NCBI RefSeq assembly: GCF_011761495.1
Contig: NZ_JAASRU010000017.1
Span: 1 to 43,979, forward strand
Origin: Alkalibacillus almallahensis
Lineage (GTDB): Bacteria > Bacillota > Bacilli > Bacillales > Alkalibacillaceae
DNA length: 43,979 nucleotides
Direction of reading: 5' to 3'
Shown: piece after piece, positions 1 to 43,979 of the stretch
Layout of the letters: every line of letters begins with the position of its first letter
How positions within the stretch are numbered: position 1 is the first letter of the stretch
The notes under the pieces: model-generated
What the model was told of the DNA's origin: nothing
What the model saw: the letters and a program-made list of their open reading frames with translations, nothing else
Databases searched by the model: none
Position numbers and translations under genes: made by a program

Positions 1-4
1 TTGT

Positions 5-95
5 TATTATACTTCTATTATATCAAATTAACGCGGTGAATTGTTAAAGTTTATGCAAAAAAATCAGGCTGCCGAGACTTTCTCGACAGCCTGAA
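5..95 (-). repeat. Terminal repeat, left copy (inverted copy at 43889-43979)
   Basis: By direct reading, these 91 bases are identical to the reverse complement of 43889-43979. Reading on the minus strand, the unit begins with a hairpin (stem arms at 65-77 and 81-93, one mismatch) followed by seven T residues, and then an AT-rich, promoter-like stretch containing TATAAT. It starts directly behind the trpS terminator hairpin (95-138). Both copies run off the window edge, so the true repeat is longer. An insertion sequence or other dispersed element whose end carries a terminator is the simplest reading, but no transposase is visible. Confidence 0.85.
65..93 (-). terminator. Intrinsic terminator-like hairpin inside the terminal repeat
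   Basis: A 13-bp stem with one mismatch and a 3-nt loop is followed, on the minus strand, by seven T residues (positions 63-57). It would stop transcripts leaving trpS that pass the first hairpin, or shield the repeated element from outside transcription. The identical structure recurs at 43891-43927. Confidence 0.7.
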
Positions 96-138
96 AAAAT
101 CGTGGAAGACATCAAAATTGATGTCTTCCACGATTTTT
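95..138 (-). terminator. trpS terminator, 21-bp perfect stem
   Basis: Arms 95-115 and 118-138 are perfectly complementary around a two-base centre. With A/T runs on both outer flanks it can act in either direction; trpS ends 37 nt upstream on the minus strand. The terminal repeat begins immediately after its T-tract. Confidence 0.8.
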
Positions 139-175
139 CATTTCAATCACTGGGTTTTGTCCCAGCCTCTCCTGT

Positions 176-1195
<1,020 letters not shown>

Positions 1196-1200
1196 TCATA

Positions 1201-1430
1201 AAAAAATCCACTCTCCCAACGAAAAGGGACGAATGGAATCGCGGTGCCACCCTTGTTACCTAATTAAAGGTCACTTAAGTAAGCGATGTATCGTTCGCTA
1301 TACGGAATAAATCAGCTCCCGAGGCCCCAATTTCCAACAAAACTTAACGCCTGTTCTCACTCACCAGACTCACTGTTGATAGCGGTTTAGTCTTACAATC
1401 CTCGTTCATTGCGCAATAATATGTAGTTGA
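1201..1430 (-). promoter_or_regulatory. T-box leader (tRNA-Trp sensing) with terminator
   Basis: On the minus strand the leader contains the diagnostic T-box core AGGGTGGCACCGCG (1242-1255 region), followed by an imperfect hairpin (about 1207-1240) and a run of T residues reaching 1200, which forms the terminator. A TGG triplet at 1329-1327 sits on the 3' side of the predicted stem I, where a specifier is expected, in keeping with trpS downstream. The specifier placement is inferred by eye. Uncharged tRNA-Trp should stabilise the antiterminator and raise trpS expression. Confidence 0.92.
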
Positions 1431-1434
1431 CTAC

Positions 1435-1463
1435 ATTATAGGCAACATCGTTCAATCCTGCAA
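1435..1463 (-). promoter_or_regulatory. Sigma-A promoter for trpS T-box transcript
   Basis: On the minus strand TTGCAG (1463-1458) and TATAAT (1440-1435) are separated by exactly 17 nt, just upstream of the T-box leader. Confidence 0.75.
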
Positions 1464-1581
1464 GTTTTATTTCATCGAATGGTCACAAAAATTTAATTGA
1501 AAAAATTTATAGTTTTTCAACAAAACGTGTGTAAAACAGATTATAATAGATATATATAGAAAACATCTGGGGGAATAAATC

Positions 1582-2799
1582 ATGAGAAGGTATCAACTTG
1601 TTGTGTTGGCGTTGTTGGGTGTCATGGCTTTTTTGTTGGTTAATCCGGTTGCGGCGGATGATGGAAGTGAATCAGAGGGAGATAAAGTATCCTTTCATCA
1701 TACATATGACCATGCTTTAGAGAAAAAAGTACTTCCTGATCCTGTTCCGCGTTTTGTATATGATTCAGGTTTAGACTTTGAGTATCCAGAGAATGTACGC
1801 GGTATTTATGTGACAGGTCACTCTGCTGGTGGTGATCGATTCGATGAATTAGTGTCACTCGTGAATGATACGCCACTTAATTCGATGGTTATTGATGTTA
1901 AGGACGACCATGGAAAAGTGACGTATGAGATGAATGAGGATCACGTGGCGCACGATGTATCGGAGAATTATATTAAAGATCCACGTGCGATGCTTGAGCG
2001 TTTAGAAAAAGAAGAAATTTATCCGATTGCCCGTGTTGTCGTATTCAAAGATACAGCCTTAGCTGAGAAACGTCCAGAATGGTCATTTAAAGAAGGTGGC
2101 GACGTTTGGAAGAATGGACGGAATGAGGCGTTTGTGAATCCATTTGTTAAGGATGTTTGGGACTACAACATAGAGGTCGCTAAGGATGCTGCTGAATTAG
2201 GGTTCCAAGAAATTCAGTTTGATTATGTTCGTTTTCCAGAAGGATTTGAACATCGGGACGAAGAATTAAATTATTCTCGCGGAGATTATGATGATGCAAG
2301 CTTAGATAATGTTCGTGAACGAGTGAATGCGGTTAATGATTTCGTTGAGTATGCTTATGAAGAATTGGAAGCCTATGATATTGATGTATCTGTTGATATT
2401 TTCGGTTATACGGCAACAATTGGTGATGCACCTGGCATTGGTCAGAACTTCCTTGGCATTTCGGAAAATGTTGATGTCATTTCTTCAATGATCTATCCAA
2501 GTCATTGGACGCCATACTTTGGGATTAGTGAACCAGACCGTGAGCCATATAATCTCGTGAATGAGTATGCCAAATCAGAGAATGAGTTGTTAGGTGAATT
2601 AGAAGACGCACCAACTTCTCGACCGTGGTTGCAAGACTTTACAGCATCGTGGTTATATTCTTCAGGTAATACATTCACTTATGGAGCTGATGAAGTAACA
2701 GCTCAAATTGAAGCCTTATACGACAACGGCATTTACGAATATTTATTATGGAATGCAAATAATAACTATACAGAAGGAACAAATTTTGACCCGAAATAA
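1582..2799 (+). CDS. Secreted putative glycoside hydrolase (DUF4015 type)
   Basis: The 405-residue protein begins with a signal peptide (MRRYQ, then about 16 hydrophobic residues to VAADD), so it is exported; an acidic linker follows. From about residue 73, RGIYVTGHSAG starts the putative glycosyl hydrolase domain of the Pfam PF13200/DUF4015 type, with VIDVKDDHGKVTYE, IARVVVFKD, QFDYVRFPE and DIFGYT as recognisable strands of a TIM-barrel fold. Asp and Glu residues at strand ends (for example in QFDYVRFPE) are plausible acid catalysts. The substrate is unknown; cell-wall or exopolysaccharide glycans are possible. GGGGGA precedes the ATG. The gene is monocistronic and ends at a perfect palindromic terminator. 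Confidence 0.8.
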   Translation: MRRYQLVVLALLGVMAFLLVNPVAADDGSESEGDKVSFHHTYDHALEKKVLPDPVPRFVYDSGLDFEYPENVRGIYVTGHSAGGDRFDELVSLVNDTPLNSMVIDVKDDHGKVTYEMNEDHVAHDVSENYIKDPRAMLERLEKEEIYPIARVVVFKDTALAEKRPEWSFKEGGDVWKNGRNEAFVNPFVKDVWDYNIEVAKDAAELGFQEIQFDYVRFPEGFEHRDEELNYSRGDYDDASLDNVRERVNAVNDFVEYAYEELEAYDIDVSVDIFGYTATIGDAPGIGQNFLGISENVDVISSMIYPSHWTPYFGISEPDREPYNLVNEYAKSENELLGELEDAPTSRPWLQDFTASWLYSSGNTFTYGADEVTAQIEALYDNGIYEYLLWNANNNYTEGTNFDPK

Positions 2800-2810
2800 T
2801 GATGTGTAAG

Positions 2811-2840
2811 CCTTGGCAATTAATTGCCAAGGTTTTTTTT
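2811..2840 (+). terminator. Intrinsic terminator
   Basis: A perfect palindrome (2811-2832, arms CCTTGGCAATT/AATTGCCAAGG) is followed by eight T residues. It terminates the hydrolase gene. Confidence 0.9.
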
Positions 2841-2844
2841 GAAT

Positions 2845-2942
2845 GTATTTCAATAGTTCGTAAAGTTATTAAATAAGTATGGAGATTTATTTAATAACTA
2901 AAAGCAAAAATTTAAAAATCGAAGTGAATAATTTAAAAACTT
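2845..2942. repeat. 21-bp periodic AT-palindrome array A (5 units)
   Basis: Five degenerate 14-15-nt cores related to TTATYTMATAA or its complement lie at about 2845-2858, 2864-2878, 2885-2899, 2908-2921 and 2928-2942. Their centres are 19-22 nt apart, and the 5-8-nt spacers are richer in G. The array starts 5 nt after the terminator T-tract. It belongs to a family of six arrays in this window. Confidence 0.65.
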
Positions 2943-3230
2943 ACAGGGTTTAGTTCGTCATCACAGTAGCGTGATAAAGCCTAGAATAAAGCGTTTATTT
3001 TGTTTTTAAGATATTTCAACAAGCAAATTCGTTCTATTTTAATGAATGTGTACGTTTATAGCTGTATATTTAAGGGATAATCAGTTGAAGGGTAAGCAGT
3101 CGTGACAAACGGCATTTAATCTGGATTATTCTCTCTCTATGCCGTTTAACACAATTTTTCCAAAACTATATAATAAAGATTGGATATTAAACGAACGCTA
3201 AACATAACAAAACGAAGAAGGAGCAGATGT
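2943..3230. other. Intergenic stretch upstream of yjbC
   Basis: No gene was found here. The only clear structure is a 9-bp inverted repeat, AAACGGCAT (3107-3115) and ATGCCGTTT (3139-3147), enclosing 23 nt and followed by a short T-run (CAATTTTTCC). It could be a weak terminator or a leader hairpin. The yjbC promoter must lie in this region, but I cannot place it with confidence. Confidence 0.4.
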
Positions 3231-3821
3231 ATGAACTGGTATGAAAAGTTGAATGAATACTTTCCGGTTGAAGAAATGAAATCTAAGGAACATATGGAGC
3301 GGTTATTAAAAGAAAGAAGCGATGTTTATTATAAAGAAGAAGGCGAGCACCACGTAATGATGTACGCTGAATTTGATGCCTTCATCTTTATTGATTATGT
3401 TTACGTTTCGCCAAAAGCACGAGGTCAAGGAATGGGCCAAAAACTACTTGATCAATTAAAGGAACGAAATAAGCCGATTATTTTAGAAGTTGAACCAGTT
3501 GATTACGAAGATACTGATACAGCTAAACGATTACGCTTTTATCAGCGTGAAGGGTTTGAACATGCACAATCCATCGGGTATACGCGCCGATCTTTAGCAA
3601 CCAATGAACTCAATACATTAGAAATTTTGTTCTGGTCACCTGATAAGGCTTCAGAAGATATGATTTATGAACAAATGCGTACATTATATGAAGAAATTCA
3701 TACTTATAAAGACGAAGAAATCTATGGTGAATCTTATCAGCCAGTTGAAGAAGTACTGACGATTGACCAAGAACAGAAAGATGACTTATTCGATGCATTG
3801 AAAGAACCTAAAGGTGTATAA
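3231..3821 (+). CDS. yjbC: GNAT-family acetyltransferase YjbC
   Basis: This 196-residue protein matches B. subtilis YjbC closely from memory (MNWYEKL.EYFPVEEMKS). A GNAT fold covers about residues 35-130: YVSPKARGQGMGQKLL is motif A with the acetyl-CoA pyrophosphate loop RGQGMG, followed by KPIILEVEPVD and RLRFYQREGFEH (motif B). The C-terminal third (SLATNELNTLEILFWSP onward) is specific to this family. The substrate is unknown. The ATG at 3231 is chosen because GAAGGAG lies just upstream; an earlier in-frame codon at 3180 lacks a ribosome site. In B. subtilis yjbC lies just upstream of spx; here a terminator and 460 nt separate them. Confidence 0.9.
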   Translation: MNWYEKLNEYFPVEEMKSKEHMERLLKERSDVYYKEEGEHHVMMYAEFDAFIFIDYVYVSPKARGQGMGQKLLDQLKERNKPIILEVEPVDYEDTDTAKRLRFYQREGFEHAQSIGYTRRSLATNELNTLEILFWSPDKASEDMIYEQMRTLYEEIHTYKDEEIYGESYQPVEEVLTIDQEQKDDLFDALKEPKGV

Positions 3822-3860
3822 AAGAAAGCAGGTCCTTAATTTTGGACCTGCTTTCTTTTA
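3821..3860 (+). terminator. Intrinsic terminator behind yjbC
   Basis: Arms 3821-3835 and 3844-3858 pair perfectly (15 bp) around an 8-nt loop and run into T residues. It separates yjbC from spxA. Confidence 0.9.
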
Positions 3861-4009
3861 TTCAGTAGTATTAGTTTTTATTATTTTAAGTGTCCTTTTG
3901 AAAGTTCTTCAAAGAGAAATTAATATGTAAATACAATGAAAAAATTCATTTACGACCATCCTACTTATAAACAAGTGTTAAAAAAGACCTATGGCATATG
4001 GCTGTTTTA

Positions 4010-4018
4010 TGTTATACT
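4010..4018 (+). promoter_or_regulatory. Possible extended -10 promoter upstream of spxA
   Basis: TGTTATACT has the TGN-TATACT form of an extended -10 element; the -35 region (TATGGC about 17 nt upstream) is weak. It lies about 310 nt before spxA and would give a long leader. The rest of 3861-4204 shows no gene with a ribosome site. Confidence 0.45.
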
Positions 4019-4204
4019 GAATTAAAGCGAACGTATTTTCGTGTCATATCTTATAATAAGTTTATAAAAGAGTTTTTGCTTTTAATTTTGTTTATGCGAC
4101 ATAAAAAACATGTAATTTTTAGGTTTAAATTTGTGTAAGTCGGGAAAAACATTACTGAGGCGAAATTAAAATGTGACTTTTTGTTTACAACTAATTGAGA
4201 GCTC

Positions 4205-4233
4205 TTTTCAATTACATAGTTTTATTGTATACT
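4205..4233 (+). promoter_or_regulatory. Sigma-A promoter of spxA
   Basis: TTTTCA (4205-4210) and TATACT (4228-4233) are 17 nt apart, about 90 nt upstream of the spxA start. spx is known to be multiply promoted in B. subtilis; the second candidate here is at 4010-4018. Confidence 0.65.
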
Positions 4234-4324
4234 AAAAGTACATTAGATTAGATTAATTCTAAATTTAAATCGATTTAAATCGATTTGTTTCATGTCTTAA
4301 GCCGATAAAAGGAGAGTGAATGGC

Positions 4325-4720
4325 ATGGTAACGTTATTTACATCACCAAGTTGTACGTCTTGTCGTAAAGCGAGAGCTTGGTTAGAGGAACACGAAATTC
4401 CATTTGAAGAACGAAATATTTTCTCAGATACATTGTCCAAAGACGAAATCAAAGAGATTTTACGTATGACAGAGGATGGAACTGACGAGATTGTTTCAAA
4501 ACGGTCTAAGGTATTCCAAACATTAGACGTGGGATTAGATCAAATGCCACTTAAGGATTTAATTGACTTAATTCAAGAAAATCCAGGCTTATTACGTCGT
4601 CCAATTATTATGGATGAGAAACGTCTGCAGGTCGGATATAACGAAGATGAAATTCGTCGATTCTTACCACGTAATGTACGTTCTTTCCAATTAGAAGAAG
4701 CAAAGCGTTTAGTTAATTAA
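4325..4720 (+). CDS. spxA: Redox-responsive transcriptional regulator Spx
   Basis: Spx binds the alpha-subunit C-terminal domain of RNA polymerase and reprograms transcription under disulfide stress. At 131 residues it is almost superimposable on B. subtilis Spx. The ArsC-like thioredoxin fold carries the redox switch C10-x-x-C13 (SPSCTSC), Gly52 (TEDGTDE), known to be needed for contact with RNA polymerase, and the conserved [25 protein letters not shown]. The C-terminus (LVN) is close to the B. subtilis LAN end, the region read by ClpXP with YjbH. The start at 4325 has AAGGAGAG 8 nt upstream. The adaptor gene spxH is in this window at 11770-12669. Confidence 0.97.
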
Positions 4721-4738
4721 GTTTACAGAGATATAAAT

Positions 4739-4777
4739 AAAGCCGGACCTGATTTCTAAATGGTTCGGCTTTTTGTC
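4739..4777. terminator. Bidirectional terminator between spxA and the TerC gene
   Basis: Arms 4739-4749 and 4762-4773 pair with one G-T wobble, with T residues on the + side and A residues on the opposite side. It serves the convergent spxA and TerC genes. Confidence 0.85.
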
Positions 4778-4781
4778 TTTC

Positions 4782-5462
4782 TTATATAGCAGGCTTTCTA
4801 CTGAGGTAGCCGGTTAATAATACGAGTGAAATCATTAATAGTGGCCATGTGAGGGTATGATAAGGAATACTTGTCCAAACAGCTTCGATTTTTTCTTCTT
4901 TTAAAATTAACTCTGCACTTGTATAGGCTAATAAACTTGCACCTAGATAAATCATAACAGGGTATCGTTTCATAAGCTTAAGAATAATTTGACTACCAAA
5001 GATAATGAGCGGTACAGAGACGATCAATCCGAATAAAATGAGTGCAACATTTTGATTAGCTGCAGCTGAAATAGCTAGGACATTATCAAAGCCCATCACA
5101 ACATCAGCAATGATAATCGTCTTAACAGCACCAAGAAAAGTTGTTGATGATTGAATATCTGGATGATCGTGAGCATCTTGGTCGCGTAATAGCTGGGTAG
5201 CAATGTAGAATAAAAGTAGACCACCTATTAATTGGACATAGGGCATCGTTAATAAAAATATGGCAATTGTAGCAAGAATAAAACGAAAGGCAATTGCTAG
5301 TATTGTTCCGAAGACGATTGCTTTTTGTTGAAGGTGATCAGGTAGTTTTCGGCTAGCCATGGCGATTACGATTGCATTGTCGCCACCAAGAATTAAGTCG
5401 ATACCGATTATAATAAATAGGGCTTTTATTATATCCCAATTTAATTCTAATAAAAATTCCAT
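4782..5462 (-). CDS. yjbE: TerC-family integral membrane protein (YjbE-like)
   Basis: The 226-residue polytopic membrane protein has about seven hydrophobic segments and the TerC signatures IIGIDLILGGDNAIVIAMA (N-terminal) and IIIADVVMGFDNVLAI (middle), with intramembrane Asp and Asn residues typical of the family. Relatives in bacilli are linked to manganese export and metalation of secreted proteins; that role is known for paralogues and only inferred here. No yybP-ykoY manganese riboswitch core is visible upstream. AAAGGAGG precedes the ATG. It is convergent with spxA and divergent from mecA, as in B. subtilis. Confidence 0.85.
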   Translation of the reverse strand: MEFLLELNWDIIKALFIIIGIDLILGGDNAIVIAMASRKLPDHLQQKAIVFGTILAIAFRFILATIAIFLLTMPYVQLIGGLLLFYIATQLLRDQDAHDHPDIQSSTTFLGAVKTIIIADVVMGFDNVLAISAAANQNVALILFGLIVSVPLIIFGSQIILKLMKRYPVMIYLGASLLAYTSAELILKEEKIEAVWTSIPYHTLTWPLLMISLVLLTGYLSRKPAI

Positions 5463-5622
5463 GAAAAAACCTCCTTTTTTGGCGTGACAAATAGTTCTAT
5501 ATGTTTTACAATTATGGATTAAATACAGAAATTCATTGTTGTTTGAATTGTGGGACAGCTTGTTTCACATACGGGCGAACATGGAATTTTGAAAAAGCTA
5601 GTCAAAAACATTTTCAAAAAAA

Positions 5623-5651
5623 TTGGACTTAACATAAATTATGATTAAGAC
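5623..5651 (+). promoter_or_regulatory. Candidate sigma-A promoter of mecA
   Basis: TTGGAC (5623-5628) and TAAGAC (5646-5651) are 17 nt apart, 112 nt before mecA. The -10 is imperfect. The rest of 5463-5763 contains only the divergent leader of the TerC gene. Confidence 0.4.
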
Positions 5652-5763
5652 AAAATCTTTATGACATGATTGAAGGCGATGACTTTCGGGTATTGTTATA
5701 TTAAGATAATCGGGTAAGTCCTTCCCAAGTAGTATTTAAAGGTAAGAAGGGAGAGGAAAAACA

Positions 5764-6456
5764 ATGGAAATAGAAAGAATTAATGAAAACACATTAAAAT
5801 TTTATATATCATATCAAGATATTGAAGAGCGCGGTTTCACACGTGAAGATATTTGGTATAACAGGGAAAAAGGCGAAGAATTATTCTGGGATATGATGGA
5901 TGAAGTAAATGATCATGAAGACTTCAGTGTTGATGGTCCATTATGGATTCAAGTTCAAGCAATGGATAAAGGATTAGAAATTGTTGTAACTAAGGCACAG
6001 ATTTCTAAAGATGGTAACAAGTTAGAATTACCAGATGCTGATGATCCAAATGGTCAAGGTGTAACACACGAGTTAGAGAATTTTATGGACCAAAGTTTCT
6101 CAAAAGATTCAAAAGCATCAAACGAGAACAAAGGTCAGAAGAAAAAGAAGAAAAAACATCTTGATGATGATTTAACATTAATGGTCACATTTAATGACAT
6201 TGAAGATGCTATTTCACTAAGTCAATCAGTTCAGGATACGCGCTTTGTAACAGATCGACTATTTGCATTTGACGATCAATATTTCATTCATGTCGGCTTT
6301 CCAAATGGCTTCTTAAGTGAAGATGAGCAGGAAGATTATATCAGTCGTCTGCTTGAATTTGGTGAAGAATCCGCGATGACGAAACACTATCTAACAGAAT
6401 ATGGTGTAGAAATCTTTGAAGATGATGCTATGAAGCAGTTGAGAACACATTTTTAA
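5764..6456 (+). CDS. mecA: Adaptor protein MecA
   Basis: MecA delivers substrates such as ComK to the ClpCP protease and promotes ClpC hexamer assembly. At 230 residues it is about 12 longer than I recall for B. subtilis MecA. The N-terminal substrate-binding domain (MEIERINENTLKFYISYQDIEERGF through VTKAQISKDGNKLELP, 1-90) and the C-terminal ClpC-binding domain (LTLMVTFNDIEDAISLSQ onward, 137-230) are both intact. The extra length is in the linker, which is acidic and then carries a run of six lysines (126-131). AGGGAGAGG precedes the ATG. It is followed by a terminator and then cls; in B. subtilis mecA is directly followed by coiA. Confidence 0.96.
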   Translation: MEIERINENTLKFYISYQDIEERGFTREDIWYNREKGEELFWDMMDEVNDHEDFSVDGPLWIQVQAMDKGLEIVVTKAQISKDGNKLELPDADDPNGQGVTHELENFMDQSFSKDSKASNENKGQKKKKKKHLDDDLTLMVTFNDIEDAISLSQSVQDTRFVTDRLFAFDDQYFIHVGFPNGFLSEDEQEDYISRLLEFGEESAMTKHYLTEYGVEIFEDDAMKQLRTHF

Positions 6457-6463
6457 TAACTAT

Positions 6464-6500
6464 AAAGCAAGCTTGTAAGTAGGCAAGCTTGCTTTTTTAA
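6464..6500 (+). terminator. Intrinsic terminator behind mecA
   Basis: Arms 6464-6475 and 6484-6495 (AAAGCAAGCTTG and its complement) enclose 8 nt and run into T residues. Confidence 0.9.
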
Positions 6501-6764
6501 TTTATAAGTCATGAAGGCGATATGAATTAAATCTTGTAATTTCAAACGACGGCTTCCTGACATTGGTCAAAAAAAGTTTAATCGAACGAAAAAGAGGTTA
6601 TCTCTTAAATATAAGAAAAATGTATCTAATGTTAGGCGTTATTGTTTTTATTTTCAATCGACAAAAAATTTGTTCGGTTGAAAAAATGTGACAAATTTTG
6701 TACGCTAAGATTATTAACATAACATTGGGATGTACTTGAGGGGAAAAAGAGAGGCTTTGACGAT

Positions 6765-8279
6765 ATGTTGAAATGGATTCAAGTGCTGGTATTTACTGTG
6801 ATTGTATTTGCAACTGGGTATTTGTCTTACGTAATTTGGGAAGGTCGAATTATTACGACGTTCTCTCTTTTTGTGACGATATCAGCAGTTTTAATCGGAT
6901 TTATGATTTTTATTGAAAATCGCCAGCCTTCTCAGACAATTAATTGGATTCTTGTATTTGCAGCGTTTCCTGTACTAGGGTTCTTTTTCTACTTAATTTT
7001 TGGTCGTAACTATAAGAAGAGAAAACGTTACGATGAAAAGCAAGAACAGGACGAGGAAGCGTTTAACAAAATTGAAGGGCATCGACCTATTCAAGAAGAA
7101 GATCTCAACCAAATGGGCGATCATCAGAAGATGTTCTTCCGTCTAGCACATGAACTAGGAAATTCACCTGTTTCTTTCAATTCGAAAACCCAGGTGTTAA
7201 CGAATGGGGCTGAGAAGTTTCCAGCTATTTTAGAAGCTTTAAAAAAAGCGAGGCACCATATACATTTAGAGTATTACATTGTTAGACATGATGAGATTGG
7301 TCAAGAGATAAAAAACGTGTTAATTGAGAAGGCCAAAGAAGGTGTGGAAGTACGCTTTCTTTTTGACGCTGTTGGAAGTTGGCGTTTGTCGGATGGCTTT
7401 AAACAAGATTTACGAGATGCGGGTGTTAAACTTAAAGCATTTGCTCCAGTAAGATTACCTTTTATCGGAAGCCGAATTAACTTTAGAAATCACCGCAAAA
7501 TTATTGTGGTTGATGGGGAACAAGGTTTCATGGGTGGACTGAATATTGGTGATGAATATTTAGGACGTAATGCACATTTTGGCGAATGGCGTGATACGCA
7601 TTTATTCGTTCGTGGAGAAGCGGTTAGAACGTTACAGTTGATCTTTTTACAAGATTGGTATTATGAGACGAATGAACATTTGTTAACGCAAGATTATCTT
7701 TCACCAGAAGTTGTAATTACACATAGTGAAGCTGGCGGTATTCAGTTAATTGCTGACGGTCCAGATACTCAATGGGAAAACATAAAGAAATTATATTTCT
7801 CCATGATTATTTCAGCGAAAAAGTCGATTTGGATTGCTTCGCCATATTTTATACCTGATGATGATATTTTAACCGCAATGAAAGTAGCTAGTTTAAGTGG
7901 AGTGGATGTGCGCTTAATGATGCCAAGTGTACCTGATAAAAGAATTGTTTATCATGCTTCACGCTCTTATTATCCAGAATTGATGGAAGCTGGAGTGAAG
8001 GTTTATGAGTATAGCCGAGGTTTCTTGCATAGTAAGGTTATCATTGTTGATGAAGAGTTAGCCTCAATTGGAACATCGAACATGGATATGCGAAGTTTCC
8101 ACTTAAATTTTGAAGTCAATGCCTTTTTATTCCGTACAGATAGCACTGCAAAGTTAGTAGAAGATTTCCGTCAAGATTTTGATGAGTCACGAGAAATCGA
8201 TCCAAATTCGTTTAATAAACGTTCAATTTTTATTCGAGTAATGGAATCATTCTTTCGCTTATTGTCACCACTGTTATAA
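6765..8279 (+). CDS. cls: Cardiolipin synthase
   Basis: The enzyme condenses two phosphatidylglycerols into cardiolipin plus glycerol at the membrane. The 504-residue protein has two N-terminal membrane segments (about 5-22 and 32-50) plus a hydrophobic stretch at 60-80. Two phospholipase D-type HKD motifs follow: NHRKIIVVDGEQGFMGG, with His near residue 243, and LHSKVIIVDEELASIGTSN, with His near residue 422. The length is normal for the bacterial Cls family. The ATG is preceded only by a weak site (AGAGAGGC further up), so the start is slightly uncertain. The gene lies between mecA and coiA, which are adjacent in B. subtilis. Cardiolipin supply matters for salt tolerance in bacilli; that link is only suggestive here. 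Confidence 0.93.
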   Translation: MLKWIQVLVFTVIVFATGYLSYVIWEGRIITTFSLFVTISAVLIGFMIFIENRQPSQTINWILVFAAFPVLGFFFYLIFGRNYKKRKRYDEKQEQDEEAFNKIEGHRPIQEEDLNQMGDHQKMFFRLAHELGNSPVSFNSKTQVLTNGAEKFPAILEALKKARHHIHLEYYIVRHDEIGQEIKNVLIEKAKEGVEVRFLFDAVGSWRLSDGFKQDLRDAGVKLKAFAPVRLPFIGSRINFRNHRKIIVVDGEQGFMGGLNIGDEYLGRNAHFGEWRDTHLFVRGEAVRTLQLIFLQDWYYETNEHLLTQDYLSPEVVITHSEAGGIQLIADGPDTQWENIKKLYFSMIISAKKSIWIASPYFIPDDDILTAMKVASLSGVDVRLMMPSVPDKRIVYHASRSYYPELMEAGVKVYEYSRGFLHSKVIIVDEELASIGTSNMDMRSFHLNFEVNAFLFRTDSTAKLVEDFRQDFDESREIDPNSFNKRSIFIRVMESFFRLLSPLL

Positions 8280-8324
8280 GGCAGTGGTGATAAGTGTTAG
8301 ATGTAAATTAAGGGGAGATGCCTA

Positions 8325-9503
8325 TTGTTAAAAGCAATCAATAAAAACAATCAATCCGTCATTGCATTTAGCCAGTCTAAAGAAAGGCTAGACCAATTGC
8401 GACATGAACCATTATTTTGTCCTGCTTGTCAAAAACCAGTCATCTTAAAAGCTGGTTCAATTAATATTCCTCATTTTGCTCACGATTCCGATCTCCCATG
8501 TTCATACGGGAAAGGTGAATCTGAAACCCACCTTCGTGGAAAAATGCATATAGCTACGTGGCTACACCGACAAAGTTATCCTGTTTATTTGGAACAATAC
8601 ATTCCGCCCATTGATCGTAGAGCAGATGTGTTAACAAAAATAAACGATACGTACATTGCGTTTGAATACCAGTGTTCACCGATAGAACCTGAAGAATTAC
8701 GTGTTCGTACGGAAGATTATATGAAACAAGGCATTGTGTGTATTTGGATATTCGGTCCAAATTTTCATAAGCCTTACCAAGCGTCATTTTACCGAGTAGC
8801 ACCTGCAATTCGCGTCTCACTATTGCACCACCCCTATGCTAAGACACCTCGTTTTTTTACTTATAACCCAACGAATTATACGCTACACTTACATGAACCT
8901 AACTTTGTCCATCAACATAATGCTTTTACCACAACTCGAAGTGATAGGGTTACGAACTGGACGATTCCCCAGATTTTCGCTTCTAAAGCTTCTCAATCAA
9001 CTAATCTCCAACAATGGTTATTTCAAAAAAAGCGTTTTCGTTCTAAACAGCGGCAATTCGCTTCCAAAATTGAAGAAGACTATATGAACTATTTATACAC
9101 TCATTCACTTCATCCTCAGTTTTTACCTTCCTGTATTTATTTACCCGTTGCAAATTATCACCTAGATCAGACACCAGTTTATATTTGGCAAACATCGTTT
9201 ATAATCGATCTTTTTAATGAATTAGAACAGGGAGATGAACTGAATTGGTATGATGTTTATGATATGATGCGGGTCTTTTTTCAAAATCGTCTCACTGCAG
9301 CTTATCCAACTTCATTTCGCCATCCTCTTTATAGTTACTTAGACACACTCGTTTCGCTTGATTTATTAGAAAAACGGAGCCCTAGCCATTTTGTTAAGAA
9401 AGCAGATGTGATTTTTCCTAAAACGTTAGATGAAGCGCTAGAACAAGATGAGGCAACACTTAATCAACTTTTTAACTGTATGCCGAATGAAAAAGTTAAG
9501 TAG
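8325..9503 (+). CDS. coiA: Competence protein CoiA
   Basis: CoiA acts in processing or recombination of incoming DNA during natural transformation. The 392-residue protein shows the family's N-terminal zinc-ribbon-like segment (FCPACQKPVILKAGSINIPHFAH) and the nuclease-like core (ETHLRGKMHIATWL, then DRRADVLT and AFEYQCSP), resembling a restriction-endonuclease fold with D...E-x-Q. The rest is variable in the family. The start is a TTG with AAGGGGAG 7 nt upstream. The mecA-(cls)-coiA-pepF order supports the name. In B. subtilis coiA is under ComK; no clear ComK box can be called in the short upstream gap. Confidence 0.88.
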   Translation: MLKAINKNNQSVIAFSQSKERLDQLRHEPLFCPACQKPVILKAGSINIPHFAHDSDLPCSYGKGESETHLRGKMHIATWLHRQSYPVYLEQYIPPIDRRADVLTKINDTYIAFEYQCSPIEPEELRVRTEDYMKQGIVCIWIFGPNFHKPYQASFYRVAPAIRVSLLHHPYAKTPRFFTYNPTNYTLHLHEPNFVHQHNAFTTTRSDRVTNWTIPQIFASKASQSTNLQQWLFQKKRFRSKQRQFASKIEEDYMNYLYTHSLHPQFLPSCIYLPVANYHLDQTPVYIWQTSFIIDLFNELEQGDELNWYDVYDMMRVFFQNRLTAAYPTSFRHPLYSYLDTLVSLDLLEKRSPSHFVKKADVIFPKTLDEALEQDEATLNQLFNCMPNEKVK

Positions 9504-9578
9504 TTTGTTTTACATTCTGATGTAACTTTTATAAAATAGTGAATTGTAAGAAAAATTACGATTGCGGGAGGTTACATA

Positions 9579-11378
9579 ATGGCGAAGGAGATCAAAACGA
9601 GAGAGGAAGTCCCAACTGAATTGACTTGGGATTTGGAAGCCATTTTTAAAACGGATGAAGCTTGGGAAGAAGCGCTACAAGCTTTACATGATGAATTACC
9701 TAAGATTACAGCATATAAAGGGAAAATCGCTGAGTCATCTGATAATTTATTAGCGGTTTTACAACTAGAAGATGATTTTCAAACACGTTTACAAAAAGTA
9801 TTTGTCTATTCACACATGCGTTCAGATCAAGATACAGCGAATAGTAAGTATCAGGACCAAGATGCACGGGCAACGTCACTTGTTACGCAAGTTATGAGTA
9901 CGTTTAGCTATGTAACACCTGAAATATTGGCCATGGATGATGCGACAATTGAAAAGTTTATTGCTGAGAATGATGAACTGAAGCATTATGAGAAGACACT
10001 GCGTGACATTATGAAATCTCGACCTCATGTTTTATCAGAGAAAGAAGAATCACTATTAGCAGAAGTCTCTGAGGTCACACAGACCCCTGGGAATGCGTTT
10101 GGTATGTTAAACAATGCAGATATCGAATTTCCAACGATTACGGATGAGAATGGGGAAGAGACGCAATTATCGCATGGACGTTTTCGTGACTTTTTAGACT
10201 CAAAAGATCGCAATGTCCGAAAACAAGCATTTGATGCAATGTACGATACGTTTGGTCAGTACCAAAATACGTTTTCAGCGACATTAAGTGGGCAAGTAAA
10301 GAAGGCAAACTTCTTTGCGAAGGCGCGTAATTATAATTCAGCACGAGAAGCGGCGTTAGACAAGAATAATATTTCAGAACAAGTTTATGATAATTTACTT
10401 GAAGCGATTAATGATCGTTTACCGTCACTTCATCGTTACATGAAATTGAAAAAGCGTATGCTTGAAGTAGATGAGTTACACATGTATGACATCTATACAC
10501 CGCTTGTTGATGAGAAAATGGATGTGACGATTGAAGAAGCAAAGGATTGGGTTCTTAAAGGCTTAGCTCCGTTAGGGGAAGAGTACACCTCCATTGTTCA
10601 AAAAGGTTATAACGAACGTTGGATCGATTGGCTTGAGACAAAAGGTAAACGCAGTGGCGCTTACTCATCTGGTGGTTATTTAACTAATCCGTATATCTTG
10701 ATGAATTGGCAGGATAATGTGGATAATTTATTTACTTTGGCTCATGAGTTGGGTCATTCATTACACAGTTATTATACACATCAGAATCAAGCACCGCGTT
10801 ATGGTAACTATTCTATTTTTGTGGCTGAAGTTGCTTCAACAACTAATGAGGCGTTGTTGAATGACTATATGCTTAAGACGCTTGATAGTAAACAAAAGAA
10901 ACTTTATTTGCTTAATAATTTCTTAGAAGGTTTCCGTGGAACTGTATTCCGTCAGACGATGTTTGCAGAGTTTGAACATGAAATTCATCAACGCGAGCAA
11001 CAAGGTGAAGCGCTGACAGCTGAAAAATTAACCGATATTTATTATAAACTTAACCAAAAGTATTTCGGTGACGATGTTCATGTTGATGAAAAGATCGGGC
11101 TTGAATGGGCTCGTATTCCGCATTTTTATATGGGATATTACGTCTATCAATATGCAACAGGTTATTCAGCGGCGACAGCTTTAGCCGCTAAGATATTAGA
11201 AGAAGGGGACCCAGCTGTTGAGAAATTCAAAGACTTCTTGAAAGCAGGAAGCAGCGAAGACCCTATTGATGTATTGAAGAAAGCTGGCGTGGATATGACA
11301 GAGAAGGCGCCAATTTTAGAAGCATTAGATGTATTTGATGCCAAATTAGATGAATTTGAAGCATTATTAAATGAATAA
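9579..11378 (+). CDS. pepF: Oligoendopeptidase F
   Basis: This cytoplasmic M3-family zinc metallopeptidase cleaves oligopeptides of about 7-17 residues. The 599-residue length fits the family. The zinc site HELGH lies at about residues 389-393 (FTLAHELGHSLHS), with the downstream Glu in FVAEVASTTNEALL as third ligand. The C-terminal segment IPHFYMGYYVYQYATGYSAA carries the Tyr-rich substrate-binding motif of M3B enzymes. GCGGGAGG precedes the ATG. It follows coiA, as in B. subtilis (yjbG), and ends at a strong terminator. Confidence 0.96.
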   Translation: MAKEIKTREEVPTELTWDLEAIFKTDEAWEEALQALHDELPKITAYKGKIAESSDNLLAVLQLEDDFQTRLQKVFVYSHMRSDQDTANSKYQDQDARATSLVTQVMSTFSYVTPEILAMDDATIEKFIAENDELKHYEKTLRDIMKSRPHVLSEKEESLLAEVSEVTQTPGNAFGMLNNADIEFPTITDENGEETQLSHGRFRDFLDSKDRNVRKQAFDAMYDTFGQYQNTFSATLSGQVKKANFFAKARNYNSAREAALDKNNISEQVYDNLLEAINDRLPSLHRYMKLKKRMLEVDELHMYDIYTPLVDEKMDVTIEEAKDWVLKGLAPLGEEYTSIVQKGYNERWIDWLETKGKRSGAYSSGGYLTNPYILMNWQDNVDNLFTLAHELGHSLHSYYTHQNQAPRYGNYSIFVAEVASTTNEALLNDYMLKTLDSKQKKLYLLNNFLEGFRGTVFRQTMFAEFEHEIHQREQQGEALTAEKLTDIYYKLNQKYFGDDVHVDEKIGLEWARIPHFYMGYYVYQYATGYSAATALAAKILEEGDPAVEKFKDFLKAGSSEDPIDVLKKAGVDMTEKAPILEALDVFDAKLDEFEALLNE

Positions 11379-11380
11379 TA

Positions 11381-11416
11381 AAAAATGCAGGCGGTTTAAT
11401 CCCGCCTGCATTTTTT
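11381..11416 (+). terminator. Intrinsic terminator behind pepF
   Basis: Arms 11381-11394 and 11402-11415 (AAAAATGCAGGCGG and complement) with a 7-nt loop and a T-run. The A/T flanks allow use from both sides. Confidence 0.9.
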
Positions 11417-11428
11417 ATGGTTTCTACG

Positions 11429-11549
11429 GATTGTTTAATAATGTGAACACATTATTAAACAATGTTTCAAGTTTATCGAACAATCCTACAAGTTTATTAA
11501 ACAGTTGAAGAGGATTGTTTAACAATTTCATGTGATTATTTCAAAATCG
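11429..11549. repeat. 21-bp periodic AT-palindrome array B (6 units)
   Basis: Six cores are centred at about 11436, 11457, 11478, 11498, 11520 and 11542, so spacing is 20-22 nt. Examples are ATTGTTTAATAAT, ATTATTAAACAAT and GTTTATTAAACAGT; several are near-perfect palindromes. The array begins 13 nt after the pepF terminator, and its last unit overlaps the 3' end of the small membrane protein gene at 11541-11720. Confidence 0.7.
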
Positions 11550-11720
11550 TTTGCGGAATGAATTTTTTTGGGTGAATGAGGCAATAAATAGAAATAGTAC
11601 CAAAAACAGAAGCGGCATGCTGATCAAACGTGGGATTAATTGCATCATGCCGAGTGTATTCAATAAAAAAGCACCTATAATCAGTATCAACCAAAAGAGG
11701 AGTCGGATTATCATCATCAT
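11541..11720 (-). CDS. Small hydrophobic membrane protein, 59 aa
   Basis: This short reading frame on the minus strand encodes MMMIIRLLFWLILIIGAFLL followed by NTLGMMQLIP, a second hydrophobic stretch (MPLLFLVLFLFIASFT) and a basic tail ending KRF. Two membrane helices joined by a short loop with a Pro are predicted. AAGGAAGCG lies directly upstream of three consecutive ATG codons (11720, 11717, 11714), which supports translation; which Met is used is unclear. Two longer frames on the same stretch give low-complexity, non-hydrophobic products and look like shadows. It lies between pepF and spxH, 49 nt downstream of spxH on the same strand. Function unknown. Confidence 0.65.
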   Translation of the reverse strand: MMMIIRLLFWLILIIGAFLLNTLGMMQLIPRLISMPLLFLVLFLFIASFTQKNSFRKRF

Positions 11721-11769
11721 CGCTTCCTTTTTTGATACTCATCATATGGTGCTTTTCCATAAGTTATGC

Positions 11770-12669
11770 CTAATTTGATTCAATGTACTTCCAAAATGTG
11801 CCGTATTTGACGGGGATACGTTCGACTTTACGCGTAAGTTGGAGTTTCTTTAATTCGCGTTCTGTTTTCTCTTCGCTCCAATCAAATACAACCGCAATTT
11901 CTTTCGAGGCGACAAATTTAAAGTGAGATAAGAAATCAATGAGTGCAGGTTTAACGGTTGGACGTGCTGCACGCCCCATCACTTCAAATAAAGCCTTCAC
12001 ATAAGAATCATAATCGTAGATTCCAGACACTTTCAAACCGTCCTCGGTTTCTTCCTGATTGAAGAAAACAATGGATGGTGTCTGGTCAACACCCATTTCT
12101 TGTGCTACGTGAAGATCACATTTTAACGCTTTTTTTGCAGTATTTGAATATAAATCATGGTAAAACTCATCTACATCCAAATTGACTTTATCAGCAACTT
12201 CCAATAAAACGGCTTCATCTGAAACGTTTTGTTGGTCTAAGAATAAATACTCGCGTAATTTTCGTAAAAAATCCGTGCTTAGTCGGTGTCCCTGTAATTC
12301 AGCTGCTTTGATCGCAAGCGATGTTAATAACGGGGAGGAAACAGGATTATTATTTGAGATAGCTTCATCACAATTCATGCCAGTTCGTTGTGATAGTTTT
12401 CGCCACGAATACTGAATGTTATCAGAACGGTTAAGTGACGAAATATTCATTTCAGTCGATTTACCCGTAATAATGGTTCTTAATTTGAAATAACAACCGT
12501 ATTCCATCGCTAATTTTTTGATATAAGGCTCGAACGACCAACATTCTGGACATAATGGGTCGACAAAAAAGTATATTTCGACGGGTTTATTAAGTAAGTT
12601 ACAGAAGTCAATTTGGGAATTATCATTCGATGCAAGATTGTTCATGACATTCGCTGTTTGATCCACCAC
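11770..12669 (-). CDS. spxH: ClpXP adaptor protein SpxH (YjbH)
   Basis: SpxH binds Spx and hands it to ClpXP for degradation; it aggregates under disulfide stress so that Spx accumulates. The 299-residue protein has a DsbA-like thioredoxin fold: VEIYFFVDPLCPECWSFEPYIKKL holds C40-P-E-C43, the family's CPxCW signature, and QTPSIVFF is the cis-Pro segment. The C-terminal 80 residues match the family extension. The start is GTG at 12669, with AGGGGA about 6 nt upstream; an overlapping ATG is in another frame. It is followed by the small membrane protein gene and preceded 22 nt upstream by the globin gene, as in B. subtilis yjbH-yjbI. Confidence 0.93.
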   Translation of the reverse strand: MVDQTANVMNNLASNDNSQIDFCNLLNKPVEIYFFVDPLCPECWSFEPYIKKLAMEYGCYFKLRTIITGKSTEMNISSLNRSDNIQYSWRKLSQRTGMNCDEAISNNNPVSSPLLTSLAIKAAELQGHRLSTDFLRKLREYLFLDQQNVSDEAVLLEVADKVNLDVDEFYHDLYSNTAKKALKCDLHVAQEMGVDQTPSIVFFNQEETEDGLKVSGIYDYDSYVKALFEVMGRAARPTVKPALIDFLSHFKFVASKEIAVVFDWSEEKTERELKKLQLTRKVERIPVKYGTFWKYIESN

Positions 12670-12691
12670 ATCGATTCCCCTTTCGCTCTCT

Positions 12692-13075
12692 CTATTCCGG
12701 TGTGTTCATCATATGATTTGCTGTCATCGTTAAACGCTCAAAAATCGAGCTTCGATAAGGTTCTTCTATTTCAGCTTCTTCCAAAGCGGCTTCCATACAA
12801 CTGAGCCAAGCATCACGTCTCGTCGGTGTAATGGTAAAATACATGTGACGTGCGCGAAGCATCGGATGGCCATGTTCTTGAATATATAGTTGAGGGCCAC
12901 CGAAAAATTGGGTTAAAAATTGTTTTTGCTTGCGTTTCGTTTCAGTTAAATCGTCTGGAAAAATGGGTGTTAAGTCCGGATGTTTGGCAACACGTTTATA
13001 AAACGCATCGACAATTCGTTGGACTGCATCTTCTCCTCCAATGGCTTCGTAAATGTTGCCTTGTTGGTGTGCCAT
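12692..13075 (-). CDS. yjbI: Truncated hemoglobin (YjbI type)
   Basis: This 127-residue group II (trHbO-like) 2-on-2 globin binds heme and O2. Visible family features are IYEAIGGEDAVQRIVDAFYKRV at the N-terminus, FPDD, FGGPQLYIQEHGHPMLRARHMYFTI with the likely proximal His in ARHMYF, and RDAWLSCMEAALEE. The ATG at 13075 follows GAGAGGG; upstream in-frame codons are not supported. It is likely co-transcribed with spxH downstream. In Bacillus and related Firmicutes this globin gene is habitually next to yjbH; the functional reason is not established from sequence. Confidence 0.92.
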   Translation of the reverse strand: MAHQQGNIYEAIGGEDAVQRIVDAFYKRVAKHPDLTPIFPDDLTETKRKQKQFLTQFFGGPQLYIQEHGHPMLRARHMYFTITPTRRDAWLSCMEAALEEAEIEEPYRSSIFERLTMTANHMMNTPE

Positions 13076-13135
13076 AGAAATCCCTCTCTTTTTCAATATT
13101 GTAGCAACGTCGACGCTTCATATCAATTAATACGA

Positions 13136-13702
13136 CTAGTTAACGCTTTGAAAAAACCTGGCAATTTTGTTCGGTGTATGGCGTTCAGGAATATTAAATT
13201 GACTTAATAGATTGTGAAAATATGCTTGACCTTGATCCATACTAGGGGCCTCAACCTCTAGTTCATAATCAGTCATGCCGTTGTATTCACTGTAATCGAG
13301 GACAAGGATTATGTTATGATCTTGCCGTTCATATCGATAGGTCGTAAGCTGACCTTTATAACGAATATCCGTCTCTTCTATTCCAATAGTGTTTAACTGC
13401 TGACGGATATTGTCACCTAAAGTGATTTCATCCTGACACCATGCTTTAAATTGCTCTTCTGTTAAGGTGTCATGCGTTTCTAGCAAACCATTTTCGACAG
13501 GCTGTTTTAACGTTGCAACATAAGCATCTGTTTTCTCACGAATACGGAGAGCTGCACCTTGTTGTTTTAAGCGAAAATCATTCGTTTCAAAATAGTGATT
13601 CACTTGTCTTATAGGTTCTAAATCACTCATATAATGAGCAACTAAATTGTTATATTCATCGCGTTCGAGTAGATTTTTAAATTCAATTTCGATTTCTTGC
13701 AT
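13136..13702 (-). CDS. yjbK: CYTH-domain protein (YjbK)
   Basis: This 188-residue member of the CYTH (adenylyl cyclase/thiamin triphosphatase tunnel fold) superfamily acts on triphosphate-containing or polyphosphate substrates. The N-terminal EIEIEFKN gives the diagnostic ExExK motif. Alternating basic and acidic strands follow (ALRIREK, VATLKQP, YELEVE), lining the tunnel. Its precise substrate is unknown. The ATG at 13702 follows GCGAGGTGA; earlier in-frame codons at 13762 have no ribosome site. It is divergent from relQ, a (p)ppGpp synthetase, an arrangement conserved in bacilli that hints at a role in nucleotide metabolism. Confidence 0.9.
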   Translation of the reverse strand: MQEIEIEFKNLLERDEYNNLVAHYMSDLEPIRQVNHYFETNDFRLKQQGAALRIREKTDAYVATLKQPVENGLLETHDTLTEEQFKAWCQDEITLGDNIRQQLNTIGIEETDIRYKGQLTTYRYERQDHNIILVLDYSEYNGMTDYELEVEAPSMDQGQAYFHNLLSQFNIPERHTPNKIARFFQSVN

Positions 13703-13765
13703 AGCTTGTTCACCTCGCTTAACACTAATTTTCATTATGACGGATAAATTTGTTAGATTCAACGA

Positions 13766-13794
13766 TTATGGCTCCTGCCAAATTATGATACAAT
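13766..13794 (+). promoter_or_regulatory. Promoter of relQ-nadK-yjbO
   Basis: TTATGG (13766-13771) and TACAAT (13789-13794) are 17 nt apart, and the -10 is preceded by TGA, giving an extended TGN element. It lies 40 nt before the preferred relQ start. Confidence 0.6.
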
Positions 13795-13833
13795 ATAGAT
13801 GATTAGGACATCATGGAAAGTGGGGGAAACACG

Positions 13834-14448
13834 TTGAAATGGGATATATTTTTAGCGCCATACAGTCAAGCCGTTGATGAGTTGAAGATTAAATTAAAAG
13901 GTATGCGGAAGCAATTCGACTATGAATCCAGACATTCTCCCATCGAGTTTGTGACAGGTCGGGTTAAGCCGATCACGAGTATCGTCGATAAAGCCAAACG
14001 GCGTGAAATCCCGATTCCTAAAATTGAAGAAGAAGTTCAAGATATAGCGGGCTTAAGAGTTGTTTGTCCGTTTGTTGATGATATATATGAAGTCGTCGAA
14101 ATGATTCGTGCACGACAAGACTTTGAAATTGCCGAAGAGAAAGATTACATAGAGAAAAACAAGGAGAGTGGTTACCGCTCATATCACGTGATCATCCGAT
14201 ATCCAGTTGAAACGATTCACGGTGAACGTAAAATCTTAGCAGAAATCCAAATTCGAACATTAGCCATGAATTTTTGGGCAATAAACGAACATTCATTGAA
14301 CTATAAATATTCAGGCCAAATACCTGAGGATGTTACAACACGATTACGCAATGCTGCTGAAGCGGCTTTCCGTTTAGATGAAGAAATGTCGAAAATCAGA
14401 CAAGAGATTCGCGAAGCACAGGAATATTTCAGAAGAACGAAAGAATAA
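13834..14448 (+). CDS. relQ: Small alarmone synthetase RelQ (GTP pyrophosphokinase)
   Basis: RelQ transfers pyrophosphate from ATP to GDP or GTP, making (p)ppGpp. The 205-residue protein is a stand-alone RelA/SpoT synthetase domain without a hydrolase domain. HSPIEFVTGRVKPITSIVDKAKRR, EVQDIAGLRVVCPFVDDIY, ESGYRSYHVIIRYPVE and EIQIRTLAMNFWAINEHSLNYKY are all hallmark motifs, including the catalytic Glu in EIQIRT. It closely resembles B. subtilis YjbM/SasB. The TTG at 13834 has GGGGGAA 5-7 nt upstream and is preferred over the ATG at 13813, which lacks a good site. nadK follows after 33 nt, so they probably form one operon. Confidence 0.95.
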   Translation: MKWDIFLAPYSQAVDELKIKLKGMRKQFDYESRHSPIEFVTGRVKPITSIVDKAKRREIPIPKIEEEVQDIAGLRVVCPFVDDIYEVVEMIRARQDFEIAEEKDYIEKNKESGYRSYHVIIRYPVETIHGERKILAEIQIRTLAMNFWAINEHSLNYKYSGQIPEDVTTRLRNAAEAAFRLDEEMSKIRQEIREAQEYFRRTKE

Positions 14449-14481
14449 TCAGTCGTTGCTAAATTAAAAGGTGGGATCAAT

Positions 14482-15291
14482 GTGAAATTTGCAGTACAAA
14501 GCCGAGGCGATCAAACATCAAAGGAACTTGAGTCAAAATTTAAGAGTTACTTATCTGAGTTTAATTTAGAATACAATGAAGAGGAACCAGATCTCGTCAT
14601 CTCAATCGGAGGCGACGGAACGTTACTTGAAGCGTTTCATAGTTATGTTCATCGTCTTGATAAAACAGCTTTTATCGGGGTTCATACAGGGCATCTCGGT
14701 TTCTATGCAGATTGGGTACCAGAAGAGTTAGAAAAATTAATTATTGAGATAGCTCGGACACCGTTTCAAGTTGTTGAGTATCCATTATTAGAATTAACCA
14801 TTCGTCCAGCTGATTATGATGCTGAGCATTGTTATTTAGCTTTAAATGAAGTTTCTGTAAAGACAGCAGAAGGATCGGTCGTATTAGACGTTGAAATTAA
14901 AGGGGAGCATTTCGAAACATTCCGTGGTGACGGCTTATGTATTTCGACACCATCTGGTTCAACAGCTTATAATAAGGCATTAGGTGGTGCGATTATCCAT
15001 CCGTCACTTGAGGCTTTTCAAATTACGGAGATGGCATCCATTAACAATCGTGTGTTCCGTACGGTAGGTTCACCTCTGATTTTACCGAAACATCATACAG
15101 CAGTTATGAAACCTAAAAGTGAACGTAACTTTTTAATAACGATTGATCATTTAACCATGACATTCAATCAAGTGCACAGTATTCAGTGTCGTGTTTCGAA
15201 GGAAAAAGTAAGATTTGCGCGATTCCGCCCATTCCCGTTCTGGAGTCGTGTCCATGATTCATTTATTTCGGATGAGAGTACAGAGTTTTAG
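14482..15291 (+). CDS. nadK: NAD kinase
   Basis: NadK phosphorylates NAD to NADP using ATP or polyphosphate. The 269-residue protein has the GGDGT signature at residues 43-47 (catalytic Asp45), the NE-S segment ([13 protein letters not shown]), and the conserved [20 protein letters not shown] substrate loop. The start codon is GTG with AAAGGTGGGA upstream. Bacilli usually have two NAD kinases; this is the PpnKA/NadF type by position next to relQ and yjbO. The stop is 10 nt before the pseudouridine synthase gene, so these are co-transcribed. Confidence 0.96.
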
Positions 15292-15301
15292 GTGAGTTAT
15301 T

Positions 15302-16165
15302 ATGGAATTTAGATGGACAATCGAATCAACTTATGATGATTGGCTCGTACGTGATTATTTAAAGCATGTGCGAGCTTTTTCGGGTCAACTCATAAAAGCT
15401 ATGAAACAATCGGGCGTCATCGAAGTTAACGGTGAAATGGCCACAATAGCGGACCGTCTTAATCACAAGGATGTACTTAAGGTCGTTTTGCCTAAAGAAC
15501 AGCGAAGTGAAGCATTTCAGCCGAAACAGGAGCCGCTAAGTATCGTGTACGAAGATAAACATGTTTTGGTCGTTAATAAAGAGCGGGGCAATGCTGTAAC
15601 CCCCAATATGAATGATGAAGCAGGTGTCACCTTAATTGAAGCTGTTCTGGGCTATTTTGATAGACAAGGGCTTGATGCAACAGGACATGTCGTCACGCGA
15701 TTAGATCGATATACATCGGGACTCGTTTTGGTCGCGAAACATCGCTATAGTCATCATTTAATGCAACAAGTGAGTATAGACAGGTGGTATGAGGGAGTTA
15801 TTGAAGGTTCTTTGTCTGGGTCAGGGACTCTTAAATGGCCCATTGCACGCCATTTGCCATCGATTATTGAGCGGAAGGTAAGTGAAGACGGTCAACCAGC
15901 AGTGACGCATTACCGAGTTAAATTGGCGGAGCATGATCGCACGTTAGTTGAGCTGAAGTTAGAAACAGGACGAACCCATCAAATTCGTGTTCATATGGCG
16001 CATTTAGGTTATCCATTAATTGGCGATGACCTTTATGGTAGTGAATCACATGATTTAGTGGGGCAAGCACTTCATTGTAAGTGGTTAAAATTTATCCATC
16101 CTATTTCGGGTCAAGAGATTACAGCGTATGCGAAAACACCACATGAATTAATCGAACTATTATAA
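15302..16165 (+). CDS. yjbO: RluD-family RNA pseudouridine synthase (YjbO)
   Basis: The 287-residue RluA/RluD-type enzyme isomerises uridine in rRNA or tRNA. An S4-like N-terminal region (residues 1-65) is followed by the synthase domain: LSIVYEDKHVLVVNKERG, then VTRLDRYTSGLVLVAK with catalytic Asp135, and ETGRTHQIRVHMAHLGYPLIGDDLYG near the end. Family relatives usually read H-R-L-D; here the residue before RLD is Thr, also common in YjbO. The target site is not predictable from sequence. A GGTGAG site precedes the ATG. It is the last gene of the relQ operon, ending at a bidirectional terminator. Confidence 0.92.
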   Translation: MEFRWTIESTYDDWLVRDYLKHVRAFSGQLIKAMKQSGVIEVNGEMATIADRLNHKDVLKVVLPKEQRSEAFQPKQEPLSIVYEDKHVLVVNKERGNAVTPNMNDEAGVTLIEAVLGYFDRQGLDATGHVVTRLDRYTSGLVLVAKHRYSHHLMQQVSIDRWYEGVIEGSLSGSGTLKWPIARHLPSIIERKVSEDGQPAVTHYRVKLAEHDRTLVELKLETGRTHQIRVHMAHLGYPLIGDDLYGSESHDLVGQALHCKWLKFIHPISGQEITAYAKTPHELIELL

Positions 16166-16167
16166 AA

Positions 16168-16193
16168 AGCCAGGTGCAATGTTGCACCTGGCT
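16168..16193. terminator. Bidirectional terminator between yjbO and rodA
   Basis: Twelve-base-pair perfect arms (AGCCAGGTGCAA and complement) surround two bases. The + side lacks a long T-run (TATTCTG), while the minus side reads TTTTTATA, so it should act better on the minus strand for the RodA gene, whose last codons overlap it. Confidence 0.7.
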
Positions 16194-17358
16194 ATTCTGT
16201 TTCGAACATATAATCTTTTTTACGTGAATGGATATTCAAGACAATTCCAATGGCTGCCATATAGACCAGTAAAGATGTACCACCGTAACTCAGGAATGGT
16301 AGTGGTAAACCTGTTAGTGGTAAGAGTTGAACGGACATGCCAATGTTTTGGAAAATTTGATAAAAGAACATGCCGACAAAGCCGACTGCTAAATAAGTAC
16401 CGAATGGATCGCGACAATCAAGTGCAATTTGAATAATCCGATAGATTAATAGGAAATACAAAATAATGACGACACTTGAACCGATGAAACCGAATTGTTC
16501 GGCTATAGCGGTGAAGATCATGTCTGAATGCTGTTCAGGAATTGATAGCTGAAAATTACCTAGTCCTTTGCCAAATAATTCGCCAGAGCCAATTGCAAGC
16601 ATGGAGCGGATGGACTGCATGCCTGAACCGTCTTCATACAAATGTGGGTTCTGCCAAGCTTGTATACGGTATACAGCGTGTCTGAATGGGGTATCCATCC
16701 AGAAGTTGACGAATTGTTCTGTAAACATTAAGTATACTACGACTAAAATGCCACTGAACACCGCTAAAATCCCAATTAATGAGAAAATGAAACGCCAGCG
16801 AATTCCAGATATTAAGATAAGAAAACCCGCAATTGAAAGGATAACCATACCTGATCCCAAGTCAGGTTGCATAACAATAAGGACAAGAGGAGGTATGGTT
16901 AAACCTAAAATCTTGCTTAGTAAAATAGAATCATATTTTAAATTTTTGTAAGTCCATTGTTCATTATGTGACGTAATGACATGTGCTAACGTAATGACTA
17001 GAAAAACTTTCATAAATTCAGATGGTTGTAGGGAACCGACTGGTAACTGATACCAGCTGTAAGAACCGTTAATTTCCACAGCAAAAACAAATAGCCCGGC
17101 AAGCATAGCAACACCTAAAAAATAAAGAGGCCAAGCTAGTTTACGATAAAAGTCAAAATCCAGTAACATAATCGCCGCAATCCCTATTCCGCCAATCACG
17201 AACCATGTTATCTGTTGTATATAAAAATCGATATTTGATAAATCCCCTCGCAAATGGGGCTGTAATACATAAAGCGTTGTAATTCCGATCGCAATGAGAC
17301 TTACCATTACGAATAGTAGGAATGTATCGAGTTTTTTGTCGTTTCCGTAGTTCTCCAT
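16192..17358 (-). CDS. rodA: RodA/FtsW/SpoVE-family peptidoglycan polymerase
   Basis: The 388-residue SEDS-family protein has about ten membrane helices. SEDS proteins polymerise glycan strands from lipid II, partnered by a class B PBP. Signatures seen are GSLQPSEFMKVFLVITLAHV, the PDLGSGMVI segment with the essential Asp, and the C-terminal LTGLPLPFLSYGGTSLLV. The QPHLRGDLSNIDFYIQQITWF loop and overall length favour RodA (elongation) over FtsW or SpoVE, but the subgroup call is by eye. The ATG at 17358 has AAGGAGTACC upstream. In B. subtilis I do not recall a SEDS gene at this position, so it is a local difference in synteny. Confidence 0.85.
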   Translation of the reverse strand: MENYGNDKKLDTFLLFVMVSLIAIGITTLYVLQPHLRGDLSNIDFYIQQITWFVIGGIGIAAIMLLDFDFYRKLAWPLYFLGVAMLAGLFVFAVEINGSYSWYQLPVGSLQPSEFMKVFLVITLAHVITSHNEQWTYKNLKYDSILLSKILGLTIPPLVLIVMQPDLGSGMVILSIAGFLILISGIRWRFIFSLIGILAVFSGILVVVYLMFTEQFVNFWMDTPFRHAVYRIQAWQNPHLYEDGSGMQSIRSMLAIGSGELFGKGLGNFQLSIPEQHSDMIFTAIAEQFGFIGSSVVIILYFLLIYRIIQIALDCRDPFGTYLAVGFVGMFFYQIFQNIGMSVQLLPLTGLPLPFLSYGGTSLLVYMAAIGIVLNIHSRKKDYMFETE

Positions 17359-17430
17359 GGATGGTACTCCTTTAATGTTATCATCTATTCTATTTTCAAG
17401 TATTTGACGGGATTCGTCAATGTGCAGTCT

Positions 17431-17459
17431 TTAACAGTTTATGAACGTTTTAGTATAAT
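17431..17459 (+). promoter_or_regulatory. Sigma-A promoter upstream of fabI
   Basis: TTAACA (17431-17436) and TATAAT (17454-17459) are separated by exactly 17 nt, about 95 nt upstream of fabI. Confidence 0.75.
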
Positions 17460-17471
17460 CAGAGAAAATGA

Positions 17472-17515
17472 TTGTAAGCTGAGCGTTTTTTTTATAAAAT
17501 AGTAGCAGGTACTAA
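17472..17515 (+). promoter_or_regulatory. FapR-type operator with a second fabI promoter
   Basis: The sequence at 17499-17515 matches the FapR consensus, in reverse orientation TTAGTANCAGGTACTAA, at 16 of 17 positions. FapR is the malonyl-CoA-responsive repressor of fatty acid synthesis genes in bacilli, and fabI is a known target. A second candidate promoter, TTGTAA (17472-17477), 17 nt, TAAAAT (17495-17500), overlaps the operator, which is the expected layout for repression. Confidence 0.8.
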
Positions 17516-17556
17516 TAATAAATCATAAATTTATGACTGATCAGGAGGTCATTTGA

Positions 17557-18333
17557 ATGAATTTTTCTTTAGAAGGTAAGACATATGTTGTGATGGGTGT
17601 TGCGAACCGCCGTAGTATTGCTTGGGGGATTGCACAAGCACTACACAATGCAGGAGCACGCTTAGTTTTTACGTATGCGAATGAACGATTTGAGAAACCA
17701 GTTCGTGAGTTGGCAGATTCGTTAGACCGCGACGATTCGTTGTTTTACGAATGTGACGTAACAGATGATGAAGCGATCAAGCAGACGTTTACAAGTATTA
17801 AAGAAGATGTTGGCGTGATTCATGGCTTGGCACATTGTATCGCATTTGCGAATCGTGATGACTTAAACGGCGAATTCGTGGATACGTCTCGTGATGGTTT
17901 CTTATTATCACAAAATATCAGTGCGTACTCATTAGCAGCAGTTGCACGTGAATCCAAAGACTTGATGACAGAAGGTGGAAGCATCGTAACGCTCACATAT
18001 CTTGGTGGCGAGCGCGTCGTGCAAAACTATAATGTCATGGGTGTTGCGAAGGCAAGCCTTGATGCGACGATGAAGTATACAGCAAATGATTTAGGTAAGC
18101 ATGGAATTCGTGTGAACGCAATTTCAGCAGGTCCAATTCGTACGTTGTCAGCGAAAGGTGTTGGCGATTTTAATTCAATTTTACAAGAAATCGAAGAACG
18201 CGCACCTTTACGTAAGCCGGTCACGCAAGAAGAAGTCGGTGATGTTGCTTACTTCTTAATGAGTGATCTATCTCGCGGTATGACAGGCGAAATCCTCCAT
18301 GTTGACTCTGGTTTTAACATTTTAGGTAAATAA
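17557..18333 (+). CDS. fabI: Enoyl-[acyl-carrier-protein] reductase (NADH)
   Basis: FabI reduces the trans-2-enoyl-ACP at the end of each fatty acid elongation round. The 258-residue SDR-type protein has GVANRRSIAWGIA (cofactor loop), CDVTDD, the active-site pair Tyr148 (TLTYLGGER) and Tyr158-x6-Lys165 (YNVMGVAK), and AGPIRTLSAKGV, the flexible substrate-binding loop that triclosan-type inhibitors order. A TCAGGAGG site precedes the ATG. It is adjacent to cotO, as in B. subtilis, and is probably controlled by FapR through the site at 17499-17515. It ends at a strong terminator. Confidence 0.97.
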   Translation: MNFSLEGKTYVVMGVANRRSIAWGIAQALHNAGARLVFTYANERFEKPVRELADSLDRDDSLFYECDVTDDEAIKQTFTSIKEDVGVIHGLAHCIAFANRDDLNGEFVDTSRDGFLLSQNISAYSLAAVARESKDLMTEGGSIVTLTYLGGERVVQNYNVMGVAKASLDATMKYTANDLGKHGIRVNAISAGPIRTLSAKGVGDFNSILQEIEERAPLRKPVTQEEVGDVAYFLMSDLSRGMTGEILHVDSGFNILGK

Positions 18334-18348
18334 TTAAATATTAGTGAT

Positions 18349-18383
18349 AAAAAGCTCAACCTTTGCGGGTTGAGCTTTTTTTA
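18349..18383 (+). terminator. Intrinsic terminator behind fabI
   Basis: Arms 18349-18361 and 18368-18380 (13 bp) with a 6-nt loop run into a T-tract. Confidence 0.92.
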
Positions 18384-18401
18384 TTCAAGAGCAGCGCTTG
18401 A

Positions 18402-18573
18402 ATTTATTAAATAAATGCGGGTATTTATGAGATAAGTGCGTTAAGTTTTGAAATAAATAGGTGGATTAATCTAATAAGATAAAGGCGGATGCGAAGTTTT
18501 GAAATAATTTGAGCCATTTATGAGATAAGTAAATGGATTTTTGAAATAAATAAGTGGAATTATTTCAAAAGTG
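18402..18573. repeat. 21-bp periodic AT-palindrome array C (8 units)
   Basis: This is the longest array of the family. Cores are centred at about 18409, 18430, 18451, 18472, 18502, 18523, 18544 and 18565, giving steps of 21, 21, 21, 30, 21, 21, 21. Unit types include ATTTATTAAATAAAT, ATTTATGAGATAAGT (twice), AGTTTTGAAATAAAT and AATTATTTCAAAAGT. Spacers are 5-7 nt and G-rich (for example GCGGG, AGGTGG, AAATGG). It starts 19 nt after the fabI terminator and ends just before the cotO promoter. Confidence 0.8.
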
Positions 18574-18583
18574 CTAAAGTTGA

Positions 18584-18611
18584 ACATCAATAGGCTGTTG
18601 TGCATACGGTA
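18584..18611 (+). promoter_or_regulatory. Sigma-K-like promoter of cotO
   Basis: AC (18584-18585) is followed after 17 nt by CATACGGTA (18603-18611), matching the late mother-cell consensus AC-N16/17-CATANNNTA. It lies 33 nt before the cotO start. Confidence 0.65.
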
Positions 18612-18643
18612 AAGTGAAGGACATTAAGAAAGGAGTCGGTTTT

Positions 18644-19021
18644 ATGTCGGAAAAACAAGCTAAACCACCATTATTATTTATTTCAAATCCAATACAGTCA
18701 GAACCTGAAGCAAAAGCTCAGAAGCAATATTATAGTTTAGAGGAGATATCATCATCTGAGTCTGAAAATGATGCAACAGAAACAACCAATAAACGTCGAA
18801 AATTTCATGATATGACGATTGATGAGAAATTGAAATACATGACGGATATGCCAGCAATTATGCCTAAGATGAAATGTGAAGTGATCACGTCTAATCAAAC
18901 CTATGTAGGGACAGTCGAACAATGTGATGATGAGCAACTTGTAATTCGTACTGTTGAGCAAGGTTTTAAAGTTAATATGAAACGAGAAAATATTAAGGAT
19001 GTTCGATTGAAAGGTTTTTAA
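18644..19021 (+). CDS. cotO: Spore coat protein CotO
   Basis: CotO is a coat morphogenetic protein needed for late outer coat or crust assembly. The 125-residue product has a low-complexity acidic N-terminal half (SSSESENDATETT) and a conserved C-terminal domain beginning RRKFHDMTIDEKLKYMTDMPAIMPKMKCEV and ending in a small beta-rich segment (TYVGTVEQCDDEQLVIRT). That tail is shared with CotO/YjbX-type proteins. The ATG at 18644 with AAAGGAG upstream is preferred to a longer in-frame reading from 18614. It sits between fabI and the oppositely oriented cotZ, as in B. subtilis. A transposable element has inserted 11 nt after its stop codon. Confidence 0.85.
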   Translation: MSEKQAKPPLLFISNPIQSEPEAKAQKQYYSLEEISSSESENDATETTNKRRKFHDMTIDEKLKYMTDMPAIMPKMKCEVITSNQTYVGTVEQCDDEQLVIRTVEQGFKVNMKRENIKDVRLKGF

Positions 19022-19032
19022 TCTAAATAAAA

Positions 19033-19240
19033 GGCTCTGTTAAAGTCCGTTGTTGAAATTGTGATCCGCTCTCGGTGGACGCTTTCCGCGGGCACGGCTC
19101 GAGCCTCCTCGGCCGAAAAGCGTGGCCTGCGGGGTCTCGAGACACGTGCTATTCCCGCAGGAGTCGCCACCTTCGCTTCTCACAATTCAACAACTCAGTG
19201 CTACATCAGTTGAAAGTCAACACTAAACTTTAACAGAGCT
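19033..19240 (+). mobile_element. 208-bp MITE-like element, copy 1
   Basis: The element has terminal inverted repeats GGCTCTGTTAAAGT (left) and its complement (right, last base T instead of C) and is flanked by a perfect 8-bp direct duplication AAATAAAA (19025-19032 and 19241-19248). The interior is clearly GC-richer than the surroundings, contains no credible gene, and has several CTCGAG-centred short palindromes. By my alignment it matches copy 2 (20226-20433, opposite orientation) at 204 of 208 positions. It is non-autonomous; the mobilising transposase is not in the window. Similar GC-rich motifs are familiar from other Bacillaceae genomes (memory, unverified). Confidence 0.85.
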
Positions 19241-19244
19241 AAAT

Positions 19245-19279
19245 AAAAAAGAGCTGCTTATGAAAAGCAGCTCTTTTTT
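19245..19279. terminator. Bidirectional terminator between cotO and cotZ
   Basis: Arms 19245-19259 and 19265-19279 (AAAAAAGAGCTGCTT and its complement) pair over 15 bp with a 5-nt loop. It presumably served both cotO and cotZ before the MITE inserted on its cotO side. Confidence 0.88.
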
Positions 19280-19282
19280 GGT

Positions 19283-19750
19283 TTATCCTAGTGTGTTCAT
19301 AGCTGGTAAGCAAGTGACGTGGCAGAAGCAATCAAGATCTACTGTGATACAAATACCCGTCGAGCGTAGGTTGCCTGTTTTTTGTTTTGTTGGATCGACA
19401 CAGCCTGGTTGTGTGTCAGATGGGTCACGTAATAATTCTAGAGTGGCGCAGTTATCGCGACCTACATCATTGACTCTAAAGAAGAAACTATCTAGAACGG
19501 TATGGTTCTGATCATTGCGTACTCCGAATCCTCTGAATGGTTCGCATTTGCAGTAAAGTAAAACTGGGACCGTATCTAGATTGTTCGGTGCAGTTGTATC
19601 ACCTCGTAAGTCTTGAATGGATTGTTCACATCCGATATCGCAATCATCATCTACGATATCATCTTGCGCGTCGACGATTTGTCGTAAAATATCAGCAACG
19701 CAGTTCTTATCATCTTTTTTATGATGACCCTGTTCATCGCAGCAAGACAT
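19283..19750 (-). CDS. cotZ: Cysteine-rich spore coat protein, CotZ/CotY family
   Basis: This outer coat/crust protein forms disulfide-linked assemblies. Its 155 residues include 13 cysteines, among them CC at 3-4, YCKCEPFRGFG, DLDCFCHVTC near the end. The CVADILRQIVDAQDDI start, the LLYCKCEPFRGFGVR core and the SFFFRVNDV strand are typical of CotZ/CotY. The ATG at 19750 has GAAAGGAG upstream. B. subtilis carries cotZ and cotY in tandem here; only one copy is present in this window. A sigma-K-like promoter lies at 19797-19823. The gene is enclosed between the two inverted MITE copies. Confidence 0.9.
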   Translation of the reverse strand: MSCCDEQGHHKKDDKNCVADILRQIVDAQDDIVDDDCDIGCEQSIQDLRGDTTAPNNLDTVPVLLYCKCEPFRGFGVRNDQNHTVLDSFFFRVNDVGRDNCATLELLRDPSDTQPGCVDPTKQKTGNLRSTGICITVDLDCFCHVTCLPAMNTLG

Positions 19751-19796
19751 AAGCAAGCTCCTTTCTAAAATAGTCTTTTGACTAAGGTTACGTTAA

Positions 19797-19825
19797 TAAT
19801 GTATGCCCATATCGAATGACGGTGT
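19797..19825 (-). promoter_or_regulatory. Sigma-K-like promoter of cotZ
   Basis: On the minus strand ACAC (19825-19822) is followed after 16 nt by CATACATTA (19805-19797), a full match to CATANNNTA. It is 47 nt upstream of the cotZ start. Confidence 0.7.
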
Positions 19826-19946
19826 GGGCGTTTGACTGAGTTTTACTAGGAATTTGTTTTGTTTTTGTCGGGCACTTACCTACGCTAACAAAAGGACATT
19901 TGCATAGACTAATTAATGCAAGATACATCGGGAGAGGAGTGAACTT

Positions 19947-20159
19947 ATGGGCCAATCAAAAAAAGAAATACATGTAAATGATTTAATTATTCGAGCAGAA
20001 AATGTTGTTGTTGAGCCTACAGAGAAACAGTCACAGCCGTGGATTGGTCGTGAAGTGAAGAGCGAACATCATCATGAAGCGGACACAATAAAAGGGGAAG
20101 AAGACGACTTAGATGATGATGATCATCATGATAAACGACCGCCTTTTTCATGGATTTAA
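19947..20159 (+). CDS. Small acidic His/Asp-rich protein, unknown (possible coat-associated)
   Basis: I do not recognise this 70-residue protein. The N-terminal half is ordinary (KEIHVNDLIIRAENVVVEPT). The C-terminal half is very polar: EHHHEAD, then EEDDLDDDDHHDKRPPFSWI, which could bind divalent metal. No membrane segment or signal peptide is present. GGAGAGGAG precedes the ATG. A mother-cell type -10 (CATAGACTA at 19903-19911) lies upstream, but its -35 AC is at the wrong distance, so sporulation control is only a suggestion. The gene is divergent from cotZ and ends at a terminator-like hairpin just before the second MITE copy. Confidence 0.6.
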   Translation: MGQSKKEIHVNDLIIRAENVVVEPTEKQSQPWIGREVKSEHHHEADTIKGEEDDLDDDDHHDKRPPFSWI

Positions 20160-20166
20160 ATGAACA

Positions 20167-20203
20167 GAGGAACTCGCCTACCTAAGGTGAGTTCCTCGTT
20201 TAA
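20167..20203 (+). terminator. Terminator-like hairpin behind the small acidic gene
   Basis: Arms 20167-20179 and 20185-20197 pair over 13 bp with one G-T wobble and a 5-nt loop; the following sequence is only weakly T-rich (GTTTAAT). Confidence 0.65.
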
Positions 20204-20225
20204 TGAGCATAGCGATTTAGTATTT

Positions 20226-20433
20226 GGCTCTGTTAAAGTTTAGTGTTGACTTTCAACTGATGTAGCACTGAGTTGTTGAATTGTGAGAAGCGAAGGTGGC
20301 GACTCCTGCGGGAACAGCACGTGTCTCGAGACCCCGCAGGCCACGCTTTTCGGCCGAGGAGGCTCGAGCCGTGCCCGCGGAAAGCGTCCACCGAAAGCGG
20401 GTCACAATTTCAACAACGGACTTTAACAGAGCC
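20226..20433 (-). mobile_element. 208-bp MITE-like element, copy 2 (inverted)
   Basis: This is the same element as 19033-19240 in opposite orientation, with complete GGCTCTGTTAAAG/CTTTAACAGAGCC ends. It is flanked by near-perfect 8-bp duplications TAGTATTT (20218-20225) and TAGTTTTT (20434-20441). It has no coding capacity. The right duplication overlaps the first unit of the 21-bp array D. Confidence 0.85.
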
Positions 20434-20434
20434 T

Positions 20435-20512
20435 AGTTTTTAAATAAATGGTGCTAGTTATTTAAAAAATCAGAGCATTTATTTCATAAATAAGAGGAAT
20501 TATCTCATTAAT
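20435..20512. repeat. 21-bp periodic AT-palindrome array D (4 units)
   Basis: Cores AGTTTTTAAATAAAT, AGTTATTTAAAAAAT, ATTTATTTCATAAAT and AATTATCTCATTAAT are centred at 20442, 20463, 20484 and 20505, exactly 21 nt apart each time. Spacers are 6 nt. The array directly abuts MITE copy 2. Confidence 0.78.
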
Positions 20513-20600
20513 GCTTCCTATACAGTCATAAAATTTAAAGAAATTACGAATATATTATTTACAAAACGGGTATAGAAGTACTAAGGAAGGAGTTGGTCGT

Positions 20601-20924
20601 ATGGGTTACATTTTACCGGTGGATCAATATCAATATCAGCGGTATCACCAACGCGTGACAGCTGAAAATCGTGTTCCATACATGGTTGAACGTCCATTTG
20701 GTGTTGAACTTGATACGAAACGTAAGCAAGCATTTGAGTATGCAGAAGACCGCAAACAAATGAGTAAGCGCTACCAAAACAACTCCCAAGACGAACAGAC
20801 AAAAAATGCTGAACAAGCTGAAACGATGGAATTATACACCCCTGACAATGTTCATCATCCAGCAAACTTAAGGAATTTTAAAGAATTGACAGGAAAAGGA
20901 CAGTTCTTTAGCGAAAGTATCTAA
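20601..20924 (+). CDS. Hypothetical protein, 107 aa
   Basis: I do not recognise a family with confidence. The soluble, polar 107-residue protein starts MGYILPVDQYQYQRYHQRV, is rich in Tyr, Gln and Asn, has a basic-acidic alpha-helical middle (TKRKQAFEYAEDRKQMSKRY) and no membrane segment or signal peptide. AAGGAAGGAG precedes the ATG. It is followed after 32 nt by a metallo-beta-lactamase-fold gene on the same strand. Its place beside coat genes in a region of sporulation synteny makes a spore-related role possible, but nothing in the sequence proves it. Confidence 0.6.
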   Translation: MGYILPVDQYQYQRYHQRVTAENRVPYMVERPFGVELDTKRKQAFEYAEDRKQMSKRYQNNSQDEQTKNAEQAETMELYTPDNVHHPANLRNFKELTGKGQFFSESI

Positions 20925-20956
20925 TTGAGTGCTAGGCTAAGGAAAGGAATTAAATT

Positions 20957-21853
20957 ATGAAGATGAATCAAATTAATGAACATTGTTATTATTTTCATAG
21001 CTCCGTCAATGTGGGGTACGTGCATGAAGGTGATCAAGGCTTATTAATAGATGCTGGCATTGATGCCTCGGCGATTCGAAAGGTCGTGAGGCAACTTGAT
21101 GAACAGGGGTTACCTGTGACGCATCTATTTATAACCCATGCCCATGCAGACCACTTTGGCGGAGCGAGTTATTTATATAAACATTATGGTGTGAAGATTA
21201 TTGCCCCGCCGTTAGAGGCATCAATCATGAAACATCCCATACTGGAACCGATTTATTTATTCCAAGGCACCACACCACCTGATGAAATTCGTAATAAATT
21301 TCTGGAAGGGCCTCCGATTGATGTTGATTTAATTGTTGATGAAGGCAGGCATACGATTGATGGATTCGAATTAGATTGTATTCTAACACCAGGTCATAGT
21401 TATCATCAGTTAGCGGTTGCAACACATGATGTGTTATTTGCGGCTGATAGTTATTTTGGTGAAAAAGAGCTCCATAAACATAAAATTCCGTTTTTAACAT
21501 GTGCCCATGATACAATTCGTAGCCTTGAAAAGTTAAAAATGACGAATTATAGCGGAGCAATTCCTGGTCATGGAAAATTTGAAGAAGATTATCACGATAC
21601 GCTTGAAGCCAATATCGCTTATCATCGCTCTGTTTTAAAAGCTTTATATGAAATGGTACGAATCTCACCACATGGGTTATCCTTAGAAGATGTCGTCTCA
21701 TACATGTGTGCTCGATTCAATGTGAATGCAGAACAATTATCTCAATACCTACTGTTCCGCACAGCTGTCGGTGGTTATGTGAAAGCATTAATAGATGAAG
21801 ATGATCTTCATTGTGAAATAGAAAATTATCGGGTCATGATTAAAGCATCGTGA
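20957..21853 (+). CDS. Metallo-beta-lactamase-fold hydrolase
   Basis: The 298-residue protein carries the MBL metal-binding signature THAHADHFGG (about residues 60-69), a downstream LTPGHSYHQ with the third His, LFAADSY with the bridging Asp, and PGHGKFEED with the last His. Two metal ions, usually zinc or iron, are expected. The C-terminal 100 residues form a helical extension (HRSVLKALYEMVRISPHGLSLEDVV), as in glyoxalase II-like and arylsulfatase-like relatives. The substrate is unknown. AAGGAAAGGA precedes the ATG. It may be co-transcribed with the preceding hypothetical gene, and it ends at a terminator shared with the convergent DUF421 gene. Confidence 0.85.
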   Translation: MKMNQINEHCYYFHSSVNVGYVHEGDQGLLIDAGIDASAIRKVVRQLDEQGLPVTHLFITHAHADHFGGASYLYKHYGVKIIAPPLEASIMKHPILEPIYLFQGTTPPDEIRNKFLEGPPIDVDLIVDEGRHTIDGFELDCILTPGHSYHQLAVATHDVLFAADSYFGEKELHKHKIPFLTCAHDTIRSLEKLKMTNYSGAIPGHGKFEEDYHDTLEANIAYHRSVLKALYEMVRISPHGLSLEDVVSYMCARFNVNAEQLSQYLLFRTAVGGYVKALIDEDDLHCEIENYRVMIKAS

Positions 21854-21855
21854 CT

Positions 21856-21896
21856 AAAATCCGGCTAGTATGGCATCACATACAAGCCGGATTTTT
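21856..21896. terminator. Bidirectional terminator between MBL and DUF421 genes
   Basis: Arms 21856-21866 and 21885-21896 (AAAATCCGGCT and complement) enclose an 18-nt loop. The right arm and loop lie inside the last codons of the DUF421 gene. Confidence 0.75.
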
Positions 21897-22536
21897 GTGT
21901 CCATTCGGCATACATAACCTGGTGGATCTCTAAATCTTGTCGTTTCAATTCTTCTTCAACCTGGTGTTTGTCCCAAACAATTTCTTTCAAATTTTCGGTA
22001 ACCAATTCGCCATCAGTAATGATTGTGATGGGTAATTCAACTGGTTGTGGCGTTTGATTAAATTGCTCATTCGTCGGCGATTGGTGGATATATTTCTTAA
22101 GAACATTAATACTACCGTTCGTTTCAAACACAGCATATTCTACTTCTTGAATTGAGAAAACCCCTTCATCTCTTATTAGATGCATAAGTTGATTCATATC
22201 AAGTTTAGCTTTTTTCAACACATCTTTTTGAATTTGACCTCGCCTAATAACGAGAGACGGAGAGCCTTCTAATATCTTTCGTGTACGCCTGAATTTATTA
22301 GTAATCCACTCCGTCACATAAATTAAGACACCCCAAAGTCCAACAGCGAATAGAATCATGCCTACGCCAACTTCTTCATCAAACAAAGCATTACCGACGA
22401 GTTCACCTAAAACAAGAGCTGAAATGAAGTCGAATGCTGTAATCTGAGTGATTTGGGATTTACCTAGCAATTTTGTCAAAACAAAGAGGGCAAGAAAGCC
22501 TATACATGATTCGATCAATATATTTATAAAGTCCAA
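21865..22536 (-). CDS. DUF421 membrane protein (YetF/YdfR-like)
   Basis: The 223-residue protein has three N-terminal membrane helices (IGFLALFVLTKLLGKSQITQITAFDFISALVLGELVGNALFD is diagnostic for DUF421) and a cytosolic C-terminal domain with GSPSLVIRRGQI, KAKLDMNQLMHLIRDEGVFSIQEVEYAVFETNG and VITDGELV. It closely resembles B. subtilis YetF. YetF-type proteins have been linked to spore germination and to small-molecule lipid interaction, but function here is unproven. The TTG at 22536 (LDFINILIES) sits 9 nt after GGAGGTG and is preferred over the longer reading from 22560, whose start lies upstream of that site. Confidence 0.85.
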   Translation of the reverse strand: MDFINILIESCIGFLALFVLTKLLGKSQITQITAFDFISALVLGELVGNALFDEEVGVGMILFAVGLWGVLIYVTEWITNKFRRTRKILEGSPSLVIRRGQIQKDVLKKAKLDMNQLMHLIRDEGVFSIQEVEYAVFETNGSINVLKKYIHQSPTNEQFNQTPQPVELPITIITDGELVTENLKEIVWDKHQVEEELKRQDLEIHQVMYAEWTQKSGLYVMPY

Positions 22537-22660
22537 TTGTCGTGACACCTCCAAGTTCAATTAGTTCTTATTATGGAAGGTGTGTTGACTTTCATACATG
22601 TATGAAACTAGATCATTTGAATCAAACTACACTAAAAAGTTTGTTGAGAGGATGAGGGCT

Positions 22661-22744
22661 ATGCAGGGTAAAATGACCTTAGGGCTTGTGATCTTGGCTA
22701 TCGTTTTAATGGTGGCATGGTTAATGTATCATTGGCTGATCTAA
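22661..22744 (+). CDS. Tiny single-helix membrane peptide, 27 aa
   Basis: A short frame encodes MQGKMTLGLVILAIVLMVAW then LMYHWLI: a four-residue start, one membrane helix and a short tail. A GAGAGGATGAG ribosome-site-like stretch precedes the ATG. It stands between the DUF421 gene and yjcF, both on the other strand. Similar tiny hydrophobic peptides are common in bacilli, where some are sporulation products or regulators of membrane complexes. There is no proof of translation. Confidence 0.5.
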   Translation: MQGKMTLGLVILAIVLMVAWLMYHWLI

Positions 22745-22799
22745 CTTAATTTATAAAAAATAAAGATCACTTATTTTCTATAGTGAATAGTAATAAAAA

Positions 22800-22826
22800 T
22801 AAAGCTGGCGAATAAGCCAGCTTTTT
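22800..22826 (-). terminator. Terminator behind yjcF
   Basis: AAAGCTGGC and GCCAGCTTT pair around a 6-nt loop, with an A/T-rich run on both sides; on the minus strand TTTATTTTTATT follows. Confidence 0.75.
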
Positions 22827-22829
22827 GAG

Positions 22830-23258
22830 TTATAAATCTTTTATCATCGTGACGTGAGGAATACCTGCATCCATGAACTCATCCGAAACAACTTCATAAC
22901 CAAGCTTTTTATAAAATTTAATGGCGTAAGTTTGCGCATTTAATTTAGCCTTTGAAAAACCTTTTTCACGAATGATGTCTTCCATGGCCAAAATGATATC
23001 GCGTCCATAGCCATTACCGCGTTCCTCACTCAAAACAGCAATCCGTTCTAGCTTACCGTATTCATCAACGAAGCGTAGGCGGCTAGCTGCAACGGGGCGA
23101 CGTTCCATGGTGTAGCCGACAAAGTGAATGGCAAGATCATCAAACTCATCCATTTCCTCATCAAAAGGGACTTTTTGTTCTTCAACAAAAACCACCTTTC
23201 GAATATCAAATGCTTCGTCTTTTTCTCGTAATGTTTCGATTGGTTTAATCTTTAGCAT
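22830..23258 (-). CDS. yjcF: GNAT-family acetyltransferase YjcF
   Basis: The 142-residue GNAT protein is like B. subtilis YjcF: IRKVVFVEEQKVPFDEEMDEFDD (the family's donor-side start), RPVAASRLRFVDEYGKLERIAVLSEERGNGYG (motif A, with RGNGYG binding acetyl-CoA) and LNAQTYAIKFYKKLGYEVVSDEFMDAGIPHVTM. The acceptor is unknown. The ATG at 23258 has GAGGG upstream, within the last codons of yjcG; a longer in-frame reading overlapping yjcG is rejected. The yjcH-yjcG-yjcF cluster has the same membership as in B. subtilis. Confidence 0.9.
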   Translation of the reverse strand: MLKIKPIETLREKDEAFDIRKVVFVEEQKVPFDEEMDEFDDLAIHFVGYTMERRPVAASRLRFVDEYGKLERIAVLSEERGNGYGRDIILAMEDIIREKGFSKAKLNAQTYAIKFYKKLGYEVVSDEFMDAGIPHVTMIKDL

Positions 23259-23263
23259 CGTTC

Positions 23264-23785
23264 TTATCCCTCGCCAAACTTGAATGTTTCGTGGACAGTC
23301 CATGAACCGTCTTCTAATTGATATAACAATTGGAATCGATCAATCGTATCGTGTAAATCAAATGACAACATTTTTAAACTACCAAAAACATCGGAATGTT
23401 CGTCTTCTGACAATTCTTGACTAATCGTAATATGAGGGACGAACTTAAATTCACGATTATCTGGGAATGGCTCATCATGCATTTTTTCGTTTAAATAGGT
23501 AAGTTGCTCATGATCATCGACACGTAAATAGATCGTTTCTGTGGTCGGACTAAATGAGCTTACTCGTCCAATATGAATATCAAAAGGCTCAACCTTTTTA
23601 GCTAATTCGCTACAAGCCTTTTCGATTTCCTTAATTTCATCTTGTGTTGCTTCAAAGCGCTCTTTCAATGTGATATGTGGCGGAATTAACGAATACCGCG
23701 GGTCATAACGCTTTCGGTAGGAGTTTGCTTCGTCTTGTATTTCTTTAGATGGAAAAATGGCAATACCATAAGTTACGGGTGTCAT
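23264..23785 (-). CDS. yjcG: 2H phosphoesterase superfamily protein YjcG
   Basis: The 173-residue protein of the 2'-5' RNA ligase/2H phosphoesterase superfamily has two H-x-T motifs, HITLKERF near residue 36 and HITISQEL near residue 126, which form the catalytic pair in the family. The RKRYDPRYSLIPPHITL segment is characteristic of YjcG. Substrate is unknown; cyclic phosphate nucleotides or RNA ends are the family's range. GGAGGGATT precedes the ATG. Only 5 nt separate its stop from the yjcF start, so they are translationally linked. Confidence 0.92.
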   Translation of the reverse strand: MTPVTYGIAIFPSKEIQDEANSYRKRYDPRYSLIPPHITLKERFEATQDEIKEIEKACSELAKKVEPFDIHIGRVSSFSPTTETIYLRVDDHEQLTYLNEKMHDEPFPDNREFKFVPHITISQELSEDEHSDVFGSLKMLSFDLHDTIDRFQLLYQLEDGSWTVHETFKFGEG

Positions 23786-23905
23786 GATTAAATCCCTCCA
23801 TTAGATTTCAAATTTTCTCGTTTTAAACTCCGAATTAAACTGCTTTTTTAGCTATAAACTTTATTATAACAGAAAAAGGGGGTAAAAATCGCCCTTTATT
23901 TGTGC

Positions 23906-24631
23906 TTATTTTCCAAAAATATATTCAATAGCATTGGGTAAGTCTTTTTGCCATTGCTTCCAAGTATGATTACCTTTTAGTTCTTTATAGAGGTAATCTG
24001 AAACGCACCCCTCTAAGAGTTGATTGAGTTTACGATTTGGATTTAGAAAATCTTCAATATCACCATATGTTGTTTCAACTTCTTCTTCATCTAAGCCAAT
24101 TGTATGATAAATCGACATCGTATCAATTTCGTCGCTGTCTTTAACAAGTTGTTCAATCCGTTCGTCCGTGTAGGGTGATTGCATAATCACTTTCCCGAAT
24201 GTGTTCGGGTATTTTAAGGCGGTCATGAGTGAAACAGTACCACCAAGTGAATCGCCCATTAAGACACGACAAGATTTCACATGATAGCTAGGAAGTTCTT
24301 TGTCTAAAACAGGCACGACCTCAAAACGTAAAAACTTCATATAATTTTCCTGCATGTCACTATCTGGATGATATTTATGCCAGCGATCGTCTCGGTCTTG
24401 ATAGTGAATCCCACAGAAAATCGTGTTTTCAATTTTACCTTCTGCATGAAGGTTGTCACTGACGCGAGCTAGACGTCCGAGTTGATAATAATCATCACCA
24501 TCTTGCACGATACACAAATGATATTTATATAAAGGCGAGTAATTTTCCGGGCGATAAATACTAAGTGTAAATGTTTCGTTCATATATTCACTTTCGATTT
24601 CGCGTTCGATCATTGAGCCGTCTCTACCCAA
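23906..24631 (-). CDS. yjcH: Putative esterase YjcH
   Basis: The 241-residue alpha/beta hydrolase belongs to the esterase D/enterochelin esterase-like group. The nucleophile elbow is GDSLGG (RVLMGDSLGGTVSLMTALKYP), a G-x-S-x-G, and a His near the C-terminus (GNHTWKQWQKDLP) completes the triad. No signal peptide is present. The start is TTG at 24631 with GGAGGG 6 nt upstream; an internal ATG at residue 7 lacks a site. It lies 120 nt upstream of yjcG on the same strand. The natural substrate is unknown. Confidence 0.88.
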   Translation of the reverse strand: MGRDGSMIEREIESEYMNETFTLSIYRPENYSPLYKYHLCIVQDGDDYYQLGRLARVSDNLHAEGKIENTIFCGIHYQDRDDRWHKYHPDSDMQENYMKFLRFEVVPVLDKELPSYHVKSCRVLMGDSLGGTVSLMTALKYPNTFGKVIMQSPYTDERIEQLVKDSDEIDTMSIYHTIGLDEEEVETTYGDIEDFLNPNRKLNQLLEGCVSDYLYKELKGNHTWKQWQKDLPNAIEYIFGK

Positions 24632-24775
24632 TCGAAACCCTCCAGTTCTAATAGATTAAATGATGTAAGGCCACACTGGATGCTTATATTTTACCACATT
24701 ATACAAAATTCGCGAACTTTTTCGATTTGTCCAAATTCTTTCGCATGGTATACTTAAACAAAGGAGGCAATAATC

Positions 24776-25336
24776 ATGGCAGGACATTTTAGTCATATTC
24801 CAAGTGATCAAATTGAACAAGCCGCACGTGAAGCATTAGAAAATCGTGGGGTGACTATCCATAGTATTGCAGAAATTGTATATGAAATGCAAAAACCTTA
24901 TAATCCATCGCTATCATTCGATTATTGTATCGATAGTGTCAATCGTGTATTGGATAAACGAGAAATCCAGCATGCATTATTAGTCGGTATAGAATTAGAC
25001 CGGCTTGCTGAGCAGGAGAAATTATCAGAGCCTCTTCAATCATTAGTTGAGCAAGATGAAGGTTTATTCGGAGTCGATGAGACAATCGCATTTGGAGCAG
25101 CGCTTGGCTATGGTAGTATTTCTGTCACCACTTTTGGCCATCTAGATAAAGAGAAAAAAGGTATTATTAAAGATCTTGATTCTAAAGTGGGCGGCCAATG
25201 TCACACCTTTTTAGATGACATGGTAGGAAGTATTGCAGCTAATGCATCGAGCCGTATTGCTCACCGTTTACGTGATTCTATCGATGGACTTAGTGAAGAA
25301 GAAATCGAACAACGTGATCAAGAAGAACGTTACTAA
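24776..25336 (+). CDS. Phosphatidylglycerophosphatase A-related protein (YutG-like)
   Basis: The 186-residue protein resembles the YutG/PgpA family: ALENRGVTIHSIAEIVYEMQKPYNPSL, then SVNRVLDKREIQHALLVGIELDRLAE and DEGLFGVDETIAFGAALGYGSISVTTFGHLDKEKKG. The last stretch is the conserved family core. PgpA enzymes dephosphorylate phosphatidylglycerol phosphate; the Gram-positive YutG branch is soluble and its exact substrate is less certain. AAAGGAGG precedes the ATG. The next gene starts 12 nt after its stop, forming a likely operon with the aldo/keto reductase. Confidence 0.82.
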   Translation: MAGHFSHIPSDQIEQAAREALENRGVTIHSIAEIVYEMQKPYNPSLSFDYCIDSVNRVLDKREIQHALLVGIELDRLAEQEKLSEPLQSLVEQDEGLFGVDETIAFGAALGYGSISVTTFGHLDKEKKGIIKDLDSKVGGQCHTFLDDMVGSIAANASSRIAHRLRDSIDGLSEEEIEQRDQEERY

Positions 25337-25348
25337 GGAGGTTCTAAT

Positions 25349-26176
25349 TTGTTAAATAGTATTCAAGATATGAAAACATTAAATGATGGTGTGAAAATGC
25401 CTGGTTTCGGCCTAGGTGTATATAAAGTATGGGAAGATGATGATGCGCGTCAAAGTGTGCAGACAGCAATCCAACATGGCTATCGCCTCATTGATACCGC
25501 GTCGTTTTATCAAAATGAAGTGGGAGTTGGTCAAGGAATCAAGGAAAGTGGTGTTAATCGCGATGACTTGTTCATTACGACGAAAGTTTGGAATGATGAA
25601 CAGGGATATGACAATACATTGCGTGCCTTTGAGGCGAGTATGAATCGACTTGAACTTGATTATTTAGATTTATATTTAGTGCACTGGCCAGTCAAGGATT
25701 ACTACCGAGACACATGGAAAGCCATGGAGCGGTTAGTTGATGAAGGGTTAATTCGGTCAATTGGTGTGAGTAACTTTAAACAACGTCATTTGGAAGATTT
25801 AATGACGACAGCTAACGTGAAACCAACCGTTAATCAAGTCGAATATCATCCTCATTTACAACAACATGATGTAAAGGCATTTTGTGAACAAGAATCGATC
25901 CAATTAGAAGCGTGGTCACCGCTTAAGCGTGGCGATTTATTTGACGATGAAACGATCCAACACATCGCTCAAAAACATGATAAAACACCGGCACAAGTTA
26001 TCTTACGTTGGGATGTGGATACAAATGTGATTACCATTCCGAAGTCGGTGAAAGAACATCGCATTGTGGAAAATAGTGATATTTTCGACTTTCAATTAGA
26101 CCAAGCAGATTTAGATGCGATTAAAGCATTAAATCGTGATGAACGTGTCGGTCCTAATCCCGATCAATTTGGCTAA
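25349..26176 (+). CDS. Aldo/keto reductase (YvgN-like glyoxal reductase)
   Basis: The 275-residue NADPH-dependent reductase of the AKR5 group reduces aldehydes such as methylglyoxal. The catalytic tetrad is visible as Asp49 (LIDTA), Tyr54, Lys79 and His112 (LVHWP). The cofactor motif IPKSVKEHRIVEN near the C-terminus and the end DERVGPNPDQFG match B. subtilis YvgN closely from memory. The start is TTG at 25349 with AAGGAGG upstream. It probably shares a transcript with the YutG-like gene; a weak hairpin (26196-26224) follows it. Confidence 0.93.
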   Translation: MLNSIQDMKTLNDGVKMPGFGLGVYKVWEDDDARQSVQTAIQHGYRLIDTASFYQNEVGVGQGIKESGVNRDDLFITTKVWNDEQGYDNTLRAFEASMNRLELDYLDLYLVHWPVKDYYRDTWKAMERLVDEGLIRSIGVSNFKQRHLEDLMTTANVKPTVNQVEYHPHLQQHDVKAFCEQESIQLEAWSPLKRGDLFDDETIQHIAQKHDKTPAQVILRWDVDTNVITIPKSVKEHRIVENSDIFDFQLDQADLDAIKALNRDERVGPNPDQFG

Positions 26177-26195
26177 AAACAAGCATATAAATAGG

Positions 26196-26231
26196 GCTGG
26201 ACTTGAATCGATTTCGAGTCCAGCTGTTTAA
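26196..26231 (+). terminator. Weak terminator-like hairpin before the thiolase gene
   Basis: GCTGGACT (26196-26203) pairs with AGTCCAGC (26217-26224), with extra pairing inside; only TGTTTA follows, so termination may be partial. Confidence 0.55.
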
Positions 26232-26248
26232 TAAAGAGGTGTCAATTT

Positions 26249-27430
26249 ATGAATTCAGTTTATTTAGTAGACGGTGCGCGTACAGCCTTCACTTCATTTG
26301 GTGGTTCATTCGTTAATACGAATGCTGTTGATTTAGGTGTTACAACAGCTGAGGCAGCGCTGGAACGAGCGAATGTGTCAGCTGACGCGATTGATCATGT
26401 GATTTATGGAAGTGTGATTCATACAAGTGAGAATGCAGCTTATTTATCGCGTCATATTGGACTGAAAGCAGGTGTTCCTCAAGATGTACCGGCTTTAACA
26501 TTGAATCGCCTTTGCGGCTCAGGGTTGCAATCAGTTGTTTCTGCAGCACAAGAAATTAAGTTAGATGAAGCGAATATTGTGTTAGCAGGTGGAGCAGAAA
26601 ATATGTCGCAAGCGCCTTTTTCGAATTTTAAACAACGGTTTAAAGGTGTGAAAATGGGTGATTTATCTTTTACGGATATGTTGAACGCGACTTTGACTGA
26701 TCAATATACCGGTAAAGGCATGGGGATGACAGCGGAAAAATTATCTGAGCAGTATGGAATCTCGCGTGAAGCACAAGATGAATATGCTGCCCAGTCCCAT
26801 CAACGTGCTTCTAACGCGGTTGAAAAGGGAAGTTTTGCTGAAGAAATTGTGCCTGTGACGGTGACAAGTCGTAAAGGGAGTCTTGAAGTGGAGCAAGATG
26901 AACATATCAAACCAGATTCATCAGTTGATGTGCTGTCTGGACTTAAGCCTGTGTTCAAAGAAGATGGAACCGTAACGGCAGCGAATTCATCTGGCATCAA
27001 TGATGGTGCAGCAAGTGTAGTAGTGGCTGGTGAGAAGGCAGTTCGTGATCACGGACTTGCACCCATGGCTGAGATTAAAGCTTGGCATGTAGCGGGTGTG
27101 GACCCAACAATAATGGGGATTGGTCCAGTACCTGCCATTAATGGAGCTTTGAAAAAGGCTGATTTAACGCTTGATGATATGGATTTAGTCGAAGTAAATG
27201 AAGCATTTGCTGCACAGTATTTGGCAGTGGAAGCCGAGCTTGATTTAGACCGCAATAAAACAAATGTTAATGGTGGTGCGATCGCGCTAGGGCACCCTGT
27301 AGGTGTGAGTGGCACACGCGTCTTGTTGACTGCTGCTTATGAGTTAAAACGTCGCGGAGGTAAATACGCCGTTGTTAGCTTATGTATTGGCGGTGGTCAA
27401 GGTATTGCAATGGTGATTGAGAATCAATAA
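26249..27430 (+). CDS. Acetyl-CoA acetyltransferase (thiolase)
   Basis: The thiolase either condenses two acetyl-CoA or cleaves 3-ketoacyl-CoA. Its 393 residues carry the complete active site: Cys89 (NRLCGSGLQ), His349 (GGAIALGHPVG) and Cys379 (CIGGGQG). These positions agree with biosynthetic-type thiolases. NEAFAAQ, also conserved, is present. AAAGAGGTG precedes the ATG. There is no neighbouring beta-oxidation gene, and the acyl-CoA ligase is 10 kb away, so the pathway is undecided (fatty acid degradation, acetoacetate or mevalonate entry). Confidence 0.95.
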   Translation: MNSVYLVDGARTAFTSFGGSFVNTNAVDLGVTTAEAALERANVSADAIDHVIYGSVIHTSENAAYLSRHIGLKAGVPQDVPALTLNRLCGSGLQSVVSAAQEIKLDEANIVLAGGAENMSQAPFSNFKQRFKGVKMGDLSFTDMLNATLTDQYTGKGMGMTAEKLSEQYGISREAQDEYAAQSHQRASNAVEKGSFAEEIVPVTVTSRKGSLEVEQDEHIKPDSSVDVLSGLKPVFKEDGTVTAANSSGINDGAASVVVAGEKAVRDHGLAPMAEIKAWHVAGVDPTIMGIGPVPAINGALKKADLTLDDMDLVEVNEAFAAQYLAVEAELDLDRNKTNVNGGAIALGHPVGVSGTRVLLTAAYELKRRGGKYAVVSLCIGGGQGIAMVIENQ

Positions 27431-27485
27431 ATAGGAAATCAGTCTTGTGGTGAGCTCACTAAAAAATGTGAGTATTCATGAATGG

Positions 27486-27522
27486 CAAAGTCGATTCCAA
27501 GGTTCCTTTATCGACTTTGTTA
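27486..27522 (+). terminator. Terminator-like hairpin behind the thiolase gene
   Basis: CAAAGTCGAT (27486-27495) pairs with ATCGACTTTG (27510-27519) around 14 nt, followed by a short A/T stretch (TTATAAAA). Confidence 0.55.
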
Positions 27523-27553
27523 TAAAATAACAGTAATTAAGAGTGAAAAATGG

Positions 27554-27582
27554 TTAACATAATGTCAGAGTTTTGTTAATAT
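27554..27582 (+). promoter_or_regulatory. Sigma-A promoter of the thi biosynthesis operon
   Basis: TTAACA (27554-27559) and TAATAT (27577-27582) are 17 nt apart, about 30 nt before the TPP aptamer. Confidence 0.6.
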
Positions 27583-27614
27583 AAATTTAACAAGCAAATA
27601 ATTTTAATGTAACA

Positions 27615-27788
27615 AAGCTAGGGGTGCCATTTAATTGGCTGAGAGGAATGATTCCGACCCTTTGAACCTGATCTGGTTTGGACCAGCGTAGGGAAGTGTA
27701 GTTGCTCGGAGTTTATTGGATTGTGAATTATGTCCAAGATTATCCAAGTCAACCACTTTCTTATGTCTGGTATAAGAAAGTGGTTTTT
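27615..27788 (+). promoter_or_regulatory. TPP riboswitch with intrinsic terminator
   Basis: The aptamer (about 27615-27700) has the conserved Thi-box pieces GGGGTGCC, GGCTGAGAGG, CCCTTTGAACCTGATCTGG and CCAGCGTAGGGAAG. A terminator follows: arms 27751-27764 and 27772-27785 with a T-run to 27788. Binding of thiamin pyrophosphate should favour termination and shut down the tenA-to-thiE operon. Confidence 0.95.
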
Positions 27789-27868
27789 TATTTGGAAAAT
27801 GACGTGATTCAGCTAGATTATTCGTTATTTTCTAAATTAAATATAAAATAATCTTGGAGGGATAATGT

Positions 27869-28552
27869 ATGAAATTTTCAGATTTACTAAGGAAAGAGAC
27901 GAATCATATTTGGGAAGCGAACTTTAATCACCCTTTCATTAAAGGGATTGGGGATGGAACGTTACCGATGGAATGTTTTCGTTACTATGTCATGCAAGAT
28001 GCTTATTACTTATCACATTTTGCAAGGATTCAATCGTTAGGTGGGACGAAAGCTAATGACTTTTACACAACGAGCCGTATGGCAGCACATGCACAAGGAA
28101 CTTATGAAGCGGAATCAGAGCTTCATCGTCATTTTTCAGAAAAACTAAATATTACTGAAGAAGAGCAGGAAAACTTTGAGCCAGCATTAACAGCGTACGC
28201 TTATACGTCTCATTTATATCGAGCTGCATACCAAGGCCATTTAGGTGATATTATCTCGGCAATATTACCTTGCTATTGGATCTATCAAGAAATTGGTGAC
28301 AGGCTTAAACATGTTCAACCTGATGTTCCTATTTATCAAGAGTGGATTAATGCTTATGGTGGCGACTGGTTTAATAAGTTAGTCGAAGAACAAATTAACC
28401 GGCTTGATGAAATTGCTGAAAAAGTGACAGAAGCTGATCGTCAACAAATGAAACAGCACTTCACGATTAGCTGCCATTACGAATTAGCATTTTGGGATAT
28501 GGCTTACAACTTAGAAAAATGGCCAGCACAATCTGAAATAATAAAATCTTAG
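27869..28552 (+). CDS. tenA: Aminopyrimidine aminohydrolase (thiaminase II) TenA
   Basis: TenA converts 4-amino-5-aminomethyl-2-methylpyrimidine, a thiamin degradation product, to HMP for reuse. The 227-residue all-helical protein has the catalytic Cys135 (AILPCYWIYQEIG), the same position as I recall for B. subtilis, and YYVMQDAYYLSHFAR, AYTSHLYRAA and HYELAFWDMAYN. It is the first gene behind the riboswitch, with TTGGAGGG upstream. The import system for its substrate, thiXYZ, is at 33.9-36.8 kb. Confidence 0.96.
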   Translation: MKFSDLLRKETNHIWEANFNHPFIKGIGDGTLPMECFRYYVMQDAYYLSHFARIQSLGGTKANDFYTTSRMAAHAQGTYEAESELHRHFSEKLNITEEEQENFEPALTAYAYTSHLYRAAYQGHLGDIISAILPCYWIYQEIGDRLKHVQPDVPIYQEWINAYGGDWFNKLVEEQINRLDEIAEKVTEADRQQMKQHFTISCHYELAFWDMAYNLEKWPAQSEIIKS

Positions 28553-28602
28553 GATTCTAGTAGTACTAGTTAAATAAGGTGTATTAACGAATGGAGGAAT
28601 GA

Positions 28603-29376
28603 ATGATGCAAGATTCATTAGTTATTGCTGGTAAAGAATTAAACAGTCGGTTATTTGTTGGGACCGGGAAGTTTGCTGATCATAGCAAAATGAAAGAGAC
28701 CTTACAAGAATCCCGATCAGAAGTTGTTACAGTAGCGGTACGTCGAGTGGATTTAAGTGGGTCAGATCAATACATCTTAAACGATATTCCTAACCATATG
28801 ACGTTAATGCCAAACACATCAGGTGCTCGATCGGCTGAAGAAGCTATTCGGATTGCTCGTTTGGCGAAAGCTTCTGGAATGGGGAATTGGATTAAAATCG
28901 AAGTGATCACAAACAGTAAATATTTACTTCCGGATAATGAAGAAACGATTAAAGCAACGGAATCACTAGTTAAAGAGGGTTTTGTTGTTCTCCCTTATAT
29001 GAGTCCAGATCTAATGGCAGCTAAACGATTAGAAGAAGCTGGAGCAGCAACAGTCATGCCATTGGGTTCGCCCATTGGATCGAATCGTGGTATTCGCATG
29101 AAAGAAATGATCCAAATCATGATCGAAGATATTAAGGTACCTATTGTTATTGATGCTGGAATTGGTCGTCCTTCTGAAGCGGCAGAAGCAATGGAAATGG
29201 GGGCAGATGCTGTTTTAGTTAATACAGCCATCGCAACAGCAAAAGACCCAGTCGCGATGGCTAAAGCTTTTGACTTAGCTGTTCAAGCAGGTCGCTCGGC
29301 GTATATGTCTGGAATAGGCTCATCATCAACAAACGCTAAGGCATCTTCTCCTCTCACAGGATTTCTACACTCTTAA
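28603..29376 (+). CDS. thiG: Thiazole synthase ThiG
   Basis: ThiG assembles the thiazole phosphate carboxylate from deoxyxylulose 5-phosphate, dehydroglycine and ThiS-thiocarboxylate. The 257-residue TIM barrel shows [36 protein letters not shown] with the Schiff-base lysine (Lys98), [11 protein letters not shown], and [16 protein letters not shown]. Two Met codons in tandem (28603, 28606) follow GGAGGAA; either could start. The dehydroglycine donor here would come from ThiH, encoded next. Confidence 0.97.
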
Positions 29377-29392
29377 AAAAGGATGATTTATC

Positions 29393-30496
29393 GTGAGTTT
29401 TTATAACGTATTAGAGAAAGTCAATCAACTTCCTTTAGAAGACATGTTGGAAAATGTCACACAACACAATGTAGAACAAGTACTACAAAAAGACCGAATT
29501 AATGAAGAAGATTATTTTGCTTTATTATCTCCGGCAGCTGAACTTTATTTAGAAGAAATGGCTCAAAAAGCACATCAACTAACTATTCAGCATTTTGGTC
29601 ATACCATGCAAATCTTCTTACCCCTTTATGTATCAGATTACTGTGTTAATACATGTCAATATTGTAGTTTCAGTGTTGAAAACGATTTCCCGCGTCGTAT
29701 TTTAACCATGACGGAGCTAGAAGAAGAGGCGAAAGTTATTGCAAATATGGGGGTTGAGCATATTATCATCCTATCTGGTGAATCGATGATGCACTCGTCT
29801 GTAAAATATATTAAACAATGTATGAAAGTGCTTAAGAAATACTTTTCTTCAGTAGGTCTAGAGGTTCAACCGATGGATACTGAACAGTACCAAGAGATTG
29901 TTAATAGTGGTGTCGATCATTTGACTGTTTATCAAGAAGTTTATGATGAGGACATTTATCGGCAATTACACACAAAAGGCCCGAAACGCTTTTTTAAATA
30001 TCGATTGGACACACCTGAACGGGGCTGTGAAGCGGGAATGCGCTCTGTTTCAATTGCAGCACTATTAGGGTTGAATGATTGGCGTCGTGAAAGTTATATC
30101 ACGGGATTACATGCGCAATATTTACAACAAAAATATTTAGACGTAGAAGTCGGTGTAGCTTTTCCGAGAATTCAGCCGAATGCGGGTAGTTTCCAACCTA
30201 ATGTAGAAGTAACAGACAAAAATTTAGTTCAAGCCATGATGGCTTACCGTATTTTTCAGCCTCATTCTGGCATTACCGTTTCCACTAGAGAAAGCCCAGC
30301 GTTTCGAGAGCAAATTTTACCGCTCGGTCCGACGAAAATGTCAGCAGCATCATCAACTGTTGTCGGTGGTTATAATGAACCTAATAACACACAAAGTCAG
30401 TTTGAAATTTCTGATGAACGTTCAGTTGACGAAGTTAAAGAAATGTTATTAAAGCATAACTACCAACCAGTCATGAAAGATTGGCAGCTGATATAG
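29393..30496 (+). CDS. thiH: 2-iminoacetate (dehydroglycine) synthase ThiH
   Basis: ThiH is a radical SAM tyrosine lyase that makes dehydroglycine for thiazole synthesis and is oxygen sensitive. The 367-residue protein has the radical SAM cluster motif C84-x3-C88-x2-C91 (DYCVNTCQYCSF), GEMMHSS-like GESMMHSSVKYIKQ, and VYQEVYDEDIYRQLHTKGPK. The start codon is GTG at 29393 after AAAAAGGATG. B. subtilis uses the flavoenzyme ThiO instead, and no thiO is present in this operon. tenI starts on the very next base after the stop, so coupling is tight. Confidence 0.95.
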   Translation: MSFYNVLEKVNQLPLEDMLENVTQHNVEQVLQKDRINEEDYFALLSPAAELYLEEMAQKAHQLTIQHFGHTMQIFLPLYVSDYCVNTCQYCSFSVENDFPRRILTMTELEEEAKVIANMGVEHIIILSGESMMHSSVKYIKQCMKVLKKYFSSVGLEVQPMDTEQYQEIVNSGVDHLTVYQEVYDEDIYRQLHTKGPKRFFKYRLDTPERGCEAGMRSVSIAALLGLNDWRRESYITGLHAQYLQQKYLDVEVGVAFPRIQPNAGSFQPNVEVTDKNLVQAMMAYRIFQPHSGITVSTRESPAFREQILPLGPTKMSAASSTVVGGYNEPNNTQSQFEISDERSVDEVKEMLLKHNYQPVMKDWQLI

Positions 30497-31111
30497 ATGA
30501 CTCAAGGTATCCATTTAATTTCGAATGGTAAGCAATCTTTAGAAGAATTTATAAAAGTCGCACAAGCAGTTTCCCCTTATGTTAACTATATTCATATAAG
30601 AGAAAAACATCGGACAGATGATGAACTAGTTGAGTGGATAAATGGATTGGTGAAAAACGACATTTCGAAAGGTCAGCTCGTCATTAACGAGCGCGTTGAA
30701 TTGGCAGTTGGAACTGAAATTAAGGGCGTTCAATTAACTGATCATAGTGAAGATGTATCTTCTGTTCGAATGAAGCACCCTAATCTATTAATTGGTCGGT
30801 CAGTCCATTCAGTTGAGGAAGCTCAAGATGCAGCTATTAGTGGGGCAGATTACGTCATTTTTGGCCATGTTTTCAAGACTCATTCAAAACCTGGTTTACC
30901 GCCGCGTGGTTTGGAACAATTAGGACACTTAATCAAGTCTAGTGATATCCCAGTCATCGCGGTTGGTGGAATCACGCCAGAACGAGTGGGAAGTGTCATG
31001 ACCTATGGTGCTAGTGGTGTAGCTATTATGTCAGGTTTAATAGATTCAGAACAACCAATAGAAAAAGCAAAGCGTTTTTTAGGAGGTGTTCGTAATGGAT
31101 ATTCACGTTAA
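30497..31111 (+). CDS. tenI: Thiazole tautomerase TenI
   Basis: TenI aromatises the thiazole phosphate made by ThiG. The 204-residue protein is a ThiE-like TIM barrel that lacks part of the ThiE pyrimidine-binding signature but has the TenI catalytic His at about 124 (FGHVFKTHSKPGLPPRG), plus YIHIREKHRT and VIAVGGITPERV. The presence of a true thiE downstream (33154-33792) supports the TenI assignment. The ATG directly follows the thiH stop codon. Its last codons overlap the thiS start. Confidence 0.88.
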   Translation: MTQGIHLISNGKQSLEEFIKVAQAVSPYVNYIHIREKHRTDDELVEWINGLVKNDISKGQLVINERVELAVGTEIKGVQLTDHSEDVSSVRMKHPNLLIGRSVHSVEEAQDAAISGADYVIFGHVFKTHSKPGLPPRGLEQLGHLIKSSDIPVIAVGGITPERVGSVMTYGASGVAIMSGLIDSEQPIEKAKRFLGGVRNGYSR

Positions 31112-31298
31112 TGGTGAAAAGCGTGAGTTATCGAATGATATTCAAACAATTTATGACTTACTTAATCATTATAAGTTAGCTGATAAAAAAATCATCGTTG
31201 AACTAAATGCTGATATTGTTGATTCAAGTCAGCATATTGAAACCTTAATACAGGATGGTGATCGAGTTGAGCTCGTTCACTTTGTGGGCGGTGGTTGA
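31095..31298 (+). CDS. thiS: Sulfur carrier protein ThiS
   Basis: ThiS, a 67-residue ubiquitin-like protein, carries sulfur as a C-terminal thiocarboxylate. It ends in VHFVGGG, the expected Gly-rich tail adenylated by ThiF. The ATG at 31095 has AGGAGG 8 nt upstream, inside the end of tenI, so the two overlap by 17 nt. An alternative earlier in-frame start at 31086 lies on the ribosome site itself and is rejected. Confidence 0.95.
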   Translation: MDIHVNGEKRELSNDIQTIYDLLNHYKLADKKIIVELNADIVDSSQHIETLIQDGDRVELVHFVGGG

Positions 31299-32335
31299 TG
31301 GAAGGGGGTCATCAGAAGTTGGAGCGTTACTCAAGACAAATTTTATTTGAAGGGATTGGCGAAGAAGGTCAGCGAAAGTTACAGACAAAGCATGTTCTAA
31401 TTGTTGGAGCGGGTGCATTAGGAACAGGTAATGCAGAAGTGTTAACGCGTTCGGGAGTTGGTCGAATAACCATTGTTGATCGTGATTACGTTGAAAGAAG
31501 TAATTTACAAAGACAGCAGCTATACACTGAGCGTGATGCAATCGACAGAATACCTAAAGCGATTGCAGCCCAAAAAAGGTTGCGCGAAATTAATCCTACC
31601 GTCGAAGTTAACGGGAAAATAGTAGACGTAACTGTAGAAGAAATTGATCAGCTTGTTTCTGATGTTGATTTAGTGATAGACGCAACAGATAATTTTGATA
31701 TTCGTTTTTTAATTAATGATAGTGCACAAAAACATCGTATTCCATGGATCTATGGAGGGTGTGTCAGTAGTTATGGGCTGAGTTTTACTATTATACCTGG
31801 TGAAACACCATGTTTGAATTGTTTACTCGAAACGATCCCGCTCGGTGGTGCGACATGTGATACCGTTGGTGTCATTTCGCCCGCGGTTCAAATGGTCGTT
31901 GCCTATCAAACAGTTGAAGCGATGAAAATTTTAGTCGAAGATTTTGAATCAGTGCGTTGGAAATTAGTTTCATTTGATTTATGGAATAATGAACAGTCTG
32001 CCATTGATGTTAGTGGTTTGAAGAAGAAAGATTGTCCATCGTGTGGAGAGTCTCCGAGTTATCCCTATTTATCATATGAAAACCAGACGAAAACAGCTGT
32101 GCTTTGTGGGCGTAATACAGTACAGATTCGCCCACCTAAGAAAGTTGATCGTGATTTACATGTTTTAGTCACTCAATTAGAAAAGCAAGGAGGAAACATT
32201 GAACAAAACCCATTTTTAGTGACCTATCATTATGAAGATAGGCGTGTTGTCTTTTTCAAAGATGGACGTGTGTTAATTCACGGAATGAAGGATATCGTTG
32301 AAGCTAAAAAAATCTATCATCAACTATTAGGTTAG
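31298..32335 (+). CDS. thiF: ThiS adenylyltransferase ThiF (MoeB/ThiF family)
   Basis: ThiF adenylates the ThiS C-terminus with ATP. The E1-like domain has RYSRQILF, the nucleotide loop VGAGALGTGNAE, and NLQRQ; the zinc site is formed by PCLNC (first CxxC) and CPSCGE (second CxxC). The catalytic region CDTVGVISPAVQM is present. The C-terminal about 65 residues form an extra domain common in Bacillus ThiF/MoeB proteins. The ATG overlaps the thiS TGA by one base (TGATG), and the extra in-frame TTG at 31295 lies in thiS. Confidence 0.94.
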   Translation: MEGGHQKLERYSRQILFEGIGEEGQRKLQTKHVLIVGAGALGTGNAEVLTRSGVGRITIVDRDYVERSNLQRQQLYTERDAIDRIPKAIAAQKRLREINPTVEVNGKIVDVTVEEIDQLVSDVDLVIDATDNFDIRFLINDSAQKHRIPWIYGGCVSSYGLSFTIIPGETPCLNCLLETIPLGGATCDTVGVISPAVQMVVAYQTVEAMKILVEDFESVRWKLVSFDLWNNEQSAIDVSGLKKKDCPSCGESPSYPYLSYENQTKTAVLCGRNTVQIRPPKKVDRDLHVLVTQLEKQGGNIEQNPFLVTYHYEDRRVVFFKDGRVLIHGMKDIVEAKKIYHQLLG

Positions 32336-32350
32336 TAGGGAGGAATGAGT

Positions 32351-33157
32351 GTGACAGTAGTAAAAGCATTAACAATCGCTGGATCTGACTCTGGTGGCGG
32401 AGCCGGGATTCAAGCGGATTTAAAAACCTTTCAAGAATTAAAGGCATATGGCATGTCAGTATTGACGGCTGTAACAGCACAAAATACATTAGGCGTCCAA
32501 GCCGTTTATCCTCTAACAGTAAGCCAGGTTGAAGAACAGTTGGATTCAGTTGGAGAAGATTTAAAGCCTGATGCTTTAAAAACGGGGATGTTATTTAGTG
32601 CAGAAATTATTGAAGCTGTAGCGAGAAAAATCCAGCAACACGAGATGAATAATGTTGTGCTTGATCCTGTTATGATTGCAAAAGGTGGTGCCAAACTGTT
32701 ACAAGATGAAGCAATTGCTACGATGAAAAAGCACTTAATACCACTTGCAACTATTGTAACGCCAAATATTCCTGAAGCTGAAGTGATGACAGGTTTAACA
32801 TTAAATTCATTAAAAGACCGAAAAGAGGCTGCTGAATGTTTATATCAGTTGGGAGCTAAAAATATTATTATTAAAGGTGGTCATGGTGAAGAAGATGAGG
32901 TGGTCGACCTTATATATGATGGTGAGACGTTTACACAATTAATAAATGAACGTAAGTATACAACAAATACACATGGTACAGGATGCACATTTGCAGCAGC
33001 GATTGCAGCTGAACTCGCAAAAGGGTTCAATGTTATAGACGCCGTTCGTGTTGCAAGGGAGTTTACTCAAGTTGCAATTGAAAATGATTTAAACATCGGA
33101 TCTGGTCAAGGACCAACAAACCATTGGGCTTATCAAAGTAGGAAAGAAAAAGTATGA
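32351..33157 (+). CDS. thiD: HMP/HMP-phosphate kinase ThiD
   Basis: ThiD phosphorylates hydroxymethylpyrimidine twice, giving HMP-PP for ThiE. The ribokinase-fold protein has TIAGSDSGGGAGIQADLKTFQE, VTAQNTLGVQ, the VLDPVMIAKGGAKLL segment, PNIPEAE and the GTGCTFAAAIAAELAKG anion hole with the catalytic Cys. GTG at 32351 is 7 nt behind GGGAGGA and is preferred; an ATG two codons earlier (32345) sits too close to the site. It strongly resembles B. subtilis YjbV/ThiD. The TGA overlaps the thiE ATG by four bases. Confidence 0.95.
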   Translation: MTVVKALTIAGSDSGGGAGIQADLKTFQELKAYGMSVLTAVTAQNTLGVQAVYPLTVSQVEEQLDSVGEDLKPDALKTGMLFSAEIIEAVARKIQQHEMNNVVLDPVMIAKGGAKLLQDEAIATMKKHLIPLATIVTPNIPEAEVMTGLTLNSLKDRKEAAECLYQLGAKNIIIKGGHGEEDEVVDLIYDGETFTQLINERKYTTNTHGTGCTFAAAIAAELAKGFNVIDAVRVAREFTQVAIENDLNIGSGQGPTNHWAYQSRKEKV

Positions 33158-33792
33158 TCGAACAACAATTGGCATTATATCTTGTGATGGGTAGTCAAAA
33201 TTGTAAACATGATCCTGTTGAGACGTTAGAGAAAGCTATCCAAGGCGGTGTGACTTTCTTTCAATTTCGTGAAAAGGGAGTAGGTTCAAAGATAGGTGAA
33301 GAAAAGATCGAATTAGGTCTTTGTCTTAAAGAAGTTTGCCATCAATATGGCGTTCCATTTATTGTTAATGATGACCTTGAGCTCGTTAGTGAGTTAGACG
33401 CTGATGGGTTACATATCGGCCAAAAAGATGGTGATATGAAGAAAATGAAAGAGTCACTTAAAAGCTATCAGATGCTTGGGGTTTCGACTCATAATGTAGA
33501 TGAAGCTCTTGAAGCCCAAAAACTTGGTGTAGATTATATTGGCGTTGGCCCTATGTTCAACACGTCAACGAAAGACGATATTGAGGAAGTAAATGGCCCT
33601 ATCGTTATTAAAGAAATTAGGAAACAATTGCCGAATATTCCGCTTGTCGGAATTGGCGGAATTAAACATAGTAATGCGTCACAAGTTATTGAAGCAGGTG
33701 CAGATGGAGTAGCAGTGATATCGGATATTACACAGGCCGAATCAGTGAAAGAAGCTACTGAAAGATTAGTTGAGAATGCTAATCGACTGTGA
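33154..33792 (+). CDS. thiE: Thiamin-phosphate synthase ThiE
   Basis: ThiE joins HMP-PP and thiazole phosphate to thiamin phosphate, the last step of the operon. The 212-residue TIM barrel has FFQFREKG (pyrimidine site), PFIVNDDLELVSELDADGLHIGQKDGD (diphosphate/Mg binding), LGVSTHNVDEAL, YIGVGPMFNTSTK and PLVGIGGIKHSNA. The start overlaps the thiD stop as ATGA, showing translational coupling. It is the final gene before a terminator. A separate thiamin-monophosphate kinase is not in the window. Confidence 0.96.
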   Translation: MIEQQLALYLVMGSQNCKHDPVETLEKAIQGGVTFFQFREKGVGSKIGEEKIELGLCLKEVCHQYGVPFIVNDDLELVSELDADGLHIGQKDGDMKKMKESLKSYQMLGVSTHNVDEALEAQKLGVDYIGVGPMFNTSTKDDIEEVNGPIVIKEIRKQLPNIPLVGIGGIKHSNASQVIEAGADGVAVISDITQAESVKEATERLVENANRL

Positions 33793-33825
33793 TTCTAATT
33801 TACGTTAGCTCATACTGAGTAGAAA

Positions 33826-33857
33826 AAAGAGGGTCTCAATAACGACCCTCTTTACTA
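33826..33857. terminator. Terminator of the thi biosynthesis operon
   Basis: AAAGAGGGTC (33826-33835) pairs with GACCCTCTTT (33844-33853) around 8 nt. T residues on the + side are few; on the minus side six A residues read as T, so it can act from the thiZ side too. Positions 33858-33982 hold nothing else that I can support. Confidence 0.75.
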
Positions 33858-33982
33858 TTGGATTATGCGTACGCTTTATTAATTTTTTATTATTACCCTA
33901 ATCCTTGTATAGAATATTGAATGGGGCTAAGTTTCATTTTATTAGCATTTCGTATTAGTAAAATATTATTGCCTGTGATTGG

Positions 33983-34729
33983 CTAAGACGGTAAATGAGA
34001 AGCACGCATTTCTTTATAAATCTCTTTTTTAAATTCTAAAAAGTCATGTGATAACAGTAAATCTTCATTTCTTGGCCGTTCAAAAGAGACACTCATTTCC
34101 CGTTGAATGTTTGCTGGGCTATTCGAAAGTATGATGATGCGATCAGACAAAAACAACGCTTCTTCAATATTATGAGTGACAAAAACAATTGAACGTTTAT
34201 GTTCTTCCCACATCGAAAGAAGCCATTGTTGCATGTCCGTTCGGGTAAATTCATCGAGTGCTGAGAAAGGTTCATCTAACAAAATTAACGGTTGTGGACT
34301 TAAAACACTCCGTATAAATGAAACGCGTTGTTTCATACCACCTGACAGTTCGTAGGGATAGGCATCAGCATAATCAGATAAACCAGCACGGTCAATCATT
34401 TGTAATGCTGTGTCACGATCGCGTTTTCCTTGAATTTCTTGACCAAGTAACACGTTATCTAAAACGGAACGCCAAGGAAACAAAGATGGTGATTGTGGTG
34501 TGTAGCTGACTGAACCAGGTTGATTTTTGATACTTTCATTGTTTAATACAATGTCGCCCGAAGTAGGTGTTTCAATGCCACCGATGATTCGAAATAGAGT
34601 ACTTTTGCCACTGCCTGATGGTCCTAATATCGAAACGAATTCTCCTTGGTCAATAGAAAAATTGATCTCCTCTAATACTTCTTGTTCGCCGAATGATTGA
34701 CTAATATTTTTAACATCAAGATGAGCCAT
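33983..34729 (-). CDS. thiZ: ABC transporter ATP-binding protein ThiZ
   Basis: The 248-residue ATPase energises uptake of thiamin pyrimidine precursors. Walker A GPSGSGKST, Q-loop region YTPQSPSLFPWRSV, signature LSGGMKQR, Walker B LILLDEPFSALD and switch His (FVTHNIEEA) are all present, in the nitrate/sulfonate/taurine-type (SsuB-like) subfamily. The ATG at 34729 has AGAGGAA upstream and overlaps thiX by 14 nt; the longer in-frame reading to 34819 is inside thiX and rejected. Naming rests on the operon and its TPP riboswitch. Confidence 0.9.
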   Translation of the reverse strand: MAHLDVKNISQSFGEQEVLEEINFSIDQGEFVSILGPSGSGKSTLFRIIGGIETPTSGDIVLNNESIKNQPGSVSYTPQSPSLFPWRSVLDNVLLGQEIQGKRDRDTALQMIDRAGLSDYADAYPYELSGGMKQRVSFIRSVLSPQPLILLDEPFSALDEFTRTDMQQWLLSMWEEHKRSIVFVTHNIEEALFLSDRIIILSNSPANIQREMSVSFERPRNEDLLLSHDFLEFKKEIYKEMRASHLPS

Positions 34730-35495
34730 TTGTATTCCTCTTTTCGGATGCTTGCCAACGTATGACACGTTTTTCGAGCCAAACGATAAGCATAAAGAAT
34801 AATAAACTAATAAACACAATTATAAATATAGCGACGAAAACTCGGTCTGCTCTGAATGAGGAGGAAGCAAGTGTCATATAAACACCCAATCCCTTATTAG
34901 CTCCGAGCCATTCGGAAATAACAGCGCCCATTACGCTATAAGTTGCAGAAATTTTCAAACCAGAGAACAGTGAAGGCAATGCACTTGGCCATTCTAATTT
35001 CCAGAACATTTGGCGCTTAGTTGCACCGGCCATTAGCATATAATGGCGCAGATCACGGTCCGTTTGCTGTAATCCACCTAGTAGCGAAATAGCGATCGGG
35101 AAGAAGCAAACGAGTGTGATAACGATTAACTTCGGTAACATACCAAAACCAAACCAGCCAACGAGTAAAGGTGCTAATACGATAATTGGTATATTTTGCG
35201 ATAATATGATCAATGGATACATGGACTGACGGAGTACTGGTATTAAATGAAGGAGAGTGGCCACAAGGATCCCACTTAAACTGCCGACGATAAAACCAAT
35301 GATAATCAGCTCTATAGTCGCAAAAACATGTTGATTGTATTCAGTCCATTCATTTATACCGACCGTAAATATATCACTTGGAGCAGGGAGGAACCATTTT
35401 GGTACGTCAAAGACGACTACACTTAATTCCCAAATGATGAAAAGAAGGATGAGGACCGCAAGTGGTCGCCATCCTTGTCTAATCAGATTAAGCAT
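34716..35495 (-). CDS. thiX: ABC transporter permease ThiX
   Basis: The 259-residue inner-membrane permease has about six helices and the EAA-type loop (HYMLMAGATKRQMFWKLEWPSALPSLFSGLK) where the ATPase docks. Relatives are SsuC/TauC-like permeases. With ThiY and ThiZ it forms the importer for N-formyl-4-amino-5-aminomethyl-2-methylpyrimidine, known from B. halodurans. It overlaps thiZ by 14 nt and the thiamine-binding protein gene by 8 nt, so the three are translationally coupled. Confidence 0.9.
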   Translation of the reverse strand: MLNLIRQGWRPLAVLILLFIIWELSVVVFDVPKWFLPAPSDIFTVGINEWTEYNQHVFATIELIIIGFIVGSLSGILVATLLHLIPVLRQSMYPLIILSQNIPIIVLAPLLVGWFGFGMLPKLIVITLVCFFPIAISLLGGLQQTDRDLRHYMLMAGATKRQMFWKLEWPSALPSLFSGLKISATYSVMGAVISEWLGANKGLGVYMTLASSSFRADRVFVAIFIIVFISLLFFMLIVWLEKRVIRWQASEKRNTNGSS

Positions 35496-35787
35496 GACGA
35501 TGTTTCTCCGTTAATGCATCCATTGAAGCCCCATCAGGGTAATGCGCGATTTTAACTTGTGAAATGACATTAGGACAGCCGATCTCAATCATTTTGCGGT
35601 TGATGTCTTCTACGATTGATAATAACTCAGTCAATTCTCCTTCCATTGTTGTTTCAAGTGGCCCGACTTCGTATTTTACACCCGATTCATCAATAACGTT
35701 AATCGCCTCATCCACATAAGGAATGACGTCATCGTTCGGTCCAGGTGTTTTTGGGATCACTTGAATACTTAATAGTGTGTTAGCCAT
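35488..35787 (-). CDS. Thiamine-binding protein, MTH1187/YkoF-like (UPF0045)
   Basis: The 99-residue ferredoxin-like fold protein belongs to the MTH1187/YqgV family. VIPYVDEAINVIDESGVKYEVGPLETTMEGELTELLSIVEDI is the characteristic repeat half. The family, with YkoF, binds thiamin or its pyrimidine and is often found in thiamin transporter operons. How it contributes to transport is not established; it may buffer or sense the ligand. The ATG at 35787 is 8 nt behind GGAGG; the adjacent ATG at 35790 is possible. It starts 3 nt after the thiY stop. Confidence 0.87.
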   Translation of the reverse strand: MANTLLSIQVIPKTPGPNDDVIPYVDEAINVIDESGVKYEVGPLETTMEGELTELLSIVEDINRKMIEIGCPNVISQVKIAHYPDGASMDALTEKHRHA

Positions 35788-35790
35788 CAT

Positions 35791-36789
35791 TTATTCCTCC
35801 TCGGGTAAAAAATCATTGGTGAAAGCATCTTCAGCAGTGAATTCACCGTCTAGTAAATCATGTTCGTTCATCCATTCCGCATAATTTTCCCATGTATCAA
35901 GTTCTTGCTGACCCCATCTGGAAGCATCGTCTTGGTAACGTGGGGAAAGCCACTCCTGACTGGCTTTCACGAGTTCTTCATCTAAATCAGGTTCAGCTTC
36001 GATTAAGATATTAGCTGCTTCCTCAGGATTTTCAATCGCATACTGATAACCTTCTGAAGCGGCATGCATAAAGCTTTCCGCTAGATCTGGTTGATCATTC
36101 ACGATGGATTCACTCGTTGCCAATACAGGTGTATAGTAATCAAGTTTTTCACTATAATCCGTTAAATAAATCATGTTCAAATCTGTTCCGCGCAATTCAG
36201 CTTCAATTCCATCCCAGCCGTAATAAATCCAGCCAAAGTCAATACCTTGACGCTCAACAGCTGTGAAAAAGTCAGAATCTCCAATATTGACAGTTTCAAC
36301 GTTGTCAACATTAGCATCTTCTTGCTGCATCAACGATGAAATGACAGCTTCTTCAAGCGGGGCGCCCCAGCCACCGTAAGTTTTGCCTTCGAAATCGGCA
36401 GGTGAGGTGATGCCAGATCCTTCAAGTGCTGCAAAACCAGACGTGTTATGTTGAATGACAGCAGCAATTGAGACAACTGGAACATCTTGTACGCGCGCTT
36501 CTGTTATATTTTCTTGGAAACTAATCCCGAAGTCCACTTCACCTGAGGCAATCATCTGTTCAGGTGAAGCCTCCCCAGGTAAAATGATATTAACATTTAA
36601 GCCTTGCTCTTCAAAAAAACCTTCAGCTTGGGCGACATAAAGCCCCGTGTGATTCGTGTTAGGTGTCCAATCGAGCACGACATCTACACTCGTTAACTCA
36701 TCTTCATTCTCCTGAGATTCATTGTTCTCGTCATTACTACAAGCAGCTAACAATACGAATAACAAGATTAATAGAAATAATTTTTTCAT
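35791..36789 (-). CDS. thiY: Pyrimidine-precursor substrate-binding lipoprotein ThiY
   Basis: The 332-residue lipoprotein captures formylaminopyrimidine or HMP-like compounds outside the cell. The signal peptide MKKLFLLILLFVLLAAC ends in the lipobox LAAC, with lipidated Cys17. The NMT1/THI5-like domain follows: VDVVLDWTPNTNHTGLYVAQAEGFFEEQGLNV, PEQMIASGEVDFGIS and YGGWGAPLEEAVI. The WTPNTNH segment is typical of pyrimidine binders. The ATG at 36789 follows GGGAGGTTTCT; a longer in-frame reading to 36816 adds residues before the lysines and is rejected. Control is by the TPP riboswitch directly upstream. Confidence 0.93.
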   Translation of the reverse strand: MKKLFLLILLFVLLAACSNDENNESQENEDELTSVDVVLDWTPNTNHTGLYVAQAEGFFEEQGLNVNIILPGEASPEQMIASGEVDFGISFQENITEARVQDVPVVSIAAVIQHNTSGFAALEGSGITSPADFEGKTYGGWGAPLEEAVISSLMQQEDANVDNVETVNIGDSDFFTAVERQGIDFGWIYYGWDGIEAELRGTDLNMIYLTDYSEKLDYYTPVLATSESIVNDQPDLAESFMHAASEGYQYAIENPEEAANILIEAEPDLDEELVKASQEWLSPRYQDDASRWGQQELDTWENYAEWMNEHDLLDGEFTAEDAFTNDFLPEEE

Positions 36790-36830
36790 AGAAACCTCCC
36801 AATGATTGATAGCCATAAGTTGGAGGTACT

Positions 36831-36861
36831 AAAAAAGCCCTAGGTACAGTTCTCCTAGGGC
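36831..36861 (-). terminator. Riboswitch terminator upstream of thiY
   Basis: GCCCTAGG (36837-36844) pairs with CCTAGGGC (36854-36861) around 9 nt; on the minus strand six T residues follow (36836-36831). It lies between the TPP aptamer and the thiY start. Confidence 0.85.
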
Positions 36862-36895
36862 ACACAAAGTTTAATTGAAATGAAGCATTATTGTG

Positions 36896-36982
36896 TTCCC
36901 TACGCTGGTCTTAGCCAGTTCAGGTTCTAAGAGTCAGTATCTTACGGATACAATCTCAACCAGCAACACTGGTCCCCCTACA
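36896..36982 (-). promoter_or_regulatory. TPP riboswitch aptamer controlling thiY-thiZ
   Basis: On the minus strand the aptamer reads from TAGGGGG through GTTGAGA, GAACCTGAACTGG and ACCAGCGTAGGGAA, the conserved Thi-box elements. With the terminator at 36831-36861 it should switch off import when TPP is plentiful. It is the second TPP riboswitch in the window. Confidence 0.93.
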
Positions 36983-36997
36983 ACTTATGTCTATACG

Positions 36998-37025
36998 ATT
37001 TTATTCCGATTAAAGTGTGCCACAA
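36998..37025 (-). promoter_or_regulatory. Candidate promoter of the thiY transport operon
   Basis: On the minus strand TTGTGG (37025-37020) and TAAAAT (37003-36998) are 16 nt apart, shortly upstream of the aptamer. The rest of 37026-37200 shows no gene. Confidence 0.45.
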
Positions 37026-37201
37026 TTTTGTAACAATTGCAACTGTTAGGGTGTTGTTTTAGTCAACAATATTTTAAATCTAAAAACGTAAATACGGAGG
37101 GGTAGACCACGGTTTTATAAGTATGTATGATTAAGAAATCTTTTCCTAAGAAGGTTTTGTTTATAGTTCTCAAATTAAACTAATACCAAATCTTATAGCA
37201 C

Positions 37202-37230
37202 TTGAATTGAGAGGTTAATTATTTTATAAT
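37202..37230 (+). promoter_or_regulatory. Sigma-A promoter of the acyl-CoA ligase gene
   Basis: TTGAAT (37202-37207) and TATAAT (37225-37230) are exactly 17 nt apart, 57 nt before the preferred start. Confidence 0.75.
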
Positions 37231-37287
37231 AAAAATTAGAATTTTCTGATTAATAAGTCATCAAACATAATGAGGGGGAGTGTTTCG

Positions 37288-38895
37288 GTGGATACGAATG
37301 TTTCAAATGATTTCGAGAAGGTATTGGAACGAGCAAGAAGAAACACATTAGGTGACTTATTGTTACGGACGCGTGAGCGCATGCCGGACAAATTCGCTCT
37401 GGATTACGAGGGAAAACGAGTGACTTATGCTGAACTTGATGATCTCGTTAATCAAACAGCGAACGCATTTCGAAAGCAAGGTATGGCCAAAGGTGATATG
37501 ATCACCGTAATGTCTAAAAACAGTTTAGATTTTGTGGTGCTAAAATTCGCTTTAGCTCGTCTTGGTGCAGTTATGATCCCAATCAATTATATGTTATCAA
37601 ATGAAGATGTTGCTTATATTTTAGAGCATTCACAAGCCAATGGTATGTTGGCATCTCAAGATTTCGCACCTGTATTAGAAGAAGCGGCAAAACCAGGAAC
37701 AATTCGATTTAAGTTCCTAATGGATTTAGAAGCAGGCGAAAATGTGGGTGAAGAATTAGTTGAATGGGAGTCTCTAGAAGATTCCCGTTCGAATGAGTCA
37801 AATGAATTCGTTGATGAAGATTTAGCTGATGATGATCTAGCTCATGTCTTGTACACAAGCGGGACTGAATCTCGTCCTAAAGGCGTCATGTTATCTCATA
37901 AGAGTTTAGTTAGCGAATATGTCAGTTGCGTGGTTGACGGAAAAATGGAAAGTCGCGACGTGCTCGTTCATGCCTTACCGATGTATCATAGTGCTCAATT
38001 ACATGTGTTTTTAGGGCCAAGTATTTATTTAGGTGCAAGTGGTATTATTTTACCTAATGCAACGCCTGAAGGAATTTTAGAAACGATTGAGACGTATGGT
38101 GCGACACAATTATTCGCACCACCCACTGTGTGGATTGCTTTATTACGTCATCCAGATTTTGAAAAGCGTGACTTATCAACACTTGAGAAATGTTATTACG
38201 GTGCTGCGATTATGCCCCGGGAAATATTAAAAGAGCTATCTGAACGTCTGCCTAATGCGAAGTTTTGGAACTTTTATGGGCAAACAGAAGTAGCCCCATT
38301 AGCAACGGCTCTGCAACCAGAAGATCAATTACGTAAACTCGGATCCGCTGGTAAGGCAACGTTAAATGTGCAAACGAAACTTGTTGATGATCAAGGCGAA
38401 GAAGTGCCGCGCGGGGAAGTCGGTGAAATTGTCCATCGAACGCCACATGCGATGAAAGGTTATTTGAATGATCCAGAAAAGACTGCGGAAGTATTCCAAA
38501 ATGGCTGGTTTCACAGTGGTGATCTAGGTGTGATGGATGAAGAAGGGTATGTCACAATTGTTGATCGCAAGAAGGACATGATTAATACAGGTGGCGTTAA
38601 CGTCTCAAGTCGTGAAGTTGAAGAAGCGATATATGAACTTGACGGTGTTTCAGAAGTTGCGGTAATCGGCTTACCAGATGCTTATTGGATTGAAGCGGTA
38701 ACCGCAATTGTGGTACCGAAAGAAGGATATCAATTAACGAAGGAAGATGTTGTTCACTTTTGTTCAAATAAGTTAACCAAATTTAAAGTACCGAAATACG
38801 TACAAATTACGGATCAATTACCTAAAAACCCAAGCGGTAAGGTATTAAAACGATCTTTACGTGATCAATACGAATCAGTTACAAATGAATCTTAG
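37288..38895 (+). CDS. Fatty-acid-type acyl-CoA ligase (AMP-binding)
   Basis: This 535-residue ANL-superfamily enzyme activates a carboxylic acid as acyl-AMP and then forms the CoA thioester. Motifs in order are VLYTSGTESRPKGVMLSH (P-loop), the FYGQTEVAPLAT segment (A5), GWFHSGDLGVMDEEGYVTIVDRKKDMI (A7-A8 hinge) and PKNPSGKVLKR with the catalytic Lys. The pattern fits long- or medium-chain fatty acyl-CoA synthetases; the chain length cannot be read. GTG at 37288 is 7 nt behind GGGGGAG and is preferred over the ATG at 37270, which precedes the ribosome site. It is monocistronic with its own promoter and terminator. No FadR box is evident to me. Confidence 0.9.
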   Translation: MDTNVSNDFEKVLERARRNTLGDLLLRTRERMPDKFALDYEGKRVTYAELDDLVNQTANAFRKQGMAKGDMITVMSKNSLDFVVLKFALARLGAVMIPINYMLSNEDVAYILEHSQANGMLASQDFAPVLEEAAKPGTIRFKFLMDLEAGENVGEELVEWESLEDSRSNESNEFVDEDLADDDLAHVLYTSGTESRPKGVMLSHKSLVSEYVSCVVDGKMESRDVLVHALPMYHSAQLHVFLGPSIYLGASGIILPNATPEGILETIETYGATQLFAPPTVWIALLRHPDFEKRDLSTLEKCYYGAAIMPREILKELSERLPNAKFWNFYGQTEVAPLATALQPEDQLRKLGSAGKATLNVQTKLVDDQGEEVPRGEVGEIVHRTPHAMKGYLNDPEKTAEVFQNGWFHSGDLGVMDEEGYVTIVDRKKDMINTGGVNVSSREVEEAIYELDGVSEVAVIGLPDAYWIEAVTAIVVPKEGYQLTKEDVVHFCSNKLTKFKVPKYVQITDQLPKNPSGKVLKRSLRDQYESVTNES

Positions 38896-38896
38896 G

Positions 38897-38926
38897 AAAA
38901 GGCCGGCGTCATGTCGGCCTTTTCTA
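38897..38926 (+). terminator. Intrinsic terminator behind the acyl-CoA ligase gene
   Basis: AAAAGGCCG and CGGCCTTTT pair around a 9-nt loop and run into T residues. Confidence 0.85.
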
Positions 38927-39107
38927 ATGTAATTTATGAATGTAAAGTCAATTTTTGATTGGTTAAAACGTCCGGATAAAAAGTATGGAATGACCATGTG
39001 TGGTAGACATTTCGATTACGAATAAGGAAAATTCATCTATAGATAGAAAATTTCTTTTTTGTCTAACAATTATGATACAATATAAGTTAGAAAATGGGGG
39101 GAGGTCA

Positions 39108-39485
39108 ATGTCTAAAGAAGAGACAGAAAAGGCGAGGGTATTAGCTGAAAAATCAACATTACTCGCTCAATTAGGGGCTTCAATTTATCACCAATATCGC
39201 ATTGGTCAATTATACAGTGATGAGTTGAAAGGATATGCGACTCGTATACAAAAGCTTGATACAGTTTTACATAAATTAAACGAGTCTGGAGATTCGAAGG
39301 CCACATGTACATGTGGAACAACGGTTAGTGAAGCAGATATTTATTGTCCATCTTGTGGGCAAGCATTGACTTTTTTACAACTCAATAGACAGGATGAAAC
39401 ATGTAAACAGTGCGACACAGCCTTACTTCAAGATGCAACATTTTGCCATGTATGTGGGAAGCGGAATAGGGAGGAAGCGACATGA
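39108..39485 (+). CDS. Double zinc-ribbon protein, 125 aa
   Basis: The soluble 125-residue protein has an N-terminal helical region (residues 5-60, probable short coiled coil: KARVLAEKSTLLAQLGASIYHQ) and two zinc ribbons, with Cys at 67/69/80/83 and 99/102/113/116. The first ribbon has the unusual spacing CTC instead of CxxC. GGGGGAGG lies directly upstream of the ATG at 39108, and an extended -10 (TGATACAAT near 39072-39080) lies before it. Its stop overlaps the start of the next zinc-ribbon gene (ATGA). Function unknown; a partnership with the membrane protein encoded next is likely. Confidence 0.78.
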   Translation: MSKEETEKARVLAEKSTLLAQLGASIYHQYRIGQLYSDELKGYATRIQKLDTVLHKLNESGDSKATCTCGTTVSEADIYCPSCGQALTFLQLNRQDETCKQCDTALLQDATFCHVCGKRNREEAT

Positions 39486-41092
39486 TCTATTGTCGACAGT
39501 GCGGTACCGCTAATCCTTCAGACGCTAACTATTGCTTTTATGATGGCTATCCTCTTGAACATCATGCATACCCACCTCACATGTCATCAAAATCTCGAGA
39601 ATCTTGCCCACATTGTGGCGCTTGGCGGCATGAACATGCTTCCTATTGTCATATATGTGGTGAATCTTTTGAGCAACTCCAAACGCAAACTTTCACACCC
39701 AAACGTAATGCTCTAAAGTTTAAGCGTGAAGGTAGAGCGGAGGTGCTGAAATCTTTCTTATGGCCTGTTCCGTTAGCAATTGTTTCTATGATTATTATGA
39801 TTGTGGTGATGAATCTATCACTTAATGAAGCGGATGAACAAAGTGTGAATCGAGTTATCGTTGCTTCTTCTGATGTGACGGCAGAACTATTAAGTTATAA
39901 TAACTATTTTGAAAATAGTATCAGCCGTATTCGACAAGTTAATGAAGAGGGAGATTTAAAGACTGATCAAGTCTATTTGACATGGCAAGAAAACTTGTTA
40001 ATAAGTCATGGGATTACTTTTGAGCAGAAAGAAAAGGAAGATGTAAGTGATCTGAATAATGGAAACGAGTCTTATACGATGGACACAGAAGTCCAAAATA
40101 GTAAGCCTCAATACGTGTTTCTAATTGTTTTGCTTACAGGTATAAGTGCTTTAATTTATCGTCGGTTTCGTCCGCGAATTAGTTTGTTCTCAATGGCTAT
40201 TAGTGCAGCAAGTTTTGCGATATGGTACTTGTTACCAGTCGCTATTTTAAGTCTGATTGTGTCTGATTCTCTAAGTCGTGAGTTAAATAACGCTAATAGT
40301 AGGGAAATGAGCTTTCAATTCGTTTTGGACGGAACTTTTATTGTTTGGGGAATATTACTGATCGCTGTCTTTTTTGTTGCTCAACTATGGCGAGAAAAAC
40401 GCTCACTCCCTTATGTCCTGGAAGGGGCAAAACGAGGGAGCTATTGGCTCGTGTTAACCTTTTTACTTTTTTACGTGGGAAGTTTAATTGTCGTTTCATT
40501 ATCAGCGCAAGATGGTCATTATATAAATGTTTTAATGCATGAAAACCTGTTTGTGAATGCTTCTCTAGTAGCAGGTTTCTTAACGATTTTACTTATTAAT
40601 ACTGGCTTCTTTAATACACTCAACTTAAAGACAGGTATGCATCAAGAATCAGAAATAGTTTTTCATCTTTTTAATCGATCGTTGTCGGCACCAGATGAAA
40701 AGATGAGAAATGATAGATTTATGGAAAGCTTCGATCAATATATTTCTCCACTTGAACAGTTAAGTCCATGGTTTTGGTTTAGTTTTGTGATGCTTATGAT
40801 TGCGTGCTTATTAATGGGTACTTATATGAAATCAGGGTCATTGATTATTAAAGTTAAACTAGCAGTCGGGATTGCACTTGTATTTAGCATTATTAATAGT
40901 TTGTTTGTTATCATTATGTCGCAACGAATGGTACAAGTATTTGATGAACAAGAAAGTATAAATTATGCTAACTATGACTTACTAATGACTATGTTCATTA
41001 CATTTGGGTTCATCATGGTCTTTGTTATGGGCGGAATAGGGTTAAGATATCTTTGGAAAGGAGCGAATACAAATGAAAGCAATCGTACATGA
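39482..41092 (+). CDS. Zinc-ribbon polytopic membrane protein, unknown
   Basis: The 536-residue protein opens with zinc ribbons: C4/C7 with C18 but no fourth Cys (a degenerate ribbon), then an intact set C42/C45/C56/C59. A membrane helix at about 93-112 is followed by an extracytoplasmic domain of about 100 residues, then about seven further helices (VFLIVLLTGISALIYRRF onward) ending with a short cytoplasmic tail. It recalls YvbJ-type zinc-ribbon membrane proteins in design but not in detail. Function unknown. It overlaps the preceding zinc-ribbon gene by 4 nt and the following oxidoreductase gene by 20 nt. Confidence 0.75.
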   Translation: MIYCRQCGTANPSDANYCFYDGYPLEHHAYPPHMSSKSRESCPHCGAWRHEHASYCHICGESFEQLQTQTFTPKRNALKFKREGRAEVLKSFLWPVPLAIVSMIIMIVVMNLSLNEADEQSVNRVIVASSDVTAELLSYNNYFENSISRIRQVNEEGDLKTDQVYLTWQENLLISHGITFEQKEKEDVSDLNNGNESYTMDTEVQNSKPQYVFLIVLLTGISALIYRRFRPRISLFSMAISAASFAIWYLLPVAILSLIVSDSLSRELNNANSREMSFQFVLDGTFIVWGILLIAVFFVAQLWREKRSLPYVLEGAKRGSYWLVLTFLLFYVGSLIVVSLSAQDGHYINVLMHENLFVNASLVAGFLTILLINTGFFNTLNLKTGMHQESEIVFHLFNRSLSAPDEKMRNDRFMESFDQYISPLEQLSPWFWFSFVMLMIACLLMGTYMKSGSLIIKVKLAVGIALVFSIINSLFVIIMSQRMVQVFDEQESINYANYDLLMTMFITFGFIMVFVMGGIGLRYLWKGANTNESNRT

Positions 41093-42065
41093 GCAAATAC
41101 CAGGATTAGATGGCCTAGCGTTTCAAGATATTCCTGAACCTAATGTTGGTGTTAATGAAGTTAAAGTAAAAGTAAAGACTACTGGGTTAAATCGTCGTGA
41201 TGTATCTGTGACAGGACGTCGTCAAGAAGGTGCGAATCCACTTGTTCTTGGCTCTGATGGCGCTGGAGTCATTGAAGCGGTTGGCGCTGAGGTTAGCGGT
41301 TGGAAGCCAGGTGACGAAGTGATTATTAACCCTGGAATAGGATGGATACAAAATGATGACGCACCCCCTAAAGGGTTCCAAATAGTGGGTTTACCTGATG
41401 ATGGAACATTCGCTGAATATTATGTGGTGAATGAACAATATATTGAGCGTAAACCGACGTCATTAAATTGGGATGAAGCAGGCGTGATCGCTTTAGCAGG
41501 CTTAACAGCTTATCGAGCAGTGTTTACACGTGGCAATATACAGGCGGGAGATACAGTCTTGTTACCTGGAATTGGCAGTGGTGTTTTAACTTATGCTTTA
41601 AAGTTTCTAAAAGCGATTGGAGCTCGAGTGATTGTGACATCTCGCTCAGAAGCTAAATTAGAAACTGCTAAATCATTAGGGGCTGATCGAGGCGTCTTAA
41701 CAACAAGTGATTGGCAAGAAACGTTATCTGATGAGACGATTGATGTAGTTATTGAAAGTGTCGGAAGAGCAACCTTTCAGAAGTCGATTGAAGCTGTCAG
41801 ACGCGGTGGTACAATCGTGATGTTTGGTGCGACAACAGAAGACGTTGTTGAGTTTGATTTACGCCAGTTTTTCTATGGACAATATAATTTATTAGGCACG
41901 ACATTAGGAAGTGCTGAAGAACTGCAAGAGATGCTAGCTTTTGTAGACAAAAACGGGATCAAACCAGAGATTGATCAAATGTTTACTTTAGATCAATACG
42001 CGGAAGCATTTGAGTATTTACGAGATTCGAGTAACTTTGGCAAAGTTGGCTTTCGAATAGAATAA
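41073..42065 (+). CDS. Zinc-independent MDR-family oxidoreductase (quinone oxidoreductase-like)
   Basis: The 330-residue medium-chain dehydrogenase/reductase has the GroES-like N-terminal domain (LVLGSDGAGVIEAVGAEVSGWKPGDEVIINP) and a Rossmann domain with GDTVLLPGIGSGVLTYALKFLKAIGARVIVTS. The catalytic zinc Cys is replaced (TGLNRRDVSV) and the structural four-Cys lobe is missing, so it should be zinc-free, as in quinone oxidoreductases and YogA-like proteins. The substrate is unknown. GGAAAGGAG precedes the ATG, inside the preceding gene. The overlap suggests co-expression with the two zinc-ribbon proteins, though a functional tie is not obvious. Confidence 0.85.
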   Translation: MKAIVHEQIPGLDGLAFQDIPEPNVGVNEVKVKVKTTGLNRRDVSVTGRRQEGANPLVLGSDGAGVIEAVGAEVSGWKPGDEVIINPGIGWIQNDDAPPKGFQIVGLPDDGTFAEYYVVNEQYIERKPTSLNWDEAGVIALAGLTAYRAVFTRGNIQAGDTVLLPGIGSGVLTYALKFLKAIGARVIVTSRSEAKLETAKSLGADRGVLTTSDWQETLSDETIDVVIESVGRATFQKSIEAVRRGGTIVMFGATTEDVVEFDLRQFFYGQYNLLGTTLGSAEELQEMLAFVDKNGIKPEIDQMFTLDQYAEAFEYLRDSSNFGKVGFRIE

Positions 42066-42070
42066 GATTG

Positions 42071-42102
42071 AAAACGTTCGAGTATACTCGGACGTTTTTT
42101 AA
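42071..42102 (+). terminator. Intrinsic terminator behind the oxidoreductase gene
   Basis: AAAACGTTCGAGT pairs with ACTCGGACGTTTT (one mismatch) around two bases, followed by T residues. Confidence 0.85.
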
Positions 42103-42115
42103 TGGTCACTCCGTT

Positions 42116-42215
42116 AATTTATTAGATAATCTAAAGGATTTATTTAATAAATAGGAGAAGTTATTTAATTACTAGAGGGAGTAATTTCAAAACGAGATCG
42201 GATTATCTAATAAAT
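42116..42215. repeat. 21-bp periodic AT-palindrome array E (5 units)
   Basis: Cores are centred at about 42123, 42145, 42166, 42187 and 42208 (steps 22, 21, 21, 21). Examples are ATTTATTTAATAAAT, AGTTATTTAATTACT and GATTATCTAATAAAT. Spacers are 6-7 nt and purine-rich (AGGAGA, AGAGGG, AGATCG). It begins 15 nt after the terminator. Confidence 0.78.
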
Positions 42216-42266
42216 AAGTCGTGCGTGTTATAATAGGCTAAAATTGTTCTGTAGGAGGGTTCATGG

Positions 42267-43397
42267 ATGAAAATCACCCTATCACCAGATTCGTTTAAAG
42301 GTAGTTTATCGGCTCAACAAGTTTCTGATGTCATGTCGGAAGCGGTTCATTCGATTATGCCTAACGCGGATTGTGCTCAGTTGCCGATGGCTGATGGAGG
42401 AGAGGGGACGATTGATGCGTTAGTTCATGCGACAAAAGGTAAACGCGTCAATGTCTTAATTACAGGCCCGCTTGGTGAACGAATTAACACAGTAATGGGG
42501 TTTGATGGTTATACAAATGAGGCCATTCTTGAAGTTGCGAGTGTTTGTGGAATAGATCAAGTAGAAAAAAGTAATCGAAATCCTATGAATACGACATCTT
42601 ATGGACTTGGAGAATTGATGAAATATGCTCTAGATCAAGGCTATACCCAATTACTTATCGGCTTAGGAGGAAGTGTTGTAAACGACGGTGGAATTGGAAT
42701 GTTGACAGCATTAGGAGCCCGTTTTTATGATGCTGATGGCTATACACTTGAAGGCTATGGTCGTGATCTTCTCCTAGTTGATCAAGTGGATTTTTCAAAC
42801 CTAGATTCACGATTAAAGAAAAGTGAAATCCGAGTCGCTACAGATGTAGATAACCCTTTAACGGGGACTAATGGGGCAACTTATGTTTTTGGCCCGCAAA
42901 AAGGGGCTTCAAAATTAATGGTCCAACAACTTGATGATGCCATGCATTCATATAGTTCATTAGTCGAAGATGAAATCAAAGGTTCATTTCAATATCGGCC
43001 AGGAGCAGGTGCAGCAGGTGGTTTAGGTTTTGCCTTAATGGCAATAGGGGCTGAATTAAAGTCTGGAGCTTCATTAATTGCTTCGACGATAGGATTAGAA
43101 CAAGCCATTTCAACCAGTGAATTAGTGATAACAGGTGAAGGGAAGAGTGATGAACAAACATTATCTGGAAAAGCACCAAGCTATGTGGCACAACTCAGTC
43201 AACATCATCAAGTAATATGTGTACTCATTTCTGGAGCAATTGATGACCCAGAGGGAAAACTGCGAGATGGTTTTTCTGGTGTTTTTTCGACAATCCAGAA
43301 ACCAATGACTGAAGCGGATAGTATGGCAAATGTATCTGATTTACTCTATCATCAAACAGCAAATATCGTTCATTTCTATCAAAATTTCTCTAAATAG
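42267..43397 (+). CDS. glxK: Glycerate kinase
   Basis: The enzyme phosphorylates D-glycerate, usually to 2-phosphoglycerate. The 376-residue length and motifs fit the GlxK/GarK family: SPDSFKGSLSA, the DGGEGT signature at residues 43-48, LIGLGGSVVNDGGIGMLTALGARF, RPGAGAAGGLGFAL and TGEGKSDEQTLSGKAP. TAGGAGGGTT precedes the ATG. It stands alone between array E and the holin-like gene, with no other glyoxylate or sugar-acid genes nearby. Confidence 0.95.
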   Translation: MKITLSPDSFKGSLSAQQVSDVMSEAVHSIMPNADCAQLPMADGGEGTIDALVHATKGKRVNVLITGPLGERINTVMGFDGYTNEAILEVASVCGIDQVEKSNRNPMNTTSYGLGELMKYALDQGYTQLLIGLGGSVVNDGGIGMLTALGARFYDADGYTLEGYGRDLLLVDQVDFSNLDSRLKKSEIRVATDVDNPLTGTNGATYVFGPQKGASKLMVQQLDDAMHSYSSLVEDEIKGSFQYRPGAGAAGGLGFALMAIGAELKSGASLIASTIGLEQAISTSELVITGEGKSDEQTLSGKAPSYVAQLSQHHQVICVLISGAIDDPEGKLRDGFSGVFSTIQKPMTEADSMANVSDLLYHQTANIVHFYQNFSK

Positions 43398-43407
43398 ACG
43401 CTAACCG

Positions 43408-43484
43408 TTTCCATTCAACAAACGATTCATAGAGTGATGGTATAGCCTTCACTGGCATATAATGGGACAACTGTTGAATGGAAA
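43408..43484. promoter_or_regulatory. 13-bp inverted repeat enclosing a promoter-like TATAAT
   Basis: TTTCCATTCAACA (43408-43420) and TGTTGAATGGAAA (43472-43484) are perfect complements 51 nt apart. A TATAAT (43458-43463) lies in the loop, with a weak -35 17 nt upstream, and the right arm ends against the AAAGGAGGAG ribosome site of the holin-like gene. It could be a long-loop hairpin or a paired protein-binding site controlling that gene. Confidence 0.55.
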
Positions 43485-43497
43485 GGAGGAGCAGACC

Positions 43498-43749
43498 ATG
43501 GAAATTCTTGATTACGTGATGGACGAGGCGTTTGTTTTGATTCCTGTGTTGTGGATTTTAGGTAAAATGATTAAGCAGATGCAATTAATGCCGAATAGGT
43601 TTATTCCAATCACTTTATTAGGTATTAGTACGATTTTTACTACTGTTATGATGGGACTCTCCGTTGAAACATTTATTCAAGCCATACTCGTAACTGGTGC
43701 CGCTGTCTTCGGTCATCAGCTGTGGAAACAGTTTAACAATCATGATTAA
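43498..43749 (+). CDS. Holin-like small membrane protein (phage holin, Hol44/5_2 type)
   Basis: The 83-residue protein has three hydrophobic segments (VLIPVLWILGKMI, FIPITLLGISTIFTTVMMG, FIQAILVTGAAVFGHQLW) and an arrangement matching the Hol44/Phage_holin_5_2 family. Such proteins form membrane pores for endolysin release in phages, but stand-alone chromosomal copies in bacilli have unclear roles. No endolysin, tail or integrase gene is nearby, so it is not evidence for a prophage here. The ATG at 43498 follows AAAGGAGGAG; a longer in-frame reading from 43462 starts before that site. Confidence 0.7.
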   Translation: MEILDYVMDEAFVLIPVLWILGKMIKQMQLMPNRFIPITLLGISTIFTTVMMGLSVETFIQAILVTGAAVFGHQLWKQFNNHD

Positions 43750-43769
43750 CAGTCAAACTTAAGCTTAGA

Positions 43770-43847
43770 GTTTAACTAATAAATACCTCAGTTTTTTTAA
43801 ATAAAATGACGAGTTTTAGAAAAAGCTCATCCAATTATTTAATAACC
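43770..43847. repeat. 21-bp periodic AT-palindrome array F (4 units)
   Basis: Cores are centred at about 43777, 43798, 43819 and 43840 (steps of 21). They include GTTTAACTAATAAAT and AATTATTTAATAACC; the third (AGTTTTAGAAAAAGCT) is degenerate. The array lies between the holin-like gene and its terminator hairpin, unlike the others, which follow a terminator or a MITE. Confidence 0.6.
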
Positions 43848-43868
43848 CCGAGATCGTATAAAGAAAAA

Positions 43869-43891
43869 GAAGCTGACATGACGTCAGCTTC
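43869..43891 (+). terminator. Terminator hairpin cut off by the terminal repeat
   Basis: GAAGCTGAC (43869-43877) pairs with GTCAGCTTC (43883-43891). A-rich sequence precedes it, but the expected T-run is replaced by the start of the terminal repeat, as if the repeat had inserted into the T-tract. Confidence 0.65.
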
Positions 43892-43979
43892 AGGCTGTCG
43901 AGAAAGTCTCGGCAGCCTGATTTTTTTGCATAAACTTTAACAATTCACCGCGTTAATTTGATATAATAGAAGTATAATA
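43889..43979 (+). repeat. Terminal repeat, right copy (inverted copy at 5-95)
   Basis: Identical over 91 bases to the reverse complement of 5-95. It opens with a 13-bp hairpin (arms 43891-43903 and 43907-43919) and seven T residues (43921-43927), followed by an AT-rich promoter-like stretch with two TATAAT hexamers that runs off the window. No coding sequence is visible in the part present. Confidence 0.85.

What the first reader, a model, noticed from the sequence alone, without database searches (positions are those of the whole stretch)
18402..18573. A family of 21-bp-periodic palindromic arrays in six intergenic regions
Seen directly: about 32 degenerate AT-rich 14-15-mers, each close to TTATYTMATAA or its complement TTATKARATAA, occur as arrays at 2845-2942, 11429-11549, 18402-18573, 20435-20512, 42116-42215 and 43770-43847. 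Centre-to-centre steps are almost always 21 nt (array D 21/21/21; array C 21/21/21/30/21/21/21; array B 21/21/20/22/22). Core sequences vary while the period is held, so selection or a copying mechanism acts on spacing. Twenty-one bp is two helical turns, which would place every site on the same face of the DNA. Inference: a cooperative binding array for an architectural or regulatory protein, or the fossil of an unknown expansion process. I know no named system with these properties.
Basis: partly seen in the sequence, partly recalled or inferred. Interest (0 to 1): 0.78.

Follow-up and report, generated by a model that had tools for sequence, protein, structure and literature searches.

The report
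Two-helix-turn repeat arrays between bacterial genes
Between many genes of a salt-loving Bacillus relative lie rows of short DNA 'words' repeated at a fixed step of 20-21 bases (two turns of the double helix); the words differ between families and species while the step stays the same, which looks like a row of docking sites for an unidentified DNA-binding protein.

Summary
The window lies in an Alkalibacillus genome and has six arrays, 31 units by register, nearly all 21 bp apart. In 839 kb of this genome a strict finder allowing periods of 13-40 bp found 32 arrays, 31 at 20/21 bp and one at 19 (of the window's six it passes only B); five shuffled copies gave one in total. There are about six core 'words', two palindromic (TTATnwnATAA, TTGTnwnACAA) and four not, each with a variable spacer of about 10 bp. 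Congeners, another genus and Planococcus/Bhargavaea have arrays of the same step, mostly with other words; in the one slot compared (after pepF) the word differs between species. Between close relatives cores diverge half as much as spacers (9% vs 21%). Arrays favour convergent gaps and mostly start near or just beyond terminators. Best explanation: helically phased sites for oligomerising DNA-binding proteins that coat or insulate DNA between transcription units; the binder is unidentified. Neutral minisatellites are the main rival. The open papers searched listed no description.

The parts
2845..2942 (.). Array A, F1-type cores (TTATTAAATAA, TTATTTAATAA and two degenerate units), steps of 21, just beyond an intrinsic terminator (about 2811-2840, by eye) of the 1582-2799 gene
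   Evidence: 21 bp shorter in A. salilacus L029
11429..11549 (.). Array B, F2 core ATTGTTWAACAAT, six units, steps of 21, in the convergent gap beyond the pepF terminator
   Evidence: F2 array at the same place in A. salilacus, another 21-bp word at the same place in A. haloalkaliphilus NBRC 103110
18402..18573 (.). Array C, F1 cores, eight units 21/21/21/30/21/21/21, beyond the fabI terminator (about 18350-18385, by eye)
   Evidence: only 3 units in A. salilacus L029 with the same outer ends
20435..20512 (.). Array D, F1 cores, four units, steps of 21; a MITE-like element abuts it on the left
42116..42215 (.). Array E, F1 cores, five units, steps of 21, beyond a terminator (about 42073-42100, by eye)
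43770..43847 (.). Array F, weak F1-like array, four units, steps of 21; here the terminator-like hairpin (about 43870-43925, by eye) lies after the array
9579..11378 (+). pepF (oligoendopeptidase F), upstream neighbour of array B and the anchor for comparing that slot across species
17557..18333 (+). fabI (enoyl-ACP reductase), upstream neighbour of array C

Best explanation
Each array is a row of sequence-specific binding sites (a core of about 11-13 bp plus a spacer of about 10 bp) held at two helical turns, so that identical protein units bind on the same face of the DNA and touch one another, coating or wrapping 80-200 bp (up to about 500 bp) of DNA between transcription units. Several related or unrelated binders, each with its own word, would serve the array families of one genome; words drift between species together with their binders, while the two-turn geometry and the favoured location (near or beyond terminators, convergent gaps, rarely divergent promoter gaps) persist. 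The likely effect is architectural or insulating: a nucleoprotein block that separates neighbouring transcription units or silences spurious initiation. Shown: array structure, period, several core families, location bias, lower core divergence, unit gain and loss, different words in different species. Inferred: protein binding, cooperativity, insulation. Not known: the protein.
For: Period: of 32 arrays in the own-genome sample 31 are at 20/21 with 13-40 allowed, against one array in five shuffles. Steps of exactly 21: 103 of 162 for F1/F2 and 61 of 71 for F3; steps of 20 or 21: 47 of 76 for F4/F5 and 14 of 23 for F6. All 47 exact F3 pairs in two genomes have a 10-nt gap with 8-12 allowed; all 14 F2 pair places have a 10-nt gap with 6-14 allowed. 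Relatives use mostly other words at the same step, some arrays alternating 20,21,20,21. Constraint on cores: 65/703 core against 76/367 spacer substitutions over 11 shared arrays, p = 3e-7, flank 90/626; the same with cores defined in the other species, and reversed by a 10-bp shift of the mask. Location: arrays in 14 of 37 convergent, 20 of 194 co-directional and 4 of 71 divergent gaps of at least 120 bp; 43 of 63 terminator-to-array distances lie between -25 and +124 bp.
Against: No binding protein or binding datum. One genome needs several binders, and the one family tested (Lrp/AsnC, PF01037) has a single member in it. Arrays are patchy: 0 in about 345 kb from 18 order-level relatives; 3 arrays in about 292 kb from 16 other relatives, 2 of them at 20/21; none in the 18 Halobacillus loci. 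They are uneven within the genome: 3 of 107 eligible gaps on C1+C2 against 31 of 124 elsewhere. The step is more rigid than helical phasing alone would need, as copying would give. G001 has two arrays alternating 26/27 bp (about 2.5 turns), and array C holds a 30-bp step (17 in A. salilacus). 18 of 63 distances put the array 94-490 bp on the transcript side of the nearest terminator-like hairpin, and no matched control was made for these distances.
Confidence: 0.5

Rival explanations
1. Neutral minisatellites: tandem duplication by slippage or unequal exchange in unconstrained DNA beyond terminators, with no bound protein; words are shared because arrays were copied about (for example inside MITEs).
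For: Four of the 11 shared arrays differ by one clean unit of 20 or 21 bp between relatives (A, B, C3:24597, C3:67167), and array C by about five units. Some arrays show recent unit duplication (C5:86281; G006, about 25 units). Five F3 arrays share a MITE-like frame. The step is almost rigid. Arrays lie where selection is weakest.
Against: Cores diverge half as much as spacers. Unrelated words in several genera converge on 20-21 bp with few other periods. F3 arrays with unrelated spacers keep the same 11-mer.
Confidence: 0.22
2. Sites of a recombination, replication or mobility process (iteron-like titration sites, or attachment or recombination points for gene blocks) rather than insulation.
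For: Plasmid and second-chromosome iterons are direct repeats of similar spacing (recalled). Three of the larger synteny breaks between this genome and G005 fall in arrays (C3 about 26.85, 42.7 and 47.6 kb). F3 cores face against the GC-skew sign in 10 of the 12 arrays that lie in the stretches.
Against: Three other large breaks (C3 50.7, 55.4-63.6 and 76.2 kb) are not at listed arrays. 44 arrays in a third of one genome and several words do not resemble an origin. Polarity has exceptions (C7, C16).
Confidence: 0.12
3. RNA elements: the arrays act in transcripts as 3' UTR repeats.
For: They sit next to 3' ends; 18 of 63 distances place the array well on the transcript side of a terminator-like hairpin. 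Within F3 the three co-directional cases read (C3:28074, C5:82076, C5:86281) all face against the genes.
Against: 43 of 63 start near or beyond the hairpin. In F5 the orientation differs between co-directional cases (C5:3647 against, C5:9892 with the genes). Steps of 20 and 21 mix. No Rfam match at the window's arrays.
Confidence: 0.06
4. Coding: 21 bp is seven codons, so arrays encode heptad-like peptides.
For: One array in congener G001 is spanned by a 107-aa open frame with a 7-residue repeat.
Against: 20-bp families and 20/21 alternation break the frame. Window arrays hold stops in several frames (read, not counted). That frame matches no NCBIfam family.
Confidence: 0.01

Closest known systems
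Iteron arrays of plasmid and secondary-chromosome origins (recalled)
   Same: Short direct repeats with family-specific sequence, about two helical turns apart, bound cooperatively
   Different: Here 44 arrays in a third of one chromosome, several words per genome, between ordinary genes, no initiator gene recognised beside them in the places read
Lrp/BarR-type operator arrays (PMC10201364, passages seen)
   Same: 4-5 regularly spaced semi-palindromic sites two helical turns apart, octamer proposed to wrap the DNA
   Different: In the intergenic region of one divergent operon there; here mostly near or beyond terminators and genome-wide; one AsnC-type gene in this genome against about six core families
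REP/BIME elements of enterobacteria (recalled)
   Same: Extragenic, at 3' ends and convergent gaps, clustered, proposed architectural roles
   Different: REPs are hairpin-forming units without a 21-bp step; these cores are 11-13 bp, several not palindromic
Minisatellites / VNTRs
   Same: Tandem units, number differing between relatives
   Different: Half of each unit is conserved and half is not; period held at 20-21 across unrelated words
CRISPR arrays
   Same: Conserved repeat alternating with a variable spacer
   Different: Repeat 11-13 bp and imperfect, spacer about 10 bp and inherited with ordinary substitutions, many loci

Membership tests
CRISPR array | Near-identical direct repeats of more than 20 bp with unique spacers of more than 20 bp | tested here: not met
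   Cores 11-13 bp with variants, spacers about 10 bp
CRISPR array | Adjacent cas genes | not tested
   Neighbours read at several arrays look ordinary by eye, but no cas search was made
Iteron origin | Direct repeats at about two helical turns | tested here: met
   Steps 20-21
Iteron origin | Single origin locus | tested here: not met
   Many loci
Iteron origin | Cognate replication initiator beside the array | tested here: inconclusive
   None recognised by eye among the neighbours read; no family search for initiators was made
Lrp/AsnC operator array | Semi-palindromic sites, regular at two turns | tested here: inconclusive
   F1/F2 are odd palindromes with a W centre, F3-F6 are not
Lrp/AsnC operator array | An Lrp/AsnC paralogue for each word | tested here: not met
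   One PF01037 match in the own genome
REP/BIME | Extragenic, 3'-end/convergent location | tested here: met
   14 of 37 convergent, 20 of 194 co-directional, 4 of 71 divergent gaps
REP/BIME | Hairpin-forming REP unit and RAYT transposase | not tested
   Units were not folded; F3-F6 units do not look like hairpins by eye; RAYT not searched
Neutral minisatellite | Uniform divergence along the unit | tested here: not met
   Core 9.2% against spacer 20.7% over 11 arrays
Neutral minisatellite | Whole-unit copy-number change | tested here: inconclusive
   Clean 20/21-bp differences in four of 11 shared arrays; array C differs by 118 bp, not a multiple of 21
MITE | Terminal inverted repeats and dispersed copies | tested here: not met
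   Not a property of the arrays in general; five of the 12 F3 arrays displayed, of 14 found, lie inside a MITE-like frame

The most novel reading that the evidence does not exclude
Some Bacillales carry a chromosome-wide system of fast-evolving DNA-binding filament proteins and matching intergenic site arrays: the syntax (two-turn pitch, post-terminator slot) is conserved over genera while the vocabulary is replaced, even at the same slot, as with centromere satellites and their binders in eukaryotes.
Probability: 0.3. Interest if true: 0.9.

Novelty: new variant of a known kind. Interest (0 to 1): 0.7.

Why it matters
If the arrays bind proteins, they would be an overlooked layer of chromosome organisation in Gram-positive bacteria, acting between genes rather than at promoters, with recognition words that change between species while geometry is conserved. 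That would give a bacterial model for co-evolution of dispersed DNA arrays and their binders, and it is directly testable by pull-down with array DNA. It also gives a simple rule for recognising such DNA (20-21 bp step, constant word, random spacer) that gene-centred annotation misses or can turn into spurious open frames.

Tried and rejected
Rfam scan of the window at gathering thresholds: only two TPP riboswitches, nothing at the arrays. Search by eye for a cognate gene beside arrays: neighbours read at C3 60-82 kb, C5 0-12 kb, eleven F3 array places and six long arrays of relatives look ordinary; one neighbour of an F3 array (C5:85937-86221) looks like the DNA-binding sporulation regulator SpoIIID and was not taken further. 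Lrp/AsnC as general binder: one gene only. Polarity relative to GC skew: 10 of 12 F3 arrays in the stretches face against it, with C7 and C16 as exceptions; orientation labels between families are arbitrary, so not used as evidence. An origin-terminus gradient was considered from recalled B. subtilis gene positions and dropped as inconsistent. Arrays as rearrangement points: three large breaks fit, three do not, too few. Noc-type sites: 2 of 3 exact ATTTCCCGGGAAAT sites in the own-genome sample lie within 140 bp of an array, too few to use. Exact two-core patterns elsewhere: F3 in 2 of 60 genomes including the own one, F2 in 2 of 22 of the family including the own one, F1 in 1 of 61 of the phylum, the own one only, with one match of the reversed control in it; so these exact words look lineage-specific. 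Papers: eight searches of the open library aimed at such arrays and one on iterons; four gave lists, in whose titles and abstract openings I saw no description of such arrays, five gave nothing. Only PMC10201364 was opened, by passages. My own recollection also holds no such system, which proves nothing.

Limits: genes are crude longest open frames of at least 90 aa, so arrays under spurious frames are missed. Own-genome stretches were partly chosen because one search had hits there (C3, C5, C10, C16), so the density (44 arrays in 839 kb by the union criterion) is not an unbiased genome estimate. The strict finder is insensitive: it passes one of the window's six arrays and one in A. salilacus L029 where lag scanning gave six clusters. 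Internal gaps in the 11 alignments, flanks included, were eight of 1 base, two each of 2, 3 and 4, and one each of 5, 6, 10, 19, 20, and 62, and two of 21; only some are whole units. Rows dropped before counts: arrays lacking a flanking gene on one side (44 to 40), of 20 stretches fetched, 16 were examined (L174, L178, L186, L187 dropped as short), of 20 requested, 18 were examined (L198, L200 dropped as short). Notebook figures since recounted: '11 of 14' for F3 polarity is 10 of 12 measured; 'about 22 Halobacillus loci' is 18.

Full report
Where the window lies. Its pepF gene is 98% identical in protein to that of Alkalibacillus salilacus DSM 16460 (L029), then 85% to other Alkalibacillus. 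The genome held is 2.71 Mb in 36 contigs, the window being contig C17.

The observation. All six arrays are there. Laid out in rows of 21 bases, they give 31 units by register, with steps of 21 except one step of 30 in array C. Array B is uniform at 21, and its core is ATTGTTWAACAAT. Over the whole window, 21 is the only lag between 15 and 30 at which any 100-base stretch reaches 55% self-identity.

Not a local oddity. I took 838,864 bases of the same genome in stretches (with the window). Intergenic self-similarity peaks at lags 21, 42, 63 and 84 (35, 24, 20 and 15 clusters) and at 20, 40, 60 and 80 (14, 12, 8 and 5); every other lag from 10 to 89 gives 0-6. A strict finder that seeds on 12-mers, needs four or more units and allows any period from 13 to 40 returned 32 arrays: 19 at 21, 12 at 20, 1 at 19. 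It passes only array B of the window's six; a looser criterion (lag or finder) gives 44 arrays in the sample, five of them in the window. Five dinucleotide shuffles of the same intergenic DNA gave one array altogether, at 40.

Several words, one step. The arrays fall into families by core: F1 TTATnwnATAA and F2 TTGTnwnACAA (odd palindromes with a W centre that grade into each other), F3 TTTCGCYGTAT, F4 TTTAYCATCGAG, F5 TTWTCRGCGMC and F6 CGCTCWTTTAT (not palindromic); F5 and F6 step mostly by 20, the others by 21. F4 and F5 also resemble each other, so the number of independent words may be nearer four. F3 occurs 73 times as an exact 11-mer in the genome against 4 for the reversed control; 70 of the 73 are in 14 arrays, two of these with only two exact sites (my grouping of the positions). 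All 47 exact F3 pairs found in two genomes have a 10-base gap although 8 to 12 were allowed; all 14 F2 pair places have a 10-base gap with 6 to 14 allowed; F1 has it in 9 of 10 with 6 to 14 allowed, the reversed control giving one match. Successive core steps are exactly 21 in 103 of 162 (F1/F2) and 61 of 71 (F3), and 20 or 21 in 47 of 76 (F4/F5) and 14 of 23 (F6); shuffled DNA shows no such peak.

Relatives. Stretches of 60-100 kb from five congeners and one other genus of the family all hold arrays at 20-21 bp. G005 shares this genome's words; the others mostly use different ones (for example TTACCGAATA, GCGCCGATAAA, CGCCAAATAA, TTTCGCCGGAATA, AGCGGATA), and some arrays alternate strictly 20, 21, 20, 21. 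The strict finder's periods there: 4 of 6 arrays in G001 (the other two at 26), 5 of 5 in G002, 8 of 8 in G003, 1 of 1 in G004, 8 of 8 in G005 and 7 of 8 in G006 (the other at 40) are 20 or 21. In 80 named loci around pepF it returned 9 arrays, all at 20 or 21: three in two of the five Alkalibacillus loci, three adjoining pieces in one Bhargavaea locus, three in Planococcus-group loci; none in the 18 Halobacillus loci. Stretches of 16 other relatives gave three arrays, two of them at 20/21; 18 order-level relatives gave none in 345 kb. So the feature is patchy: dense in some genera, rare or absent in others.

Same slot, different word. Directly after the pepF terminator the window and A. salilacus have an F2 array. 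A. haloalkaliphilus NBRC 103110 has five units of AATAGCTCATAGA at 21 bp in the same place. A. haloalkaliphilus C5 and A. filiformis have what look like one or two leftover units, and Allobacillus halotolerans has a longer tandem repeat there with a different unit; A. aidingensis, Filobacillus and the two other Allobacillus show no array to the eye. This is the only slot I compared across species in this way.

Constraint. Eleven arrays shared with A. salilacus or congener G005 were aligned. Cores differ at 65 of 703 sites, spacers at 76 of 367, flanks at 90 of 626 (p = 3e-7 for core against spacer). Defining cores in the other species gives 63/686 against 78/384, and sliding the mask by 10 bp reverses the result. 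Four of the eleven (A, B, C3:24597, C3:67167) differ by one clean unit of 20 or 21 bp; array C has 8 units here and 3 in A. salilacus, a difference of 118 bp that is not a multiple of 21 because of the 30-bp step here and a 17-bp step there; small gaps also occur.

Location. Arrays occupy 14 of 37 convergent, 20 of 194 co-directional and 4 of 71 divergent gaps of at least 120 bp (my sums); in the relatives' samples 14, 18 and 4 arrays stand against 36, 124 and 52 such gaps. Of 63 distances between a terminator-like hairpin of a flanking gene and the array edge, 43 lie between -25 and +124, 18 between -490 and -94 and two beyond +300, so most arrays begin near or just beyond the hairpin; no matched control was made for these distances. 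The arrays are regional: 3 of 107 eligible gaps on C1+C2 against 31 of 124 elsewhere, p = 1e-6. That is unexplained.

What it is. A fixed two-turn pitch, constrained cores with freer spacers, several unrelated words and a position between transcription units fit rows of protein sites better than slippage alone. Slippage or unequal exchange plausibly supplies the raw copies; selection on cores and phase would keep them. The binder is unknown. One candidate family was checked, Lrp/AsnC, whose BarR member uses 4-5 sites two helical turns apart and is proposed to wrap DNA (PMC10201364, passages); this genome has one such gene, too few for all words. Insulation or architecture is inferred from location only.

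Mobile DNA. A MITE-like element (ends GGCTCTGTTAAAGT / ACTTTAACAGAGC) has two copies in the window, one abutting array D. Its left-end sequence matches 26 places in the own-genome stretches, and five F3 arrays sit inside it. This explains why some arrays share spacers in the same order, but not why F3 arrays with unrelated spacers share the word.

Novelty. Site arrays at two turns are known (iterons, recalled; Lrp-type operators), as are 3'-end repeats (REP, recalled). A chromosome-wide set with interchangeable words and a conserved pitch is not known to me, and the library searches listed nothing like it (one search asked about iterons). I file it as a new variant of a known kind because the binder, and so the function, is unproven.

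Noticed in passing
window 19033-19240 and 20226-20433: Two copies, in opposite orientation, of a roughly 200-bp MITE-like element with ends GGCTCTGTTAAAGT...ACTTTAACAGAGC and inner inverted repeat GTTGTTGAAATTGTGA; one abuts array D, with a possible 8-bp target duplication (by eye). Its left-end sequence matches 26 places in the own-genome stretches.
   Followed up: partly
L119 (C5) 422-1591: An IS256-type transposase gene (recognised by eye) lies between two pieces of an F5 array, as if it had landed in the array.
   Followed up: no
C3:40281 and C5:90730 (own genome): Exact Noc-type palindromes ATTTCCCGGGAAAT (motif recalled) lie 1 and 140 bp from F2 arrays; a third exact copy at C3:159806 is far from any array.
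   Followed up: partly
L167 5077-5400 (G001): An open frame of 107 aa with a 7-residue repeat is made by a 21-bp array and matches no NCBIfam family; such arrays may be annotated as hypothetical proteins elsewhere.
   Followed up: partly
L167 14141-14496 (G001): An array with a 53-bp double unit whose two CCGG-centred cores alternate at 26 and 27 bp, the clearest other period seen.
   Followed up: partly
own genome C1 and C2 against C3, C5, C10, C16, C17: Arrays are strongly uneven between contigs even per eligible gap (3 of 107 against 31 of 124); the cause is unknown.
   Followed up: partly
C3 about 26.85, 42.7 and 47.6 kb against G005: Gene blocks of about 3-11 kb present in G005 but not here are inserted in or at the places of arrays.
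   Followed up: partly
window 27610-27711 (+) and 36880-36989 (-): Two TPP riboswitches (Rfam RF00059).
   Followed up: no
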